From assembly GCF_009939295.1 (NCBI RefSeq), contig NZ_WVIC01000025.1:1-64000 (forward strand): a stretch of 64,000 nucleotides of DNA. Reading direction: 5' to 3'. The position numbers and the translations under genes are program-made. The notes beneath the pieces were generated by a model that saw only the letters and a program-made list of their open reading frames with translations, ran no database searches and had not been told where the DNA came from. Below are positions 1 to 64,000 of the stretch, piece after piece (the stretch's first letter is position 1; each line of letters opens with the position of its first letter). Source of the DNA: Petrachloros mirabilis ULC683. Lineage in GTDB: Bacteria > Cyanobacteriota > Cyanobacteriia > Thermosynechococcales > Thermosynechococcaceae.

Positions 1-2
1 AA

Positions 3-260
3 CTCGGGAGTTCCTTAGCACATTATGGGCTCTTTTTTCTTGCGCTTACCCTGGGAGTGAAAGAAGTATGGTTCTGGCAGGATAATCGCTTTTCACTATA
101 CCGCTTGAATGATTCTAGTTCTGACTACGACTCCATTGAGCAAAGTACTTTCTTCCCAGATTTAGATTTCACGCTACTGGCAACCTACATTCAGCCAGAG
201 GCAGAACCTCAAGCGGTCAGAGCATTTTTGCAAGCATTGCGGCAGCAGGGGAGCAATTAA
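3..260 (+). CDS. Uma2-family-like protein, C-terminal end (5' partial)
   Basis: The reading frame is open from the left edge of the window, so only about 85 C-terminal residues are visible. The piece LGVKEVWFWQDNRFSLYRL followed by a FFPDLDFTLLATYI segment looks like the end of Uma2 (PD-(D/E)XK superfamily) proteins, where a short strand-helix tail follows the nuclease core. The catalytic core would lie off the window, so activity cannot be judged. The stop codon ends one base before the ATG of the next cas gene, so it is probably in the same operon. A GTG at 57 could be read as a start, but the homologous-looking residues upstream argue for a longer protein. Confidence 0.6.
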   Translation, partial: LGSSLAHYGLFFLALTLGVKEVWFWQDNRFSLYRLNDSSSDYDSIEQSTFFPDLDFTLLATYIQPEAEPQAVRAFLQALRQQGSN

Positions 261-914
261 ATGCCAACTTATACGCTCAACATTCATTTGCTCAGTGACA
301 CCACCTTTGGCCGAGGGGATGGCGTTGCTGGTTTACTTGATCAAGAAGTGGAACACGACCCCTATGGATTTCCCTATTTGCGTGGACGAACGCTCAAAGG
401 CTTATTGAGTGAAGAGTGTGACAATTTGATCTATACATTACCTGGCAATCAAAAATCTCACTGGCAAAGAATCGCTGAGGAATTGTTTGGCAAACCTGGC
501 AGCACCCTGGACACGATGGGGGCGATTCATGTTGGAGATGCTCGTTTACCAGACGATTTACACCAGGCAGTTGCCTACCAAATTAGCCAGGGGAAGCTAA
601 CCAGAGCTGAAATTCTCGACTCTCTCACCACAATCCGTCGCCAAACTGCTATCCATCCTGAAACAGGAGTACCCGATCGAGGCAGCTTACGCTCTGGTCG
701 TGTTGTCTTAAGAGACCTGACCTTTACGGCTGACCTCTATTTTGAGCAGCAACCGACGGCTGATCAGCTTTGCCTGCTGATGGTCGGAGCCAAAGCCCTC
801 CGCTATCTGGGCAGTGGTCGCAACCGGGGACGCGGACATGTGCGCTGTTGTCTTCATGGAGAATCTCTACCCCAAAATCATCTCGATTGCTTTTTCGCTG
901 TTCAGGAGGCATAA
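261..914 (+). CDS. cas7: Type III CRISPR RAMP protein, single-domain Cas7 (Csm3-like)
   Basis: A 217-residue RAMP protein, probably a backbone subunit of a type III-D effector that binds crRNA and may cut target RNA. RGRTLKGLL at residues 41-49 is the conserved Cas7 helix start after the thumb region, and SGRNRGRG near residue 190 is the glycine-rich loop of the family. Asp33 in EHDPYG sits where Csm3/Cmr4 proteins carry the catalytic aspartate of target cleavage; that equivalence is inferred from position. The start immediately follows the stop of the partial upstream gene, and csx10 begins three bases after its own stop, so all are read from one mRNA. Nothing looks broken. Confidence 0.85.
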   Translation: MPTYTLNIHLLSDTTFGRGDGVAGLLDQEVEHDPYGFPYLRGRTLKGLLSEECDNLIYTLPGNQKSHWQRIAEELFGKPGSTLDTMGAIHVGDARLPDDLHQAVAYQISQGKLTRAEILDSLTTIRRQTAIHPETGVPDRGSLRSGRVVLRDLTFTADLYFEQQPTADQLCLLMVGAKALRYLGSGRNRGRGHVRCCLHGESLPQNHLDCFFAVQEA

Positions 915-917
915 CCC

Positions 918-2509
918 ATGCCAGCCATTCTAGTCACTATCAAAGCTCTACAACCCATCCTGGCAACTTCGTTTCAGGGCGATCCTAACAGTGATGTCTC
1001 CTATGACTACATTCCGGGCAGCATGATTCGGGGTGCTGTAATTGGACGCTATTTACAACACCAGGAATTGGGAGAACTGGATTTGACAGATCTGGAAACA
1101 CAAAAACTCTTTTTTCAACCCAATCACACTCGCTATCTCAATGCTCATCTAGTCAGTCAAAAAGAACGGCATCGTACATTACCTGTACCTCGCTCCTGGT
1201 ACAAACTCAAGGATGCCGAAATCACAGAAAATGCAGGAACTAATATTTACGATCTGAGTTTAGAACAAGATGACCAACAAGAGTCTCTGAAGGTTATTCG
1301 GGATGGTTTTTGCGTCTTTGAAGATGGCTTTGTTCGACTATACACTCCTGAGCGGCGTATTAACATCCACAATAGCCGCGATCGCCGCAAAGGCCGCTCC
1401 AGCAAACGGGAAGATCAACCTAGCAGTGAAGGTGCAATTTTCCGATACGATGCGCTAGATACAAGACAAACCTTTCAGTCTGTCATTCTTTGCGAGGAAC
1501 GTAATATTGAGTTTTTCAAACAACTTTTAAGCCAACCCGACCTATGGTTGGGGGGATCACGCAGTGCAGGATATGGTCATACTCAAATTTTCTGCAAAAT
1601 TCAGGACTCGTGGCACGAGTTTCAAGCATTAGGAGATAAGGAGGATATTGATGCAGAACATCTCACAATTACCTTACTCAGTGATACTTTGCTACGAGAT
1701 GTCAACGGTCAACCCACTGCTAATCCAAGCCTGATTGCAGCAGCGATTAATACAGCCTGCGGCAGCGATCTCCCCATGCCTGAGTCAAAGCATATTTTCA
1801 GCAGCCAGACCTACATTGGTGGCTTTAATCGAAAGTGGGGACTGCCCTTACCCCAAGTACCGGCTCTGGCTGCTGGAACGGTGGTTGTCTTTGAAAATGC
1901 CCCCCTTACCGAGGAGCAGATGCAGCAATTGCACTGGCAGGGGATTGGCGATCGCCGTAATGAAGGCTTTGGGCGCGTGGCCATCAACTGGCATCGACGA
2001 GCAATACTTCAAGTCAAAAAGCCGCCCAAACCTCAAGCTTCACATCAGCAGCCTTCAATCAGTTCGCCATCATTGCCCTTAGCTCAGAGAATGGCGACGC
2101 AGCTTCTGCGTCAAAAACTAGACCAGCTTCTAAAAACAGAACTCGATCGCAGAAAACTAGAAGCCAGAAATATTTCCAACAGCCAGCTTTCCAGATTGCA
2201 ACTTATTGCTCGCAGAGGATTAAGTTCTGAACCAGCTAGCTTACAAGATGTTAGTGAATTTCTGAATCGTGACAACCTCACAAAAACGGCCTTGGAACAG
2301 TTTCAGAAGACTAGATTTAAGCAAACCAATGAGCCTTTTTATAGTTGGCTGCAAGATCGACTAAAGAATCCTCGCAGTTGGATTGCTCAACCACCGGAAG
2401 TTCAATTGAGCACAGAAGTCAAAGCAACCGTTGATGACTCATTGGCAACGGAGTACACCCTCAAGCTAATCATGGCAGTTGCAAAACAGGCAGCCAAGGA
2501 GAATCAACA

Positions 2510-2513
<4 letters not shown>
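918..2513 (+). CDS. csx10: Csx10 (Cas5-type RAMP of type III-D) with helical C-terminal extension
   Basis: A 531-residue protein of the Csx10 family, which takes the Cas5 place and caps the crRNA 5' tag in type III-D effectors. Two RAMP/RRM domains are visible. The first (about 1-230) has YDYIPGSMIRGA and the glycine loop LWLGGSRSAGYG near 209-220; the second (about 245-360) ends in IGDRRNEGFGRV near 342. Residues from about 370 onward follow a Pro/Ser-rich linker and are helical and charged, without RAMP motifs. In the III-Dv complex of Synechocystis a Cas5 domain is fused to a Cas11 (small subunit) domain, and this tail could be the equivalent; that is inference. Its stop overlaps the next start by 4 bases (ATGA). 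Confidence 0.85.
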
Positions 2514-5785
<3,272 letters not shown>

Positions 5786-5865
5786 ATCTACTACTTGCTC
5801 ATTCTTGAATCAAGTTTTATCTTTCTAATCTCATTTGTTCATATTCATTCTAGAAGCGATCGCCC

Positions 5866-8099
5866 ATGTTTCCCAAACACATTGCCTGCGTTACTGAATC
5901 TCGTCAAGCCCTCGCTCCTTATAATTTTGTCGAACTACCTGATCAGGTTGTTCAAGCCCAGCCTATCCCAGATGGCGATCGCTATCATCCCGATCGCCAC
6001 ACCGGAAAAATTGAATGCATCCTCACCACTGAATCTCCGATTTACACTCGTTGTGGCTGGTCACAAGAGGATTTTGCTCAATACGGAGATAAAGCATTTC
6101 ATGAATTACCAAATGAAATTCAGCAAAAACGGGCCAATTTTTTCATCAATCCTGTAACTCAACAGCCAATAATTCCTGGCAGTAGCCTGAGAGGAATGCT
6201 TCGCACCCTGGTTGAGATTGTTAGCTTTAGTAAAATTGATGAAGTTGCGGACTCTCAGCTAATTTATCGTGCAGTGGGAGACACAACTTCTCTGGGAGAG
6301 AGATACCGAGAACGACTACTAAAAAACTTAAGAAATAATGAATATATTTTTCTAATGCAAGCAGGTTATAAGCTGTTAAGCATCTAAACTGCATGTTGAT
6401 CGCTCTCAAGCCCTTGCTACAAGGGGATTGACCTGGAAATTTAAATGCCGATCAGCTTATGATCCAGACATTATCTGGTGGATGGAAAATCCGACCCGCA
6501 CGCGAGCTGGTTCAGAATGCCTCATTTGCCAGGATTGAAAAGGATGAGATTCCTAAAAATTTAAGCAAGTGGAGAAAATCAGAGAATGCTTATAATATTG
6601 GCGTTAGTGTAGATCCCATCAAAACTTTTTCTCACAATTACGGTAGAGTAAAACTTCGCTACGCAAAGGCTAAACCACTTGAAGGTGGTGAAGAAAATGG
6701 TGTTTTAATAAAGACAGGATCGGCACCTCGAAAGCACATGCAGTTTGTATTTGGGTTGCCTGAAACACATGATCGATCTGATATTTCTATTCCAAATGAG
6801 TTAATTGAAGAATACAAAAATCAGATTACTGAAGGACAGAAAAAGATTCTGGGTGCGGAGGGAGTTTTACTCAATAGCCAATCCGTCTTCTATCTTCTGG
6901 AAGAGAATCAACTGGTTTTCTTTGGGCACGCTATGATGTTTCGTCTGCCCTACAGGTCTTCAACAAGATCATTTATACCTTCTCAGTTGAGAAGTTCTGA
7001 AAACCTGAAAAATATTGAAACAACTGATTTTACTGATGCAATCTTTGGTTATGCAAGGGATCAAAAGCGAGAGGAAAATCAAACACGCTGCGGCAGAGTT
7101 TTTCTAACTGATTCAATATGTGTTAATTTTGAGCAAGAGAGACCTATTTCACCTAAAATACTAGCAAGTCCAAAGTCAACAACTTTTCAGCATTATCTTG
7201 TTCAGCCTGAAGAAATTAAAGCTGACCCGAAAAAGCTTAAACACTACGCTAGTGAACCAGTTTGCAAAACTGTTCTGCGAGGACATAAGCTTTATTGGCA
7301 TAAACGAGACATAATGCTCCCTCAAATTAGAGAAGCAGACATTGGAAAAATCAATAAATCAAAATCTCAGTATACGAAAATTAAGCCGCTCAAGCCAGGG
7401 TCTTTATTCAACTTCTCTATTCATTTTGAGAATCTCAGCAAGGTTGAACTAGGCGCGCTGCTCTGGGTGCTAGATCTTGCCCAGGATGAGAAATATCGGC
7501 TCTCCTTAGGAATGGGTAAGCCTTTGGGCTTGGGAGCCATCAAGATCACCCATAAGCTTTATCTCAACCAACGCAAGCAGCGGTATAAAACGCTTTTTAC
7601 CGATGAGCAGTGGTTTACAGGATACCCCGCTGAGCCGGATTCATCAAAACCCTATATCAAAGCATTTGATGCCCATATTCGTCAGGAAATTGGTGCCACT
7701 GAATCTTCACTAAAAAACGTGCGACGCATCAAAATGCTGCTGGCAATGCTGAGTTGGACTGAGGCACCACCTGCTGATCAAACTCGTTATCTGGAAATCG
7801 AACGGGATGCCAGCCAGCCCCACATTGGTACACCCAAAAAAGGCAAGGTTAATGAGTATGCCGATCGCCCAGTCTTACCCACGCCGCTGCAAGTTATTGG
7901 TTGGGAGGATTGTAACAATAAAAACGACAATCCCAACTCAGGAGATTCTGGAAAGGGCAACTCGCCCAAACCCACTTCACCCAAGCCAGACAAAGGCAAT
8001 CATGCCTCGTCTAAACCTCGAAAATCTTCCTCTGCTAGAACTGAGAAAACCAGTATGGCTGCTGCCCTTGAGCGGCCAAAACTTCCTAAGCAAAGATAG
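5866..8099 (+). pseudogene. TIGR03986-type RAMP (Cas7-like) gene split by a short insertion
   Basis: Two reading frames together make one RAMP protein of the TIGR03986 type (possibly the Cas7-with-insertion subunit of III-Dv). The N-terminal part, 5866-6387, has FFINPVTQQPIIPGSSLRGM and IYRAVGDTTSLGERYR and stops after MQAGYKLLSI. The rest, 6459-8099, resumes with LSGGWKIRPA and has LVFFGHAMMFRLPYR, GRVFLTD, TTFQHYLVQP, RGHKLYWHK, LGALLWVLDL and GMGKPLGLGAIKI, ending in a Ser/Pro/Lys-rich tail. Skipping 6370-6458 (89 bases) joins AGY to MIQTLSGGW in frame. In between are several stops and a CCCTTG-CTA-CAAGGG palindrome. A sequencing error cannot explain an 89-base extra segment, so the subunit is probably truncated. 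An 80-base gap separates it from Uma2. Confidence 0.8.
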
Positions 8100-8142
8100 G
8101 CAGTTTTTACTATAACAGGTGTTGGTTCCCTGGGTTCCCCGC

Positions 8143-8626
8143 CTGGTTGACTGACAAATCTTTTTCCCTCATCCCCCAACCCCTTCTTCTCCCAAAAGTG
8201 GAGAAGGGGAGCCGGAGTTAGGAACTAGGCTTAAAGCCCCTCTCCCGCTCTGGGCTACGGTGTACACACATCTCTAGGTAAACCCATTCCACCCTGCATT
8301 AGCCCCCCCGACCCCCCAAGTTTGGGGGGAGATCAACAAAAATTGGGACTATATTCCCCCCCAAATTGGGGCTACCGTGTACACACAAGTCTGAGAAAAA
8401 CGATTTCACCCTGCATTCGCCCCCTACATCCCCCATTCTGGGGGACTGTGAGATATTCAAAACCCCCCAAATTACGCCCTTCGGGCACGCTTCGCGAGGG
8501 GGGCAGAGGGGCGAGTGTAAGGATGTTGGAGGATTGTAGTCATCTTCTTAGATTTGTGTGTACACCGTAGCCCGCTCTGGGAGAGGGGTTGGGGTGAGGG
8601 CGGTTCGAGTTTTGTCAGTCAATCAG
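8143..8626. mobile_element. Miniature element, GACTGACAAA-end family, with 10-bp target duplication
   Basis: The ends are CTGGTTGACTGACAAA on the left and the reverse complement of CTGATTGACTGACAAAAC on the right. The flanking direct repeat GGTTCCCCGC lies at 8133-8142 and 8627-8636. No transposase is inside, so this is a non-autonomous element (MITE). A second element is inserted in it at 8255-8570; without that insert it is about 157 bases. Its arms carry the CCCTCA...CCCCAACCCC / GGGGTTGGGGTGAGGG motif seen at several other sites in the window. It sits between the end of the CRISPR operon and the convergent acyl-CoA dehydrogenase gene. No gene is supported in this 540-base gap. Confidence 0.85.
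8255..8570. mobile_element. Nested element with CTACGGTGTACACACA ends
   Basis: Inverted ends CTACGGTGTACACACA are perfect over 16 bases at 8255-8270 and 8555-8570. An 11-base direct repeat CCCGCTCTGGG flanks it at 8244-8254 and 8571-8581. The interior holds G/C runs of the CCCCCAAATTGGGG and CCCCCATTCTGGGGG type and a second partial copy of the left end near 8365, so it is itself composite. No coding region is supported. Confidence 0.8.
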
Positions 8627-8641
8627 GGTTCCCCGCTCTGA

Positions 8642-9796
8642 TCAATCCTGGCAACCTGCAAATGATCCAAGCGGCCTGCTTGTTCGTGTAAACTTTCCGG
8701 GATTGACCAACTGCTCCAGCGTTGCTTCTAGAATATCTGGGGTTTGCCCAAATATGGTAAAGGCCAGAGCTTCTCGGTAAACTCGCTGGGCTGGGTGATC
8801 GAGCCGATTGGCAGCTCCACGGGAGACTGTAACCGCAGCTTGGGCACAGCGGTGCGCCAGGTCAATGGCGGTGGCTCGCAGGTGCAATTGTCTGGGATAA
8901 GGGGTAGAGGTTTGCTGGGCTTGGTAGAAGTGCTGGCGGCAGTCTTCTAGATCTGCTTGTAAGGACTGAATAGCCTGTTGGCTGCTAACAGATAGGCTTG
9001 ATGTCTGCGTAGCCACAATGTCCAGACCTGCCTGGGCACACCCTAGGGCAAAGAACCCATGTTGAAGGGCATCTTGGTGATCGCGCCCCTGAAGCCATCC
9101 CGTAGGCTTGAGACACACTACTGCATCGGTTTCCAGGTGCCAGTCCTGGAGCGTCACGGTGACGGTCTGGGTCGAAGCCATTGCCACCAAGTCTAGGGGG
9201 TGACTCACGTGCAGCGTTCCACCCTCTGGCTGTGAGGTAGAGACCAGAGGAGCTATGCCTAGAACGGCTGACCCATTGGCACAGGTGGCTCCGACAATAA
9301 AATGCTGGAAACAGCCTGCTCCTGTTACCCAGGGCACTTGTCCACTGAGAGAGAAACCCATATCCGTAAGTCGAGCTTGCACCCGTGGTAGTCCCTGGCG
9401 TCGCAGGTGCGAAATGCCAACGCCTAGGCCGATCAGTCCTGTCCCCATCTTGGGGAGGTACTGCTGCTGGAGTGCCAAATTGTCACTTTGCGCCAGCAGA
9501 GCAGCGGCACTTTGATGTTGGGTTTGCAAAAATGCCAGAGCACCCGAGTAACGACTGATGCGTTCTTGGAACTGGCGAAACGTTAGCATATCTAACTCTC
9601 GTCCGCCCCATTGCTGAGGAACCTGCAAGGTCAGGAGGTTGCGATCGCCCATGGCCTGAAAGACTTGCTTCAGAACCGAGAAATCCTGGTCAATCTGTAT
9701 AGATTGAGGGGCAACCCATCGCCATAAAAAGTCCTCAACCTCAGATAGAAAGTCTGCAACAGGCTCTACCAACATCCGATTTGCCTTGCCGGACAA
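8642..9796 (-). CDS. Acyl-CoA dehydrogenase family protein
   Basis: A 384-residue flavoprotein-like protein with the N-terminal helical domain (LLTLQVPQQWGGRELDML, about 52-69), the middle beta domain (GFSLSGQVPWVTGAGCFQHF, about 147-166) and a C-terminal helical domain (about 230-365). Acyl-CoA dehydrogenases desaturate acyl thioesters with FAD. The usual catalytic glutamate cannot be pointed to with confidence, so substrate and activity are open. An alternative start at 9775 (MLVEPVADF) would give 377 residues. It stands alone between repeat elements. Confidence 0.72.
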   Translation of the reverse strand: MSGKANRMLVEPVADFLSEVEDFLWRWVAPQSIQIDQDFSVLKQVFQAMGDRNLLTLQVPQQWGGRELDMLTFRQFQERISRYSGALAFLQTQHQSAAALLAQSDNLALQQQYLPKMGTGLIGLGVGISHLRRQGLPRVQARLTDMGFSLSGQVPWVTGAGCFQHFIVGATCANGSAVLGIAPLVSTSQPEGGTLHVSHPLDLVAMASTQTVTVTLQDWHLETDAVVCLKPTGWLQGRDHQDALQHGFFALGCAQAGLDIVATQTSSLSVSSQQAIQSLQADLEDCRQHFYQAQQTSTPYPRQLHLRATAIDLAHRCAQAAVTVSRGAANRLDHPAQRVYREALAFTIFGQTPDILEATLEQLVNPGKFTRTSRPLGSFAGCQD

Positions 9797-9811
9797 ACAT
9801 CAAAACGGGTC

Positions 9812-9955
9812 TTAGAACCAGTTTGAAAAGATTCTAACGCCTTGCACCCGCCCCCTAAACCCCCCATTCTGGGGGACTTAAGCGTGATCAAAGCTCCCCA
9901 GAATGGGGGGTTGGGGGGCGAATGTAGAGCATGGGAAGACTTTTTAAAAAGTCTC
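9812..9955. repeat. G/C-palindromic MITE-like repeat (CCCCCATTCTGGGGG family)
   Basis: The core has two facing copies of CCCCCCATTCTGGGG / CCCCAGAATGGGGGG separated by about 20 bases (CTTAAGCGTGATCAAAG). Outer arms around GTTTGAAAAGATTCTAAC and GCATGGGAAGAC match the copy at 53226-53376 in reverse orientation. Limits are approximate. No coding potential. Confidence 0.7.
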
Positions 9956-10264
9956 CTAAGCTTTGCGGAAGAGGCTAACCCCCAACCGGAGTGGTGGAAA
10001 CACAGCGTGATAACGAACTTTTAGTCCCAAAATCATAGAGGTGAGACAGAGCGTCACCACATTGGCACAAATCACTGGCAGGTCATGGGTAAAGAGTCCA
10101 TAGACTAACCACAGGACAATTCCTACCGTGAGCGTGACTAGCATCGCCCAGGAAATATCCGCAGCAGATTTGGTCTGCCAAATCTTGAGAAGCTGGGGCA
10201 GATAAGCAATGGTGGTTAAAGCCCCAGCCAATAAACCCAGTAGCGTCATGTCATCCATAGCCAT
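9956..10264 (-). CDS. SemiSWEET-type sugar transporter
   Basis: About 100 residues with three membrane helices and the PQ-loop signature AGALTTIAYLPQLLKIWQTKSA of SemiSWEET proteins, half-size SWEETs that dimerise to pass mono- or disaccharides. The Pro-Gln pair lies in helix 1, and a WLVYGLFTHDLPVICAN segment spans helices 2 and 3. The start at 10264 (MAMDDMTLLG) is preferred over the longer frame from 10306 because family members begin just before helix 1; 10258 is equally possible. It lies on the same strand as the RuBisCO operon, after a strong hairpin, so it may be separately transcribed or receive read-through. Confidence 0.85.
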   Translation of the reverse strand: MAMDDMTLLGLLAGALTTIAYLPQLLKIWQTKSAADISWAMLVTLTVGIVLWLVYGLFTHDLPVICANVVTLCLTSMILGLKVRYHAVFPPLRLGVSLFRKA

Positions 10265-10332
10265 TATTTTAGCGTTTGTACCCGAGGGAATGACAACCTG
10301 GCTCATCAGGAAGGCAGAGCCTTACATGCTAT

Positions 10333-10392
10333 GGCGGCTGGTACGACAAACCCCCAAAAGATAGATGCTTTGGGGGTTTGTCGTACCAGCCG
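10333..10392. terminator. Perfect 25-bp inverted repeat after rbcS
   Basis: Arms at 10333-10357 and 10368-10392 are exact reverse complements (GCGGCTGGTACGACAAACCC on) with a 10-base loop. It lies 46 bases beyond the rbcS stop. There is no long T run, so it is either a terminator without a tail or an mRNA-stabilising stem for the rbcL-X-S transcript. Confidence 0.65.
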
Positions 10393-10438
10393 CTGAAGCT
10401 CACACCGCTTCACCAATCAGCAATTGGCTTAGAGGCAA

Positions 10439-10759
10439 CTACGGCTTGTGAACGATAAAGCTGAGCACTTGGCACTGCTTGATGTTGTCAAAGCCAACCA
10501 CGCGGATATAGCAGCGGGGGTAAGACCCCCGACAGTCTTGTACTTCTCGCAGCACTTCATGGGTGGTGGTGGCGTTGAACATGGGCAACTTCCACATGGT
10601 CCAGTAGCACTCTGTGGGTTCAGAGGTTTCGTTGAATTCAATGGCTGGGAAATAGCCATTGTCTAAAACATACTGAATTTGGCGGTTGACTTGATCGTCT
10701 GAGAGGGGGGGCAGATAAGACAGTGTTTCGTAACGGCGCTCTTTAGGGAGAGTTTTCAT
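10439..10759 (-). CDS. rbcS: RuBisCO small subunit
   Basis: A 106-residue small subunit of form IB RuBisCO. It starts [19 protein letters not shown] and has [20 protein letters not shown] and VREVQDCR-like and [13 protein letters not shown] segments typical of cyanobacteria. The ATG at 10759 is preferred to an upstream start at 10789 because GAGGA lies 5-6 bases before it and family members begin here. It is the third gene of rbcL-rbcX-rbcS and packs as four-subunit caps on the RbcL octamer in the carboxysome. Confidence 0.97.
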
Positions 10760-10815
10760 GATGTCCTCAATAACGTTAGGTGTACGCAAAAAATCAGGAG
10801 GATGATAAGGCTTGA

Positions 10816-11226
10816 TTAGCTTTCTGTGGCATCTGCTGCATCTGGAGTTTGTTCAAGGGGGAGGTCACTCAAGGTCGGATCGACTTGGGTCATGCGCTCA
10901 AGCTGCTGACGACGCTGCTCCATGTTGGCTTGCTCTAGGCCAGAACGCAGCATTTCTGGTAGGAAGTCTGCAAGTTCGTTGGCAATGTGCGATCGCACCG
11001 TCAACAGTCGAAAGCCCAGCTCTGGATTTTCCCGAAACAACGCCTTCAGAAAAATCTCACCATCTTGAATACTTTCTCTAGCCGCAAACTGATGTAGCCA
11101 AAACCGTTGAATCGGATCAGTCTCTTTCAATTGATCAAGCACCACATGGAGCGCTTGGTAAGTGACATAGCTGATCAGCGTTTTGGTGGTGGCCTTCGCA
11201 ATTCGCTTGAGGCTGGATGAGTCCAT
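10816..11226 (-). CDS. rbcX: RuBisCO assembly chaperone RbcX
   Basis: 136 residues beginning [20 protein letters not shown]. RbcX is a helical dimer that clamps the C-terminal tail of RbcL (EIKFEFE) during octamer assembly. The conserved parts [24 protein letters not shown] and [16 protein letters not shown] are present; the acidic C-terminus is variable as in the family. The ATG at 11226 is chosen because upstream in-frame residues do not resemble the family and run into the rbcL-rbcX intergenic stem-loop. It sits between rbcL (100 bases upstream) and rbcS (57 bases downstream), the common cyanobacterial order. Confidence 0.95.
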
Positions 11227-11272
11227 AGCAGACCTGCAAGGAAAGACAAAACCAATGTCTTTCAGCACCTGA

Positions 11273-11315
11273 GCGTCAGGATGAAAAGAGCCATTGAAGA
11301 CTTTCATCCTGACGC
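11273..11315. promoter_or_regulatory. Stem-loop between rbcL and rbcX
   Basis: Arms GCGTCAGGATGAAA (11273-11286) and TTTCATCCTGACGC (11302-11315) are perfect complements with a 15-base loop. It is placed 11 bases after the rbcL stop with no T run. A processing, partial-termination or stabilising element that sets the rbcL:rbcS ratio is likely. Confidence 0.6.
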
Positions 11316-11326
11316 AAGATGCCAGA

Positions 11327-12760
11327 CTAGATGGTATCCACAGCCTCAAACTCGAACTTGATTTCCTTCCACAGTTCACAAGCTGCGGCCAGTTCAGGAC
11401 TCCAGCGAGCGGCTTCTCGAATAATGTCGCCCCCTTCACGGGTCAAGTCACGACCTTCATTCCGAGCCTGCACGCAAGCTTCCAGCGCCACCCGGTTCGC
11501 CGTTGCCCCAGGTGCATTGCCCCAGGGGTGACCCAAGGTACCACCACCAAACTGAAGCACAGAATCATCGCCGAAGATTTCGACCAAGGCTGGCATGTGC
11601 CAAATGTGAATCCCGCCGGAGGCCACAGCCATCACACCCGGCATAGAAGCCCACTCTTGGGTAAAGTAAATGCCCCGTGAAGGATCTTTTTCCACATAGT
11701 TTTCTCGCAGCAGATCCACAAAGCCCATAGTGATGCCTTTCTCACCTTCGAGCTTACCCACAACCGTACCGGTGTGGATGTGGTCACCCCCAGACATGCG
11801 CAGGGTCTTGGCCAACACCCGGAAGTGAATCCCGTGATTCTTTTGGCGGTCAATCACAGCGTGCATAGCGCGGTGAATGTGAAGCAGTAAACCATTATCC
11901 CGACACCAGTGGGCTAAACTCGTATTCGCAGTGAACCCAGCGGTCAAGTAGTCGTGCATGATGATGGGCATTTCTAGTTCTTTGGCGAACTCAGCCCGTT
12001 TGAACATTTCTTCGCAGGTGGGAGCGGTAACGTTCAGGTAGTGACCTTTGATTTCACCGGTTTCTGCCTGAGCTTTTTTGATGGCTTCAGCGACAAACAA
12101 GAAGCGATCGCGCCAGCGTTGGAACGGTTGGGAGTTAATGTTTTCATCATCCTTGGTGAAGTCTAAACCACCCCGCAGACACTCATACACGGCTCGACCA
12201 TAATTTTTGGCCGACAGACCCAGCTTGGGCTTAATCGTACAACCCAGCAACGGACGACCGTACTTATTGAGCTTGTCGCGCTCCACTTGAATCCCGTGGG
12301 GTGGCCCTTGGAATGTCTTCAGGTAGGCAACCGGAATCCGTAAATCTTCCAGACGCAGGGCTTTGAGCGCTTTGAACCCAAACACGTTCCCCACAATGGA
12401 GGTGAGCATGTTGGTCACAGAGCCTTCCTCGAACAGATCAAGAGGATAGGCAACATAAGCAATGAATTGACCGTCATCAGCACCGGGAACCGGCTCAATG
12501 TCGTAGCAACGACCCTTGTAGCGATCCAGGTCAGTCAGCAAGTCTGTCCACACCGTAGTCCAGGTACCTGTGGAAGATTCTGCCGCCACCGCAGCACCCG
12601 CCTCCTCAGGCGGCACACCAGGCTGAGGCGTGACTCGGAATGCCGCCAGCGTGTCCGTATCTTTCGGGGTGTAGTCAGGGGTGTAGTAGGTTAACCGATA
12701 ATCCTTAACACCCGCTTCGTAGCCTGATTTTGACTGAGTTTTTGTCTGAGAATAAGACAT
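11327..12760 (-). CDS. rbcL: RuBisCO large subunit, form IB
   Basis: 477 residues. It is recognised throughout: [20 protein letters not shown] at the N-terminus, [16 protein letters not shown] with the catalytic lysine, [10 protein letters not shown] with the carbamylated lysine, HIHRAMHAV, and [10 protein letters not shown] with loop residues. It ends [16 protein letters not shown], the RbcX recognition tail. The ATG at 12760 ([11 protein letters not shown]) is preferred over 12781 since AGGGAG lies 5 bases upstream and all cyanobacterial homologues begin here. It fixes CO2 onto RuBP inside carboxysomes. First gene of the rbcL-rbcX-rbcS operon; no carboxysome genes are adjacent. Confidence 0.98.
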
Positions 12761-13180
12761 TGATCTCCCTTCCCAATTCACTTTAAAGGCAAGTTTTCTC
12801 CCGGAAGTCGCTATTTTCTTGCAAATTCAAAGAAAATAGCCTTCCATCTCGTCGTTAACCTGAAGCTTGTCCAAAATCCCTGGGATTGCTCGACAAGGCT
12901 AAAACTGTCCAGAGGAGTAGCTCTAGTCGTTAAATTCTTGAGGTTGTTACTTAATCTACCAGAGATCCTATAAGTTAAATTTTGAACATAGTTATCCGTT
13001 AGATAAAGATTTCTTATTCAGGCCCAAGCTCTGTAAAGTCTCCTATGATTTGTTACATAAATTTACGAACATATCCCTTGACAGTTTGACCTACGCCCAC
13101 CTTCTAATGCACTTTGCAAAGGCAATGTGCTGCCAGCTTAAAGCGTCACCCTTCCGGCTAGACCTAGAAATCCTGTAAAA
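12761..13180. promoter_or_regulatory. rbcL leader and promoter region
   Basis: A 420-base A/T-rich gap upstream of rbcL with no supported gene. An 11-bp perfect inverted repeat GCTATTTTCTT / AAGAAAATAGC at 12810-12820 and 12830-12840 would form a hairpin in the mRNA leader about 50 bases before the start. A second, looser palindrome GTTACATAAATTTACGAAC near 13052 could be an operator for a LysR-type (RbcR) or NtcA regulator; this is only suggestive. The promoter hexamers cannot be fixed by eye. Confidence 0.45.
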
Positions 13181-13756
13181 CTAGACCCGCGAGGCAAACC
13201 AGGAGTCAATCTGGTGCCTAAAGCCAGGCAGCAACGGGGATGTGATGGCATCCCCCACGAGTAAGGTTGCCACTAGCGTGAGCTGAGCCTGATCACGACG
13301 ATACATTTCCAGTCGCTGCGTTATGGGATCCACAATCCAATACTCCTGAACGCCCTGGACAGAATACAACTTCAGCTTGGCTTGGCGATCTCTATCTTCA
13401 TTGGCCTTACCAGGCGATAACACCTCCACGACTAGTTCTGGGGCACCCCGAAAGTGCCCTGCCTCATCCTGAATTTGAGCGATCCGTTCATCACTGATCC
13501 ACACCACATCCGGGGACACATTATCAGAATCTGAGAAAATCAGACCGGGCATAATCGATGCTTCTCCCAACCCATGCGTCACTGACCAGTGATCCAATGC
13601 CGCAAAAATTCGACCCACAATTTTCTGGTGCCGATGGTGGGGCGCTCGGGTCACAAACAATTCTCCGTCAATGATTTCATAGTGAACCCATTCATTCTCT
13701 GGCAAGGCTTCGACATCCTGAATCGTCCAGCGGACAGGGCTTGGGGATAGGCTCAT
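13181..13756 (-). CDS. Uma2 family PD-(D/E)XK nuclease-like protein
   Basis: 191 residues with the Uma2 pattern: WVHYEIIDGELFVTRAPHHRHQ near 23-44, a SPDVVWIS strand with the PD aspartate near residue 117 of the extended core, ELVVEVLSPGKANEDRDRQAK with the acidic residue, and LYSVQGVQEYWIVDP. It faces the rbcL promoter region and is divergent from nothing nearby. All core motifs are intact, so a folded protein is likely; the biological role of Uma2 proteins is unproven. One of four copies in the window. Confidence 0.9.
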   Translation of the reverse strand: MSLSPSPVRWTIQDVEALPENEWVHYEIIDGELFVTRAPHHRHQKIVGRIFAALDHWSVTHGLGEASIMPGLIFSDSDNVSPDVVWISDERIAQIQDEAGHFRGAPELVVEVLSPGKANEDRDRQAKLKLYSVQGVQEYWIVDPITQRLEMYRRDQAQLTLVATLLVGDAITSPLLPGFRHQIDSWFASRV

Positions 13757-13844
13757 GGTTGTGACCGTGATTGAATGTTAAGAATTTTAAGAGAGCCGCT
13801 GCAATTTTTTGTAGACTTCATCATCATTTTCCAGGCCATCTAAT

Positions 13845-14109
13845 TTAGCCATTCTCTAATTGCATGAGTGTGTCCACAAAGGCATCTGCTTCTACTACAG
13901 GTGAGGTTTGGAGCACCGCTTGAGCTGCTTCACCCCAGGCTAAATCTTCCAGCAGAGCGAGCCGCTCAATTAACAGCTTCATAAGCTTGGGCTGACAGAA
14001 TGACATGGGTTGGACGCAGCTGCTTCGTCAACAGAACGGGTTCCATAAGCGCCTGATCAAAAACCAGGCCATGGCGATTGCGTGCATCCGTTAACGTGAA
14101 AGTCTTCAT
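13845..14109 (-). pseudogene. Phd/YefM-type antitoxin remnant, frameshifted
   Basis: Two overlapping short frames read as one protein. 14109-13966 gives MKTFTLTDARNRHGLVFDQA then LMEPVLLTKQLRPTHVILSA and stops after QAYEAVN. 13982-13845 continues in another frame as KLLIERLALLEDLAWGEAAQ. The first part is the usual DNA-binding Phd/YefM start and the second its C-terminal helix, so a small indel near 13975 has split an antitoxin of about 90 residues. No toxin gene is recognisable beside it. The rest of the 13757-14252 gap shows nothing else. Confidence 0.6.
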
Positions 14110-14252
14110 GTCTTGCGTCAGAAAGAAGTGTTTACTTTGACTATATTGTACATTTTGACATCTCCCTAATACTGATGGGGTGCACCTAAAGCCTTCCGAG
14201 GCTCAAAGGGTGACGCGCACCGATGAACAGCTTAAAGCAGTTAAAGACCCAA

Positions 14253-16571
14253 TTAGTGAGGTGAGGATTCAGGTGAGAAGGAGACCAACCCCTTGCCTTC
14301 TGCCAAGGCTGATTTAGGTTCTAGGGGCAACTGAATTAAAGTCGCCACTGCCGGAATATTTGCCAAATCTCCACACAACAACAGCCGATCACCGGCTATC
14401 AGGGTCATATCCCCCCCTGGAAAGCGCAGAAATTTGCCCTCCCGGCGCACCGCCTGAATTTGCACCCGATAGCATTGATTGATATTGAGTTGAGCCAAGG
14501 TTTGCCCGTTGACCTGACTGCCTTCCGGCACGGTTAACCACTGACAAGCTACATCAGCTAGAGCCAGGGCTTTCTTGCCAGCAATAAAGTCGCTAAAGGC
14601 ATTCATTTCTTCGGCCTGCCCTACCACCAACAGGCGATCGCCCGCTTCTAGGATTGTGGTCGGTTGGGGATAGTCAATTTCTTCCCCGGACTGTCGGCGA
14701 ATGGCCATCAAAATTACCCCGGTCAGACGCCGAAAGTCTGTTTCTTCTAGAGTCATGCCCAAAACGGTGGAGTTCTCAGGCAGCGACAGCCATTTGCTGT
14801 TCATGCCCTGGACAGCCAACCGCAAGTCTCGCTGCACGGCAAAGTCTGATCGCTGAGGCCGAAAGTCTTGGTAGCGACTTTGGCGAATCTCTTGCAACTC
14901 TTGCTGAATTTGAATGTCATTGATGCCCAGCTCAGCTAGCAGATGGGCTGACAATTCTAAGCTGGCCTCAAAGCGAGGCTGCACTACCTCTTTGGCTCCC
15001 AACTGATACATCAGCTCTAAATCTTGATCGTGATTGGCATAGGCCACCACATCCAGATCGGGGGAAAATTCTAGGGCACGCTTCAGGCACAGGCGGATAC
15101 TCATGGGATCCGGCAGGGTGATGGCCATACTCTGAGCCTGGACAATCTGGGCTTTTTCTAGGACTTGCGGGCTGGCCGCATCGCCATAAACATAGGGAAT
15201 CCCTGCCTCCCGCAATTTCTGCACCACTTGCTCTGATTGCTCAATCACCAACACAGGATAATGATGAGCCTGCAAGACGGTAACAATACTTTGGCCAATA
15301 CTGCCGTATCCACAGACCACGACATGATCGCGTAAGCGCTCGGTTTCAGGAGCCATGGGGTCACGGGGACATGCCATCAGCCACCGCTGCAGCCAGGGCA
15401 GTCGATCTTCGAGGGCAAACAACCGGGGAACTGCTTGCAATACAAAGGGGGTAATCACCAAGGTGACGGCTGTGGTACTCAGCACCAGCAGATACACTTG
15501 GGGCGATACCAGTTCCAGGGACTGACCCGCACTGGCCAGCACAAAGGAAAATTCCCCAATTTGGGCTAAGCCTAGCCCCACCAAAAGGGCCGTTTTGCGG
15601 GAGTAGCCAAAGCGGGTGACTAAGGGGGTGATGATCACAAATTTGCCTACGATCACCAGGGTGACCAGCCCTAAAATCAGCTCTAGGTGCTGCCACAAAA
15701 ATACGGGGTCAATCAACATGCCAATGGCGGCAAAAAAGAGGGTGGCAAAAATATCCCGCAGCGGTTCAACATAGGCTAGGGTTTGATCGGCATATTCCAC
15801 TTCCGAGATCATCAATCCTGCCAAAAAGGCTCCCATTTCAATGGACAGCCCCAAATGCTCAGTCAGTAAGGCAATCCCTAAGCACAGAGCCACCACCCCC
15901 AGCAAAAAGAGTTCGCGGCTCTCGGTTCGAGCCAAAAAGCGCAGCAGGGGCGGCAAGACCCAGGTGCCGACTGCCACGGCTCCCAAGGCAATGCCACCAA
16001 TCTTCACTAGCGCCCACACCACTGCCATTCCTAGCTGCTCTGAGGGTTGGTTCAAGGCCGGAAAAATCGCCAGCATTAACCCCACTGCTAGGTCTTGAAC
16101 CACCAGAATGCCTAGCATGACCTGAGCATGGGGCGTCTCCAGCTCATTGCGTTCTGAGAGGCACTTTAGCACCACCGCCGTCGAAGATAGAGACAGCACC
16201 GCCCCCAGAAAAATCCCCTGGGCGGGGGAGCTTACCCAGCCCACTGCCAAAGAAATGGCGGTGGTCACTGCAATCGTCAACAGAATCTGTAAGCTGCCCC
16301 CACCCAAGCTGATGGCTTTGACCCGCTGAAGTTCTGCCAGGGAAAACTTGACCCCCAGGGTGAACAGCAAAAAGGCCACCCCAAACTGAGCCAGAGTTTC
16401 CACCTGAATTACTTCTTTGATCAGTCCTAACCCAAAGGGGCCGACGATCATTCCCCCTAGCAGGTAGCCCAACAGTACCGGCTGGCGCAGCATTGCGGCC
16501 AACAGCCCCCCAGCGGCGGCCACCCCCAACACTGTGACCAAATCCAAAATTAGTCGAAAATCTTCTTGCAC
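14253..16571 (-). CDS. Kef-type cation:proton antiporter with TrkA-N and two TrkA-C domains
   Basis: 772 residues. About 12 membrane helices (8-385) form a CPA2 antiporter core with GGMIVGPFGLGLI, LLFTLGVKFSL and IGEFSFVLASAGQ. A RCK/TrkA-N domain follows (VVVCGYGSIGQS, about 417-430, a Rossmann nucleotide-binding loop), then two TrkA-C domains (about 560-650 and 660-745, each with an AGDRLLVVG/AGDRLLLCG strand). Such proteins exchange K+ or Na+ for protons across the plasma or thylakoid membrane and are gated by nucleotide. It is transcribed alone, divergently from the M23 peptidase gene. Confidence 0.9.
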   Translation of the reverse strand: MQEDFRLILDLVTVLGVAAAGGLLAAMLRQPVLLGYLLGGMIVGPFGLGLIKEVIQVETLAQFGVAFLLFTLGVKFSLAELQRVKAISLGGGSLQILLTIAVTTAISLAVGWVSSPAQGIFLGAVLSLSSTAVVLKCLSERNELETPHAQVMLGILVVQDLAVGLMLAIFPALNQPSEQLGMAVVWALVKIGGIALGAVAVGTWVLPPLLRFLARTESRELFLLGVVALCLGIALLTEHLGLSIEMGAFLAGLMISEVEYADQTLAYVEPLRDIFATLFFAAIGMLIDPVFLWQHLELILGLVTLVIVGKFVIITPLVTRFGYSRKTALLVGLGLAQIGEFSFVLASAGQSLELVSPQVYLLVLSTTAVTLVITPFVLQAVPRLFALEDRLPWLQRWLMACPRDPMAPETERLRDHVVVCGYGSIGQSIVTVLQAHHYPVLVIEQSEQVVQKLREAGIPYVYGDAASPQVLEKAQIVQAQSMAITLPDPMSIRLCLKRALEFSPDLDVVAYANHDQDLELMYQLGAKEVVQPRFEASLELSAHLLAELGINDIQIQQELQEIRQSRYQDFRPQRSDFAVQRDLRLAVQGMNSKWLSLPENSTVLGMTLEETDFRRLTGVILMAIRRQSGEEIDYPQPTTILEAGDRLLVVGQAEEMNAFSDFIAGKKALALADVACQWLTVPEGSQVNGQTLAQLNINQCYRVQIQAVRREGKFLRFPGGDMTLIAGDRLLLCGDLANIPAVATLIQLPLEPKSALAEGKGLVSFSPESSPH

Positions 16572-16767
16572 CGTTTTTCCCGCTCAACCCAAATTGCATT
16601 AACGCTCCACTCTTAAGAATACAAAGTTTCAAGGTTTGCGATGAAACGTCAAGAAAAGTGTAGAACTATCAAAAATCATGGTGATCGGCTCAGCTTTGCG
16701 CCTGCCTGCTCAATGGGGGGTGTCGCAGTGGAACTTTGGAGCCCACATCTGCTACATAGATAAAAAA

Positions 16768-17658
16768 ATGAACTCCTATCCTGCGATCATGATGCTCTCC
16801 TCTCTGAAATTGACTTGGCTGCCTGCTATCTTGCTCATGTTTTCCCCTGTGTTGACAACAGTGGCGACAGCCTTACAGGTCACGGTGCGCCCAGAGCGCG
16901 TGAACCTCGGTGATACCTTGAAGATTCTGGTTGAACCCGAGCCAGGTGAGACGCTCACAGAAGCCCCCACGGTCAAAGTGGCAGGGGAATCTGTTCCGGT
17001 TTTTGCGCTGGGCAATCATCGCTGGCGGGCCTTAGTGCCCACGACGCCTTTAGAGCAACACGGTCGTCGCAGTTTGGTGGTCACTGGCAACAACACCACG
17101 CGCAATATGCTGGTTTGGGTGGGCGATCGGCGCTTTCCAACCCAAAGTATCTGGCTGCGGGAGGGTGGCCCACAGGGTACTGATCATGAGTTTGATCGTA
17201 TGGACGCACTCAGAGCGATGGTGACGCCCCAAAAATTCTGGAACGGCACTTTTCGCAGACCTACTTCTGGTCCTGTAACCACCGGGTATGGCATTCGCCG
17301 GTACTATAATGGCGTATTTGCCAATGATTATTACCATCGAGGGTTAGACTATGCGGCTCCTACCGGCACTCCGGTAATTGCGGCGGCGGCAGGGCGAGTG
17401 GCAGTTGTGGGTCGAGAATCAGATGGCTTTTTAATTCATGGCAATACGATTGGACTGGATCACGGTCAAGGGGTGACCACGGTGTATTTGCACCTCAGTC
17501 GTATTGATGTACGCGAAGGCGATATGGTGCAGGCGGGGCAAGTGATTGGTGCGGTTGGCAACACAGGGGCTTCCACGGGGCCTCATTTACATTGGGGTTT
17601 GAATGTGAATGGTAAAAATGTTGACCCACAACCCTGGCTAAGCGGTGGCTTTGAGTGA
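16768..17658 (+). CDS. M23 family metallopeptidase (LytM/NlpD-like)
   Basis: About 296 residues from MNSYPAIMMLSSLKL; the frame is open back to 16678 but residues before 16768 look non-coding. A hydrophobic signal (TWLPAILLMFSPVLTTVATA) directs export. An immunoglobulin-like N-terminal part is followed by the M23 domain: TTGYGIRRYYNG, HRGLDYAAPTGTPV with zinc-ligand His and Asp, VYLHLSRIDV and the HLHWGLNV zinc-ligand motif. M23 enzymes cut peptidoglycan cross-bridges in the periplasm. The zinc site appears intact. Divergent from the antiporter gene. Confidence 0.85.
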   Translation: MNSYPAIMMLSSLKLTWLPAILLMFSPVLTTVATALQVTVRPERVNLGDTLKILVEPEPGETLTEAPTVKVAGESVPVFALGNHRWRALVPTTPLEQHGRRSLVVTGNNTTRNMLVWVGDRRFPTQSIWLREGGPQGTDHEFDRMDALRAMVTPQKFWNGTFRRPTSGPVTTGYGIRRYYNGVFANDYYHRGLDYAAPTGTPVIAAAAGRVAVVGRESDGFLIHGNTIGLDHGQGVTTVYLHLSRIDVREGDMVQAGQVIGAVGNTGASTGPHLHWGLNVNGKNVDPQPWLSGGFE

Positions 17659-17738
17659 GACAATAGGTATTGATGGGTTCAGACCGAATCTGGGCAATAT
17701 AGACCTAGGACTTCTGGAATGCGCAAGGTGACCCCAGC

Positions 17739-18290
17739 ATGACTATTGAAGAAATTGTTGAACAGGCTCTTGGGAATGGCTATCTAACCCCCACCATGGA
17801 AGCAGAGGTGGGTCGGATCTGCGACAATGCAGCGGAGTTATCAGTTGAAGAATATCAAGCGCTTGACCGATTGATGGGAGCACTCCTCACAGGCCAGGTT
17901 GTGGCGGTACCTCGCAAACAGTTCATCAATGTGATGGAAGAATTGGTGCTGACTGAATCGATTTCACGAGTCTCCCAGATCGAAGCCTCTAGCAATAAAA
18001 CCTTGGATCTTGGTGACATTGCGGCCTATGCCCTCAACCGGCTGCCACCCCTATATGCAACGACAGAAGAAGGGGCAACTTATCAGCGGCAGCGTGCTAA
18101 GGAAGAACTTTTGGCTTTGATCGTTGAGCAAGTGGATGCCGCCATTTCTCGCAACTTGGATCAACCCGAGTTTTTCCCCGAGCGCCGTGCCATTGCCGAT
18201 GCCCTTGGCAAGAAAGGGGTGCTCGATCAAGTGAGTTCTTTGCTACAAGCTTATGCGCCTGGATTTGAGGAGCCGGTGCAAGCCAATTAA
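17739..18290 (+). CDS. ComFB-domain protein
   Basis: 183 residues. The N-terminal 90 residues have the ComFB pattern, with VPRKQFINVMEELVLTE (about 66-82), LDLGDIAAYALNRLPPLYA (about 97-115) and TTEEGATYQRQRA (about 116-128). Cyanobacterial ComFB proteins have been described as cyclic-di-nucleotide receptors affecting cell size and motility; transfer of that function is by family only. A C-terminal helical stretch follows. The ATG at 17739 has no strong ribosome site (CAAGGTGACC is 12 bases upstream). Possibly co-transcribed with cimA, 104 bases downstream. Confidence 0.8.
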   Translation: MTIEEIVEQALGNGYLTPTMEAEVGRICDNAAELSVEEYQALDRLMGALLTGQVVAVPRKQFINVMEELVLTESISRVSQIEASSNKTLDLGDIAAYALNRLPPLYATTEEGATYQRQRAKEELLALIVEQVDAAISRNLDQPEFFPERRAIADALGKKGVLDQVSSLLQAYAPGFEEPVQAN

Positions 18291-18394
18291 GCGGTTCTTT
18301 GCCTGTTGATCCGAACCTGGTAGTCTAGGCAACAGTGCCTGCCAGTTTGGGGCTACCTGCACGATTTGGATGCTGAACAGGTGAGGTTGGAATT

Positions 18395-20131
18395 GTGATC
18401 AAGACTGACGACGTTCTAAAGCTGGATGCTGAGCGGCTTTGGATCTATGACACCACCCTGCGCGACGGAGCCCAACGAGAAGGTTTGGCGTTGTCAGTCT
18501 CAGATAAGCTCAAGATTGCCCAGCACCTAGACCAACTGGGGATTCCCTTTATTGAAGGCGGCTGGCCTGGAGCTAATCCTAAAGATGCTCAGTTTTTTGA
18601 GCAGGTGCGCGCTCAGCCATTGACTCAGGCAGAGGTCGTCGCTTTTTGCGCGACTCGTCGTCCGGGTCTGAGGGCAGCGGATGATCCAATGCTGCAACCT
18701 GTTCTGGCGGCTCAAACCCATTGGATAACCCTATTTGGCAAGTCTTGGGATCTTCATGTCACCGAGGGTCTCAAAACCACTCTGGATCAAAACCTGGGAA
18801 TGATTGAGGAGACAATTCAATTTTTTCGGCATCACCAGCGGCGAGTGATCTATGATGCAGAGCATTGGTTTGATGGCTACCGGGAAAATCCCGAGTATGC
18901 TCTGGCTACCTTAGGGACTGCGATCGCAGCTGGTGCAGAGTGGCTGGTTCTCTGTGACACCAATGGCGGCACCCTTCCCCACCAGATAGCCCAGGGGGTG
19001 GGTGCTGTTCGCACCTGGATGCAATCACAGCCCCAGGTGACGAAATCGGTGCAACTGGGGATTCATACTCACAATGATGGGGGGACGGCTGTGGCCAATG
19101 CGATCGCAGCCGTCCAGGAAGGGGCGCGCATGGTACAGGGCACCATCAACGGCTATGGTGAGCGCTGTGGGAATGCCAATTTATGTACCCTGATTCCCAA
19201 CCTGCAAGTGAAGCTGGGGTACAACTGTGTAACACCAGCACAACTGGCTACCCTCACCTCCACCAGTCGTCAAATTAGCGAATGGGTCAACTTAGCCCCA
19301 GACGATCACGCCCCATTTGTGGGACTATCGGCCTTTGCCCATAAGGGGGGCATTCACGTCAGTGCAGTGCAGCGCAATCCCCGCACCTACGAGCATCTTG
19401 ATCCTGAATGGGTGGGGAATGTTCGCCGGATTGTGATTTCTGAGCAGGCCGGACTCAGCAATGTGCTAGAAAAAGCCCGTCATTTTGGTCTGACTCTGGA
19501 CAAGCAGCACCCCGCCAGTCGCGCCATTTTACATCGCCTCAAACAACTCGAAAGCGAAGGCTATCAGTTTGAAGCCGCTGAAGCTAGCTTTGAGCTACTG
19601 ATTCGGGCTGCCCTAGGACAGCGCTTTGACTTTTTTACCCTCAAAGGCTTTGATGTCCATTGCCGTACCCAATTGGCTGGGGAAGCCTCAGCCCTCGACA
19701 GCATTGCCCTGGCCACGGTCAAAGTTGCTGTAGAGCACCAGGAAATTCTCACCGCTGCTGAGGCTCAAGGTCCTGTTTCTGCCTTAGATGCAGCCCTGCG
19801 TAAAGCCCTAGCCAACTTTTACCCGGTAATTGATCAGTTTCGCCTGACGGACTACAAAGTGCGGATTTTGGACAGTAGCGATGGCACGGCAGCCATCACT
19901 CGGGTTTTAGTTGAGTCCAGCGATGGCCAACAGCGGTGGACAACGGTGGGGGTTTCAGCCAACATTATCGAAGCTTCTTATCAAGCGGTGGCCGAAGGGA
20001 TTGAGTATGGGCTGCTCCGACAGTTGCCTGAAGGGGCAACAACCCATGATGCCCTTCTGGTTGCCATTGCCCATGCCCGCTCTTGCCCATTGATGAGCGT
20101 TGATGCCTCACCCGCCATCTTGGGTTTATAG
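18395..20131 (+). CDS. cimA: (R)-citramalate synthase / LeuA-like
   Basis: 578 residues from a GTG start (MIKTDDVLKLDAE) with GTGAGG upstream. DRE-TIM metallolyase domain: YDTTLRDGAQREGLALS (about 18-34), FIEGGWPGANPKD, LGIHTHNDGGTAVANA with the metal-binding HxH, and GTINGYGERCGNANL. An LeuA dimer/regulatory domain follows from about 400 (FDVHCRTQLAGEASA...). CimA condenses pyruvate and acetyl-CoA for isoleucine synthesis. The stop TAG at 20129-20131 lies inside the left end of a TATAGCGG repeat element, so the insertion defines the gene end. Confidence 0.9.
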   Translation: MIKTDDVLKLDAERLWIYDTTLRDGAQREGLALSVSDKLKIAQHLDQLGIPFIEGGWPGANPKDAQFFEQVRAQPLTQAEVVAFCATRRPGLRAADDPMLQPVLAAQTHWITLFGKSWDLHVTEGLKTTLDQNLGMIEETIQFFRHHQRRVIYDAEHWFDGYRENPEYALATLGTAIAAGAEWLVLCDTNGGTLPHQIAQGVGAVRTWMQSQPQVTKSVQLGIHTHNDGGTAVANAIAAVQEGARMVQGTINGYGERCGNANLCTLIPNLQVKLGYNCVTPAQLATLTSTSRQISEWVNLAPDDHAPFVGLSAFAHKGGIHVSAVQRNPRTYEHLDPEWVGNVRRIVISEQAGLSNVLEKARHFGLTLDKQHPASRAILHRLKQLESEGYQFEAAEASFELLIRAALGQRFDFFTLKGFDVHCRTQLAGEASALDSIALATVKVAVEHQEILTAAEAQGPVSALDAALRKALANFYPVIDQFRLTDYKVRILDSSDGTAAITRVLVESSDGQQRWTTVGVSANIIEASYQAVAEGIEYGLLRQLPEGATTHDALLVAIAHARSCPLMSVDASPAILGL

Positions 20132-20234
20132 CGGGTTTCAGATCAATGGAGTACATGGGGTGCAGGGGGCAGTGCCCCCTGCGTGGGGGTTCCACCCCCA
20201 CACCCCGTACCTCACTCAGGTGAGAACCGCCATA
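20127..20234. mobile_element. TATAGCGG-end MITE, copy 1 (108 bp)
   Basis: Left end TATAGCGGGTTTCAGATCA, right end GGTGAGAACCGCCATA. The interior has the palindrome GGGGGCAGTGCCCCC and GTGGGGGTTCCACCCCCAC. It matches the copy at 35521-35628 (same length, opposite orientation) and the shorter 38774-38858 copy. TA-flanked, non-coding. Confidence 0.85.
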
Positions 20235-20237
20235 ACT

Positions 20238-20366
20238 CTCTTTTGTCACTCTAGGCAGAGAGAATTTGAAGCCTCTATTCGCTCGTTCCCTATAGCTCAT
20301 ACTATCGTCATGCCAGCAACGTAATTTGGGTATTCCAGATTTTCTCCCATAAAAGTGACAAAAGAG
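20238..20366. mobile_element. CTCTTTTGTCACT-end MITE, copy 1 (129 bp)
   Basis: Inverted ends CTCTTTTGTCACT / AGTGACAAAAGAG. The interior, GCCTCTATTCGCTCGTTCCC on, is almost identical to 34777-34905. Directly follows the TATAGCGG element. Confidence 0.85.
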
Positions 20367-20374
20367 GAATAAAG

Positions 20375-20481
20375 TAGTGGTCCGTCAGCTTTAATTTGAT
20401 GGGTACTTGGGTGCCGGAAAGTTGAATGGGGTTAAATTTTGAGGGTCTACGACCCGTCAAAATTTTCCTGACGGAACACTA
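20375..20481. mobile_element. TA-GTGGTCCGTCAG-end MITE, copy 1
   Basis: Ends TAGTGGTCCGTCAG and CTGACGGAACACTA are inverted repeats with one mismatch and are bounded by TA on both sides. The interior has AAATTTTGAGGGTC facing GACCCGTCAAAATTTT. Further copies or halves lie at 43926-44029 and 48085-48111. Its right end overlaps the stop codon of the HAD hydrolase gene. Confidence 0.8.
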
Positions 20482-21264
20482 GGCTGACCCCAGGCTAAAA
20501 ATTAATTCGGGTGTCAATGCTTCCACCTGATCTAAGACTGCGATCGCACCTACCCTCTGCAACCGCTGGCCATAGGCCGCTCGATCCTGCACATGGGGTG
20601 GAATCACCCCCACCCCCACCCACTGCCAACTCGGGTACTGCTGGCGAGCCTGGGCAACAGTTTGCAAATCGGCAACCGTATCCCCGACATAGAAAATGGG
20701 TATTTCCGGAGTAGCCCCTAAGGCTGGCTCCGATTCCGGGACAGAAACCAATTGATTAATCGTGGCAATCAGCCCCGTGGGATCCGGCTTACTGGGGGCA
20801 TCTTCCATAGCCACCAAGATGGGGTTGACCAGACCCATGCGCTGGCTGAGGACATACTGGGCTGAGCCTCGGGTCGCCCCACTAAAAAATCCCCAGGCAA
20901 TGTCAGCCTGGGTCAGCCCCTCTAAATAGACTGTACTCATGAGCAGGGGCTCATTCTGGATATAGCCCGTAAAGTTTTCGCCCCGATAGCGCGATTGAAA
21001 AAACGTCACCAGTTGGTCGTAGTCTAAGGCCACAGACTCCCGAGGTCGATTTTGTGCCTCGAAGTAGCGATAAATCAGCTCTTGAGAAGCTTTCCAGTCA
21101 TTGTTCCAGATCCCTTCCTGTTTCAAGAGATCAATGTCTTCTAGGGTTGGACAGTACTGCCCCTGGGTGAACTGGTTGACCGTGTCTGCGATCGCGCGTC
21201 GATAAGACCCCGCCACATCCCGCACCACACCATCAATATCAAAAACCACGATGGCGGCAGGCAT
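20479..21264 (-). CDS. HAD-superfamily hydrolase (TIGR01548-like)
   Basis: 261 residues with HAD motif I at the N-terminus (VVFDIDGVVRDVAGSYRRAI, catalytic DxD near residues 8-10), FFSGATRGSAQYVL as motif II (about 143-156), a KPDPTG lysine (motif III) near 180 and FYVGDTVADLQTV as motif IV (about 212-224). These are Mg-dependent phosphatases; the substrate for this cyanobacterial/plant group is not known to me. The TAG stop is built from the TA target and first G of an adjoining MITE, so the native C-terminus may have been altered slightly. Confidence 0.82.
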   Translation of the reverse strand: MPAAIVVFDIDGVVRDVAGSYRRAIADTVNQFTQGQYCPTLEDIDLLKQEGIWNNDWKASQELIYRYFEAQNRPRESVALDYDQLVTFFQSRYRGENFTGYIQNEPLLMSTVYLEGLTQADIAWGFFSGATRGSAQYVLSQRMGLVNPILVAMEDAPSKPDPTGLIATINQLVSVPESEPALGATPEIPIFYVGDTVADLQTVAQARQQYPSWQWVGVGVIPPHVQDRAAYGQRLQRVGAIAVLDQVEALTPELIFSLGSA

Positions 21265-21381
21265 TATGTCACCTCAACAACTCACAAATTTTTTATTGTG
21301 ACACAACCGTTGGACATTTTATCGGCTATGATCAAATATTGTAAAATTAGCACTTAGGGTTTCAACCAGTTGGAGGCTTTC

Positions 21382-21681
21382 TTGTCCAAGTTCATTCTCA
21401 AAATTCTCTGGTTAGACAAAGACGTTGCGATCGCGGTAGATCAGGTGGTCGGCAACGGCTCCAGCCCGCTTACCTCCTATTTCTTCTGGCCTCGTAACGA
21501 TGCCTGGGAGCAGCTCAAGACCGAGCTGGAGAAGAAAACCTGGATCTCCGATGTCGATCGCATCGAACTGCTCAACAAAGCCACCGAAGTCATTAATTAC
21601 TGGCAAGAAGAAGGGCGTAAGCGTCCCCTCGATGAAGCCAAAGCCCGCTTTCCAGAAGTCACCTTTACCGGAACCGCCTAA
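21382..21681 (+). CDS. ycf65: Plastid-specific ribosomal protein 3 homologue (PSRP-3/Ycf65)
   Basis: 99 residues: [59 protein letters not shown] and [11 protein letters not shown], the PSRP-3 signature. It binds the 30S subunit in cyanobacteria and chloroplasts. The start is a TTG at 21382, chosen because GGAGG ends 5 bases before it; an in-frame TTG at 21370 overlaps that ribosome site and is less likely. The gene is monocistronic and is followed by a clear terminator. Confidence 0.9.
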
Positions 21682-21756
21682 GGCATCTTGGCAAAATCGG
21701 TGGTTTCCGGAGAAGTTCAGCATCGCAACCTGCTCTGTACTCCGCCCATTTGCCCT

Positions 21757-21798
21757 AGCGCCCTTCTGGCTTACCAAGCTGGAGGGCGCTTGTTTTTT
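21757..21798 (+). terminator. Rho-independent terminator after ycf65
   Basis: AGCGCCCTTCTGGCTT pairs with AAGCTGGAGGGCGCT and is followed by TGTTTTTT. It ends the upstream transcript. The remaining bases to 22150 hold no supported gene and presumably contain the tic22 promoter. Confidence 0.85.
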
Positions 21799-22150
21799 AA
21801 CCACCCCCAGCAAAACCCTGGTTCGGAACGATGTGGGGGGGGATTGCGTCAGCGATTATGGTTACATCAACGCCATCGCAGCAGGCAATCTCTAAACTGT
21901 CACTTGCAGATTACACATTTCGCGCGCTGGGGTGTTAAAACAGGGGAGATGTTATCCCCTCCTCCTATTAAAGTTCGATGTGATGTAGATTGCAATACGC
22001 TTGAGGCTGTTGTCAAATCAGCGCATCACTATACCCGCACTTGATCTAAGCTTATTACCCTAGACTGACAAAACCTTTGAGCCTGATCTAAGCCTCATTG
22101 CATTAGCGTAACGGCGTACCTTTATCCCACTCACAGGAGTAAAACTTTTT

Positions 22151-22930
22151 ATGAGATCTTTGATTCACCTGGGTTTAATCGCTAGCTTGACCGGTGGCAT
22201 GATCGCCGCCCCAGCACTGACTCGCCAGCATGTGGCACAGGCACTTCCAGAAGGCCGAGTCTTAGAGCAATTGGATGGTGTCCCCGTCTTCGCCATCACC
22301 AATAACAATGGTGTTCCCATTTTGGCCTCTGTTCAAGACCCCCAAAATCAAGGTAAGAAGTTGCAGGTGACCCCACTCTACATGGATCAAAAGGATGCAC
22401 AGGCATTCGTCACGACCTTAAAAACTGAAAAACCCGAAGTTGGGGGATCTGCTAAAGTTACGGCAATTTCCCTCCGGCAAGCCTACGAAATCGCCCAAAA
22501 AAATGAAGGGCAGCCCGAGCGATTAGTCTTTGACTTTGTGCCCCAACAGAAAGAAGTAGATGCGGCTAAGACAGTTTTGAAACAGAATGGAGAGCAAGTC
22601 CAAGAGTTTGCAGGAATTCCAATCTTTTATGCCGTCGGCGGCGAGCAACAGGGGTTCTTAACCGTTGAGCAAGGCGATCAAAAAATTATTCCAGTCTATT
22701 TCCGCAAGCAGGATCTAGATGGCCTATTGGGGCAGCTCAAGGAGCAGAACCCCCAGTTGGGTGCTTCTATGACAGTGAAAGTCACCACCCTTGACCAAGT
22801 TATTGGCATGTTGATGCAAGCTAACGATCCTGCCCTAGAGCAAGTGACGTTGATGCCCTCTATGGAAGCGATTCAGTTTGCTATTGAGCAGCAACAGCAA
22901 CAAGCACCAGCAGCTGCACCTCGTCGCTAG
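22151..22930 (+). CDS. Tic22-family protein
   Basis: 259 residues with an N-terminal signal-like segment (LIHLGLIASLTGGMIAAPALT). Two similar halves follow, each beginning with a LEQLDGVPVFAITN / VQEFAGIPIFYAVG motif, and each with a PLYMDQKDA / PVYFRKQDL strand-helix unit. In cyanobacteria Tic22 homologues are periplasmic or thylakoid proteins helping outer-membrane biogenesis, related to the chloroplast import factor. AGGAGT lies 11 bases before the ATG. A Gln/Ala-rich tail ends the protein. prmC begins 2 bases after its stop, so they form an operon. Confidence 0.88.
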   Translation: MRSLIHLGLIASLTGGMIAAPALTRQHVAQALPEGRVLEQLDGVPVFAITNNNGVPILASVQDPQNQGKKLQVTPLYMDQKDAQAFVTTLKTEKPEVGGSAKVTAISLRQAYEIAQKNEGQPERLVFDFVPQQKEVDAAKTVLKQNGEQVQEFAGIPIFYAVGGEQQGFLTVEQGDQKIIPVYFRKQDLDGLLGQLKEQNPQLGASMTVKVTTLDQVIGMLMQANDPALEQVTLMPSMEAIQFAIEQQQQQAPAAAPRR

Positions 22931-22932
22931 GG

Positions 22933-23871
22933 GTGACGTGGATTTCGGGTCAAGATCTTTGGGACTGGTGGGTGCAGGCTCGAACCCAACTCACCACCCT
23001 GAGCGATCAAGCGTTTGCCACAACCCTTTCATCTGAACTTGAGTGGCTACTACAGTCGGTCGCTGATTTAGACCGCCTCAGTTTAAGATTGGCGAATTTT
23101 AAAACCGAAGCCCAAATTCAGACCCAGGTCTCACTTGCAGAACTGGAGCACCTCTGGCAGCGGCGACAACAAGAGCGGATGCCCATTCAATATCTTGTTG
23201 GCATCACTCCCTGGCGAGATTTTGAACTCAGGGTGCGTCCTGGGGTACTCATCCCTCGCCCTGAAACTGAGCTGTTGGTTGACTTGGCTGTAGAGGCCAC
23301 CCAGGGACAACAAAATTTGGATCCGGCTCACTGGGTAGATTTAGGAACTGGTAGTGGTGCCATTGCCCTGGGCTTAGCTCGGGTACTGCCCCAAGCCACC
23401 CTTCATGCAGTTGATCGCAGCCAACTGGCATTAACAGTTGCTCGACAAAACGCTACGGTGCTGGGGCTAGAATCACGCATTCGGTTTTATCAAGGCTCTT
23501 GGCTAGAACCTCTGACTCTACTGCGAGGTCACATTCAGGGAATTGTGAGCAATCCCCCCTATATTCCGGCAGCGATGGTCACAAACTTACAGCCCGAAGT
23601 CGCCTGGCACGAGCCACGCTTGGCCTTAGCTGCGGGGGCAGATGGGTTAAGTGCCATTCGGGAAATTGTGGCTCAGGCTTCTGGGTATCTGGTGCCGGGA
23701 GGGGTCTTGCTGATGGAAATGATGGCAGGGCAAAGTGAGGCAGTCGTAGAGTTGCTGCGATCGCAAGCTCACTATACCCAAATCCAAATCCATGCAGACT
23801 TGGCCGGCATTCCCCGATTTGCCCAAGCCCATCGCATCCATCCAGACCCATCCACCCAGCCAACACCTTGA
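22933..23871 (+). CDS. prmC: Release factor glutamine methyltransferase PrmC (HemK)
   Basis: 312 residues from a GTG start. It has an N-terminal helical domain, MPIQYLVGITPWRDFELRVR (about 77-96), VLIPRPETELLVD, the SAM loop WVDLGTGSGAIALGLA (about 135-150) and the catalytic SNPPYIP (about 202-208). PrmC methylates the GGQ glutamine of RF1 and RF2. The only start near the family N-terminus is this GTG with TAGGGGT before it, coupled to the tic22 stop. Converges with the secreted CHAT gene, 25 bases away. Confidence 0.93.
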   Translation: MTWISGQDLWDWWVQARTQLTTLSDQAFATTLSSELEWLLQSVADLDRLSLRLANFKTEAQIQTQVSLAELEHLWQRRQQERMPIQYLVGITPWRDFELRVRPGVLIPRPETELLVDLAVEATQGQQNLDPAHWVDLGTGSGAIALGLARVLPQATLHAVDRSQLALTVARQNATVLGLESRIRFYQGSWLEPLTLLRGHIQGIVSNPPYIPAAMVTNLQPEVAWHEPRLALAAGADGLSAIREIVAQASGYLVPGGVLLMEMMAGQSEAVVELLRSQAHYTQIQIHADLAGIPRFAQAHRIHPDPSTQPTP

Positions 23872-23895
23872 CCCAGCGCCAGGACTAAATTTTTG

Positions 23896-26800
23896 CTACC
23901 AGGGGTTCCCAATCATCGTGATCCCACTCCAAAAATAAGGGTGAGTCAGATCAAACCCCCTTTGGCCTTCCAACTCTGGTGGCAAAGGTAACCGCACCGA
24001 TGGGGTCACTAACATACCATTTTCAACTCGCACCTGTCCCGTGAGCATCGCCATCTGAGTGCGACGCAGCGCCTCAGCCTTAATCGGGGCTTCACGCAAG
24101 TTGGCATAGAAATTAGTCATAAAACCTAGGGTTCCTAGATCGCTAATGAACCACAGACCTCCCATGGCAGTCTGTACCCCAGAAGCAACCGCCAAACCAG
24201 TAAAGCCAAGTTCTGCCTGGCGATCTCCAATCGCAGTCCGGCAGGCACTTAAAACCAACAGCGAAGTTGTCGTGGGGTCAGTGAGCCCCAGCTCTCTCAA
24301 CTGATTGAGCCGCACCTTCTGATCCCAAAACTGAATATACGACCGCTCGGGATTTCCAGGCAGAAAATCTCCGTGACTGGCCACATGTACAATGCCATAC
24401 TCTGAGACCTCCCGTGCCTCTCTAAGATTACTTGGGGTAAACCTTTCATTGAGCAGAGATTCCCCCGGCCAGAGTTGAGCAGAAATGGTTTCTAACTCCA
24501 GCGGCACCGACGGCAGTGGCGCTTGATCCGTAAACCGATCGGCACCCATGGCCAACACCTGCATATTTTGCACATTGGTAGGCTGAGTGTCTGCCAGCGA
24601 AATACTGGGCATAAAACCAACACTATAGCGTTCGACCACAAACCCCGTGCCATCATGGAGCGCAGCCAAGGGCAAGGAGCGCAGCCCCTCATCCATAACA
24701 AAAACTAGGTTATTGACCCCCTCGGCGCTCAGGGTTTCTTCTAAGGGAGCAATCAGCCATTGATATAGCTCCTGAGCCAAGGGCAAATAGGGGGTTCGTC
24801 GCTGAAACTGCGTAATCGCCTGCTGAAAATTCCTGACCGTACGCAGCATTCGAGTTCGGGTAGCCTCAGGCACTTGATGACGTGTCACCCGACCATCTGG
24901 GGTCACTAAAACCAGCACCAATTGATCCAAGTCTTGCGATTGGCGCTGAGGCGGCAGCACTTGATCCCAACCACAGACATCAAATTGCCAGAGCGGATCT
25001 GAAGAACTAGCAGGACGATCACCCAGACACTCTAGAACCGAATTTTGCGCGAGAGTCCTGTCCGCCAAAGGCTGCTCAGAAGCCACTAGATATGGTGAAT
25101 TGGCCGAATTGACTCCAGGGTCAGCAGCAGCAGGTGGCGCAAAAAATGCATAGATTAGCGCAGGGGTGACCTCTGGAATCGCATTAGCTTGAGAGAGAAT
25201 CGCCTGCACCTGCTCAGGGGTCACGGCGGTAGATTGTGTTATCCCCAGATAATTTAGGAAATCAAAACTCAGTAGCCGATCTAAATCGGCAACATCCGCA
25301 TTGGCACTCGGACGAATTGGCAAAGTTGTAGCCGTCAAGGGATCCTGAAGCAACCCCGGATCCTCTAGCCCAACCTCATCTGGAACATTAATTTCAGTTT
25401 CAACCCGACCCGAATCTGTATTCTCGGGTGGGTTAATTGGCGGTGGCGGTGGCGGCGGTGGTGGTGGGGGTTCGATAGGTGGCGGTGGTGGGGGCGGCGG
25501 TGGTGGGGGTGGCGGTGGCGGCTCGATGGGTGGGGGCGGTGGCTCGATGGGCGGCGGGGGCGGGGGTGGGAGTAACTCTTCCGACTCAAATGCACCAATA
25601 TCAGATCTGCCGCTCTGAGGTCGGGCAACCCCTCGCTGATCCGTGGTTAAGTCAGAGGCGGGATTCGCCGCATTCTGGGCAGGACTCCCAGAGACAAGGG
25701 CATGGGTTTGCGTTGGCCCTCCGTTATCCGCCAGAGGTGCCAAAACCGATTCTATGGCACCCGCTAAAACCAGGTCGGTGGCGGTGGTGGGGAAGCCCCC
25801 CGCATTCCCATTTTGACCAACTAAATTAAAGCCAAGGGAGGTAAACGAGGCTGAATTATCGACTTCAGGATTGCTAGGTGCGGTATTGCCCGCCACAATA
25901 CTGTTGGCAACCGTAGCTTCACCCCCAGCAGAGTAATCTCCATCAAAGCCCTGGCTATTGACAATCGCTCCCCCTGACTCACTGGCCTGATTATCGGTAA
26001 TTGTGCTGTGGTTAATATTCAGAGTTCCCCCCTCATTGAGGATTCCTCCTCCAACCACAGCCTGGTTTCCAGAAATCGTACTGTTGATCACTCTGAGCGT
26101 GTCGTTGTTAAAAATGCCCCCCCCTCGGCTCGCTGAGTTACCGGCTACGGTGCTATTGAGCACTTCAACCGTACCGACTTGGTTATAAATCCCGCCACCA
26201 CTCCCGGCGGTGTTGCCGGTAATGGTGCTGTTAGTCACCGTAATGGTGCCATTGTTGTAAAGTCCCCCCCCCAACTGAGCAGAGTTCCCTGAGATGGTGC
26301 TATTGTTGAGGGTTAACACCCCTCCTGGGAAGTTATCAATCCCACCGCCAAAGGTTCCCCCCTGGTTATTGGTGATCAGGCTGTCGGTTACCGAGAGAAT
26401 ACCTCGGTTATAGATGCCGCCACTAAATATACTGACCGTATTCCCAGAAATGGTGCTGTTCAAAACGGTTAATGTACCGTCATTGGTGATTCCCCCCCCA
26501 GTTGCAGCAGAGTTATTGGTGACAGCGCTATTGGTCAGGGTTAAGTTTGCTCCTGTACGGACTCGAATGCCGCCGCCATCATCATCACGTCCTGCGGTGA
26601 CTTCTACACCCTCAATGGTGACTTCTCCAGCGCTGACATCAAAAATCCGGGACTGCTCATTTCCACTAATGGTCAGGTTGTCAACCCCAGTTCCCTGAAG
26701 GGCAATTGGGGTGGCGCTATTGGTAAAGACCAGGGATGAACCCGCAAGGGTAATGGTTTGGGGGGTACTGAATATCCCAGCAGTATCAAATCGAATCGTA

Positions 26801-29757
26801 TTGGGTTCTGGATTCGCTAAATTTAGGGGATGAAAGTTGACATTGGCATTGGCAAAACTAACGGCTGAGCGCAGACTCCCGATACCCGCATCGTCTTCTT
26901 GGCGTGTCACCACATAGGAAGAAGTTGCTTCATAGGCTCCAATATCAACGCGATCGCCTGCATTCAGGCCCGTGGGTGAGCGCTCACCCCCCCGCTGATC
27001 AATGCCCAGTGGATTCTTTGTGAGCGGATCAATGGCCAGATCATTGCTACCCGCATCAATAGCAGGGCTGCCCGAAACTAAGGCATGGGTCTGAGTTGAG
27101 CCTCCATTATTGCCTAGGGGTGCTAGGACTGTATCAATCGAACCCGCTAAGACAAGATCGTTGGCATTGGTTGGAAATCCCCCCGAGTTGCCATTTTCAC
27201 CCACCAGGTTAAAGCCCTGGGAGGTAAAGGTGCCAGCATTTAGCACCTCTGAATTGGTGCTAGCAATATTCCCCGCCACAATGCTGTTACCGATCGTGAG
27301 AATACCTGGCCGACCCACTTCGCCAATGTAAGCATTATTGGCATTGACAATTCCACCACCCGCAATCGTGGCACTGTTGTCAGTAATGGTGCTGTTCACA
27401 ATGGAGAGGGTGCCACCATAGTTGACAATTCCTCCTCCTGTGCCCTCAATGCCAGAGGGCGAGGCGGGGGGTGGCTCGACTAATTCCGCCCGGTTGCCAG
27501 AAATGGTGCTGTTGACAATAGTGACATTGGTATCAACGATGCCGATGCCCCCAGCAGCAAAGTTGGTGGTGTTCCCAGAGATGGTGCTATTGGAAATGCG
27601 AAGTGTCCCGCTGTAGCTGGCAACTCCCCCTCCCCCTCTCTCGGAAAAATTAGATGAGACCGTGCTATTAAGAATCGATAATTCTCCGCCTAGATCTGCG
27701 ATGCCGCCAGCCCGACCCGTCAGCTCTAACACTGGCCCTTCGGAAGGAAGCACAGATCGGTTGCCTGAGACGATGCTATTGAGCACCGTGACCCTGCTAT
27801 TGGCTCCTACTAAAATCCCGCCACCTGGAAGGAGGGAAGCTTGACCATCCTGAATACTCAGCCCTTCCAAGGTCACAGTCCCAGCCGAAATATTAAAAAC
27901 CCGGCGGGCATTTTCACCACTGACTAGAGAACTCTCGGCACCCTGACCGCGAATGCTCAGGTCTTTGCCAACAATGGTTACCACGTCTGAATCGCTGCCG
28001 GTGAAGTTGCCAGCCGCCACGTTAACTGTAGCTCCTGAGGCTGAGACATCTACGGCATTCTGGAGAAGATCTCGTTCGGGCTGATTGGCATTGACGATGC
28101 TGGCTTCTCCGGTCAACGCCTGACTTTCTCCTAGGCGAATGGGAGCATTGAGATTGACGGTGAGGTTGCCGTCGGCGTTTTGATCACGCAGTGCCAGGGT
28201 GTTGGTGTTGGTTTGGGCACTACTGTCAATGAGGGCATCGACTTGAATCAGCTCATTGGCGGCTAGATCGACATTGCCGGTCTCTAGGGCATTGACTACG
28301 ACGCTGGCAGCTACGGTGTGATCTCCGGTGTCTGGCCCAGGCAGGGTGTTGCCGGTACTGGTTGCGTCAATGAAGAGTCGATCGGGATCTAGCAGCCAGG
28401 TGCCAGATTGCCCCTGGGTCGCTCCTACGTCGATTTGGGCGGTATTGGCAATGCTCAGCCCTGTCTTACCAGAGGTTTCCACAAAGCCCCCATCCCCAGC
28501 TTCCGCCCCGCCCTGGGCTGAAATTGTGCCATCCATGGTGGTCAACCCATCTGACCAAACCACAACCCGACCCCCATCCCCACTGGTCAGGGCATCAGCA
28601 TTCAGGGTGGCTCCGGCTGCCAGGGTGGTTTTCTGAGCAGGGGGAATGCTACTTTGCCCGAGTGGGTCGCCCCCAATCAGGATGGTACCCCCGCCGCGAT
28701 CGCCTGCGGCCACAGCCTGAGCAGACTCTGTTAGCTCAATGGTTTCACCTGAGATTTCAATGCGCCCCCCCCTATCTCCTGGATCTGAGCCCGTGGCATC
28801 CAGCATCCCTGAGACTTTGACCGACCCAGTATCGCCCCCTGACAACACAATTTGACCCTGGTGATTCTCGACGGTGCGTGCCTGAATGACGCCATCCATA
28901 TTGATGATCTGGTTGACCACCTGGGATCCAGCTTGGGCACTGAGCGTTACGACTCCACCATCTGCTTGCACAGTACCGCTGTTGCTCACCAAGGCACTCA
29001 GGGGCTGGCCGTTGGCTCCAACCACTTGATTGGCAAGGCTGGGATCGACCGCGAGGGAAATTAAGCCGTCCCCATAAAAGTCGAGGGTGGCTTCTGTTCC
29101 TGAGGCCAGGGTGACCTGACCCAAGCGAGCCTGAATCACACCCCGATTGGCGACGCCTGGGGCGACTAAAGCGGCAAAGCCGCCGTCTCGAACGGTAATG
29201 GTGCCCTCGTTTTCCACGGAAGCAAGGGGGCGACCTGGCACCTGGCGCAGGTGCAGGTGGCCATTCATAAAATCTTGAGTCTGGATGTCGAGGGTGGTGG
29301 CGAGTAAGCCCCCCACGTCAATTCTGGCGGTGGGTGTAAATAAAATGCCGTTAGGATTGACCAGCATAATCTGGCCGTTGGCAGTAATCCGACCGGCAAT
29401 CTCGGAGCTAAAAGCGCCTGTGACTCGATTTAGGGTGGCGGAGGTGGCGGAGGGCTGCTGAAAGTCCACCCAATTTTGCGCTGAGACATCGAAGCGATCC
29501 CAGTTGATCACGGCGCGATCGGTGGACTGGATAATGTTGAGCCGATTTGACCCCACGGGCTGAATTTGTGCTTGGCCTGCCTGGACGGATCCGCCTTGGG
29601 GCAAGGCCCAGGCAGGTAGGGTAGTGGTTCCAACCAATAGCGTTGGCAGTCCGAGCACCCAAGCCGAAGGCCACCCCATCCAGCATACCCAGCCCCAGAA
29701 ACGGGGAGGAAACTGGGAACGAAAACCAGGCCAAAAACGGTACAGCGGTGAAGTCAT
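23896..29757 (-). CDS. Two-partner secretion exoprotein with beta-helix repeats and C-terminal CHAT domain
   Basis: About 1,953 residues. A signal region (to about 52, ending PAWALPQ) leads into the haemagglutinin-type TPS domain (about 55-180: VINWDRFDVSAQNWVDFQQP, LVNPNGILF). A long right-handed beta-helix region (about 230-1390) carries some fifteen NSTISGN-like rungs and two copies of a FNLVGxNGN...LAPL...STQTHALVSGSPA block. A Pro-rich linker (about 1395-1442) precedes a CHAT domain (about 1590-1950) with His1795 in VASHG and Cys1839 in LSACRTA, the caspase-like dyad. The ATG at 29757 is preferred to a TTG at 29784 inside the partner gene. The cell probably exports it to the surface through the TpsB protein upstream; what it cleaves is unknown. 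Confidence 0.9.
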   Translation of the reverse strand: MTSPLYRFWPGFRSQFPPRFWGWVCWMGWPSAWVLGLPTLLVGTTTLPAWALPQGGSVQAGQAQIQPVGSNRLNIIQSTDRAVINWDRFDVSAQNWVDFQQPSATSATLNRVTGAFSSEIAGRITANGQIMLVNPNGILFTPTARIDVGGLLATTLDIQTQDFMNGHLHLRQVPGRPLASVENEGTITVRDGGFAALVAPGVANRGVIQARLGQVTLASGTEATLDFYGDGLISLAVDPSLANQVVGANGQPLSALVSNSGTVQADGGVVTLSAQAGSQVVNQIINMDGVIQARTVENHQGQIVLSGGDTGSVKVSGMLDATGSDPGDRGGRIEISGETIELTESAQAVAAGDRGGGTILIGGDPLGQSSIPPAQKTTLAAGATLNADALTSGDGGRVVVWSDGLTTMDGTISAQGGAEAGDGGFVETSGKTGLSIANTAQIDVGATQGQSGTWLLDPDRLFIDATSTGNTLPGPDTGDHTVAASVVVNALETGNVDLAANELIQVDALIDSSAQTNTNTLALRDQNADGNLTVNLNAPIRLGESQALTGEASIVNANQPERDLLQNAVDVSASGATVNVAAGNFTGSDSDVVTIVGKDLSIRGQGAESSLVSGENARRVFNISAGTVTLEGLSIQDGQASLLPGGGILVGANSRVTVLNSIVSGNRSVLPSEGPVLELTGRAGGIADLGGELSILNSTVSSNFSERGGGGVASYSGTLRISNSTISGNTTNFAAGGIGIVDTNVTIVNSTISGNRAELVEPPPASPSGIEGTGGGIVNYGGTLSIVNSTITDNSATIAGGGIVNANNAYIGEVGRPGILTIGNSIVAGNIASTNSEVLNAGTFTSQGFNLVGENGNSGGFPTNANDLVLAGSIDTVLAPLGNNGGSTQTHALVSGSPAIDAGSNDLAIDPLTKNPLGIDQRGGERSPTGLNAGDRVDIGAYEATSSYVVTRQEDDAGIGSLRSAVSFANANVNFHPLNLANPEPNTIRFDTAGIFSTPQTITLAGSSLVFTNSATPIALQGTGVDNLTISGNEQSRIFDVSAGEVTIEGVEVTAGRDDDGGGIRVRTGANLTLTNSAVTNNSAATGGGITNDGTLTVLNSTISGNTVSIFSGGIYNRGILSVTDSLITNNQGGTFGGGIDNFPGGVLTLNNSTISGNSAQLGGGLYNNGTITVTNSTITGNTAGSGGGIYNQVGTVEVLNSTVAGNSASRGGGIFNNDTLRVINSTISGNQAVVGGGILNEGGTLNINHSTITDNQASESGGAIVNSQGFDGDYSAGGEATVANSIVAGNTAPSNPEVDNSASFTSLGFNLVGQNGNAGGFPTTATDLVLAGAIESVLAPLADNGGPTQTHALVSGSPAQNAANPASDLTTDQRGVARPQSGRSDIGAFESEELLPPPPPPPIEPPPPPIEPPPPPPPPPPPPPPPIEPPPPPPPPPPPINPPENTDSGRVETEINVPDEVGLEDPGLLQDPLTATTLPIRPSANADVADLDRLLSFDFLNYLGITQSTAVTPEQVQAILSQANAIPEVTPALIYAFFAPPAAADPGVNSANSPYLVASEQPLADRTLAQNSVLECLGDRPASSSDPLWQFDVCGWDQVLPPQRQSQDLDQLVLVLVTPDGRVTRHQVPEATRTRMLRTVRNFQQAITQFQRRTPYLPLAQELYQWLIAPLEETLSAEGVNNLVFVMDEGLRSLPLAALHDGTGFVVERYSVGFMPSISLADTQPTNVQNMQVLAMGADRFTDQAPLPSVPLELETISAQLWPGESLLNERFTPSNLREAREVSEYGIVHVASHGDFLPGNPERSYIQFWDQKVRLNQLRELGLTDPTTTSLLVLSACRTAIGDRQAELGFTGLAVASGVQTAMGGLWFISDLGTLGFMTNFYANLREAPIKAEALRRTQMAMLTGQVRVENGMLVTPSVRLPLPPELEGQRGFDLTHPYFWSGITMIGNPW

Positions 29758-29761
29758 CTCT

Positions 29762-31465
29762 CTAAAAGAAGCCTGTGACAACAAAGAAAACTCTGGGGTC
29801 AGAACGGGTGCTGGGGTCGGTGCTTTGCACTGGAAAGGCCAGCTCTAGACCCACGGAAACCAGGGAGCCAAATTCATGACGAACGCCCAGCCCTGCGGAG
29901 CTGAGGGTGTCTGAGCGATTTTCGGCGAGGGTGCGGGTGTTGCGGAACACCTGACCATAGTCGGCAAAAATGTAGGGTTGGGTGGCCTGGGTCAGCCCCA
30001 GTCCAGAATAGAGGAATGACCGTCTCAGTTCGGCGCGGAAGCCATAACCGGAATCTCCTAAAATCTGGTCGGGGTCAAAGGCACTGCCGAAGATAGATCC
30101 ACCCAGGCCAAATCGTTCCCGAGCTAGAAGGGTGTCTCCAGTGACTTGAGCGGTTCCTTGGAGCCGAAAAGAGAATTCTCCGGGTAGGGGCTGAATCCGC
30201 CCCACATTGAAGTTGAGCTTGGTGAAGATGGCGCTGCCTTCAGCCCGGGAGAGGGGTTCGGTGGCGGTGCTGGGTCGGGTTCCGGCAATGCCCTGGGAAA
30301 GCTGAATTGCTCCCAGGGTGAGGCCGTAGGGGTCAACTTGTTCGGCCTCAAGGTTGAAACGAAGCACATGCAGACGATCTTGGCTGAGAACTTCCCGTAT
30401 GCCTGTGAAGTCAGTGGTGCTGCGGCTATCGGCGTAGTCATAACTTCCGCCAATGAAGAGGTTGGTGGTGCGCGATCGCACCAATGGGTAGCTCACCCCT
30501 GCCCCAACCGCAAAGGTTCGCCCCCGGAGTTGAAACACCTTGAGATCGCCCCCAGGTCTTACCCCCGTGAACGAAGTATTGGCATTGAACGTCAGTCCTT
30601 CGTGACCCACAGGCAGGGCAAAATCAAACCCCCCAAACCCAAGAGCTGGGGGATCATTGGGCACGGTCGCCCCTCGCAATAGCCATGCTTCCCCCTGAGC
30701 TAGGGGCGAGTTCAGGTAAACACCAGCCTGGGCTCGCAATGGCCCGACGGCATCTGTGCCCCGATTGGTGAGATTGCCAAAGCCTTCCACTGGGTTGTGA
30801 GTGACCCGACCCAAGAGCTGCGCTGCCCCCAGTTCACTGCCTCGACGCAAGATAGCCCGAACCTCTATGCCTGCCAGGTCATTGGCCAAGAGTAAATAAC
30901 GCTCTAGAGCTCTGATGTTGAGCGGCCTTGCCGCCACAATCTTGTCTCCAAAGCCCTGTAAGCGCCGCAGTTGGCGAGGCGAAGCGCCTTCAAACTCAGC
31001 TTCTTCGACATAGCCCTCAATCACTTGAATCCGGGCGACTCCGGTTTCAATGGTTTGCTCCGGCACAATGGCCAGAGACAGAATATAGCCATCCTGCCGA
31101 TAGAGTCGGGTGATTTGATTGGCAATATTGTAAAGATCGAGCAGGGTGGTTTCTTGATTCAGAAATGCTTGATAAAACGGCTGCAACTGTTCAGGGGCAT
31201 AGACAGTTACGCCTTCAATTTCCAGTTCTAGAAGTTGAAATCGCAGATCCTCAGCCCCAGAAGGAGGCGTCAGCTCTTCCTGTTGAGGGAGGTCAATGCG
31301 AGGTTCTGGCAGGGTCAGCGTCGGAGGGGGGAGTTGTTGCTCAATCCGACTTGGATCGGGACTGGGTTGAGCCAGGGTGGGCAGGTTCACAACGAGCAAC
31401 CCCACCATACAGCTCCCAACTACCCCTGAAACTTGCTTCAAATCGTCTAATTTAAAAATAGCCAC
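29762..31465 (-). CDS. TpsB/ShlB/FhaC-type outer-membrane transporter
   Basis: 567 residues. A signal peptide (GSCMVGLLVVNLPTLAQ) and a Pro-rich stretch are followed by a POTRA domain (about 55-130: LQLLELEIEG-like strand, LYNIANQITRLYRQDGYILS) and ShlB middle region (VARIQVIEGYVEEAEF, RPLNIRALERYLLLANDLAG). The remaining 350 residues form a 16-strand-type barrel ending in Phe (VVTGFF), as outer-membrane proteins do. TpsB proteins recognise the TPS domain and move the exoprotein out. It ends 4 bases before the exoprotein start, so the pair is one operon. Confidence 0.92.
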   Translation of the reverse strand: MAIFKLDDLKQVSGVVGSCMVGLLVVNLPTLAQPSPDPSRIEQQLPPPTLTLPEPRIDLPQQEELTPPSGAEDLRFQLLELEIEGVTVYAPEQLQPFYQAFLNQETTLLDLYNIANQITRLYRQDGYILSLAIVPEQTIETGVARIQVIEGYVEEAEFEGASPRQLRRLQGFGDKIVAARPLNIRALERYLLLANDLAGIEVRAILRRGSELGAAQLLGRVTHNPVEGFGNLTNRGTDAVGPLRAQAGVYLNSPLAQGEAWLLRGATVPNDPPALGFGGFDFALPVGHEGLTFNANTSFTGVRPGGDLKVFQLRGRTFAVGAGVSYPLVRSRTTNLFIGGSYDYADSRSTTDFTGIREVLSQDRLHVLRFNLEAEQVDPYGLTLGAIQLSQGIAGTRPSTATEPLSRAEGSAIFTKLNFNVGRIQPLPGEFSFRLQGTAQVTGDTLLARERFGLGGSIFGSAFDPDQILGDSGYGFRAELRRSFLYSGLGLTQATQPYIFADYGQVFRNTRTLAENRSDTLSSAGLGVRHEFGSLVSVGLELAFPVQSTDPSTRSDPRVFFVVTGFF

Positions 31466-31594
31466 TCAAGGTTTAATGCCTGTTCACAATAGCAGTGAAA
31501 TACGTACAAAGATTCACCAGATCTAAGTTTTTATGAGAAAAGCCTTTGAAGCAAGCTTCTCTCTATCAAAAACCCTTCAAATTCAGTTCTGACA

Positions 31595-31928
31595 CTGGCT
31601 GACTGACAAAAGTCTACAACCCTCACCTCCAACCCCTCTTCGAGCTTGTTTGAGAAGTTGCTTAGACCTTGCACTTGTCCCCCTAGCCCCCCCTCGCGCA
31701 GCGTGCCCGCAGGGCGTAATTCTGGGGGGAAATGAGCAGAATTTTTGGCTTTCTCCCCCCATTTTTGGGGGGTCGGGGGGGCTAATGCAGGGATGAAGAG
31801 GCTTTTCAGACGGCCTCTTACAGAGGTCGAAGGGAGCCGATCCACCCTTCTATTGCTCTCTCCCCTCGGAAGAGGGCTAAAGTGCGGGCTTCTGGGGGTT
31901 TGGCTGAGAAGTTTTGTCAGTCAATCAA
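31595..31928. mobile_element. GACTGACAAAA-end MITE with 9-bp target duplication
   Basis: Ends CTGGCTGACTGACAAAAG and the reverse complement of TTGATTGACTGACAAAAC. The direct repeat GTTCTGACA flanks it at 31586-31594 and 31929-31937. Another G/C-palindromic repeat (AGCCCCCCC...GGGGGGGCT, 31670-31830) is nested inside. It is the same family as 8143-8626. It fills most of the gap between tpsB and rsmG; the remaining bases to 32105 show no gene. Confidence 0.85.
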
Positions 31929-32105
31929 GTTCTGACAATATAATTGCAGGCTATTACCAGATTTTAAAATCAAGAATGTCTGCACTTTTTGTCACAAGCT
32001 TAAATTATTTGCTTGCGACATTCTCAAGATGAACCCTAGATCAATCTTCATTCAAGATACTACTCAAAACGAAAATTGCAAAGACTCTTGATCTTTATTA
32101 AGTTT

Positions 32106-32915
32106 TTACGCCCCAGTCCCAAGGGGATGGCGGGCAGGCACACCGACTGGGCGGGGATAATCCAGGCGTGTTGGCTCCGCCTTACGTAGATAGACCAGAT
32201 GACGCTGACTCTGGGTCAGAGGGGTCGTGACCGCCTGCACCTGAAGCAACTCCCCCCCCAAAAGCCGAAGTGCGCTGTCTAGAGCTAGAGTATCTTCTGG
32301 GTGCCATTCCCCCCGATAGAGAACAGCAATACCGCCCACCTTCAGGAGCGGTAAGCTGTACTCCGCACAGCACCTAGCAGATCCCACCGCTCGAATCAAG
32401 GCCAGGTCGAAGGTTTGGCGAAATTGAGGAGACTGGCCAAGGGTTTCGGCGCGATCGCACCTCAGCCTCACATTCGGCAATCCCAACCGCTGCACCAGCG
32501 ACTCTAAAAACACCATCTTTTTCCGGGTTGAATCCAGGAGGCTCACCTGCCAATCAGGGCGCACAATCGCCACAGGTAGCCCTGGGAACCCTCCCCCCGT
32601 TCCAATATCAATCACGCAGAGGGGATCCGGCAGTGCCCAGGAGCATAATTCAGGCTTAAATTCCGAGGCCGCCTGCGATCGCTCATCCTGGGGCAACCAA
32701 GGCACAATCCCCACCAAAGAATCCCAGAGATGTTTTTCCCAAAAATCAACCGGAGCCGTAATTCGGGTGAGATTGAGGCGCTGATTCCCCGCCAGTAAAT
32801 GAGCATAAAGCGAACAAAAGAGGTGTTTCTGTAAGTCCTGAGGCTGCCAGCCTCCCAATGTCAGGCTCCAATCCCAGAGATCCAAGGGCAAGGAAACCAC
32901 ATCAGAGTCGTTCAC
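32106..32915 (-). CDS. rsmG: 16S rRNA (guanine527-N7)-methyltransferase
   Basis: 269 residues. VIDIGTGGGFPGLPVAIVRP (SAM motif I, about 97-116), LLDSTRKKMVFLE (about 123-135) and LALIRAVG (about 176-183) are diagnostic of RsmG/GidB. It methylates G527 of 16S rRNA. An insertion around residues 78-93 (SQAASEFKPELCSWAL) is longer than in E. coli but common in cyanobacteria. Its start overlaps the stop of the ABC ATPase gene by 4 bases, so they are co-transcribed. Confidence 0.93.
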   Translation of the reverse strand: MNDSDVVSLPLDLWDWSLTLGGWQPQDLQKHLFCSLYAHLLAGNQRLNLTRITAPVDFWEKHLWDSLVGIVPWLPQDERSQAASEFKPELCSWALPDPLCVIDIGTGGGFPGLPVAIVRPDWQVSLLDSTRKKMVFLESLVQRLGLPNVRLRCDRAETLGQSPQFRQTFDLALIRAVGSARCCAEYSLPLLKVGGIAVLYRGEWHPEDTLALDSALRLLGGELLQVQAVTTPLTQSQRHLVYLRKAEPTRLDYPRPVGVPARHPLGTGA

Positions 32916-33592
32916 AGCGCCTCCGGCAAAGGAGACAGCGTCGGTAGATTCCCAAGATTTTCAGGATCAATGGGATGGAGGCTCCCGTAACTCAGCGTCC
33001 AGCAGCGATCGGCAATTTCAACCAATTCTGCTGGATCGTGGGTCACCACCAATAAACTCCAATGTTGTTTCAACTTCGCAATCAGAGCGATAAGCTGTCG
33101 CCGCATCGACCAATCAAGCCCCGCAGTCGGTTCATCCAGAAGCAAGAGTCGGGGCTGACGAATCAACTGCACAGCCAGTGCCAATCGCCGCTGCTGCCCT
33201 CCACTTAACACCTGAGGCGGTGTCGAGAGCGGCAGATCGGGTAAGCCCACCTCCAACAGCGCCTCATGGATGCGATCTGTGGTTAATTCAGGGTGCCCCA
33301 AGCGCAATTCTTCTAAAACAGTACCGCCACAGAAATGCCGTTCTGGAAATTGAAACACAATGCCTGCTATCTGTTGCAGCTTCCCAGCCTTTAACTCTTG
33401 CGCCTGCCAGAGCAGTTGGCCACTAGTGGGTGACACCAACCCTGCAATAATTTCAAGCAGTGTGCTTTTACCAGAACCACTCGTTCCTACAATCAGCCCC
33501 ATCTGTCGGGGCACAATTTCTAAATTCACCTGCCTTAGAATGGCATGGGGTGCAGCAGCAGGGTGATACACCACATTTTTGAGATTAAGCAT
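32912..33592 (-). CDS. ABC transporter ATP-binding protein
   Basis: 226 residues: Walker A GTSGSGKST (about 36-44), Q-loop GIVFQFPERHF, signature LSGGQQRRLALA (about 124-135), Walker B RLLLLDEPTAGLD (about 145-157) and H-loop VVTHD. The FQFPERHF Q-loop and overall shape resemble ECF/cobalt-type ATPases (CbiO-like), but no membrane partner is adjacent, so the substrate is unknown. First gene of a two-gene unit with rsmG. Confidence 0.88.
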   Translation of the reverse strand: MLNLKNVVYHPAAAPHAILRQVNLEIVPRQMGLIVGTSGSGKSTLLEIIAGLVSPTSGQLLWQAQELKAGKLQQIAGIVFQFPERHFCGGTVLEELRLGHPELTTDRIHEALLEVGLPDLPLSTPPQVLSGGQQRRLALAVQLIRQPRLLLLDEPTAGLDWSMRRQLIALIAKLKQHWSLLVVTHDPAELVEIADRCWTLSYGSLHPIDPENLGNLPTLSPLPEAL

Positions 33593-33650
33593 GGCTCAAA
33601 TCTTGCCCCATTCTACAGTCCCTCTTTGATTGAATCAGCATCATCGCCCT

Positions 33651-34103
33651 ATGAACATCCAATTTCGTGAGGTTGACCCCTTTGATCTTTGGATCTGGAT
33701 TGCCTTTGAAACCATTCCCTCTGAGCAAGAAAAGCAATACCTGGAAGAAGTATTTAATTCCTGGTTTTTCTTAGGCAAGCTGGGGGGCTTTAACGCCGAA
33801 AATTTGCAAGTACAAGATGCTGGCTATGAACTTAGCTATCTAGAGTACGACCCGGATCTCAGCCCAACACACCTAATGGCGCTCATGCACAATATGGGAC
33901 ATTTTGAGTACGAGGGCTGCTGGGCGCGATGCTGGTTTGACCTGGGCACCAGTGACGCCCTTGCCCTAGATGTTTTGATCAATGCCCTGAGCCAATTTAG
34001 TCAAGACTATGTTCACATTGAACAATTGCAAATTGGGGGAGAACTTGAAGACTGGCCTACCCACGGTAGCGAAAGCAGACCTGCCTACTCAACCTATGAG
34101 TAG
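33651..34103 (+). CDS. DUF3531 family protein
   Basis: 150 residues: MNIQFREVDPFDLWIWIAFE, KQYLEEVFNSWFFLGKLGGF, SPTHLMALMHNMGHFEYEG and CWARCWFDLGTSDALALD match the cyanobacterial/plastid DUF3531 family of unknown function. No membrane segments or catalytic pattern are evident. The ATG at 33651 is preferred to a TTG at 33630. Divergent from the ABC/rsmG operon. Confidence 0.88.
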   Translation: MNIQFREVDPFDLWIWIAFETIPSEQEKQYLEEVFNSWFFLGKLGGFNAENLQVQDAGYELSYLEYDPDLSPTHLMALMHNMGHFEYEGCWARCWFDLGTSDALALDVLINALSQFSQDYVHIEQLQIGGELEDWPTHGSESRPAYSTYE

Positions 34104-34163
34104 AGTCTACCCCTGACTCCCCTGAATCGGGGAACCTGCCCATCAAAGCCATATCATTAAGCT

Positions 34164-34221
34164 TATAGCAGTTTACAGATCTAATGAAGTCCATGGGGTG
34201 TAGGGGGCAGTGCCCCATGCA
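34164..34221. repeat. Truncated TATAGCGG-family MITE
   Basis: TATAGCAGTTTACAGATCTA then GGGGTGTAGGGGGCAGTGCC matches the left part of the 35521 and 38774 copies but lacks the right end. It marks the start of a 780-base region made only of repeats and gene debris. Confidence 0.7.
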
Positions 34222-34257
34222 AGGTGGCTAGCTAGGCTGACGCGAACCTGCTTTAAC

Positions 34258-34386
34258 GTGGTTCAGTACTGTGAGTGGTATCAAGACTTACATCAGGTCG
34301 GCACAAGCCTGCTGTTAGTCAATCACGGTCTCGGCACCTACCTGCCGGGGTGTTGCTTTTGTCAACCAGAAGTGACTGTGGTTTAG
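34258..34386 (+). pseudogene. Metallophosphoesterase 3'-end remnant
   Basis: Forty-two codons and a stop read VVQYCEWYQDLHQV then VNHGLGTYLPG and CQPEVTVV. They align without gaps to the C-terminus of the intact phosphoesterase at 58840-59769 (VVQHWEWAHGLHQV, VNRGLGTYLPG, CPPEVTLI). The rest of the gene is missing. It is a decayed paralogue lying between repeat elements. Confidence 0.75.
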
Positions 34387-34430
34387 TTATCCTCCCCAAT
34401 TGGCTTTAGTGCTTCGCCATTGGGAAGGAT

Positions 34431-34600
34431 CCTTAGTGGTGCAGAAAACTTTTTTGAGTCTCGTGATGGATGGCCTGAACGGCCCAAACAGCGGCTGAAA
34501 CCCATTGCCTTCGTTCATTTGCCCGAGAAACCTCAAAATCGGTGTCTCGGCAAGAATCCTTGATTCACAAGGGTTTCAGGAGTTTTCTGCACCACCAAGG
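34431..34600. mobile_element. MITE with CCTTAGTGGTGCAGAAAACT ends
   Basis: The left end CCTTAGTGGTGCAGAAAACT and right end AGTTTTCTGCACCACCAAGG are inverted repeats with one mismatch over 20 bases. It is 170 bases long with no coding capacity. No clear target duplication is visible. Confidence 0.75.
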
Positions 34601-34776
34601 ACTATTCCTGACTTGTTCCCAGACATTGCTACTTTTAGCATGGCTAGGTGATGGCGGTAGCAATACCGCTCCAATGACCGTAGCAAGTGATAGTAAAGAT
34701 GCTCAAAACTTATTCTTCGCTGTTCCAGAAAAAGAAAGAACATCAACAACATCTTTAATGGTCAAATCTTTTATCT

Positions 34777-34905
34777 CTCTTTTGTCACTCTAGGCAGAGA
34801 GAATCTGAAGCCTCTATTCGCTCGTTCCCTATAGCCCATGCTATCGTCATGCCAGCAACGTAATTTGGGTATTCCAGATTTTCTCTCACGAAATTGACAA
34901 AAGAG
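34777..34905. mobile_element. CTCTTTTGTCACT-end MITE, copy 2 (129 bp)
   Basis: Nearly identical to 20238-20366. The ends extend to TATCTCTC and GAGGGATA, so the element probably targets TA. It closes the broken RND efflux gene that follows on the minus strand. Confidence 0.85.
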
Positions 34906-35422
34906 GGATAAGATCACATTTTGCTGAATCGGAGGATGGGCGACCGTCAAGGGTAAAGGCATAGGTGGCGATCGTAGCAATGGGCGAAGTCGGTGGGGAG
35001 ATCTGGGGGGTTTCCACCCCCTGCGGCAATTTACTCTGGGCCTGCTGTAACCGTTCAGTCACCCATTGTCGGGCTTGAAATAAATCAGTGCCCCAATTGA
35101 AGACGACCCGCACGACAGAAATTCCCGCAGCCGATGCCGAGCGAACCGTTGTAACGCCGGGGGTGCCGTTGATGGCACTTTCGATGGGCAAACTCACCAG
35201 GGATTCGACTTCTTCCGGGGCCAGTCCCAGTGCTTCAGTTTGAATTTCGACTTGAGGCGGGGCAAATGCGGGCAACACATCCAAAGGCATTTGAGTAATG
35301 GTTTGCCCCTTCCACAGCACCACGAGCAACGTCCCTAGCACGACAAGCCAACGACGGGCGATCGCCCCTTTAAGAATGGCATTGAGGAGGTTGAACCTGC
35401 AGGGTGGGCACGGGCAGTGCAA
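34906..35422 (-). pseudogene. RND efflux permease, N-terminal fragment
   Basis: About 170 residues match the first membrane helix and porter region of CusA/HME-type RND pumps: WLVVLGTLLVVLWKGQTITQ, MPLDVLPAFAPPQVEIQTEA, GLAPEEVESLVSLPIE and GTPGVTTVRSASAAGISVV. A complete pump has over 1,000 residues. Here the frame diverges near 34940 and runs into a MITE at 34905. No continuation is found beyond it, so the gene is a dead 5' fragment. Confidence 0.8.
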
Positions 35423-35520
35423 TTTTTCTGATCATCTCAGGACAAAATGAAATCAGGATGAAATGTGCTCCACCCGTTGCCAGAAAAAAATAGGGGTATG
35501 CCACAATCGAGTTAGACGGA

Positions 35521-35628
35521 TATAGCGGTTCTCACCTGAGTGAGATACGGGGTGTGGGGGTGGAACCCCCACGCAGGGGGCACTGCCCCCTGCACCCCAT
35601 GTACTCCATTGATCTGTAAACCGCTATA
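35521..35628. mobile_element. TATAGCGG-end MITE, copy 2 (108 bp)
   Basis: TATAGCGGTTCTCACCTGAG to TCTGTAAACCGCTATA, perfect 10-base ends flanked by TA. Reverse orientation of 20127-20234, with the same internal palindromes. Confidence 0.88.
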
Positions 35629-35664
35629 TGCCTATTTACCAGAAAAGCTGGGAGAGCGATCGCC

Positions 35665-36252
35665 ATGACTGTGGCCACCAAAAAGCTGACGCTTGAGGAG
35701 TATCTTGCCTATGAGGATGAATCCGGTCTGAGATATGAACTCCTAGACGGAGAATTAATGGCGATGGGGGTGGGGACTGGTATGCATGGCGCGATCGCCA
35801 AGCTGTTGGAGCGGGTCTTTGATGATCAGTGTATTCGCACAGATAAACCTTGGACGGCACAGCGGTTTGCGATCGCTGTCCAGTCTCCCCGATCTGGACG
35901 GTGGGATTCAGCTAGAATCCCGGATGTGGTCGTGTTGCCGATTGAACAGTGGGAAGCTCTGGCCAGTCGAGAAGCGGTCATTAAATTGAATCATCCTCCC
36001 CCGTGGCTGGTGGTGGAAGTGGTGAGTGAGCCTACGGTTTCTACAGACTATCGGGCGAAGTTGAGTGAGTACAGCGTTTTGGAAATCCCTGAGTATTGGA
36101 TCGTTGATCCGCTAACAGGGCGGTTGACCCTTTGTGAGCTAGTGGAGGGATTATATGAGCAGACAGTGTTTCACGGCAATGAGGAGATTGGGTCACCGAC
36201 ATTTCCTGAGCTAAAGCTAACGGCCAGTCAAGTTTTGGCGGGGAAGCTGTAA
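35665..36252 (+). CDS. Uma2 family PD-(D/E)XK nuclease-like protein
   Basis: 195 residues: MTVATKKLTLEEYLAYEDE, LRYELLDGELMAMGVGTGMH, a RIPDVVVLP strand with the PD aspartate near residue 87, WLVVEVVSEPTVSTDYRAKL with the acid near 115 and YSVLEIPEYWIVDPLTG. All family motifs are intact. GGGAGAGCGATCGCC precedes the ATG. It stands alone just downstream of a TATAGCGG element that could bring or alter its promoter. Confidence 0.9.
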   Translation: MTVATKKLTLEEYLAYEDESGLRYELLDGELMAMGVGTGMHGAIAKLLERVFDDQCIRTDKPWTAQRFAIAVQSPRSGRWDSARIPDVVVLPIEQWEALASREAVIKLNHPPPWLVVEVVSEPTVSTDYRAKLSEYSVLEIPEYWIVDPLTGRLTLCELVEGLYEQTVFHGNEEIGSPTFPELKLTASQVLAGKL

Positions 36253-36779
36253 CAGACAGGGGCATTTCATTCTAGGTTTAGGCAACGAGTTTAGGTAATT
36301 CCAGCCACAGATCGATCAAATTCCTGATACCTATAATGGCGTATTCTCGTAGAGGCATAAAGCTTCAGAATTTAGAATGAAACAGCCCTGGAAGTGCGGT
36401 TTTAATTGAATCTGTGGCAGCTTTTCAGAAGATTCTCAACGAAAATTTTCAAAATGGGTAATGATCTGCACACTACCCGTTTTGGCTTTTCTGCGGTGTT
36501 TTGAGGCATACATAGGCGATTGAGATATTTTGTCGAGTGCTCCACTAAGTTATCTCAATCTTTATCTCAATTTGTGCCCTAAACAAGTCTAAATAGGGTG
36601 TATCCCAGTTTTGCAAGTTGTCCCTCTCCCAGAGCGGGAGAGAGATTTAGGGTGAGGGTTACGAAAGTGAGATGCACCCTCTAAATATGTCCAAAAAACA
36701 CCAACGCAATTGTCAGTAGAACCCCTAGAAGAGCCTCTAGAGTATTTGCTACTTGAACGAAATCTTTAATTTTCTAGAA
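36253..36779. other. Intergenic region with paired TATCTCAATC sites
   Basis: No gene is supported. GATTGAGATA at 36518-36527 faces TATCTCAATC at 36551-36560, and TTATCTCAA occurs twice (36550, 36562). The 22-base string at 36549-36570 recurs exactly at 62869-62890. A MITE occupies 36595-36680. The region lies just beyond the 3' end of tRNA-Thr. Confidence 0.6.
36595..36680. mobile_element. MITE with AGGGTGTATC ends and 6-bp target duplication
   Basis: The left end AGGGTGTATCCCAGTTTTGC and right end (reverse complement AGGGTGCATCTCACTTTCG) are inverted repeats. CTAAAT is duplicated at 36589-36594 and 36681-36686. The 86-base element has a CTCTCCCAGAGCGGGAGAG hairpin in the middle. Confidence 0.75.
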
Positions 36780-36851
36780 AGCCGATGAGGGGATTTGAAC
36801 CCCTGGCCGCTCGATTACGAATCGAGTGCTCTACCACTGAGCTACATCGGC
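36780..36851 (-). tRNA. trnT: tRNA-Thr (anticodon CGU)
   Basis: Reading the minus strand, acceptor GCCGATG pairs with CATCGGC. The D arm is AGCTCAGTGGTAGAGC, the anticodon arm CTCGA-TTCGTAA-TCGAG gives CGU (codon ACG), and the T arm is CAGGGGTTCAAATCCCCTC. It is 72 nt with no encoded CCA. All stems pair. Confidence 0.97.
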
Positions 36852-36931
36852 ACAGAGTCACAGTATATCAGGTGCTCAAGCTAAATTGCCCCCAAAATGA
36901 GTCCCACTTAACAACAGGGCTTGAAAACAAA

Positions 36932-38014
36932 TCACGCCAAAGCTGACGAGGCTTTAGGACGAGCAAAAATCATGCGACCCGCAGAGGTTTGCAGCGCACT
37001 GGTAACAATCACCGGCAGTTCATCCCCGATGTGGCTGCGACCATCTTCAACCACTACCATAGTGCCATCTTCCAAATAACCGACCCCTTGAGCCGGTTCT
37101 TTACCCTCTCGCAATATTTTCAGGTCAAGGCTATCTCCTGGTAAATAGACCGGTCGTAAAGCTTGTGCTAGATCATTAATGTTAAGAACCGGAACTTTTT
37201 GCAGACTGGCAACCTTGTTCAAGTTGTAGTCATTGGTGACTAAAGTGCCATTGATCTCTTGTGCCAAGCACACTAGCTTAGCATCTACCGTGGCAACATC
37301 TTCATAGTCTGCCGAATGAATCACAATTCGCTGCGGAAAATTTTCTTGAAGTTGATTCAGTAAGTCCAACCCTCGCCTGCCTCGGGCTCGCTTTTGATCG
37401 TTGGCAGCATCTGCTACAGTTTGCAACTCTAAAAGCACAAAATTTGGTACTAAGATTTGGCCATCAATAAACCCAGTGTTCAACAGCTCTTCAATGCGGC
37501 CATCGATAATGCAACTCGTGTCTAAAATCTTGGCTGGAGCAGATTTCAGAGTGCCTTCAGACAGCAAAATACTTTCCAACGAATTCGGATTGAGCAAGCG
37601 GAGCAAAGCCCGTCCATGGGTATCAGCTAGGCTAATGCCTGAAAAGGCAAAGATTAGACTGCCGAGGACAGCAGTAATGGGTTTGAGAAACGCAATTTTT
37701 GCCGGAACCGGAAGCAAGAAAATAGGTGCCAGCATCAAATTGGCAACCAGCAGCCCCCCCGCTAAGCCAATAGCCCGACTCAGCAAAACATCAGTAGGTA
37801 GCGCTTTAATTTGAGCTTCGAGGCGGCGATAGGTGGCTTGGGTGGCGATGCCAAAACCCACCCCAATGAGCCCGCCAAACCCGGCAGTAACCCAGCGCAA
37901 CCCATCCAAGTTCGCAACTTGCGCCAGGGTTGAGAGCGGTAAAAACTCAATGCTGTGGAAGCCAAGGGCAGCCCCGACCAAAATAAATGTCAAAACAATA
38001 ATTGCGTCTAGCAT
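36932..38014 (-). CDS. PIN/TRAM domain protein (YacL-like)
   Basis: 360 residues. Four N-terminal membrane helices (about 2-125) are followed by a PIN ribonuclease domain (about 163-290) that opens KILDTSCIIDGRIEELLNTG with the first catalytic aspartates, has LELQTVADA...ARGRRGLDLL, and ends TNDYNLNKVASL. A TRAM RNA-binding domain closes it (about 295-350: EPAQGVGYLEDGTMVVVEDG). It is probably a membrane-anchored RNase; targets are unknown. Transcribed toward tRNA-Thr. Confidence 0.9.
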   Translation of the reverse strand: MLDAIIVLTFILVGAALGFHSIEFLPLSTLAQVANLDGLRWVTAGFGGLIGVGFGIATQATYRRLEAQIKALPTDVLLSRAIGLAGGLLVANLMLAPIFLLPVPAKIAFLKPITAVLGSLIFAFSGISLADTHGRALLRLLNPNSLESILLSEGTLKSAPAKILDTSCIIDGRIEELLNTGFIDGQILVPNFVLLELQTVADAANDQKRARGRRGLDLLNQLQENFPQRIVIHSADYEDVATVDAKLVCLAQEINGTLVTNDYNLNKVASLQKVPVLNINDLAQALRPVYLPGDSLDLKILREGKEPAQGVGYLEDGTMVVVEDGRSHIGDELPVIVTSALQTSAGRMIFARPKASSALA

Positions 38015-38409
38015 GGCGCTACGCCTGTCAAGTGAGTGAGTTCCTTAGGATCAAACATCAAACCCAGTTGTTCTAGTGAACAGGGAACCTGCCCCCCATT
38101 ATACGTTTAGCGTTATCGCCATATCAGGAGTGTGCTAATATTGTTCTCAAGAAAGCGAAGCTACAGTCTCTGCGCGTCTCAGATGGTCGGATGCACGTCA
38201 CTGAGTCACTCGCCTTTCCAAAAAATTCATCTCGTTTTTCAATTCGTTTAGAGTAGCTTCACGCTTATGACCGTGCTTAAAAGCTTTCCACAGCAGGTGG
38301 TTTGACTGGATGGACGGAACCCTGATAAGTGGCTAATGGCTCTGAATGACTGGCGGCTTTTCAATCGTTTTATTCTTCAAATCACTTTTAAAACTTAGTA
38401 GAGAAACAT
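38015..38409. other. Intergenic region
   Basis: A 395-base gap between divergent genes. It must contain both promoters, but no clear hexamers, palindrome or small gene could be assigned. Confidence 0.4.
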
Positions 38410-38628
38410 ATGATCCAGCAGGTTTTGCACCCGATGGCCAAGCTTCAGCGTCAGGTTCGAGCCTTAGTCGAGTCCAGAAAGCTCAAGCCCAGCGATGGGC
38501 TGTGGAAAATTGCTCTACTTTATCAAGAAGAATGGCCTTATTGGAAGCAAGAGTTGCTGGATTTCGAGTTTTCTATGCAGGATCCCATCCAAGCATTGCT
38601 AGATGTGGATACCTGGGAAGACGATTAA
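38410..38628 (+). CDS. DUF4327-like small protein
   Basis: 72 residues: VLHPMAKLQRQVRALVESRK, a WKIALLYQEEWPYWKQELLD centre and SMQDPIQALLDVDTWEDD end. The C-terminal pattern (short helix, D-x-I-x-x-LL, W-[DE]-x-D) resembles DUF4327, a small cyanobacterial family of unknown function. GTAGAGAAA lies before the ATG. A longer frame from 38346 in a different phase is not protein-like. Confidence 0.65.
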   Translation: MIQQVLHPMAKLQRQVRALVESRKLKPSDGLWKIALLYQEEWPYWKQELLDFEFSMQDPIQALLDVDTWEDD

Positions 38629-38773
38629 CACCACCTACAAGTTAGCCCAGAGCGGGAGAAGAGAGCTGGAGTCTGTATCCACTTTTGTTCCCCTTGGGGA
38701 GAAGGGGTTAGGGGATGAGGGACTGCTGGACTACGCCTCTTTGATGCCTCTATCCACTGCTGTGCAGTAGTTA

Positions 38774-38858
38774 TATAGCGGTTTACAGATCAATGGAGTA
38801 CATGGAGTGGGGGTGGAACCCCCCCACCCCATACCTCACTCAGGTGAGAACCGCTATA
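38774..38858. mobile_element. TATAGCGG-end MITE, short copy (85 bp)
   Basis: TATAGCGGTTTACAGATCAA to GTGAGAACCGCTATA. It lacks the GGGGGCAGTGCCCCC palindrome of the longer copies. The right end contains the stop codon of the DUF1517 gene. Confidence 0.88.
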
Positions 38859-39804
38859 GCAGCTTTAACTGAGGATAATCTGTCAAAAGATCATCGCTAG
38901 TAAACACATCACCTTCGGCTTGGGGTGTCCAGTACACCTCTAATGCCAAAAGCTGGTCGCTCGAAATCGCACCCAACTGGTTCAAGGCTTGACGCAAGGT
39001 TTCTGCTGAATTGACTTGAGGTAGATTGAGCTTTCCTTGCGAGGCTGTTAGCAGCGTGACCACAATGTATTCCCCTGGGGCTTTGGCCAGTGGATTCTCA
39101 TCAACGGTTGCCAAAGTACTGGCGTTCTGAACCTGTTGCTTAACGTTAGACAACGTTTCGGCCTGGAATTTGCTGCGCTCACTCAACGCCAAGTGATTAA
39201 ATCGGGCTTCTGCAGCAGCCAAACGGCTTTGCTCGGCCTCAACTCCGGCATAAGCACAGTATTCTGGGTGTCTTAATAGGGTCAGGGTTGTTTCTTGGAG
39301 AACCCGCTGCAAGCCATCGGGAGAGGAGGTGTTAGCTTTGAGGGCAATTTGATCTAGGTCTTTTTGCAGATCCCGGGCTTCAGCCAGCAGACCCACTTGC
39401 AGCTTATTAATTGAAACTGGGGGATTGGCAAGCGATCCATCGCTTAAACCCTCATCGCCCTCTTTGATGCGACGGAAGGCTGAGACCAATATATTGGCAA
39501 CTGTAATCACCACAAAAATGGAAAGGATGCCCCCCAGACCGCCGCCAAAGCCAAAGAAGGGAATCAGAAATGGAAAGCCAAATCCCCCGCCAGGATAACC
39601 ATAACCACCGCCCGTGGGAGGTCGCTGAAAGGTGCGGGTGGGAGCGGGACGGCGAAAACTGCCGCCTCCAATGCGTCCACCTGAGCGGGCTGCAAGGGCT
39701 GCATTAGCCTGACTCAGCACTAGAGCGCCTACAAGAGCGAGTGCCAAAATAGGACGAGCCAGGGGTTTAAGAATGGAGAGTAATTTTTTCAGCATCATGC
39801 TCAT
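38854..39804 (-). CDS. DUF1517 family protein
   Basis: 316 residues. A signal/anchor (IKPLARPILALALVGALVLS-type, residues 11-40) is followed by a Gly/Arg/Pro-rich linker (RSGGRIGGGSFRRPAPTRTF), a second hydrophobic segment (FPFLIPFFGFGGGLGGILSI to about 110) and the DUF1517 domain (SINKLQVGLLAEARDLQKDL, RLAAAEARFNHLALSERSKF, EYIVVTLLTAS). The family is shared with plant chloroplasts; function unknown. The C-terminal ...YPQLKLL is closed by a TAG inside a MITE terminal repeat. Confidence 0.88.
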   Translation of the reverse strand: MSMMLKKLLSILKPLARPILALALVGALVLSQANAALAARSGGRIGGGSFRRPAPTRTFQRPPTGGGYGYPGGGFGFPFLIPFFGFGGGLGGILSIFVVITVANILVSAFRRIKEGDEGLSDGSLANPPVSINKLQVGLLAEARDLQKDLDQIALKANTSSPDGLQRVLQETTLTLLRHPEYCAYAGVEAEQSRLAAAEARFNHLALSERSKFQAETLSNVKQQVQNASTLATVDENPLAKAPGEYIVVTLLTASQGKLNLPQVNSAETLRQALNQLGAISSDQLLALEVYWTPQAEGDVFTSDDLLTDYPQLKLL

Positions 39805-39962
39805 CCGAGCTTACATCTTAAAAAACAATCAATGCTCTAAAGACTGAATAGGTCAGCCTGTACTGCTATGACAACGAGTATTGCGGTAAAGATACCCTTC
39901 TTCATAGTGTAACGAAGGGCTGGACGAGGGGGCAAAGTTTGGCTTAGAGGGAAAACCGTATG

Positions 39963-40661
39963 TCACCTAACCCGATAGTGCAGAAAAATCTCTTGGCCTT
40001 GAACGTCAGAGCTGAGTAATTCTAAGCGAGGAGCTACATCTTGGCCAAAGCCTTCTCCCTGAACTGGTGAAGGAGCTGACTCCCCGCCCAGTAATAGGGG
40101 ACAGACCGTTAAATGAAGTTCGTCAATGAGATCGTGAGCCAGCAGCGCGGCCACAATGGCACCGCCACCGAGAACTGCCAGTCGCTTTATTTTTAGGTCT
40201 GCTAAACGCTGTAATGCCGATGACCAATCTAGGGACTGGTCATCGGCTTCACAGATCAAAATTTCCTCGAAATGGTTCGATGCTTGCCAGGCTTCTGCTC
40301 CGGAGGAGACTGTGAGCAGCCATCGGGGTACAGGCTGCCGAAAAAAGCGCAGGTCTGGATCTAGTTTTCCGGAAAGGGTACCCACAATCTGAGCGGGTTG
40401 CTCGGGCTTACCCTGCTGTTGACGCTCTGCGATCAGCTCTGGTGTCATGACCCGCATGGCGGTGCCCCCCGCCCGTAGGGTCGCCCCCCCAAATAAAACA
40501 CCATCGGCAGCCGCAACCTGCCGTTCTAGAGCGTTGTAATCAGCCTGAGAGCCAAAGTTGGGTGGGGTGCGATGGGCGTCGGCAATTTTGCCATCGGCGC
40601 TCATGGCTAGGACAACGGTAGTGTGGGGACGATTGGGCTTCACGGGGTATAACTGGGACAA
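39963..40661 (-). CDS. RibD C-terminal-type reductase
   Basis: About 232 residues with the RibD_C/dihydrofolate-reductase fold: HTTVVLAMSADGKIAD (about 14-29), ADGVLFGGATLRAGGTAM, LGGGAIVAALLAHDLIDELH and VCPLLLGGESAP. It lacks a deaminase domain, so it probably reduces the riboflavin precursor, or a related pterin, with NADPH. The start at 40661 (TTG, with GTGAGG upstream) avoids overlap with the divergent acyltransferase gene; GTG at 40673 is the alternative. The open frame back to 40754 runs antiparallel into that gene. Confidence 0.82.
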   Translation of the reverse strand: MSQLYPVKPNRPHTTVVLAMSADGKIADAHRTPPNFGSQADYNALERQVAAADGVLFGGATLRAGGTAMRVMTPELIAERQQQGKPEQPAQIVGTLSGKLDPDLRFFRQPVPRWLLTVSSGAEAWQASNHFEEILICEADDQSLDWSSALQRLADLKIKRLAVLGGGAIVAALLAHDLIDELHLTVCPLLLGGESAPSPVQGEGFGQDVAPRLELLSSDVQGQEIFLHYRVR

Positions 40662-40720
40662 GGTTTTCCTCACTATCCTAGAGGGATGCTTTGTTGGTTT
40701 TCTATATTGGAGGGCAGATT

Positions 40721-42151
40721 GTGCCTGAGTTGATTCGTCAAGCCCAACCCGCACTTAGGTTTGTGCCCCAGGCGTTTAACCCAACCGTGTATCATGGGGT
40801 GCGGCTGCTACTACCTTGGTGGATCAAGCATCGCCTAGGCTTGGCGGCGGTTAAAGCCCACAATGTTGAAAGTCTGGTGCATCTCTACCAAGGCTTTCAA
40901 GGGGGACAGACGCGACTGTTTTTTGCCTTTCGCCATCCCAGCACTGATGACCCGTTTTGTATGGCCTACCTGCTTTGGCACCTGGTTCCCCGGCAGGCCA
41001 AGGCAATGGGCATCCCTCTCGGCAGGCCGGTTCATAGCCATTTTATGTACGATTTGGGCATTCCACTTTGGGCGGGTTCCTTGGCAGGATGGATTTTTCC
41101 GCGACTGGGGGGGACTACCATTCAGCGGGGTAAGGCGGATCGGCAGGGACTCAAAGCGGCGCGTGACTTGCTCGTGAATGGACAATTTCCGCTGGCTGCT
41201 GCTCCGGAGGGTGCCACCAATGATCACAGTGAACTTGTCAACCCCCTGGAGCCTGGTATCGCCCAGTTAGGATTTTGGAGTGTTGAAGATTTGGCAAAGG
41301 CTAACCGGTCTGAAGAAGTCTTGATTGTGCCCATTGGGATTCAATATCGCTATGTCACTCCTCCCTGGAAGGAACTGTCTGAGGCTCTGGCGACTCTTGA
41401 GGCGGCGTCGGGGCTTTCTGAGGCAGGAGAAGCTCCAGGTCTGCTTGCTGATGGTAAGGCAGATCGCCTCTATGGCCGCCTACTCTATCTCAGCGAGCAT
41501 TTGTTAGAGGTTCTCGAAGCATTTTATGAGCGCGTTTACCCCAGTTCTTTAGACAAAGATGGGATGGCCACGACCTTTGATCATCTACCCAATCGCAATG
41601 CTCAATTGGTGGCTCGGCTACATCGACTCATTGAGAGGGCGCTGCGAGTGGCAGAGCAATATTTTGGCCTCTCCCCATCGGGGTCGTTTGTAGATCGCTG
41701 TCGGCGTCTGGAACAAGTTGCCTGGGAGCGAATCTATCGCTCGGATTTGGAAGAATTGTCCCCTTTAGAGCGGAGTTTGGCAGATTGGCAGGCGGCAGAG
41801 TCTAGTTTGCGTATGAGCCATATGCGTCTTGTTGAGCGTTTGACAGTTGTGACGGGGCAATACATTTTAGAGCGACCCACTGCAGATCGATTTGCTGAGA
41901 TTGGCTTGATTTTGATCAAGATTGCGACTTGGATGCAGGGCGGCAAACCCAACCAGATGTCCTCTTTTGGCCCTCGAACGGTGCAAATGACGGTGGGAGA
42001 ACCCCTGTCTGTGTCAGAACGTTGGCCTACCTATTGTCGCGATCGCGCCGCTGCTCGTCAAGCGGTCACCACCCTGACCCAAGACCTGCAAATAGCTCTT
42101 GAGAACCTGCAAGAGACTCAGACGGCTGAAGCGGCTACTCTGAGTCCATGA
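40721..42151 (+). CDS. 1-acyl-glycerol-3-phosphate acyltransferase-like protein
   Basis: 476 residues from a GTG at 40721 with GGAGG 7 bases upstream. A PlsC-type domain in the first 230 residues has FRHPSTDDPF (HX4D motif), GGTTIQRGKADRQGLKAARD and AAAPEGATND in place of the FPEGT block. The C-terminal 240 residues are mostly helical and not recognised. The family acylates lysophosphatidic acid or other lysolipids at the membrane. Divergent from the reductase gene. Confidence 0.78.
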   Translation: MPELIRQAQPALRFVPQAFNPTVYHGVRLLLPWWIKHRLGLAAVKAHNVESLVHLYQGFQGGQTRLFFAFRHPSTDDPFCMAYLLWHLVPRQAKAMGIPLGRPVHSHFMYDLGIPLWAGSLAGWIFPRLGGTTIQRGKADRQGLKAARDLLVNGQFPLAAAPEGATNDHSELVNPLEPGIAQLGFWSVEDLAKANRSEEVLIVPIGIQYRYVTPPWKELSEALATLEAASGLSEAGEAPGLLADGKADRLYGRLLYLSEHLLEVLEAFYERVYPSSLDKDGMATTFDHLPNRNAQLVARLHRLIERALRVAEQYFGLSPSGSFVDRCRRLEQVAWERIYRSDLEELSPLERSLADWQAAESSLRMSHMRLVERLTVVTGQYILERPTADRFAEIGLILIKIATWMQGGKPNQMSSFGPRTVQMTVGEPLSVSERWPTYCRDRAAARQAVTTLTQDLQIALENLQETQTAEAATLSP

Positions 42152-42584
42152 TTGCTAAATATCACCAATTATTACGCTAAACAAAAATACATGAATTTTA
42201 GTAAAAGCTGCTGATCAAATCAAAATTCAGGTGTTAGTTTAAATCTAGGCACAGGAAATGGTTAAATCTTAAGTGACTTCCGAAAAAGTAAGTTTATTAA
42301 GAATAAGGTTTGTGCCTCCTAGCCTTGTTCTTTTTGACAGATGATTCGCCTTGTAAACATTGACATTAGTGGCATTTGTCTCTAGCGCTAGAGAAAAGCC
42401 AAAACCTCAGTCGGTAAAAATTAAGGTGTTGCGTCAGCGCTAAAATCATCTCTTAAAGCTGTTAACCCCTAGTTTGTAAGTCTGTCGAAGTTCAACGTTC
42501 AATTCTGAGTAAACTAAATCTGAAACTTCTAAACTCTGTCTAGGCCTAGCACCTCTGCTAGGCCATCGTTTTTGGGAACTTTGC
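42152..42584 (+). other. Intergenic region with orphan terminator
   Basis: 433 bases without a protein gene. TTGACA occurs at 42336 and TTGACATTAG near 42358, and a terminator ends the plus strand at 42573, so a transcript of 150-200 nt could start here. Otherwise this is a long 3' untranslated region of the acyltransferase mRNA. No known RNA family was recognised. Confidence 0.35.
42543..42573 (+). terminator. Rho-independent terminator, plus strand
   Basis: GGCCTAGC-ACCTCT-GCTAGGCC is a perfect 8-bp stem followed by ATCGTTTTT. The T run is on the plus strand only, 392 bases after the acyltransferase stop and 12 bases before the hemB end. Confidence 0.85.
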
Positions 42585-43568
42585 TTATTTCGGAAGCCAT
42601 CGTGCGGCATCTTTGGCGTGATAGGTCAAAATTAGATCAGCCCCCGCCCGTTTGAAGCTGGTTAGGGTTTCCAGGACAATTCGCTCTTCATCTACCCAGC
42701 CATTCAGGGCTGCTGCTTTGACCATGGCATACTCGCCGGAAACGTTGTAAGCTGCGACGGGCAAATGAGAGGCTTGCTTCACCTGCCAGATAATATCCAT
42801 GTAAGACAGGGCAGGCTTCACCATGAGCATGTCTGCGCCTTCGGCAATATCTAACTCAATTTCTTTGAGTGCTTCTCGGGAATTTGCTGGATCCATCTGA
42901 TAGGTGCGACGATCTCCAAACTGGGGGGTAGAGTCAGCCGCATCTCGAAAGGGACCGTAATAGGCAGAGGCGTACTTGGCGGCGTAGGACAAAATGGGAA
43001 TATCCTCAAAACCTGCTTCATCTAGACCCTGACGGATGGCTTGGACAAATCCATCCATCATCCCAGAGGGGGCAATTACATCTGCGCCAGCCTGGGCCTG
43101 AGAGACAGCCGTTTTTTTCAGCAACTCCAAAGTGGGATCATTGAGGACTCGTCCCATGAGATCGCCTACTTCTAAATAGCCGCAGTGACCATGGTTGGTA
43201 TACTCGCATAGACAGGTGTCTACCATGACCAGTAAATCGGGCACGGCTTCTTTGACGGCTTGGGTGGCTTTTTGGACGATACCACAGTCATGCCAGGCTC
43301 CGGTTGCCTCGGTATCTTTGCTCTCTGGGATTCCAAATAAGATAATCGCTGGAATCCCTAGATCATAGGTTTGCTTTGCTTCTTCAACAACTTTATCCAC
43401 CGATAGTTGATACACACCTGGCATGGAGGTCACTTCTTGGGCGATCCCTTCTCCGGGAACGGCAAATAGGGGATAAATTAAGTCCCTGGGGCTGAGGGTG
43501 TGCTCTTGCACCATGCGGCGCAGTTGCGGATGAGTGCGAAGGCGGCGAGGACGATGGTTAGGAAACAT
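42585..43568 (-). CDS. hemB: Delta-aminolevulinic acid dehydratase (porphobilinogen synthase)
   Basis: 327 residues. [34 protein letters not shown] (metal site, about 119-135), [40 protein letters not shown] with the first Schiff-base lysine and [13 protein letters not shown] with the catalytic lysine (about 250) are diagnostic. It joins two ALA molecules to porphobilinogen for haem, chlorophyll and bilins. Monocistronic; converges with the plus-strand terminator. Confidence 0.97.
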
Positions 43569-43737
43569 AGGATGTGACGAGCTGAATAGACCTTGGGAAA
43601 TGCAGGGAGCCGCTCTAGTAATAGTGCTGTGTCATTGGCATGGGCAGCCGACCCCCATCTCCCAATCGTAATACAGCTTCTAGAAGGGAATGGGATTCTC
43701 CCATGGGGTGTCATATTCTGTTAAGGTCGCATTCTGC

Positions 43738-43814
43738 TTGACTGACAAAACTCATTGCCCTCATCCCCTAACTCCTTCTTCTCCCACAAAGGGAGAAGGG
43801 AACAAGATCTCTTG
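43738..43814. repeat. Truncated GACTGACAAAA-family repeat
   Basis: TTGACTGACAAAACTCATTG then CCCTCATCCCCTAACTCCTT matches the left half of the 8143 and 31595 elements. The right end is absent; the sequence instead continues into the 33-base rca copy. Confidence 0.7.
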
Positions 43815-43847
43815 CCTAAGGGCGCTGAATAATCGTTTCCATTACCC
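43815..43847 (+). repeat. 33-bp copy of the rca 3' end
   Basis: It is identical to 48108-48140, which covers the last ten codons and stop of rca. The flanks differ. It lies inside a 490-base gap (43569-44059) that contains only repeats. Confidence 0.85.
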
Positions 43848-43925
43848 TCACAGTAAATCAGCCCCGCAGTCCAGGTATCTTGTCCTTTTGGGTGAGTATG
43901 GGTGGAGATTTTTTCCCAAGGCTTA

Positions 43926-44029
43926 ATAGTCTGTCAACTTTGTCTTAAAAGATCGATGAGTACCCAGAAGTTGATGGGGGTTAAATTTTGAGGAGTCACA
44001 GACCCTCAAAATTTTCCTGACGGAACACT
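43926..44029. mobile_element. TA-GTCCGTCAG-family MITE, copy 2
   Basis: The right end CTCAAAATTTTCCTGACGGA then ACACT equals the 20375-20481 element. The left end TAGTCTGTCAACTTTGTCTT is diverged. GGGTTAAATTTTGAGG and GACCCTCAAAATTTT form the internal hairpin. Confidence 0.75.
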
Positions 44030-44059
44030 TAATATACCAAGATATACCAAGCTACAACG

Positions 44060-45562
44060 ATGGCACCTTTAGATTCTGTAACAACCGTGAGCTATTTCAA
44101 TCTAGAGACCTTACTGAAGTTTGTTCTACCCAAACTCTTGACCATGACGCTGGTCAGCTTTGCGATCGGCAGTGTTGTGGGTGCTGTGGTCGGCTGGCTG
44201 GCCACTCTGATCTGGCGACGCACGCAGCGAGGTAAAGACCTGTCGCGCTCTGGGCGATGGCTCATCAAGCCCGCCATCTTTGGTTCCTTTGTCGGTATGT
44301 TGTTGATCGGTATGTTACCCATAGAAGCCAACCCGGCTTCCCGCATCGGTGGCCCCTATGGTGGACTCTGGTTTTTGCTGATGTTTCTGATCCTGGGTCC
44401 CCTCGGCTCAATTTCTGGGGCCATTCTTGGGGCTATTCTTGGGGCAAACCTACCTGCTCGCATCAAACTGCCAAAACTGATGGGGATCGTCTTACTGGTC
44501 ACCTATCTGTTGTGCGCCAGCATTCTCTATGTGGGTTTGGCTCCGCCAGCCGTGGTCATCAGTACACCGCCAAACAGTGGCCCTTTTCCTGTCGTTGCCG
44601 AATTGACGGGATACGACAGCAGCCCTAAAGATCTTGCCCTCAGTGATAACGGTCAGCAACTGGCGATCGCAACGGTCAGATATAGCGAAGACCAGGTTGA
44701 AATTTGGGACTTACCCAGCAGACGAGTGGTACACACCCTGCAAAACGGGCCGAGTGGTTCTGCAACCCTGAGGGATATCCTGGCCTCTCTAGGATTTAGC
44801 CAGGATGGTCGGGAGTTAATCACCGCTGCTGTCCAACAGGTACAGGTGCAGAATCTAGCCAATGGTGAGGTGCGTCTGCGCCTGGATGGCGGGGAAGTTG
44901 CTTATCCAATGGCCGACAACAAGCTGGTGACCCTAGCGGCAGTTGATGCCTGGGCAGACAAGCCAGAGCCTTACAACCTCAAGGTTTGGGATTTAACCTC
45001 TGGTCAGTTGCTGCACACGATTCCGGCCAACCTCGCTCCCTCTGAACGCGTCAATCTTCCCATCGCCGTCAGCCCAGACCGTCGCCTGCTTGCCTTTCCG
45101 CCCACACTCTACAATGACCAGATTCAGGTTTGGGATATTCCCAACCACAAGCAGGTCAGTTCGCTGGTCAGCAAGAACCCGGCTGGGGTTTTGTCTCTGG
45201 CATTTTCCCCTGACGGTCAGCAACTAGCGATTGCCCTGGGTCAAGGGCCACCCCTCTCGATCTGGAACTGGCGATCAGAAGCATTGGTGAAAACGATTAC
45301 CAATGCTGGTCGAGCTGAACAGTTGTACTGGACTAAGCAGGGTATTTTTATTGGCAGTGCCGGTGAATTCAAGGTTTGGAACCCTCAAACAGGAGAGGTC
45401 TTACACACATTGGATTTACAGCCACCGAGCGACTCGTCCCCAGACAGTATCAAGCTACCCCTTGGCCCGTCGGCGCTCAGTGCTGATTGTTCAGTCCTCA
45501 CGGCCTACGTTCCTCGGCAGGGCATCCGGGTGTGGCAGGTAGGCGAACCAGCAAAGCTTTGA
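44060..45562 (+). CDS. Membrane-anchored WD40 repeat protein
   Basis: 500 residues. Three to four hydrophobic segments (about 25-55, 72-92, 100-135, 142-165) are followed by WD-like repeats from about 195: LALSDNGQQLAIATVRYSED, VEIWDLPSRRVVHTL, LKVWDLTSGQLLHTI, IQVWDIPNHKQV, LAFSPDGQQLAIALGQG and FKVWNPQTGEVLHTL. Seven blades are plausible. Probably a scaffold in the plasma or thylakoid membrane; no enzymatic domain is visible. Single gene after a MITE. Confidence 0.85.
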   Translation: MAPLDSVTTVSYFNLETLLKFVLPKLLTMTLVSFAIGSVVGAVVGWLATLIWRRTQRGKDLSRSGRWLIKPAIFGSFVGMLLIGMLPIEANPASRIGGPYGGLWFLLMFLILGPLGSISGAILGAILGANLPARIKLPKLMGIVLLVTYLLCASILYVGLAPPAVVISTPPNSGPFPVVAELTGYDSSPKDLALSDNGQQLAIATVRYSEDQVEIWDLPSRRVVHTLQNGPSGSATLRDILASLGFSQDGRELITAAVQQVQVQNLANGEVRLRLDGGEVAYPMADNKLVTLAAVDAWADKPEPYNLKVWDLTSGQLLHTIPANLAPSERVNLPIAVSPDRRLLAFPPTLYNDQIQVWDIPNHKQVSSLVSKNPAGVLSLAFSPDGQQLAIALGQGPPLSIWNWRSEALVKTITNAGRAEQLYWTKQGIFIGSAGEFKVWNPQTGEVLHTLDLQPPSDSSPDSIKLPLGPSALSADCSVLTAYVPRQGIRVWQVGEPAKL

Positions 45563-45616
45563 TTTCAGCATCATGACGAGATCGCATTCTTGCACGAACA
45601 CAGCCCAATTTGCCTT

Positions 45617-46930
45617 TCATGGTTGCGCGTATGGCCGCTTTGATTGGGGAGGTGATTCGGCTAGCACAACCGGCAATTGTGACCATTGGGTCGTGTAGCA
45701 AGGCGATCGCTGCTCCGACTTTGTTTGCCAGCCTGAAGGCTTTCCACAGACAGCATACTGGAGCGTACCCGCACCATAGCGACGGTTGATCGCATCCATG
45801 ACAGACATCAAAGCCTCTGAGCGCCCCCCTGTCTCTGGGTGGAGCAAAGACAATTGGGGTTTTGCTGCTGCCACCAGATCGAGGAGAATCACCCCTGCCT
45901 TCTTGAAGGCATACCCAGGACGATACAGCCGTTGCGTTGCTGCTAAAGACTGCTGAATCAACGTTGCTGTATGATTCGTCGCTGAGGGCAAAGTCACAGT
46001 CTGCGACTGGCGATAGCATGGCGTCGCAAAGCGTCCGGTACTCACAAATACTTGCATGGCACCTGCACTTAACTGCTGCTGTCGCAGTTTTTCGGCAGCT
46101 CGACTGGTGTAGGTTGCGATCGCAGCCCCCAATTCAGCGCAGGTGGTCACAGGACGACCAAAGGAACGGGAAACAGTAATGCTATGCCGAGAACCAGGAC
46201 TCAATTCCAACGGTAAGCAGGACACCCCCCGCAGTTCCCAAACCAAGCGCTCCATCACCACATTGTATTTCTGTCTGACCCATTGTGGCTGAACCTGTTG
46301 TAGCTCTAGGGCAGTAGTCACCCCTTGAGCCTGCAATGATTTGGCATGGTGGCGGCCAATTCCCCACACCTCATCTACAGACAGAGTCGCCAACAATTGC
46401 GCAATCGCCTCCTCTTTGAGGGCATACACGCCCCCAGTAGACCCTTTAGCAACTCGATTGGCCACCTTCGCCAGAGTTTTTGTGGGGGCAATGCCAATCG
46501 AAACCGGAATACCCGTCCATTGCTTAACGATTTGTCGTAACTGATGCCCCAGAGCTTCACTCTGCTCCCAACGCCATCCCGAAAAGTCCAGAAAGGCTTC
46601 ATCAATCGAGTAGGTTTCCACCGCTGGGGCAAACTGTGACAAAATCTCCATCACCCGCTGGGACATATCTCCATACAGCTCATAATTGGAGGAAAACACC
46701 TTGACCTGATGTTCCTGAACTAGGTCTCGAATCTGGAAATAGGGCACCCCCATCCCAATCCCTAAACCCTTAGCCGCAGTAGAGCGAGCCACCACACAGC
46801 CATCATTATTGCTGAGGACGACGACAGGCTGCCCAGACAAGCCCGGTGCAAAGACCTGCTCACAACTGGCATAGAACGAGTTGCAGTCACACAGGGCAAA
46901 GATGCGGCTTTCCAGAGGGAACCCATACAT
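45617..46930 (-). CDS. umuC: DNA polymerase V subunit UmuC
   Basis: 437 residues of a Y-family polymerase: ALCDCNSFYASCEQVF with the first metal aspartate, VVLSNNDGCVVARS, ETYSIDEAFLDF with the catalytic DE, GIPVSIGIAPTKTLAKVANR, DEVWGIGRHHAKSL and C-terminal WQTKSEQRSPCYTTQWSQLP. It copies across lesions when joined by UmuD'. The start at 46930 (MYGFPLES) is preferred to 46966 since GAGGT lies 9 bases before it and it does not overlap umuD. Second gene of the umuDC operon. Confidence 0.94.
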   Translation of the reverse strand: MYGFPLESRIFALCDCNSFYASCEQVFAPGLSGQPVVVLSNNDGCVVARSTAAKGLGIGMGVPYFQIRDLVQEHQVKVFSSNYELYGDMSQRVMEILSQFAPAVETYSIDEAFLDFSGWRWEQSEALGHQLRQIVKQWTGIPVSIGIAPTKTLAKVANRVAKGSTGGVYALKEEAIAQLLATLSVDEVWGIGRHHAKSLQAQGVTTALELQQVQPQWVRQKYNVVMERLVWELRGVSCLPLELSPGSRHSITVSRSFGRPVTTCAELGAAIATYTSRAAEKLRQQQLSAGAMQVFVSTGRFATPCYRQSQTVTLPSATNHTATLIQQSLAATQRLYRPGYAFKKAGVILLDLVAAAKPQLSLLHPETGGRSEALMSVMDAINRRYGAGTLQYAVCGKPSGWQTKSEQRSPCYTTQWSQLPVVLAESPPQSKRPYAQP

Positions 46931-46943
46931 CGCGTTAGGCACC

Positions 46944-47381
46944 TCAGCGCACCGCATGGATTGCATGGGTCACCACCCCCCACACCTCAAAGGTGGCATC
47001 AGATGACACCTCCCACGGGGAATGAGTGGTTGGCTCTGAAACCAGTTGCATTTTTCCCAACCGCTTCCAGAGGCGCTTGACGGTAAGACCCCCATCTACA
47101 ACGGCGATGATCACAGAGCCATGTTCTGCAGGCAAAGCCCGATCCACCAACAGCAAATCGCCATCGTGTATGCCTGCTCCCACCATGGAATCTCCCTGCA
47201 CCCGTACCCAGAAGCTGGCAGCAGGATGCTGAATCAGATGCTGGTTGAGATCCAGAGACCCCCACTGATACCCTTCCGCAGGGGATGGAAATCCAGCAGC
47301 CACCCCTGAGCGCAGCAGCGGCTGCCCAAGAGCAACAGACGGCGAGACACCAACCCAGGACACCCAAACAGCGTTCAACAT
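46944..47381 (-). CDS. umuD: UmuD, self-cleaving subunit of polymerase V
   Basis: 145 residues with the LexA/UmuD peptidase fold: cleavage region GVAAGFPSPAEGY (about 26-38, cut expected at Ala-Gly), VQGDSMVGAGIHDGDLL with the catalytic serine, and VVDGGLTVKRL with the lysine. RecA filaments trigger cleavage to UmuD'. The ATG at 47381 is used because the earlier ATG at 47393 lies inside a LexA-like box. It precedes umuC by 13 bases. Confidence 0.93.
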   Translation of the reverse strand: MLNAVWVSWVGVSPSVALGQPLLRSGVAAGFPSPAEGYQWGSLDLNQHLIQHPAASFWVRVQGDSMVGAGIHDGDLLLVDRALPAEHGSVIIAVVDGGLTVKRLWKRLGKMQLVSEPTTHSPWEVSSDATFEVWGVVTHAIHAVR

Positions 47382-47386
47382 AATAC

Positions 47387-47406
47387 AGTACATAAATACT
47401 ATTATA
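47387..47406 (-). promoter_or_regulatory. LexA-like SOS box and -10 of umuDC
   Basis: On the minus strand AGTATTTATGTACT (47400-47387) fits the cyanobacterial LexA consensus RGTACNNNDGTWCB with one mismatch. It is directly preceded by TATAAT (47406-47401), a perfect -10 hexamer. A LexA dimer here would cover the transcription start. Confidence 0.65.
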
Positions 47407-47515
47407 GTACCTTGTTTTCAGCTCTAGGTCATCTCCATCTCGCTAGGGGGAATGAGCACGACCAAAATTTCACAAAGATTTTAGAACTTGTGTCAGAGGC
47501 AGGTGACCTAAACGC

Positions 47516-47669
47516 ACGTGAGTTCGACAGCTCTCGCCTGCCCTCACCCCAACCCCTCTCCCAGGATTGGGAGAGGGGTTAAAACGTTGAATTTCTGCTC
47601 TGTTCCCCCTCTCCCAATGTTGGGGGAGGGGGCTAGGGGGTGAGGGCGGATAAGTCGTCGAACTCACGT
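47516..47669. mobile_element. MITE with ACGTGAGTTCGAC ends and 7-bp target duplication
   Basis: Inverted ends ACGTGAGTTCGAC at both sides; TAAACGC is duplicated at 47509-47515 and 47670-47676. The interior has two hairpins built on CCTCTCCCAGGATTGGGAGAGG and CCCTCTCCCAATGTTGGGGG. 154 bases, non-coding. Confidence 0.85.
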
Positions 47670-47736
47670 TAAACGCGCTATTCTGGCGCGGAGCATCAAG
47701 GAATAAGCGGATTAAACAACCCAGTTACTTGCATTT

Positions 47737-47901
47737 ATGCAGACGGAGCTTGGGGTCACTGATGACATACTTCAGGTGGCACGACGCCATCATCCTCGCT
47801 TGATGATAGATTTCTGTATTGCACTGTGGCACGATGGCTTCATCAGCTTGAATGGTTTGAGTCAGGTTTTTGATTGGATGGGAACTCAACACTTGAATTA
47901 A
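47737..47901 (+). CDS. DUF2949-like small protein
   Basis: 54 residues from ATG 47737. TELGVTDDILQVARRH and then IALWHDGFISLNGLSQVFDW match the cyanobacterial DUF2949 pattern (EELAI...ALRH...LWQYGLISLEQL..IFDW). The frame is open back to 47714, after a stop, and upstream codons (QLLAF) also fit the family, so the original start may have been lost next to the MITE that ends at 47669. Probably a decayed or 5'-shortened gene; function unknown. Confidence 0.6.
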   Translation: MQTELGVTDDILQVARRHHPRLMIDFCIALWHDGFISLNGLSQVFDWMGTQHLN

Positions 47902-48084
47902 CGATGAAGCCTAGCAATACCCACATAAAGATTGTTTCACTAAACCACGGTGTAGTTTCCCTTCATCCAGAACCGCTATATTAACGACTAACTTACGAGA
48001 AAAATGACTCAGCATCACTGGCCTAAGCAAATGCTGATGCTCTCGGCACTCCAGACCTGCACAAGCTCCCATCTGGGCTCGACC

Positions 48085-48111
48085 CCTCAAAATTTTCCTG
48101 ACGGAACCCTA
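48085..48111. repeat. Half of a TA-GTCCGTCAG-family MITE at the rca stop
   Basis: CCCCTCAAAATTTTCCTGAC then GGAACCCTA equals the right end of the 20375 and 43926 elements. The terminal TA forms part of the rca TAG stop. The left half is not recognisable. Confidence 0.75.
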
Positions 48112-49362
48112 AGGGCGCTGAATAATCGTTTCCATTACCCGCCGTTTTGCCCTAGGCTCAATGCCAAAAATCCGGATGTATTCGCCGGTATGGTCATGGA
48201 TACAAGCTGCCACGGCTGAGAGGGCTTCAGATTCATTGTCTAAGGCTCCGGCACCGCAGCTTTTCCAGGAGCCTACGCGAAACCGACGCTTGTCAACATG
48301 CTCAATGCCCAGGCGATATCCCTGCATGAGGAGCGATCGCACCTGTTGGGCAATCGAATCATCCAGCGATCTAGATCCATTGGTTGTGCTAGGGGGTGAT
48401 GGCTGCGATGACGTAGACTGGCGCGGAGATGGGGGTGCAGATTGGGAAGGGCGAGGAGCAGACGGCGGCACCTCAGACTCTGAGAGCGATCGGTTATAGC
48501 GAGAAGCTAGTCGTAACGCCTGCAACTGCACTTGCTCTTGTACCATTTGTTTACCCTGCTCAAACAGGTGCGGCAAGCTAAAGTCAGGCTTGCGGAATTC
48601 TGGTGGGGCTTCCTTGGTATTGACCAAGCGAGCGCCAATGCGCTCAAACCCAATCGACTGCACAAAGCTCAGCACCTGCTCATCGTAAATGCGCGCCCGC
48701 AAGGCACCAAAGAAATCAATAGACTGGCCACTAAAGTGATTCACCAATTGCTCTGCCTGAGGACGGGTGATGCCATCTGGTTCAAAGATGCCGCTGACAA
48801 TCCCAATGCGGTCCTCCCATGTGGGCTCCCAGTAAAACTTTTCCATGCGCCCATCTCGAACCAGCGGTGCATAGAGGGTGCCAAAATCATTGCCGGTCAC
48901 GATAATGGGCACTCTGGGGAGTGGCTCACTGTCATAGCTGCCCGGTAGTTGCACATTGGTGGGATGATCGGCAATATTCATCAATGTGGCATTGACCAAC
49001 TGCGTATTGACTGTGTACTGAGTGCTCCCATCGACCCGACCTGCCCCCGCATCAATATCATGAATGATCATCACTGCCATCCTGCCGTGCTTGCGGATGA
49101 TATCAGCAGCCTCACGATAGCGAAGCCGAATCAAGCGAGCCGGATCCCCTGCATCTGGGCTTTCCAGTTCCCCGGCTGACAGGTGCACCACTTCTACCTT
49201 CATTTTTTTGAAGGTCAACTCACACTGAAAGGTCTTGCCCTCTCCTTTATGGCCATGGATACCCAGAATCAGGGGGACGCGGATGCCTGGCAACTCCAGA
49301 AAATTTTTGGTGATGTGAACCGCAACTTTATTGAGAAACTGCGGTGCAATATAGTAAGCCAT
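48109..49362 (-). CDS. rca: RuBisCO activase with C-terminal RbcS-like (SSUL) domain
   Basis: 417 residues. The AAA+ core starts MAYYIAPQFLNKVAVHITKN, has Walker A GIHGHKGEGKT (34-44), Walker B VMIIHDIDAG, and PIIVTGNDFGTLYAPLVRDG. A Ser/Pro/Gln-rich linker (about 290-330) leads to an SSUL domain (about 335-417: VRSLLMQGYRLGIEHVDKRR, FRVGSWKSCGAGAL) with two cysteines. Cyanobacterial activases of this type remodel inhibited RuBisCO and use the SSUL domain to enter carboxysomes. ATG 49362 is chosen over TTG 49374 by family start. Its stop abuts a MITE half. Confidence 0.93.
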   Translation of the reverse strand: MAYYIAPQFLNKVAVHITKNFLELPGIRVPLILGIHGHKGEGKTFQCELTFKKMKVEVVHLSAGELESPDAGDPARLIRLRYREAADIIRKHGRMAVMIIHDIDAGAGRVDGSTQYTVNTQLVNATLMNIADHPTNVQLPGSYDSEPLPRVPIIVTGNDFGTLYAPLVRDGRMEKFYWEPTWEDRIGIVSGIFEPDGITRPQAEQLVNHFSGQSIDFFGALRARIYDEQVLSFVQSIGFERIGARLVNTKEAPPEFRKPDFSLPHLFEQGKQMVQEQVQLQALRLASRYNRSLSESEVPPSAPRPSQSAPPSPRQSTSSQPSPPSTTNGSRSLDDSIAQQVRSLLMQGYRLGIEHVDKRRFRVGSWKSCGAGALDNESEALSAVAACIHDHTGEYIRIFGIEPRAKRRVMETIIQRP

Positions 49363-49633
49363 AACTTTCAACAATCAATCTTCCGACACACCAGATTGCC
49401 AAGCTCGATTGCTGAAACCACTGTGGTATCGACGGATAAGGTACGTCCTTTAGGCTATCACGCAGTCGAGGTCGGCACTGTAAGTCATTCCTGATAGCCC
49501 TGATAAGCCTGGTTGACTGGCAAAACTTCTAAGCCAGAAGCCCACTCGCAGAGAAGCCGCTACGCATCTACACCCTAGCCTGCTCCCGAGGAGTCTACAG
49601 GATACAGTCAATCAGCCCCGTAAGTCTTACGCC

Positions 49634-51949
49634 TTGGCACCGTATACTGACCCCAGAGACAGGCATCTTCTAAAACCTGGGGGAGTGCTGACTGGCATTG
49701 ATAGCAGTGGAATCAAATTGGTGAAACAGATACGGAAGCCGGGGGGATGCCAGGGAGGGCGGTCTCTGCAAACCGGCACTTGGCGGCAAGAGGGATTGCG
49801 ACTGTGCCTGCTGCTGGTGCTGCTGGTAGGGTTATGGGTCAGTGGGAGTTCGCGGGTATGGGCGGCCTCTGGAGACAATTCATCCAGTCGTCTGCCGTTA
49901 ACCCTGGAGCTTTTGCAAGAGCGTCTGCGATCGCCCCTCACGGTCGAGGGATCTGCTGTCCTGGATCTGAGCCACTTGATTGTAGATCTGCGTCCAGAAA
50001 ATGCAGACTTTCGGGATCAGTTTTATCGGTTGGTGCAGGCCTCACTGCAACAGCCTTCACAACCCTTGGGTCTAGATATTAGTGATTCCATCATTCAGGG
50101 GGAGTTGTTGGGGCAAAAGCTCGGGCTGCGGGCGCCGCTGTATGGTGAATCGCTCTCGGCATTGTTTTCCGAGTCTGAAGCGGCGCAACTAGACCGTGAT
50201 CGCCAGCGTCAACAGCAACTGAGTCGATTGTCCCAAGCGTTGTTTAATCCATCGGGTATCTTGCCGCAAATGCCGCTAACGGTCTTTCGGGGGCGGCTGC
50301 GGTTACAAAAGACCCAGTTTTTAGGCCGAGTTGATTTTGGCAATACGTTTTTTCTGAGTGGGCTTGATGCCACGGGGGCACGCTTTGCTCAGGATGGGGA
50401 TTGGTCGCAGATTCGCTCTAGCAAAGCCGCTACCTTTGCCGAGAGCACTTTTGTGGAAGATGCCAATTTTCGGGGCAGTGTCTTTTTCGAGGCGGCCAAT
50501 TTTAGTCAGGTGGCGTTTCGGGGTGAGGCGCTGTTTCAGGCCAGTGAGTTTCAGGGCACGGCATCGTTTCAGCACAGTAATTTTGAGGAGTTGGCAAATT
50601 TTAGCCGCACGCTTTGGTCGGATGAGGCGGATTTTGCTCAGGTGCGCTGGCAGCAAAAGGCTACTTTTGAGACGGCGGCGTTCCAAAAGCAGTTGAATTT
50701 GATGGAGGCGCTGTGGCTCAGCACCGGCACCTTCCGCCAGGCCACCTTTGCTTTGCCGGTGAATTTGCGCGGGGCGAGTCTGCGATCGCAGCTAGACTTC
50801 AGTGATACCCGGTTTGGGGCAGAGGCGTACCTAAATGTTGCTGGACTGCAATTTGACCCCAATAGTGCCCGACTCCTAGGCGATCCCGGACGTATTGGTC
50901 AGGCGCTATCGGTGCCCACCCTGGCCGGGAACGAAATCTTACTGCGGAATCTGGTGCGCAACTTTCGTCAGCTTGAGCAGATCGGCGATGCCAATCAAGT
51001 GCAATATCTCACCGAAAGTCTGCGACTGCGATCGCTCTTGCAGCGACTGTTTAACCTCAATCTCAACACCGCCTCTCAGGAGCGCTTACGGATCGTGGGC
51101 TTTTCTGCCGAGCAAGCCACCGCCGTGGTGGCCGCCCGTCAAGTCCAGCCCTTTCGCAATCTCACCGACTTGATTATTCGAGATCTGGTGGATTTAGACA
51201 CCTACATTGATGTGCGCGATCGCATTGCCGCTAGCCCCCCCCTCAACCTGGGCAATCGCATCCTGCTGGCCTTGCGAGTTATGGGAATGGCACTGCTGCT
51301 CGTGTTGAGTCACTTTGGCAGTAGCTTCTGGCTCATCCTGGGAGTGGGGTTGGTAGCAATGGCTTACTTTGGTCTCGTCTTTTGGATTGTCGATCGCTTT
51401 AGGCGACTGCATCCCCAGCCCATTATGCCGCCCCAGGCCGAGATCATCACCATGCTAGGGATCTTTGCTGGCATTGAGTTTGCCGGCGGACTGGCCATTC
51501 TGCGCAGCTCGGAAATGCCCCTGCTCACCTTAGGAGTCGTGACCCTGTTGGTGGTGCCCATTCCCCTCACCCTAATGGGCATCCTCTATCGACGAGGGCG
51601 CTACCACGACCTCATGAACGTCAGTTACTTTGTCGAAGATGGCAGCCTGCGTCAACTGCGGCTGTTAATTGCTCGTCTGCCGATCATGCCCAAGTTTCCC
51701 TTTTACCGCGATCGCTACACCCCCATTCTCTGGGATCGCCGCTGGGGATGGATTAACTACTTCGACCTCAGCCTCAACAATTGGTTTAAGTTTGGGTTCA
51801 ATGACATCCGCCTGCGCGACGAACACCTGCCAGGCTTAATTAGCAGCCTAGTGTGGTACCAGTGGGGCTTGGGTCTACTTTACATTGCTCTACTGCTGTG
51901 GACCCTGTCTCGCACCATTCCCGGCCTCAACCTATTTATTTATTTCTAG
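49634..51949 (+). CDS. Pentapeptide-repeat membrane protein
   Basis: Up to 771 residues. A hydrophobic segment (LRLCLLLVLLVGLWVSG, about 55-72) is a signal or anchor. From about 215 to 410 there are pentapeptide-like A(N/D)F repeats (ANFSQVAF, ASFQHSNF, ADFAQVRW, ATFETAAF) forming a quadrilateral helix. A helix-hairpin-helix-like segment (NLNTASQERLRIVGFSAEQA) lies near 475, and four membrane helices lie near 545-660 plus one at the end. The start is uncertain: TTG 49634 gives a long leader, and GTG at 49685 or 49721 would suit the signal better. Function unknown. Confidence 0.82.
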   Translation: MAPYTDPRDRHLLKPGGVLTGIDSSGIKLVKQIRKPGGCQGGRSLQTGTWRQEGLRLCLLLVLLVGLWVSGSSRVWAASGDNSSSRLPLTLELLQERLRSPLTVEGSAVLDLSHLIVDLRPENADFRDQFYRLVQASLQQPSQPLGLDISDSIIQGELLGQKLGLRAPLYGESLSALFSESEAAQLDRDRQRQQQLSRLSQALFNPSGILPQMPLTVFRGRLRLQKTQFLGRVDFGNTFFLSGLDATGARFAQDGDWSQIRSSKAATFAESTFVEDANFRGSVFFEAANFSQVAFRGEALFQASEFQGTASFQHSNFEELANFSRTLWSDEADFAQVRWQQKATFETAAFQKQLNLMEALWLSTGTFRQATFALPVNLRGASLRSQLDFSDTRFGAEAYLNVAGLQFDPNSARLLGDPGRIGQALSVPTLAGNEILLRNLVRNFRQLEQIGDANQVQYLTESLRLRSLLQRLFNLNLNTASQERLRIVGFSAEQATAVVAARQVQPFRNLTDLIIRDLVDLDTYIDVRDRIAASPPLNLGNRILLALRVMGMALLLVLSHFGSSFWLILGVGLVAMAYFGLVFWIVDRFRRLHPQPIMPPQAEIITMLGIFAGIEFAGGLAILRSSEMPLLTLGVVTLLVVPIPLTLMGILYRRGRYHDLMNVSYFVEDGSLRQLRLLIARLPIMPKFPFYRDRYTPILWDRRWGWINYFDLSLNNWFKFGFNDIRLRDEHLPGLISSLVWYQWGLGLLYIALLLWTLSRTIPGLNLFIYF

Positions 51950-52047
51950 GGCGACGGGAGACCCCGCGTGCTACCGATACGCAGAGGTTCACGTAGGGAC
52001 TCCCTAAGCGCACCATCGGCACAAGAAAGCGTGAGCGGTGGTTCCGT

Positions 52048-52701
52048 TTAATTACTGCCCTGCCTCGGCTGACCTTGGAGGTGACGACGGCCATTTTTAA
52101 TCACCCGCAACATATCCCCCAACTGATGCTCAAGATCGCTGAGCACCCGCTCTGCATAGTTATCAGCTTCCCGGTGAATTTGCTCACACTCCTTCTGAGC
52201 GGTTTGACGCATGGTGTCAATCGACTGTTGAGTTTGACGGCGTACCCGCTCAATTTCAGATAAATTGCGCTGACGAATCGCCTCTATCTCTTCCTGCACC
52301 TGCTTTCGCAGCTTCTGAGCCTCTAGCTCTGCTTGTTGAATAATCGTCAACTCATCGGCAATTTGGGCGGCTCGCTGCTCAGCCGATTTAATGGTTTCCT
52401 GAGCATATTGCTTGGCACGCGCCAGAATCTCTTCCCGATTTTGGAGTAAGTATTCCGCATGCTTAACGGTGTCAGGAATACTGCGCTCAACGGCCAATAA
52501 CTGCGACAACATTTGCTCCTCATCCACCACAGTTCGGCGGGTAAGGGGAAACTTAAAACCCTCAAGAACAATTATTTCCTCCAGTCGCTGGAGTTGACGT
52601 TGCAGCTCTAGTCCCTGGGACGCTGGGTTGTTGTATCCACTGGTGTGGTCAGATTCGTGACCGTTGGTGTCAATACTGTAGGAGGAGTCTTGGCGTAACA
52701 T
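52048..52701 (-). CDS. DivIVA/Cdv3-like coiled-coil protein
   Basis: 217 residues. A helical region opens [20 protein letters not shown] and [17 protein letters not shown], then a long Ala/Glu/Gln/Arg coiled coil runs from about 65 to 200 ([37 protein letters not shown]). It resembles the cyanobacterial DivIVA-like division protein Cdv3, though this rests on recall. The start overlaps the end of coaD by 94 bases; no other ATG exists before residue 63, so the overlap seems real. Confidence 0.6.
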
Positions 52702-53162
52702 CTTTCTAGCTCTAAAGCAACATTGTGCGGAACGAGATGGGCAACGGAACCACCAAATTTGGCGATCTCTTTAACTAAGCTACTACTTAAAAAACTATAC
52801 TCATTGGAGGTGGCTAAAAAAACAGTTTCAATTTGGGTAGATAGACTTTTGTTGGTGTGAGCCATTTGCAGCTCGTATTCAAAATCTGAGAGGACTCGTA
52901 ACCCTCGCAACAGTACACTCGCTTGTTTTGTTTGAGCATAATGCACAGTTAAAGTGTTGAATGCATCAATTTCAAGGTTGGGCAGGTGTTGTGTACAGGA
53001 ACGGATTAAATTGATTCGCGTCTCCACCGAAAAAAGAGGCGATTTATGGGGATTGTAGGAAACTGCAACGATCACTTGGTCAAAAAGATGACATCCCCGC
53101 TCAATAATGTCGAGGTGTCCCAAGGTGATGGGGTCAAAGCTTCCAGGATAAACTGCCAGCAT
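52608..53162 (-). CDS. coaD: Phosphopantetheine adenylyltransferase
   Basis: 184 residues. [20 protein letters not shown] carries the TxGH nucleotidyltransferase motif (about 15-18), and [32 protein letters not shown] and [18 protein letters not shown] complete the family. It makes dephospho-CoA from ATP and phosphopantetheine. The last 20 or so residues (Thr-rich) extend past the normal length and coincide with the overlap into the next gene. Confidence 0.95.
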
Positions 53163-53225
53163 AAATGGTGATCATATTGAGGCGATTATAATCGATCCCT
53201 TCTGTTTAGGAACAGCCATGTGAGC

Positions 53226-53376
53226 GCAGAGGCTGCCTTTAAGGTCTTTCCATGCTCTACATTTGCTCCCCAACCCCCCATTCTGGGGGGCTTTGATCAC
53301 TCTTAAAGTCCCCCAGAATGGGGGATTTAGAGAGCGAGTGCAAGGGGTTAGAAACTTTTCAAACCGCCTCTGAGGC
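53226..53376. repeat. G/C-palindromic MITE-like repeat, second copy
   Basis: CCCCCCATTCTGGGGGGCTT and CCCCCAGAATGGGGG face each other across TTTGATCACTCTTAAAG. The outer arms CAGAGGC / GCCTCTG are inverted. Reverse-orientation match to 9812-9955. It fills the coaD-lysS gap. Confidence 0.75.
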
Positions 53377-53476
53377 ACCACTGATAAGTTTTTTGTTTGA
53401 GTTTTGTGTAAAGGATATGGATAAACAATGCTCCGACGATTTTCCAATCTTTTTGGTTCCAGATTGAGTGGCTGAG

Positions 53477-54997
53477 CTACGGGGGTGAGGTTTCTGAACT
53501 GGCTTTCTCTGGTTTCAGAAGGGGAAAGGCGATGACATCGCGGATACTGGGGGAGTCAGTCAGCAGCATCACGAGGCGATCAATGCCAATGCCTAGGCCA
53601 CCCGTTGGCGGCATTCCGTATTCCAAGGCACAGAGAAAATCTTCATCGACGCCCTGGGCCTCTAAGTCCCCGGCGGCTTTGCGTTCGGCCTGGGCTTCTA
53701 GACGCTGGCGTTGATCCAGGGGGTCGGTAAGCTCAGAGAAGCTATTGGCGGTTTCACGACCGACCATAAATAATTCAAACCGCTCCACAAGTCCTGGCTT
53801 GCTGCGATGGGCTTTAGCTAGGGGCGAAATTTCTACGGGGTAGTCGAGCACAAAGGTGGGCTGAATTAGCGTGGCTTCTACGGTCTGCTCAAAGGCCACA
53901 TTCAGAATCTCACCGATACTGGTACAGGCTTCAATCTCATGAATCCCAGCCGATGTGGCCTGAGCTTGAGCGGTTTGGAGATCTTGAAATTGGGCAAAGT
54001 CAAGACCGGTGGCCTTCTGCACCAGTTCATGCATGGTGACCCGTCGCCAAGGGGGTGTTAAATCAATGGGTTGCCCTTGATAGATAAGGTGCAGGGTGCC
54101 TAAGACCGATTGGGTGACCTCGGCAATCAGGGACTCGGTGAGTGCCATCATGTCGGTGTAGTCGGCGTAGGCTTGGTAAATTTCAATGGTGGTAAATTCG
54201 GGATTGTGGCGGGTAGAGATCCCCTCGTTGCGAAAGATGCGACCCATCTCGAAAACTTTTTCAAACCCGCCCACAATGAGACGCTTGAGATGTAGCTCAG
54301 TGGCGATACGCAGATACAACTCCATTTCGAGGGTGTTGTGATAAGTCACAAAGGGGCGAGCATCGGCACCTCCGGCTTCACTTTGCAACACCGGAGTTTC
54401 AATTTCAATAAACCCTTTTTGATCTAGATAACGGCGAATGGCAGCGGTAATCAGTGCCCGCCGTCGGAAGGTTTCACGCACGGTGGGATTGACAATTAAG
54501 TCTACATAGCGCTGGCGGTAGCGTTTGGCGATGTCGGTGAGGCCATGCCACTTGTCGGGCAGTGGCAGTAGGGATTTAGTCAGAATTTGGTACTCGCGCA
54601 CATAAATGGATAGCTCTCCTTTTTCGGTGCGCTTCAGGGTGCCTCGCACGCCGAGAATGTCGCCAGCATCGGTCCATTGCTTGAGGTGGCTGAAGGCGTC
54701 TGGATCTCGTTCTCCCATGTGAGACTGGATGTGCGCTTTGTCCAGATAGAGCTGAATGGTGCCGCTTTCGTCTTGGAGGGTAAAGAAGGCCAGCTTGCCG
54801 AAGACGCGGCGAGCCAAGATCCGTCCGGCTAGGGCAACTTCATCTTCTACTCCTGCGCCTGCGGGAAGATCTTGATATTTTTCTTGGAGATTTTGGGCAT
54901 GGTGGGTAGACTCCCAGCGGTAGGCATAGGGCTGGAATCCTGCCGCTTGCAGTTGAGCTACTTTTTCTACACGGGCGGCACGCAGTTCGTCAGACAT
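53477..54997 (-). CDS. lysS: Lysyl-tRNA synthetase, class II
   Basis: 506 residues from [20 protein letters not shown]; the 20 codons upstream of 54997 are not family-like. An OB-fold anticodon domain (about 60-165) is followed by the class II core: [20 protein letters not shown] (motif 1), [20 protein letters not shown] (motif 2) and [20 protein letters not shown] (motif 3). It charges tRNA-Lys. All motifs are intact. Single gene. Confidence 0.97.
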
Positions 54998-55094
54998 GGG
55001 GTTCAGGGTAAAGGTCAAGCGTGAAGATGGGTTGCGCCCACGATGCAGCAAAGCCACAAATTTTGATTATAGAGGAGATGTTCTGCTATTTTGG

Positions 55095-56732
55095 CTAGAG
55101 CCGGGCCAGCAGGGGGGCTGCACCCAGAAGCTTTTGGGTATAGGGATGCTGGGGTCGCGTGAAAATTTGCTCTGTGGGGCCGAGTTCGACGATCTTGCCC
55201 TCGGTCATGACGGCGATGCGATCGCAGAAAAATCTGGCCACCCATAGGTCATGGGTAATAAACAAATAGGTCAGATCAAACTCGTTTTTGAGTTCTTTCA
55301 TGAGATCTAACACCTGGGTTTGAATGCTGGCATCCAACATGCTCACGGGCTCATCGCAAATAATCAGTTGGGGATGGGTAATCAGGGAGCGGGCAATGGC
55401 CACTCGCTGCAATTGTCCCCCGGACAGATCGGAGGGGTAGCGTCCGGAGTAGTCGGTAGCTGGGGTCAGCCCCACGCGCTCAAAAAGCCCTAGGGCTTTG
55501 GCCTCGGCCTCTGCGGGGGTAGCCAGGCCATGAATCAGCAGGGGTTCTGCCACACTGGTCCCCACTTTCATCATAGGATTGAGGCAGGCGCGGGGGTCTT
55601 GAAAAATCATCTGAATTTGGCGGCGGCACTGTTGCAGTGCCGAGCCCTTGAGCTGGGCTAAGTCTTGATTGCCAAAGGTGACCCGTCCCCCCGTTGGTCG
55701 CACCAACTGCAAAATGGTACGGGACAGGGTACTTTTGCCACAGCCCGACTCGCCCACCAAGCCCAGGATTTCGCCTGCATATAACTCTAAGTCAATGCCA
55801 TCTACGGCTCGGATGGTTTGGGGTTGAGCACGGGCGATCATCCGCGCTAGCAGGTTGGTTTCTAGGGTGTAATGCTGCTGAAGCGCTTCTACCTTGAGCA
55901 ACACAGGAGTGGTGGATTCTCGATTGCTGGCTGCCTGGGCCTGTAAATGCAGAGCAGACTGCAAAAGGGACTGGGTGTAGGGGTGTTGTGGAGATTGCAG
56001 AATCTCTAGGGCTGGCCCCACTTCTACCATTTGGCTCTGGTACATGACGGCGACGCGATCGCAGTATTCACTCACCAGGGCTAAGTCGTGGGAAATCAAC
56101 AGCAGTCCCATCTGGCGCTCCTGGCAAAGGCGAGTCAGCTCCTTGAGAATTTGCGCCGCCACCGTCACATCCAGACTAGTGGTGGGTTCATCGGCAATGA
56201 TCAGCTTAGGCTCCAGCAGCAGCGCTAGGGCAATGGCCACCCGCTGCCGCATCCCACCGCTAAATTCATGGGGATACTGGGTCCACCGATTTTCGGGAAT
56301 ATTAACCGCTCCTAGGGTTTCTAGCACTTTGGACTTGGCCTGCTGCACCGATAACCTGGGCTGGTGAGCCTTCAGGGTTTCCAGGCAATGTGCCTTAATG
56401 GTCATCAGCGGGTTCAGGCGCGTCATCGGATCTTGAAAGACCAGCGCCACAGCTTCTCCGCGAAAGTGGCGCAACTGATGTTCCGAAAGGGTTAAGACGG
56501 CCTGCCCTGCACAGTGAATTTGCCCTTCTGTGCGGGAGCCCCTGGGCAAAAGTCCCAAAATGCCGCGCCCAATGGTGGACTTGCCACAGCCCGACTCGCC
56601 CACCAACCCCAGCCGCTCTCCTGCTTTGAGGATGAATGAAACCCCATCTACGGCCCAGGCTGTGCTTGCCCCAGAGCTGTTTTGAGGATAGGCAATTCGT
56701 AGATTTTGGACACAGAGCAAGGCATTATCCAT
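55095..56732 (-). CDS. Fused peptide-type ABC transporter ATPase (DppD-DppF-like)
   Basis: About 545 residues with two complete nucleotide-binding domains. Each has Walker A GLVGESGCGKST (about 42-53 and 333-344), a signature (FSGGMRQRVAIALAL and LSGGQLQRVAIARSL) and Walker B (LIIADEPTTSLD and LIICDEPVSMLD). Each ends with the oligopeptide-type tail ...LQSPQHPYTQSLL / FTRPQHPYTQKLL. Such fused ATPases energise di/oligopeptide or nickel importers. No permease is adjacent, so the substrate is unknown. Start at 56732 (MDNALLCVQNL). Confidence 0.92.
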   Translation of the reverse strand: MDNALLCVQNLRIAYPQNSSGASTAWAVDGVSFILKAGERLGLVGESGCGKSTIGRGILGLLPRGSRTEGQIHCAGQAVLTLSEHQLRHFRGEAVALVFQDPMTRLNPLMTIKAHCLETLKAHQPRLSVQQAKSKVLETLGAVNIPENRWTQYPHEFSGGMRQRVAIALALLLEPKLIIADEPTTSLDVTVAAQILKELTRLCQERQMGLLLISHDLALVSEYCDRVAVMYQSQMVEVGPALEILQSPQHPYTQSLLQSALHLQAQAASNRESTTPVLLKVEALQQHYTLETNLLARMIARAQPQTIRAVDGIDLELYAGEILGLVGESGCGKSTLSRTILQLVRPTGGRVTFGNQDLAQLKGSALQQCRRQIQMIFQDPRACLNPMMKVGTSVAEPLLIHGLATPAEAEAKALGLFERVGLTPATDYSGRYPSDLSGGQLQRVAIARSLITHPQLIICDEPVSMLDASIQTQVLDLMKELKNEFDLTYLFITHDLWVARFFCDRIAVMTEGKIVELGPTEQIFTRPQHPYTQKLLGAAPLLARL

Positions 56733-56814
56733 AGCGTCTGATCTTGGCACGCAACAAACTTAATGTCTATGATGCAGGTAGATTAAAAAGTTTTGAAAAT
56801 ATTTGTAAAGTCCT

Positions 56815-58613
<1,799 letters not shown>

Positions 58614-58839
58614 TCAGGCAGTTTATTTCCCAGGGAAACCTGTTGGCACAATCATACCGTCTCCAGACAAACCTGATGTCAGGGTTCAGCATTCTTCCAC
58701 ACTGTTCTTGCTAAGGTCAGTAGGATTGGAATGGTGTATGGCAACACCAACGCTTCTAGTGGGTATTCACTGAGTCATGGGTTCTACCAAGCTGGGTTGG
58801 GCTGGGCTCATGATGTTTTCATAACCTTTGTGGAGTTCA

Positions 58840-59769
58840 ATGGGATTGCTTGCCAGGTTTCATTACACAGGGTTTCGCAATATGTATAGCTTGCTGGGAG
58901 GGTCACTGCGGGTTGAGCGCCTGACGGTGCCAATTCGCAATCTGCCACCTGCATTGGCGGGGCTGCAAATTGCCCAACTTTCAGATCTGCACTTTGATGG
59001 GTTGCGTTTGTCGGAACGATTGCTGCACCAAGCTATTGCCGCTACGAATGCGGCCAAGCCAGATTTGGTGGTGTTAACGGGAGACTATGTTACGGATGAG
59101 CCAGACCCCATCTATGGGCTGGCCGACCACCTGCGATCGCTGCAAAGCCGACTGGGCACCTATGCCATTCTGGGCAATCACGATCTGCTTTATGCTAGGT
59201 CTCAGCCCATGATTACCAAAGCTTTGGGCGATGTGGATATTCGCGTGCTCTGGGATGAGGTGATCTATCCTTTTGGCGAAGACCTAGCCCTAGTGGGACT
59301 GCGGGACTACTGGTCACCCCGATTTAACCCGGCTCCGGTCATGCAGCAAATTCCGGCTGAGATGCCTCGCATTGTGTTGTCTCATAATCCAGACAGTGCC
59401 AAATCTCTGCAACGCTGGCGGGTTGACCTACAGTTGTCTGGGCATACCCATGGCGGTCAGGTGATTATTCCTGGGGTTGGGCCGATTGTGATGGAAATGA
59501 AAAAGTTGAGGCAGCAGCTTTCTAAGCCAATGCAACGCTGGGTTAAGCATCTCACTCAAGGGTGCGACAAGGTTGTGCAGCATTGGGAATGGGCCCATGG
59601 GCTGCATCAGGTACAAGATAACTGGCTATATGTGAATCGCGGTTTAGGCACTTATCTTCCAGGCCGGTTGTTCTGTCCTCCGGAGGTTACGCTCATCACC
59701 TTGGTGAGGTGTCATCCCTACTCAGGCAATCGCTATCAAGCAGAGGTGGCAGTTTCAATCAGCCGTTGA
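58840..59769 (+). CDS. Calcineurin-like metallophosphoesterase (YaeI/LpxG type)
   Basis: 309 residues: AQLSDLHFDG (D-x-H, about 48-57), VVLTGDYVTDE (GD), YAILGNHDLLY (GNHD, about 110-120), VLSHNPD and LSGHTHGGQVIIP (GHTH, about 205-217). This is the complete dinuclear metal set. Probably membrane-associated; YaeI/LpxG relatives hydrolyse lipid pyrophosphates. The ATG at 58840 has GTGGAG 4 bases upstream. Its 3' end overlaps def (convergent) by 34 bases. A 43-codon remnant of a sister gene lies at 34258-34386. Confidence 0.9.
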   Translation: MGLLARFHYTGFRNMYSLLGGSLRVERLTVPIRNLPPALAGLQIAQLSDLHFDGLRLSERLLHQAIAATNAAKPDLVVLTGDYVTDEPDPIYGLADHLRSLQSRLGTYAILGNHDLLYARSQPMITKALGDVDIRVLWDEVIYPFGEDLALVGLRDYWSPRFNPAPVMQQIPAEMPRIVLSHNPDSAKSLQRWRVDLQLSGHTHGGQVIIPGVGPIVMEMKKLRQQLSKPMQRWVKHLTQGCDKVVQHWEWAHGLHQVQDNWLYVNRGLGTYLPGRLFCPPEVTLITLVRCHPYSGNRYQAEVAVSISR

Positions 59770-60275
59770 TACTCTTGTTCGGTGCTCAGATCCAGGGTGG
59801 TGTTGACGCGATCTAAAAATACATACCCATGCAGATGATCGTATTCGTGCTGGAAAATCCGGGCGGGAAAGTCAGTCAGCTCTAATTTTTGAGGGGTGCC
59901 GTTGCGATCGCAGTACTGCATTTGCACAGACCGATGCCGAGGCACTAGACCCCGCAGACCGGGCACGCTCAGACATCCTTCCCAGTCGGGCATACGCTCC
60001 TCAGCGTAGGCCAAGATCTGGGGGTTAATCATTACCACTGGATTCATGGTGGGTGCTTGGGGGTAGCGTGGGTTGGGGTGGGATGCCACAATCAGGATCT
60101 GAGCGGATAGACCCAGTTGGGGGGCAGAAATGCCGACGCCTTCAGCTTCATAAAGCGTGGTCAACATCTGCTCAATAAAGGCTTGGGTTGCAGGGGCTTG
60201 GATGTCGGTCACGGTTGCAGCGCTCTGACGCAGCAACGGGTTGCCGAGTTGAACAATGGGTAAAGGCGAAGTCAT
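59736..60275 (-). CDS. def: Peptide deformylase
   Basis: 179 residues with all three motifs: GVGISAPQLGLS (G-x-G-[IL]-[SA]-A-x-Q), EGCLSVPGLRG (EGCLS) and FQHEYDHLHGYVF (QHEYDHL). Cys and two His bind the metal and Glu is the base. It removes formyl from nascent chains. In the first motif Ser replaces the more common Ala. Convergent overlap with the phosphoesterase gene. Confidence 0.97.
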   Translation of the reverse strand: MTSPLPIVQLGNPLLRQSAATVTDIQAPATQAFIEQMLTTLYEAEGVGISAPQLGLSAQILIVASHPNPRYPQAPTMNPVVMINPQILAYAEERMPDWEGCLSVPGLRGLVPRHRSVQMQYCDRNGTPQKLELTDFPARIFQHEYDHLHGYVFLDRVNTTLDLSTEQEYQRLIETATSA

Positions 60276-60330
60276 GTTTTTGGCAAACTGTGAGTTGCTG
60301 GTCAGCTAAAGAGCCTTATCTGATATTTTC

Positions 60331-61428
60331 TCATGCTGACCGCGATGGGTTGGCAAGTTGTCTTGCCAGGGCGATCGCAGCTTTCATGCTGCTGGCATCG
60401 GCGATGCCCTGGCCTGCGATGTCAAAGGCGGTGCCGTGGTCCGGAGAGGTGCGCGTAAACGGCAGGCCAATGGTGGTGTTTACGGCGCGGTCAAAGGCCA
60501 TTAGTTTAACTGGAATTAAGCCCTGGTCATGATAGAGCGCCAGATAAGCATCGTGACCGAGTGTGTCTGGGGCTGCACCTCCGTGACCAAACCAAGCTTG
60601 ACCCGGCTTGACCCAGAGGGTGTCGGGGGGAACCGGGCCATTCAGCGTCACGTGGGGGTAGTGCGATCGCATCTCCTCTAGCCAGGGAATCAGCCAGTCG
60701 ATTTCTTCACGGCCCAACTGTCCTTGCTCGCCACTGTGGGGATTTAGACCTGCGATCGCAATCCGGGGCTGTGTCACCCCAAACTGCTGCGCCAACGTCT
60801 CGATCAACAGATCCAACTTCAGGGATAGCAGGCCAGGGCATAGGGCAGCGCAAACCTGCTGCAAGGGGATATGGGTCGTGGCCAACAAGGTTTTGAGCTG
60901 CCATCCTGTATGGGGAGAAGTAGCCACAAACAGCATCCCGTAGCGCTCAACCCCAGCCCCTTGGGCTAATACCTCCGTTTGACCCGGGAAGTCATGACCG
61001 GCTTGCTTCCACACCGACTTGGCAATGGGGGCAGTGACAATGCCTTGGCAAGGCCCCGCCAACACCTGATCCAAAGCTGCTTGGAGGTATGCAAAGCTGG
61101 CCGCGCCGCTTTCAGGGGAAGGACATCCAGGGCGCAACGGGGTGGATGATTCCAGGATTGGCTCCAGAATGTCGAGCTGTTGGGGATCAACGAGAGGCTC
61201 TGAGGTGCGCGATCGCAGGGTTGTGTAGGCTGCCTCTAAAATGCGGCGACTGCCCACAACGGTCAATGCTGCCAAAGATTGCCCAGCCAGAGCTTTCAGA
61301 ATCACCTCTGGTCCAATGCCGCATGGATCGCCCAAGGTGATCGCCAGTCGAGAGGGTTTCAGTTCCCCAACCAACGCCTGCGTTTGCTCATTTTTGCCCT
61401 TAGCTGAAATCACAGCGAATTCACCCAT
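60331..61428 (-). CDS. pdxA: 4-hydroxythreonine-4-phosphate dehydrogenase
   Basis: 365 residues: [20 protein letters not shown] (about 29-48), [57 protein letters not shown] with the metal-binding His, and [20 protein letters not shown]. It acts in vitamin B6 synthesis with PdxJ. A 23-residue leader ([17 protein letters not shown]) is slightly long; no better start is obvious. The gene start at 61428 adjoins a low-GC fragment on the other strand. Confidence 0.95.
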
Positions 61429-61708
61429 AAATCAATACATTTCTTGTGAAGACCTAATAAGATATATCCAAGATAACTTCCATTTTTATCAAAGTCATTT
61501 TGGATACTCTAATTTTCAGAATCTGTTCGGAAGGGAACCTACGTTAATTGATTTGCAAAACTGTTTTTGTGAAACTGACAAATATTTACGTGTGAAAATA
61601 CCTGAACTTCAAGTAGACAATTTCAAGATCAAGCAAAAATATCGAGCTGATTCCCAATTGGCTGTAAATGATTATGAGTTCCCACCTAAATGGAACTTGC
61701 AAATGTAG
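61429..61708 (+). pseudogene. A/T-rich 3' fragment of an unrecognised gene
   Basis: About 90 codons are open on the plus strand from just outside pdxA to a stop at 61706-61708 (DLIRYIQDNFHFYQSHFGYS, REPTLIDLQNCFCET, NDYEFPPKWNLQM). The composition is much richer in A/T than the neighbours and the protein looks real. No start precedes it except codons within pdxA antisense, so it is the tail of a truncated gene. Family not recognised. Confidence 0.45.
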
Positions 61709-61776
61709 GTGAACTGGTTTTAAACCAGGCGATCGCCCAGCCCAAAGATCATATAGAGCAACTCCTACTCTAGAGC

Positions 61777-62256
61777 TTATCGCTTCTGAGCCTGAAACCT
61801 AGCCACCACCTTATCCTGAGACAACTGCGGCAACGCCAATAAAAACTGCGTATAGTCCTCCGCAGACAACGCCATCAGACTAGGCACAATAGCCGCCAAC
61901 GACTCATCAATCGCACCAAACCGAGCCTTAAACAAAGTCTCAAGCGTGATCTGACGTTCAGCCTGAATGCCTTGTTGAATGCCTTGTTGAATGCCTTGTT
62001 GAATGCCTTGTTGAATGCCTTGTTGAATCCCTCGCTCTTCAGTGGCTTGCTCCCATTCTAGATAAGCCTGCGACAACACCATCAGCACACCTCGCTCTGC
62101 ATCATCAGTTGGATCGTTTAACTCCAGTGTAATCTTCCAACTCGCCAGCAACTGCAAAATCCTGCCCCGCTGTGGATTCCCCTTTGGCAAGGCCAATACC
62201 TCAAGGATCGCCTGTTCCTGCGTCACTCCCTTGCCCAATACTCTCAACCAGAGCAT
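61777..62256 (-). pseudogene. C-terminal part of a cyanobacterial PD-(D/E)XK (Rpn-like) family protein
   Basis: 159 residues from ATG 62256; the frame continues upstream to about 62342 with SGESWPAGIYWLGEALCTAI, then meets a TAA. Together this resembles the second half of a common cyanobacterial family (WLPGIYFLAESLRTAIVAIH...LWLRLLGRG...) whose nuclease core lies in the missing N-terminal half. The end FKARFGAIDESLAAIVPSLM is complete. It contains five GIQQ repeats encoded by a 12-base tandem repeat. Truncated, possibly still made. Confidence 0.6.
61969..62028. repeat. 12-bp tandem repeat, five copies
   Basis: GCCTTGTTGAAT repeats five times without change (starts 61969, 61981, 61993, 62005, 62017) and codes GIQQ on the minus strand. 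Copy number probably varies between strains by slippage, without frameshift. Confidence 0.95.
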
Positions 62257-62399
62257 GTCCTTTGTCTGGGGTAACTGGTTGATGGCAATGATTGCCGTAC
62301 AGAGAGCCTCCCCCAGCCAGTAAATCCCCGCAGGCCAGGATTCACCCGATGTCGCCGCAAAGCGCTTTTATTGTAAGAGAAAACGAATGTACTCAAAGG

Positions 62400-62640
62400 A
62401 CTTTGGCTAGTTCTTGAGTTGCCAGAGTGATTTCCACGGTAAGTTCTTGGTTGACCTGATTGAGCCACTTAATTTTTTTGACGGTGCCCTCATAGGGCGA
62501 TGGCCGTAGGCGAAGCCTAGGCTCTGCCTGTAGGCCGGTCGGAGACCATCGCACCACCCCCACCTCAACCTTGCCTCCACATTCCTCAACTGCGACATCA
62601 ACAATATCTGCTGCACCGACGCATCCTGGCGTACCTCACT
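62400..62640 (-). pseudogene. Tail of an unknown protein cut by a MITE half
   Basis: On the minus strand a frame reads ADIVDVAVEECGGKVEVGVV, PSPYEGTVKKIKWLNQVNQE and LTVEITLATQELAKVL and then a stop. It begins inside or next to a half TATAGCGG element (62629-62658), so the 5' part is gone. A short palindromic insert GGCCTACAGGCAGAGCCTAG seems to lie within it. Family not recognised. Confidence 0.4.
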
Positions 62641-62658
62641 CAGGTGAGAACCGCTATA
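62629..62658. repeat. Half TATAGCGG-family MITE
   Basis: GCGTACCTCACTCAGGTGAG then AACCGCTATA equals the right end of the complete copies. The other end is missing. Confidence 0.8.
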
Positions 62659-62780
62659 TCTCAATCTTGGCTCCAAACTCGCCCAAACCTGTCTAACAAT
62701 CTCCAACACAATCAACTAAACCCATGCAAAACAAAGGCTGGAAGCCTTGCCCGTACTGTAAAACCCTTGATTGACTAAAA

Positions 62781-62828
62781 AGCTGGTGACAAGACTCGAA
62801 CTTGCGACCGGCTGATTACAAATCAGCC
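62781..62828 (-). pseudogene. 3' half of tRNA-Thr (anticodon UGU), probable attachment-site remnant
   Basis: On the minus strand the anticodon arm GGCTGA-TTTGTAA-TCAGCC, a variable GGTC, a T arm with GTTCGAG and the acceptor 3' strand CACCAGC are intact. The D arm and 5' acceptor strand are replaced by unrelated sequence. Tyrosine-integrase islands leave exactly such 3' halves at the end away from the intact tRNA. Confidence 0.7.
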
Positions 62829-62868
62829 AAGCGAGAATGCCATAACCCTCTTTTGGAGAGACTTATAG

Positions 62869-62917
62869 GTTATCTCAATCTTTATCTCAAAAGTTTTTAT
62901 CTCAAAGTTTATCTCAA
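62869..62917. promoter_or_regulatory. Iterated TTATCTCAA sites
   Basis: Four direct copies of TTATCTCAA start at 62870, 62882, 62897 and 62909 (spacing 12, 15, 12), 41 bases from the tRNA remnant. The first 22 bases recur exactly at 36549-36570. Spacing near one helical turn suggests protein binding, for example integrase or excisionase arm sites. Confidence 0.6.
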
Positions 62918-62955
62918 TCGAGGTCTGGTGACCTTGGCCTGCTGATTCACTGGAT

Positions 62956-63171
62956 TTACTCTGGTGTTGCCTTTGAGCCTAGAGCCTCTTCCTCTGACCA
63001 TTGCTCCGGCCAATCGCTGTTTACACCTTCCACAATCAGGTCAACTCGGTTGATCCCATGAGAACGGCGCATTTTTTGCAGGGTTCGGGCGGCTCTTAGT
63101 GACTCTAGAGAAGACTCCTGTATAGGTTCTCCAGGGGTGGCATTTTGGATGACAGCGTTCTCAATCGTCAT
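62956..63171 (-). CDS. Small unknown protein
   Basis: 71 residues, MTIENAVIQNATPGEPIQES... with RAARTLQKMRRSHGINRVDL in the middle and an acidic end WPEQWSEEEALG. No family is recognised. It starts 14 bases after the stop of the 242-residue gene upstream, on the same strand, so the two probably form a pair, as in small defence or toxin-antitoxin-type modules; that is speculation. Confidence 0.5.
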   Translation of the reverse strand: MTIENAVIQNATPGEPIQESSLESLRAARTLQKMRRSHGINRVDLIVEGVNSDWPEQWSEEEALGSKATPE

Positions 63172-63185
63172 GGCTTGGCCCAGGG

Positions 63186-63914
63186 TTAAATCTCAATTTC
63201 AGTGTAACAACTGGCAGGCAGATGATCGCTTTCTTGTAATATCCTGTTTTCCAGCACAGAGCGATCGCGCGTGGGGTTGAAGCTTACAAATAGTGCCCGC
63301 TGGATTTTCCAGTATCTCAGGGTCAGTTCCCATCGAGCTTTTTTGTCTACCGAGAGCGGGTTGGATAGGGTGGTGAGCTGAACACACAATGGTGTTTTGA
63401 GGATACCACTTGCAATCAAATCCGTTGCCATCGATAGATCGAGAATGTAACAGGCCCAAGAACTCCCTTGGCGCTCATCAATGCAGTTGCACAGGTTGTC
63501 GATGAGTCCCTTGTCCTCTTGGTCAGATTCTCCCGCCATCAATTTCTGTTTCCAGATGGAGAGTTTGGGGTCTGGCTCGTTGAACCAGCGGGGAAAGAGT
63601 TCGGTGTACCAGTATTGTTCTGCTGGGGTCATTTGGTCTACACAAGCCTGTCTTGCTTCAGGTTCAAGGGCCTTCAGATCCAGCCAGACTTTGGCATCCA
63701 CGTACAGCTCAACCAGGAAATCCATGACATGGCGCTTGCTCATCAATTGACCGGGCTTTTTGGCTTTAATCCAGCGCCGCATTTCGTCCAGTCGGCCTGC
63801 CAACCCTGGTTCAACTGGTGTTGCCTCGGCGATCAAACGCTTTAGTTCCGGCTCGATATCTTTGGCTTGAATCCGCTGTGGCATGGCTTTTGGTGGATTA
63901 GTCGGTTCTACCAA
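63186..63914 (-). CDS. Unknown protein, possible nuclease-like fold
   Basis: 242 residues from ATG 63914 (63884 is another ATG). Residues 1-110 are helical. Around 160-220 the order is YILDLSMATDLIASGI, a CVQLTTLS strand, then a helix WELTLRYWKIQRALFVSFNP. An aspartate followed by a strand ending in Gln-x-Thr and a helix is seen in some PD-(D/E)XK nucleases (Q variants), but the match is weak. It may belong to an integrated element next to the tRNA remnant. No family recognised. Confidence 0.5.
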   Translation of the reverse strand: MVEPTNPPKAMPQRIQAKDIEPELKRLIAEATPVEPGLAGRLDEMRRWIKAKKPGQLMSKRHVMDFLVELYVDAKVWLDLKALEPEARQACVDQMTPAEQYWYTELFPRWFNEPDPKLSIWKQKLMAGESDQEDKGLIDNLCNCIDERQGSSWACYILDLSMATDLIASGILKTPLCVQLTTLSNPLSVDKKARWELTLRYWKIQRALFVSFNPTRDRSVLENRILQESDHLPASCYTEIEI

Positions 63915-64000
63915 GGGCTTCTAACAGATTGGCTTCCCGCTTTCTAGGACATAATGAATCCATTTGCTAGCTGTGCTGTTCAATCTCAATGGTGCTGATT

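What the first reader, a model, noticed from the sequence alone, without database searches (positions are those of the whole stretch)
23896..31465. Two-partner secreted CHAT protease-like exoprotein
The C-terminus of the TpsA carries an intact CHAT His-Cys dyad behind a Pro-rich linker, where TPS toxins place their effector. A surface-exposed caspase-like domain delivered by TpsB could act on neighbouring cells, on the host envelope, or as a signalling protease. CHAT domains are known with TPRs, HetF and Csx29, but their exported form is barely studied.
Basis: partly seen in the sequence, partly recalled or inferred. Interest (0 to 1): 0.65.

Follow-up and report, generated by a model that had tools for sequence, protein, structure and literature searches.

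The report
Exported adhesin with caspase-like protease tip
A cyanobacterium carries a long secreted surface protein that ends in what looks like a working caspase/separase-type protease; the same fusion is found in many cyanobacteria with the active site always intact, it does not behave like a toxin, and nobody appears to have studied it.

Summary
Window 23896-29784 (-) encodes a TpsA exoprotein (Pfam TPS, 1e-35) with a C-terminal CHAT domain (2.6e-64), right behind its TpsB (29762-31465). An AlphaFold model of the last 433 residues (pLDDT 86.6) matches Csx29/TPR-CHAT (Z 25.9), separase (23.8) and gingipain (19.8) over its whole length. So the 'linker' after the Pro-rich tract is largely the first half of a separase-like protease.
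It is not unique. CHAT relatives occur in 123 of 386 cyanobacterial species; 58 of 59 long CHAT ORFs tested carry a TPS domain, and His and Cys are present in 67 of 67.
The toxin reading is not supported: no recurrent immunity gene, and the CHAT tip is as conserved as the secretion domain (61% v 63%) while the shaft diverges (38%), the reverse of CDI toxins.
Best reading: an exported, active, separase-like endopeptidase on a variable beta-helical shaft, acting at the producer's own surface. Whether CHAT ends outside or stays periplasmic is open, and the substrate is unknown. No paper in the searched library describes it.

The parts
23896..29784 (-). TpsA-CHAT exoprotein ORF, 1962 aa from TTG; probable start ATG at 29757 (codon 10)
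29605..29757 (-). signal peptide, by reading of the sequence (codons 10-60, ...TTTLPAWA|LPQGG)
   Evidence: no signal-peptide predictor was on hand
28819..29604 (-). TPS secretion domain (residues 61-322)
   Evidence: Pfam PF05860 1e-35; residues 59-480 match solved EtpA 1.5e-67 and HxuA 5.4e-35
25570..28818 (-). beta-helical shaft (residues 323-1405), two choice-of-anchor Q matches, right-handed-helix-type repeats
   Evidence: NCBIfam NF041518 5e-40; rhombotarget A structure 2e-5 over 1158-1300
25429..25569 (-). Pro-rich linker (residues 1406-1452)
24859..25428 (-). pre-CHAT region (residues 1453-1642); from 1530 on it was modelled and aligned with the protease fold of separase/Csx29
   Evidence: model residues 1-433 align; conserved A1542 and Y1545
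24973..25029 (-). Cys pair C1586-x17-C1604 in the low-confidence loop of the pre-CHAT part, possible disulfide
   Evidence: same spacing in L043
23899..24858 (-). CHAT protease domain (residues 1643-1962), ends at the last codon (IGNPW)
   Evidence: Pfam PF12770
   Evidence: 67/67 long homologues
   Evidence: 67/67; single Cys in CHAT in 64/64 complete ORFs
29762..31465 (-). TpsB outer-membrane transporter, 567 aa, upstream in the same operon
   Evidence: POTRA_2 3.6e-19, ShlB 2.7e-24

Best explanation
The protein is exported by Sec and then handed to TpsB (homology shown; export inferred). The TPS domain and beta-helical shaft thread out N to C, and the last part, a separase/Csx29-like cysteine endopeptidase with an intact His-Cys dyad, is carried at the C-terminal end on a flexible Pro-rich tether. 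It is most likely an active protease that works at the producer's own surface or matrix: it trims this or other surface proteins, or shed proteins of neighbours. The divergent shaft sets where it works; the conserved tip sets what chemistry is done. It is not a CDI-type toxin. Shown: the parts, intact dyad, fold, breadth, conservation pattern, lack of a recurrent partner gene other than TpsB. Inferred: export, activity, location outside the outer membrane. Unknown: substrate and trigger.
For: TPS + CHAT + adjacent TpsB. N-terminal third homologous to the solved TPS beta-helix EtpA. CHAT part models at pLDDT 86.6 and pTM 0.88 and aligns over its whole length with TPR-CHAT/Csx29 (Z 25.9), separase (Z 23.8), and over most of it with gingipain R (Z 19.8). 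His and Cys invariant in 67/67 long homologues, which argues against a pseudoenzyme. H-to-C spacing of 44 residues, compared with 42 (H585/C627) in the active TPR-CHAT protease (PMC9729208). 58/59 long CHAT ORFs carry a TPS domain. CHAT identity 61% against 63% for TPS and 38% for the shaft over 964 non-independent pairs; CHAT exceeds the shaft in all. Apart from further TpsA genes, TpsB is the commonest family enriched beside 136 long ORFs (19 near, 1 far). Extra Cys occur mostly as close pairs, as expected in an oxidising place.
Against: No experiment. No conserved cleavage site seen in the linker and no known substrate. Separase D2151, which reads the P1 Arg, is not conserved in TPR-CHAT (K670, PMC9729208); the equivalent here was not determined, so specificity is unknown. 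C-termini of HMW1, HxuA and CdrA stay in the periplasm (PMC5422565), so surface exposure cannot be assumed. The one-Cys economy of CHAT also holds in TPR-type CHATs, so it does not itself show export. Only 19 of 136 have TpsB within two genes, though window and L043 both do.
Confidence: 0.5

Rival explanations
1. Outer-membrane-spanning sensor: the shaft is outside, but the CHAT protease folds and stays in the periplasm, plugging TpsB, and is switched on when the shaft meets its ligand; it then cleaves the TpsA itself or a periplasmic target.
For: C-termini of HMW1, HxuA and CdrA stay periplasmic; in HxuA a disulfide loop is described as locking the C-terminus in the TpsB pore (PMC5422565). 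The window and L043 have a C-x17-C pair 40 residues before CHAT. Related standalone CHATs with signal-like N-termini and no TPS are probably periplasmic. CHAT proteases are known to be switched allosterically (PMC9729208). DdvA, which matches the model at Z 19.4, is titled a transmembrane anti-sigma factor in the PDB.
Against: 30 of 64 complete TpsA-CHATs have no Cys but the catalytic one, so a disulfide plug is not general. No conserved signalling neighbour.
Confidence: 0.27
2. Self-maturation protease: CHAT cuts its own or a sister TpsA to release the shaft from the cell, as SphB1 does for FhaB in trans.
For: Protease fused to its likely substrate; flexible linker present; several tandem paralogues.
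Against: No conserved site seen in the linker, which varies freely in sequence and length.
Confidence: 0.13
3. Antibacterial or anti-eukaryote toxin delivered by the TpsA, CDI-like.
For: Effector sits at the C-terminus, as in CdiA.
Against: No recurrent immunity gene beside 136 homologues; downstream gene in the window is a convergent PrmC-type methyltransferase. Tip conserved, shaft variable, the reverse of CDI.
Confidence: 0.06
4. Non-catalytic fold used as an adhesin cap.
For: No activity is known.
Against: His and Cys without exception in 67/67.
Confidence: 0.04

Closest known systems
TPS exoproteins EtpA, HMW1, HxuA (type Vb)
   Same: TPS domain and beta-helical start, own TpsB gene; EtpA is the nearest solved relative of residues 59-480
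   Different: They end in anchors or binding parts, not in a protease
LepA of Pseudomonas aeruginosa, a protease secreted by TPS (PMC5422565)
   Same: TpsA that is a protease
   Different: A protease of another kind (trypsin-like, from own knowledge); no CHAT/caspase fold reported
Csx29 / TPR-CHAT of type III-E CRISPR (Craspase)
   Same: CHAT fold with His-Cys dyad, Z 25.9
   Different: Part of a CRISPR effector complex, TPR-bearing, RNA-switched; here no TPR, TPS exported
Separase
   Same: Protease fold aligned over the whole model, Z 23.8
   Different: Eukaryotic, cuts cohesin; 13-14% identity
Gingipains
   Same: Secreted caspase-fold cysteine proteases of a bacterial surface, Z 19.8
   Different: Other export route (type IX, own knowledge), other family (C25)
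CDI toxins (CdiA)
   Same: Effector at the C-terminus of a TpsA
   Different: CDI has a variable tip and an immunity gene; neither was found here

Membership tests
Two-partner secretion exoprotein (TpsA) | N-terminal TPS domain | tested here: met
   PF05860 1e-35, above cut-off
Two-partner secretion exoprotein (TpsA) | cognate TpsB gene | tested here: met
   POTRA_2 + ShlB ORF directly upstream, same strand
Two-partner secretion exoprotein (TpsA) | beta-helix after the TPS domain | tested here: met
   phmmer to solved EtpA 1.5e-67 over 59-480; the rest by repeat type only
Two-partner secretion exoprotein (TpsA) | Sec signal peptide | tested here: inconclusive
   clear by eye (AWA|LPQGG) but no predictor run
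Two-partner secretion exoprotein (TpsA) | found at the cell surface or in the medium | not testable with these tools
   needs proteomics
CHAT protease (PF12770, clan CD) | CHAT sequence profile | tested here: met
   2.6e-64, 217.9 bits against cut-off 24
CHAT protease (PF12770, clan CD) | His-Cys dyad | tested here: met
   H1804/C1848; 67/67 homologues
CHAT protease (PF12770, clan CD) | caspase/separase fold | tested here: met
   Foldseek E 2.1e-14 to Csx29; Z 25.9 to TPR-CHAT
CHAT protease (PF12770, clan CD) | His-Cys distance compatible with catalysis | not testable with these tools
CHAT protease (PF12770, clan CD) | proteolytic activity | not testable with these tools
   needs an assay
CDI / polymorphic TPS toxin | immunity gene next to the toxin | tested here: not met
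   no recurrent downstream family in 67 and 136 loci; PrmC-type gene in the window
CDI / polymorphic TPS toxin | constant body, variable C-terminal tip | tested here: not met
   CHAT 61% v TPS 63% v shaft 38%
Craspase (Csx29) | TPR domain in the CHAT protein | tested here: not met
   only TPS and CHAT found in the protein
Gingipain (C25) | C25 sequence family | tested here: not met
   no such Pfam match; fold similarity only

The most novel reading that the evidence does not exclude
TpsA-CHAT is an outer-membrane-spanning switch: shaft outside as sensor, caspase-like protease held in the periplasm at the TpsB pore and released or activated by contact. That would be an outside-in proteolytic signalling device built on type Vb secretion, widespread in cyanobacteria.
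Probability: 0.2. Interest if true: 0.8.

Novelty: new variant of a known kind. Interest (0 to 1): 0.5.

Why it matters
Caspase-fold proteases of bacteria are mostly discussed as internal cell-death or CRISPR enzymes. Here many members of one phylum have put an intact separase-like one on an exported fibre. That makes an extracytoplasmic role of bacterial caspase relatives directly testable in culturable strains, and adds a conserved enzyme tip to TPS systems, whose tips are usually toxins or anchors.

Tried and rejected
(1) Nested origin of the window's CHAT among the other TpsA-CHATs: the quick tree suggested it, but the AU test did not reject the window plus L043 as sister to all others (p 0.94), so no transfer is claimed from the tree. 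(2) Cys economy as proof of export: rejected as proof, since TPR-type CHATs also have one Cys. (3) Sequence search of the PDB with the CHAT profile: only chance matches (Pizza designs); the kinship shows by fold alone. (4) CHASE2 or histidine-kinase neighbours as partners: as common far as near. (5) S1 pocket and cleavage specificity: could not be settled without coordinates. (7) Papers: no description of a TPS-CHAT protein found; absence in an open-access library is weak evidence.

Full report
Observation. Pfam finds a TPS secretion domain at 61-322 (1e-35) and CHAT at 1668-1960 (2.6e-64) and nothing else; the ORF upstream, 29762-31465, has POTRA_2 and ShlB, so it is the TpsB. NCBIfam adds two choice-of-anchor Q matches in the shaft. 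The His of SHG is 1804 and the Cys of SAC is 1848, equal to H1795 and C1839 from the ATG. The Pro-rich tract runs 1406-1452.

Neighbourhood. Downstream lies a convergent PrmC-type methyltransferase (22933-23871, +) and before it a Tic22-like gene; upstream of TpsB, on the same strand, RsmG and an ABC ATPase. Nothing looks like an immunity gene.

Fold. Sixty sequences, window residues 1530-1962 and 59 homologues from named public contigs, were aligned. AlphaFold gave pLDDT 86.6, pTM 0.88; the weak part is a loop at about 1550-1620. Foldseek's best hit is Csx29 (2.1e-14). VIA-align puts TPR-CHAT/Csx29 at Z 25.9, separase at 23.8, DdvA and gingipains at 19-20 and caspases near 12; the Csx29 and separase alignments span the model from residue 1 to 433, while most caspase alignments cover only the second half. 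So the region between Pro-rich tract and Pfam CHAT domain is, from 1530 on, part of a separase-like two-part protease. His sits directly after the strand at model 269-273 and Cys in the strand at 313-320, the order usual for clan CD (own knowledge). The spacing of 44 residues compares with 42 in TPR-CHAT (H585/C627; PMC9729208).

Breadth. With the last 423 residues as query, 123 of 386 cyanobacterial species have a match at 1e-20 or better; this count includes standalone CHATs. Loci around 80 matches were fetched. Of 91 CHAT ORFs found in those loci, the own-genome loci and the window, 67 are long (over 700 aa), 20 are short (many 440-560 aa with signal-like N-termini, some cut by contig ends) and 4 are of TPR type. 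Of 59 long ORFs scanned, 58 have the TPS domain. In all 67 long ORFs His and Cys are present. The best 79 loci from a genome scan with an alignment are all cyanobacterial.

Two backbones. The window and its relative L043 (same family) carry a TPS of another type (LPQGG...INWDRFDV) from the common cyanobacterial one (NLFHSFxxFxL). By phmmer the window's residues 59-480 score 544 bits to L043 and 231 bits to EtpA but at most 119 bits to the other TpsA-CHATs. A search for this TPS type found it in six of 386 species; of eight ORFs, only the window and L043 are known to carry CHAT, and the C-termini read for the others end differently (the giant one was not read to its end). So the CHAT tip sits on two different TPS backbones. 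The tree does not say in which order this came about.

Toxin test. If CHAT were a delivered toxin, an immunity gene should recur. Over 67 and then 136 long ORFs the recurrent neighbours are other TpsA genes and TpsB; no other family stands directly downstream in more than nine. In 964 pairs with similar TPS domains the mean identities are TPS 63%, shaft 38%, pre-CHAT 41%, CHAT 61%; CHAT exceeded the shaft in all pairs and fell over 15 points below TPS in eight. Pairs are not independent, but the pattern is the reverse of CDI.

Place. TPS homology and the near lack of free Cys argue for export: in 64 complete long ORFs the CHAT has one Cys, the catalytic one, against three expected from neighbouring genes. 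The control weakens this: TPR-type CHATs also show one Cys, although a CHAT-CHASE2 fusion of the same genome has several. Extra Cys come mostly as close pairs; in the window C1586 and C1604, 40 residues before CHAT, with the same spacing in L043. A TPS review describes C-termini of HMW1, HxuA and CdrA as periplasmic, HxuA with a disulfide loop that locks it in the pore (PMC5422565). Hence CHAT may sit outside or at the inner face of the outer membrane.

Verdict. An exported, very probably active separase-like protease at the tip of a TPS fibre; a widespread, conserved and apparently undescribed variant.

Noticed in passing
L056, L058, L068, L079, L087, L091, L143, L168, L179 and others (N-terminal 260 aa): In 11 of 59 TpsA-CHAT ORFs a glycosyltransferase family 2 domain stands in frame before the signal peptide and TPS domain (Pfam 5e-32 in L058, 1.6e-35 in L179): GT2 - signal - TPS - shaft - CHAT in one ORF. 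It might glycosylate its own exoprotein before export and be cut off with the signal.
   Followed up: partly
G372:C1 about 921665-922894 (-), L209: A TPS-type N-terminus in an open frame of 20437 aa in a 2.6 Mb cyanobacterial genome; only the first 6021 aa were read.
   Followed up: no
window 918-3976 (+): Two CRISPR type III-D genes (Cas5 3e-162, Cas7 7e-152), 20 kb from the CHAT protein; no link between them was tested.
   Followed up: no
L011 4060-6513 (-), own genome contig C13: A CHAT-CHASE2 fusion (CHAT 2.2e-16, CHASE2 4.4e-58), a likely membrane sensor.
   Followed up: no
L008 7150-8799 (+), own genome contig C57: A standalone CHAT protein with a signal-like N-terminus and no TPS, 549 aa, grouping with one in L043.
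   Followed up: partly
L168 and L179, about 2350-10960: Tandem TpsA-CHAT paralogues; in L179 the TPS domains are 97% identical but the CHATs only 79%, which may be gene conversion of the secretion part.
   Followed up: no
L120 9281-13177 and 13237-14607 (+): TPS part and CHAT part in two successive ORFs, a split gene or frameshift.
   Followed up: no
window 6459-8099 (+): 546-aa ORF without any Pfam match at 1e-5.
   Followed up: no
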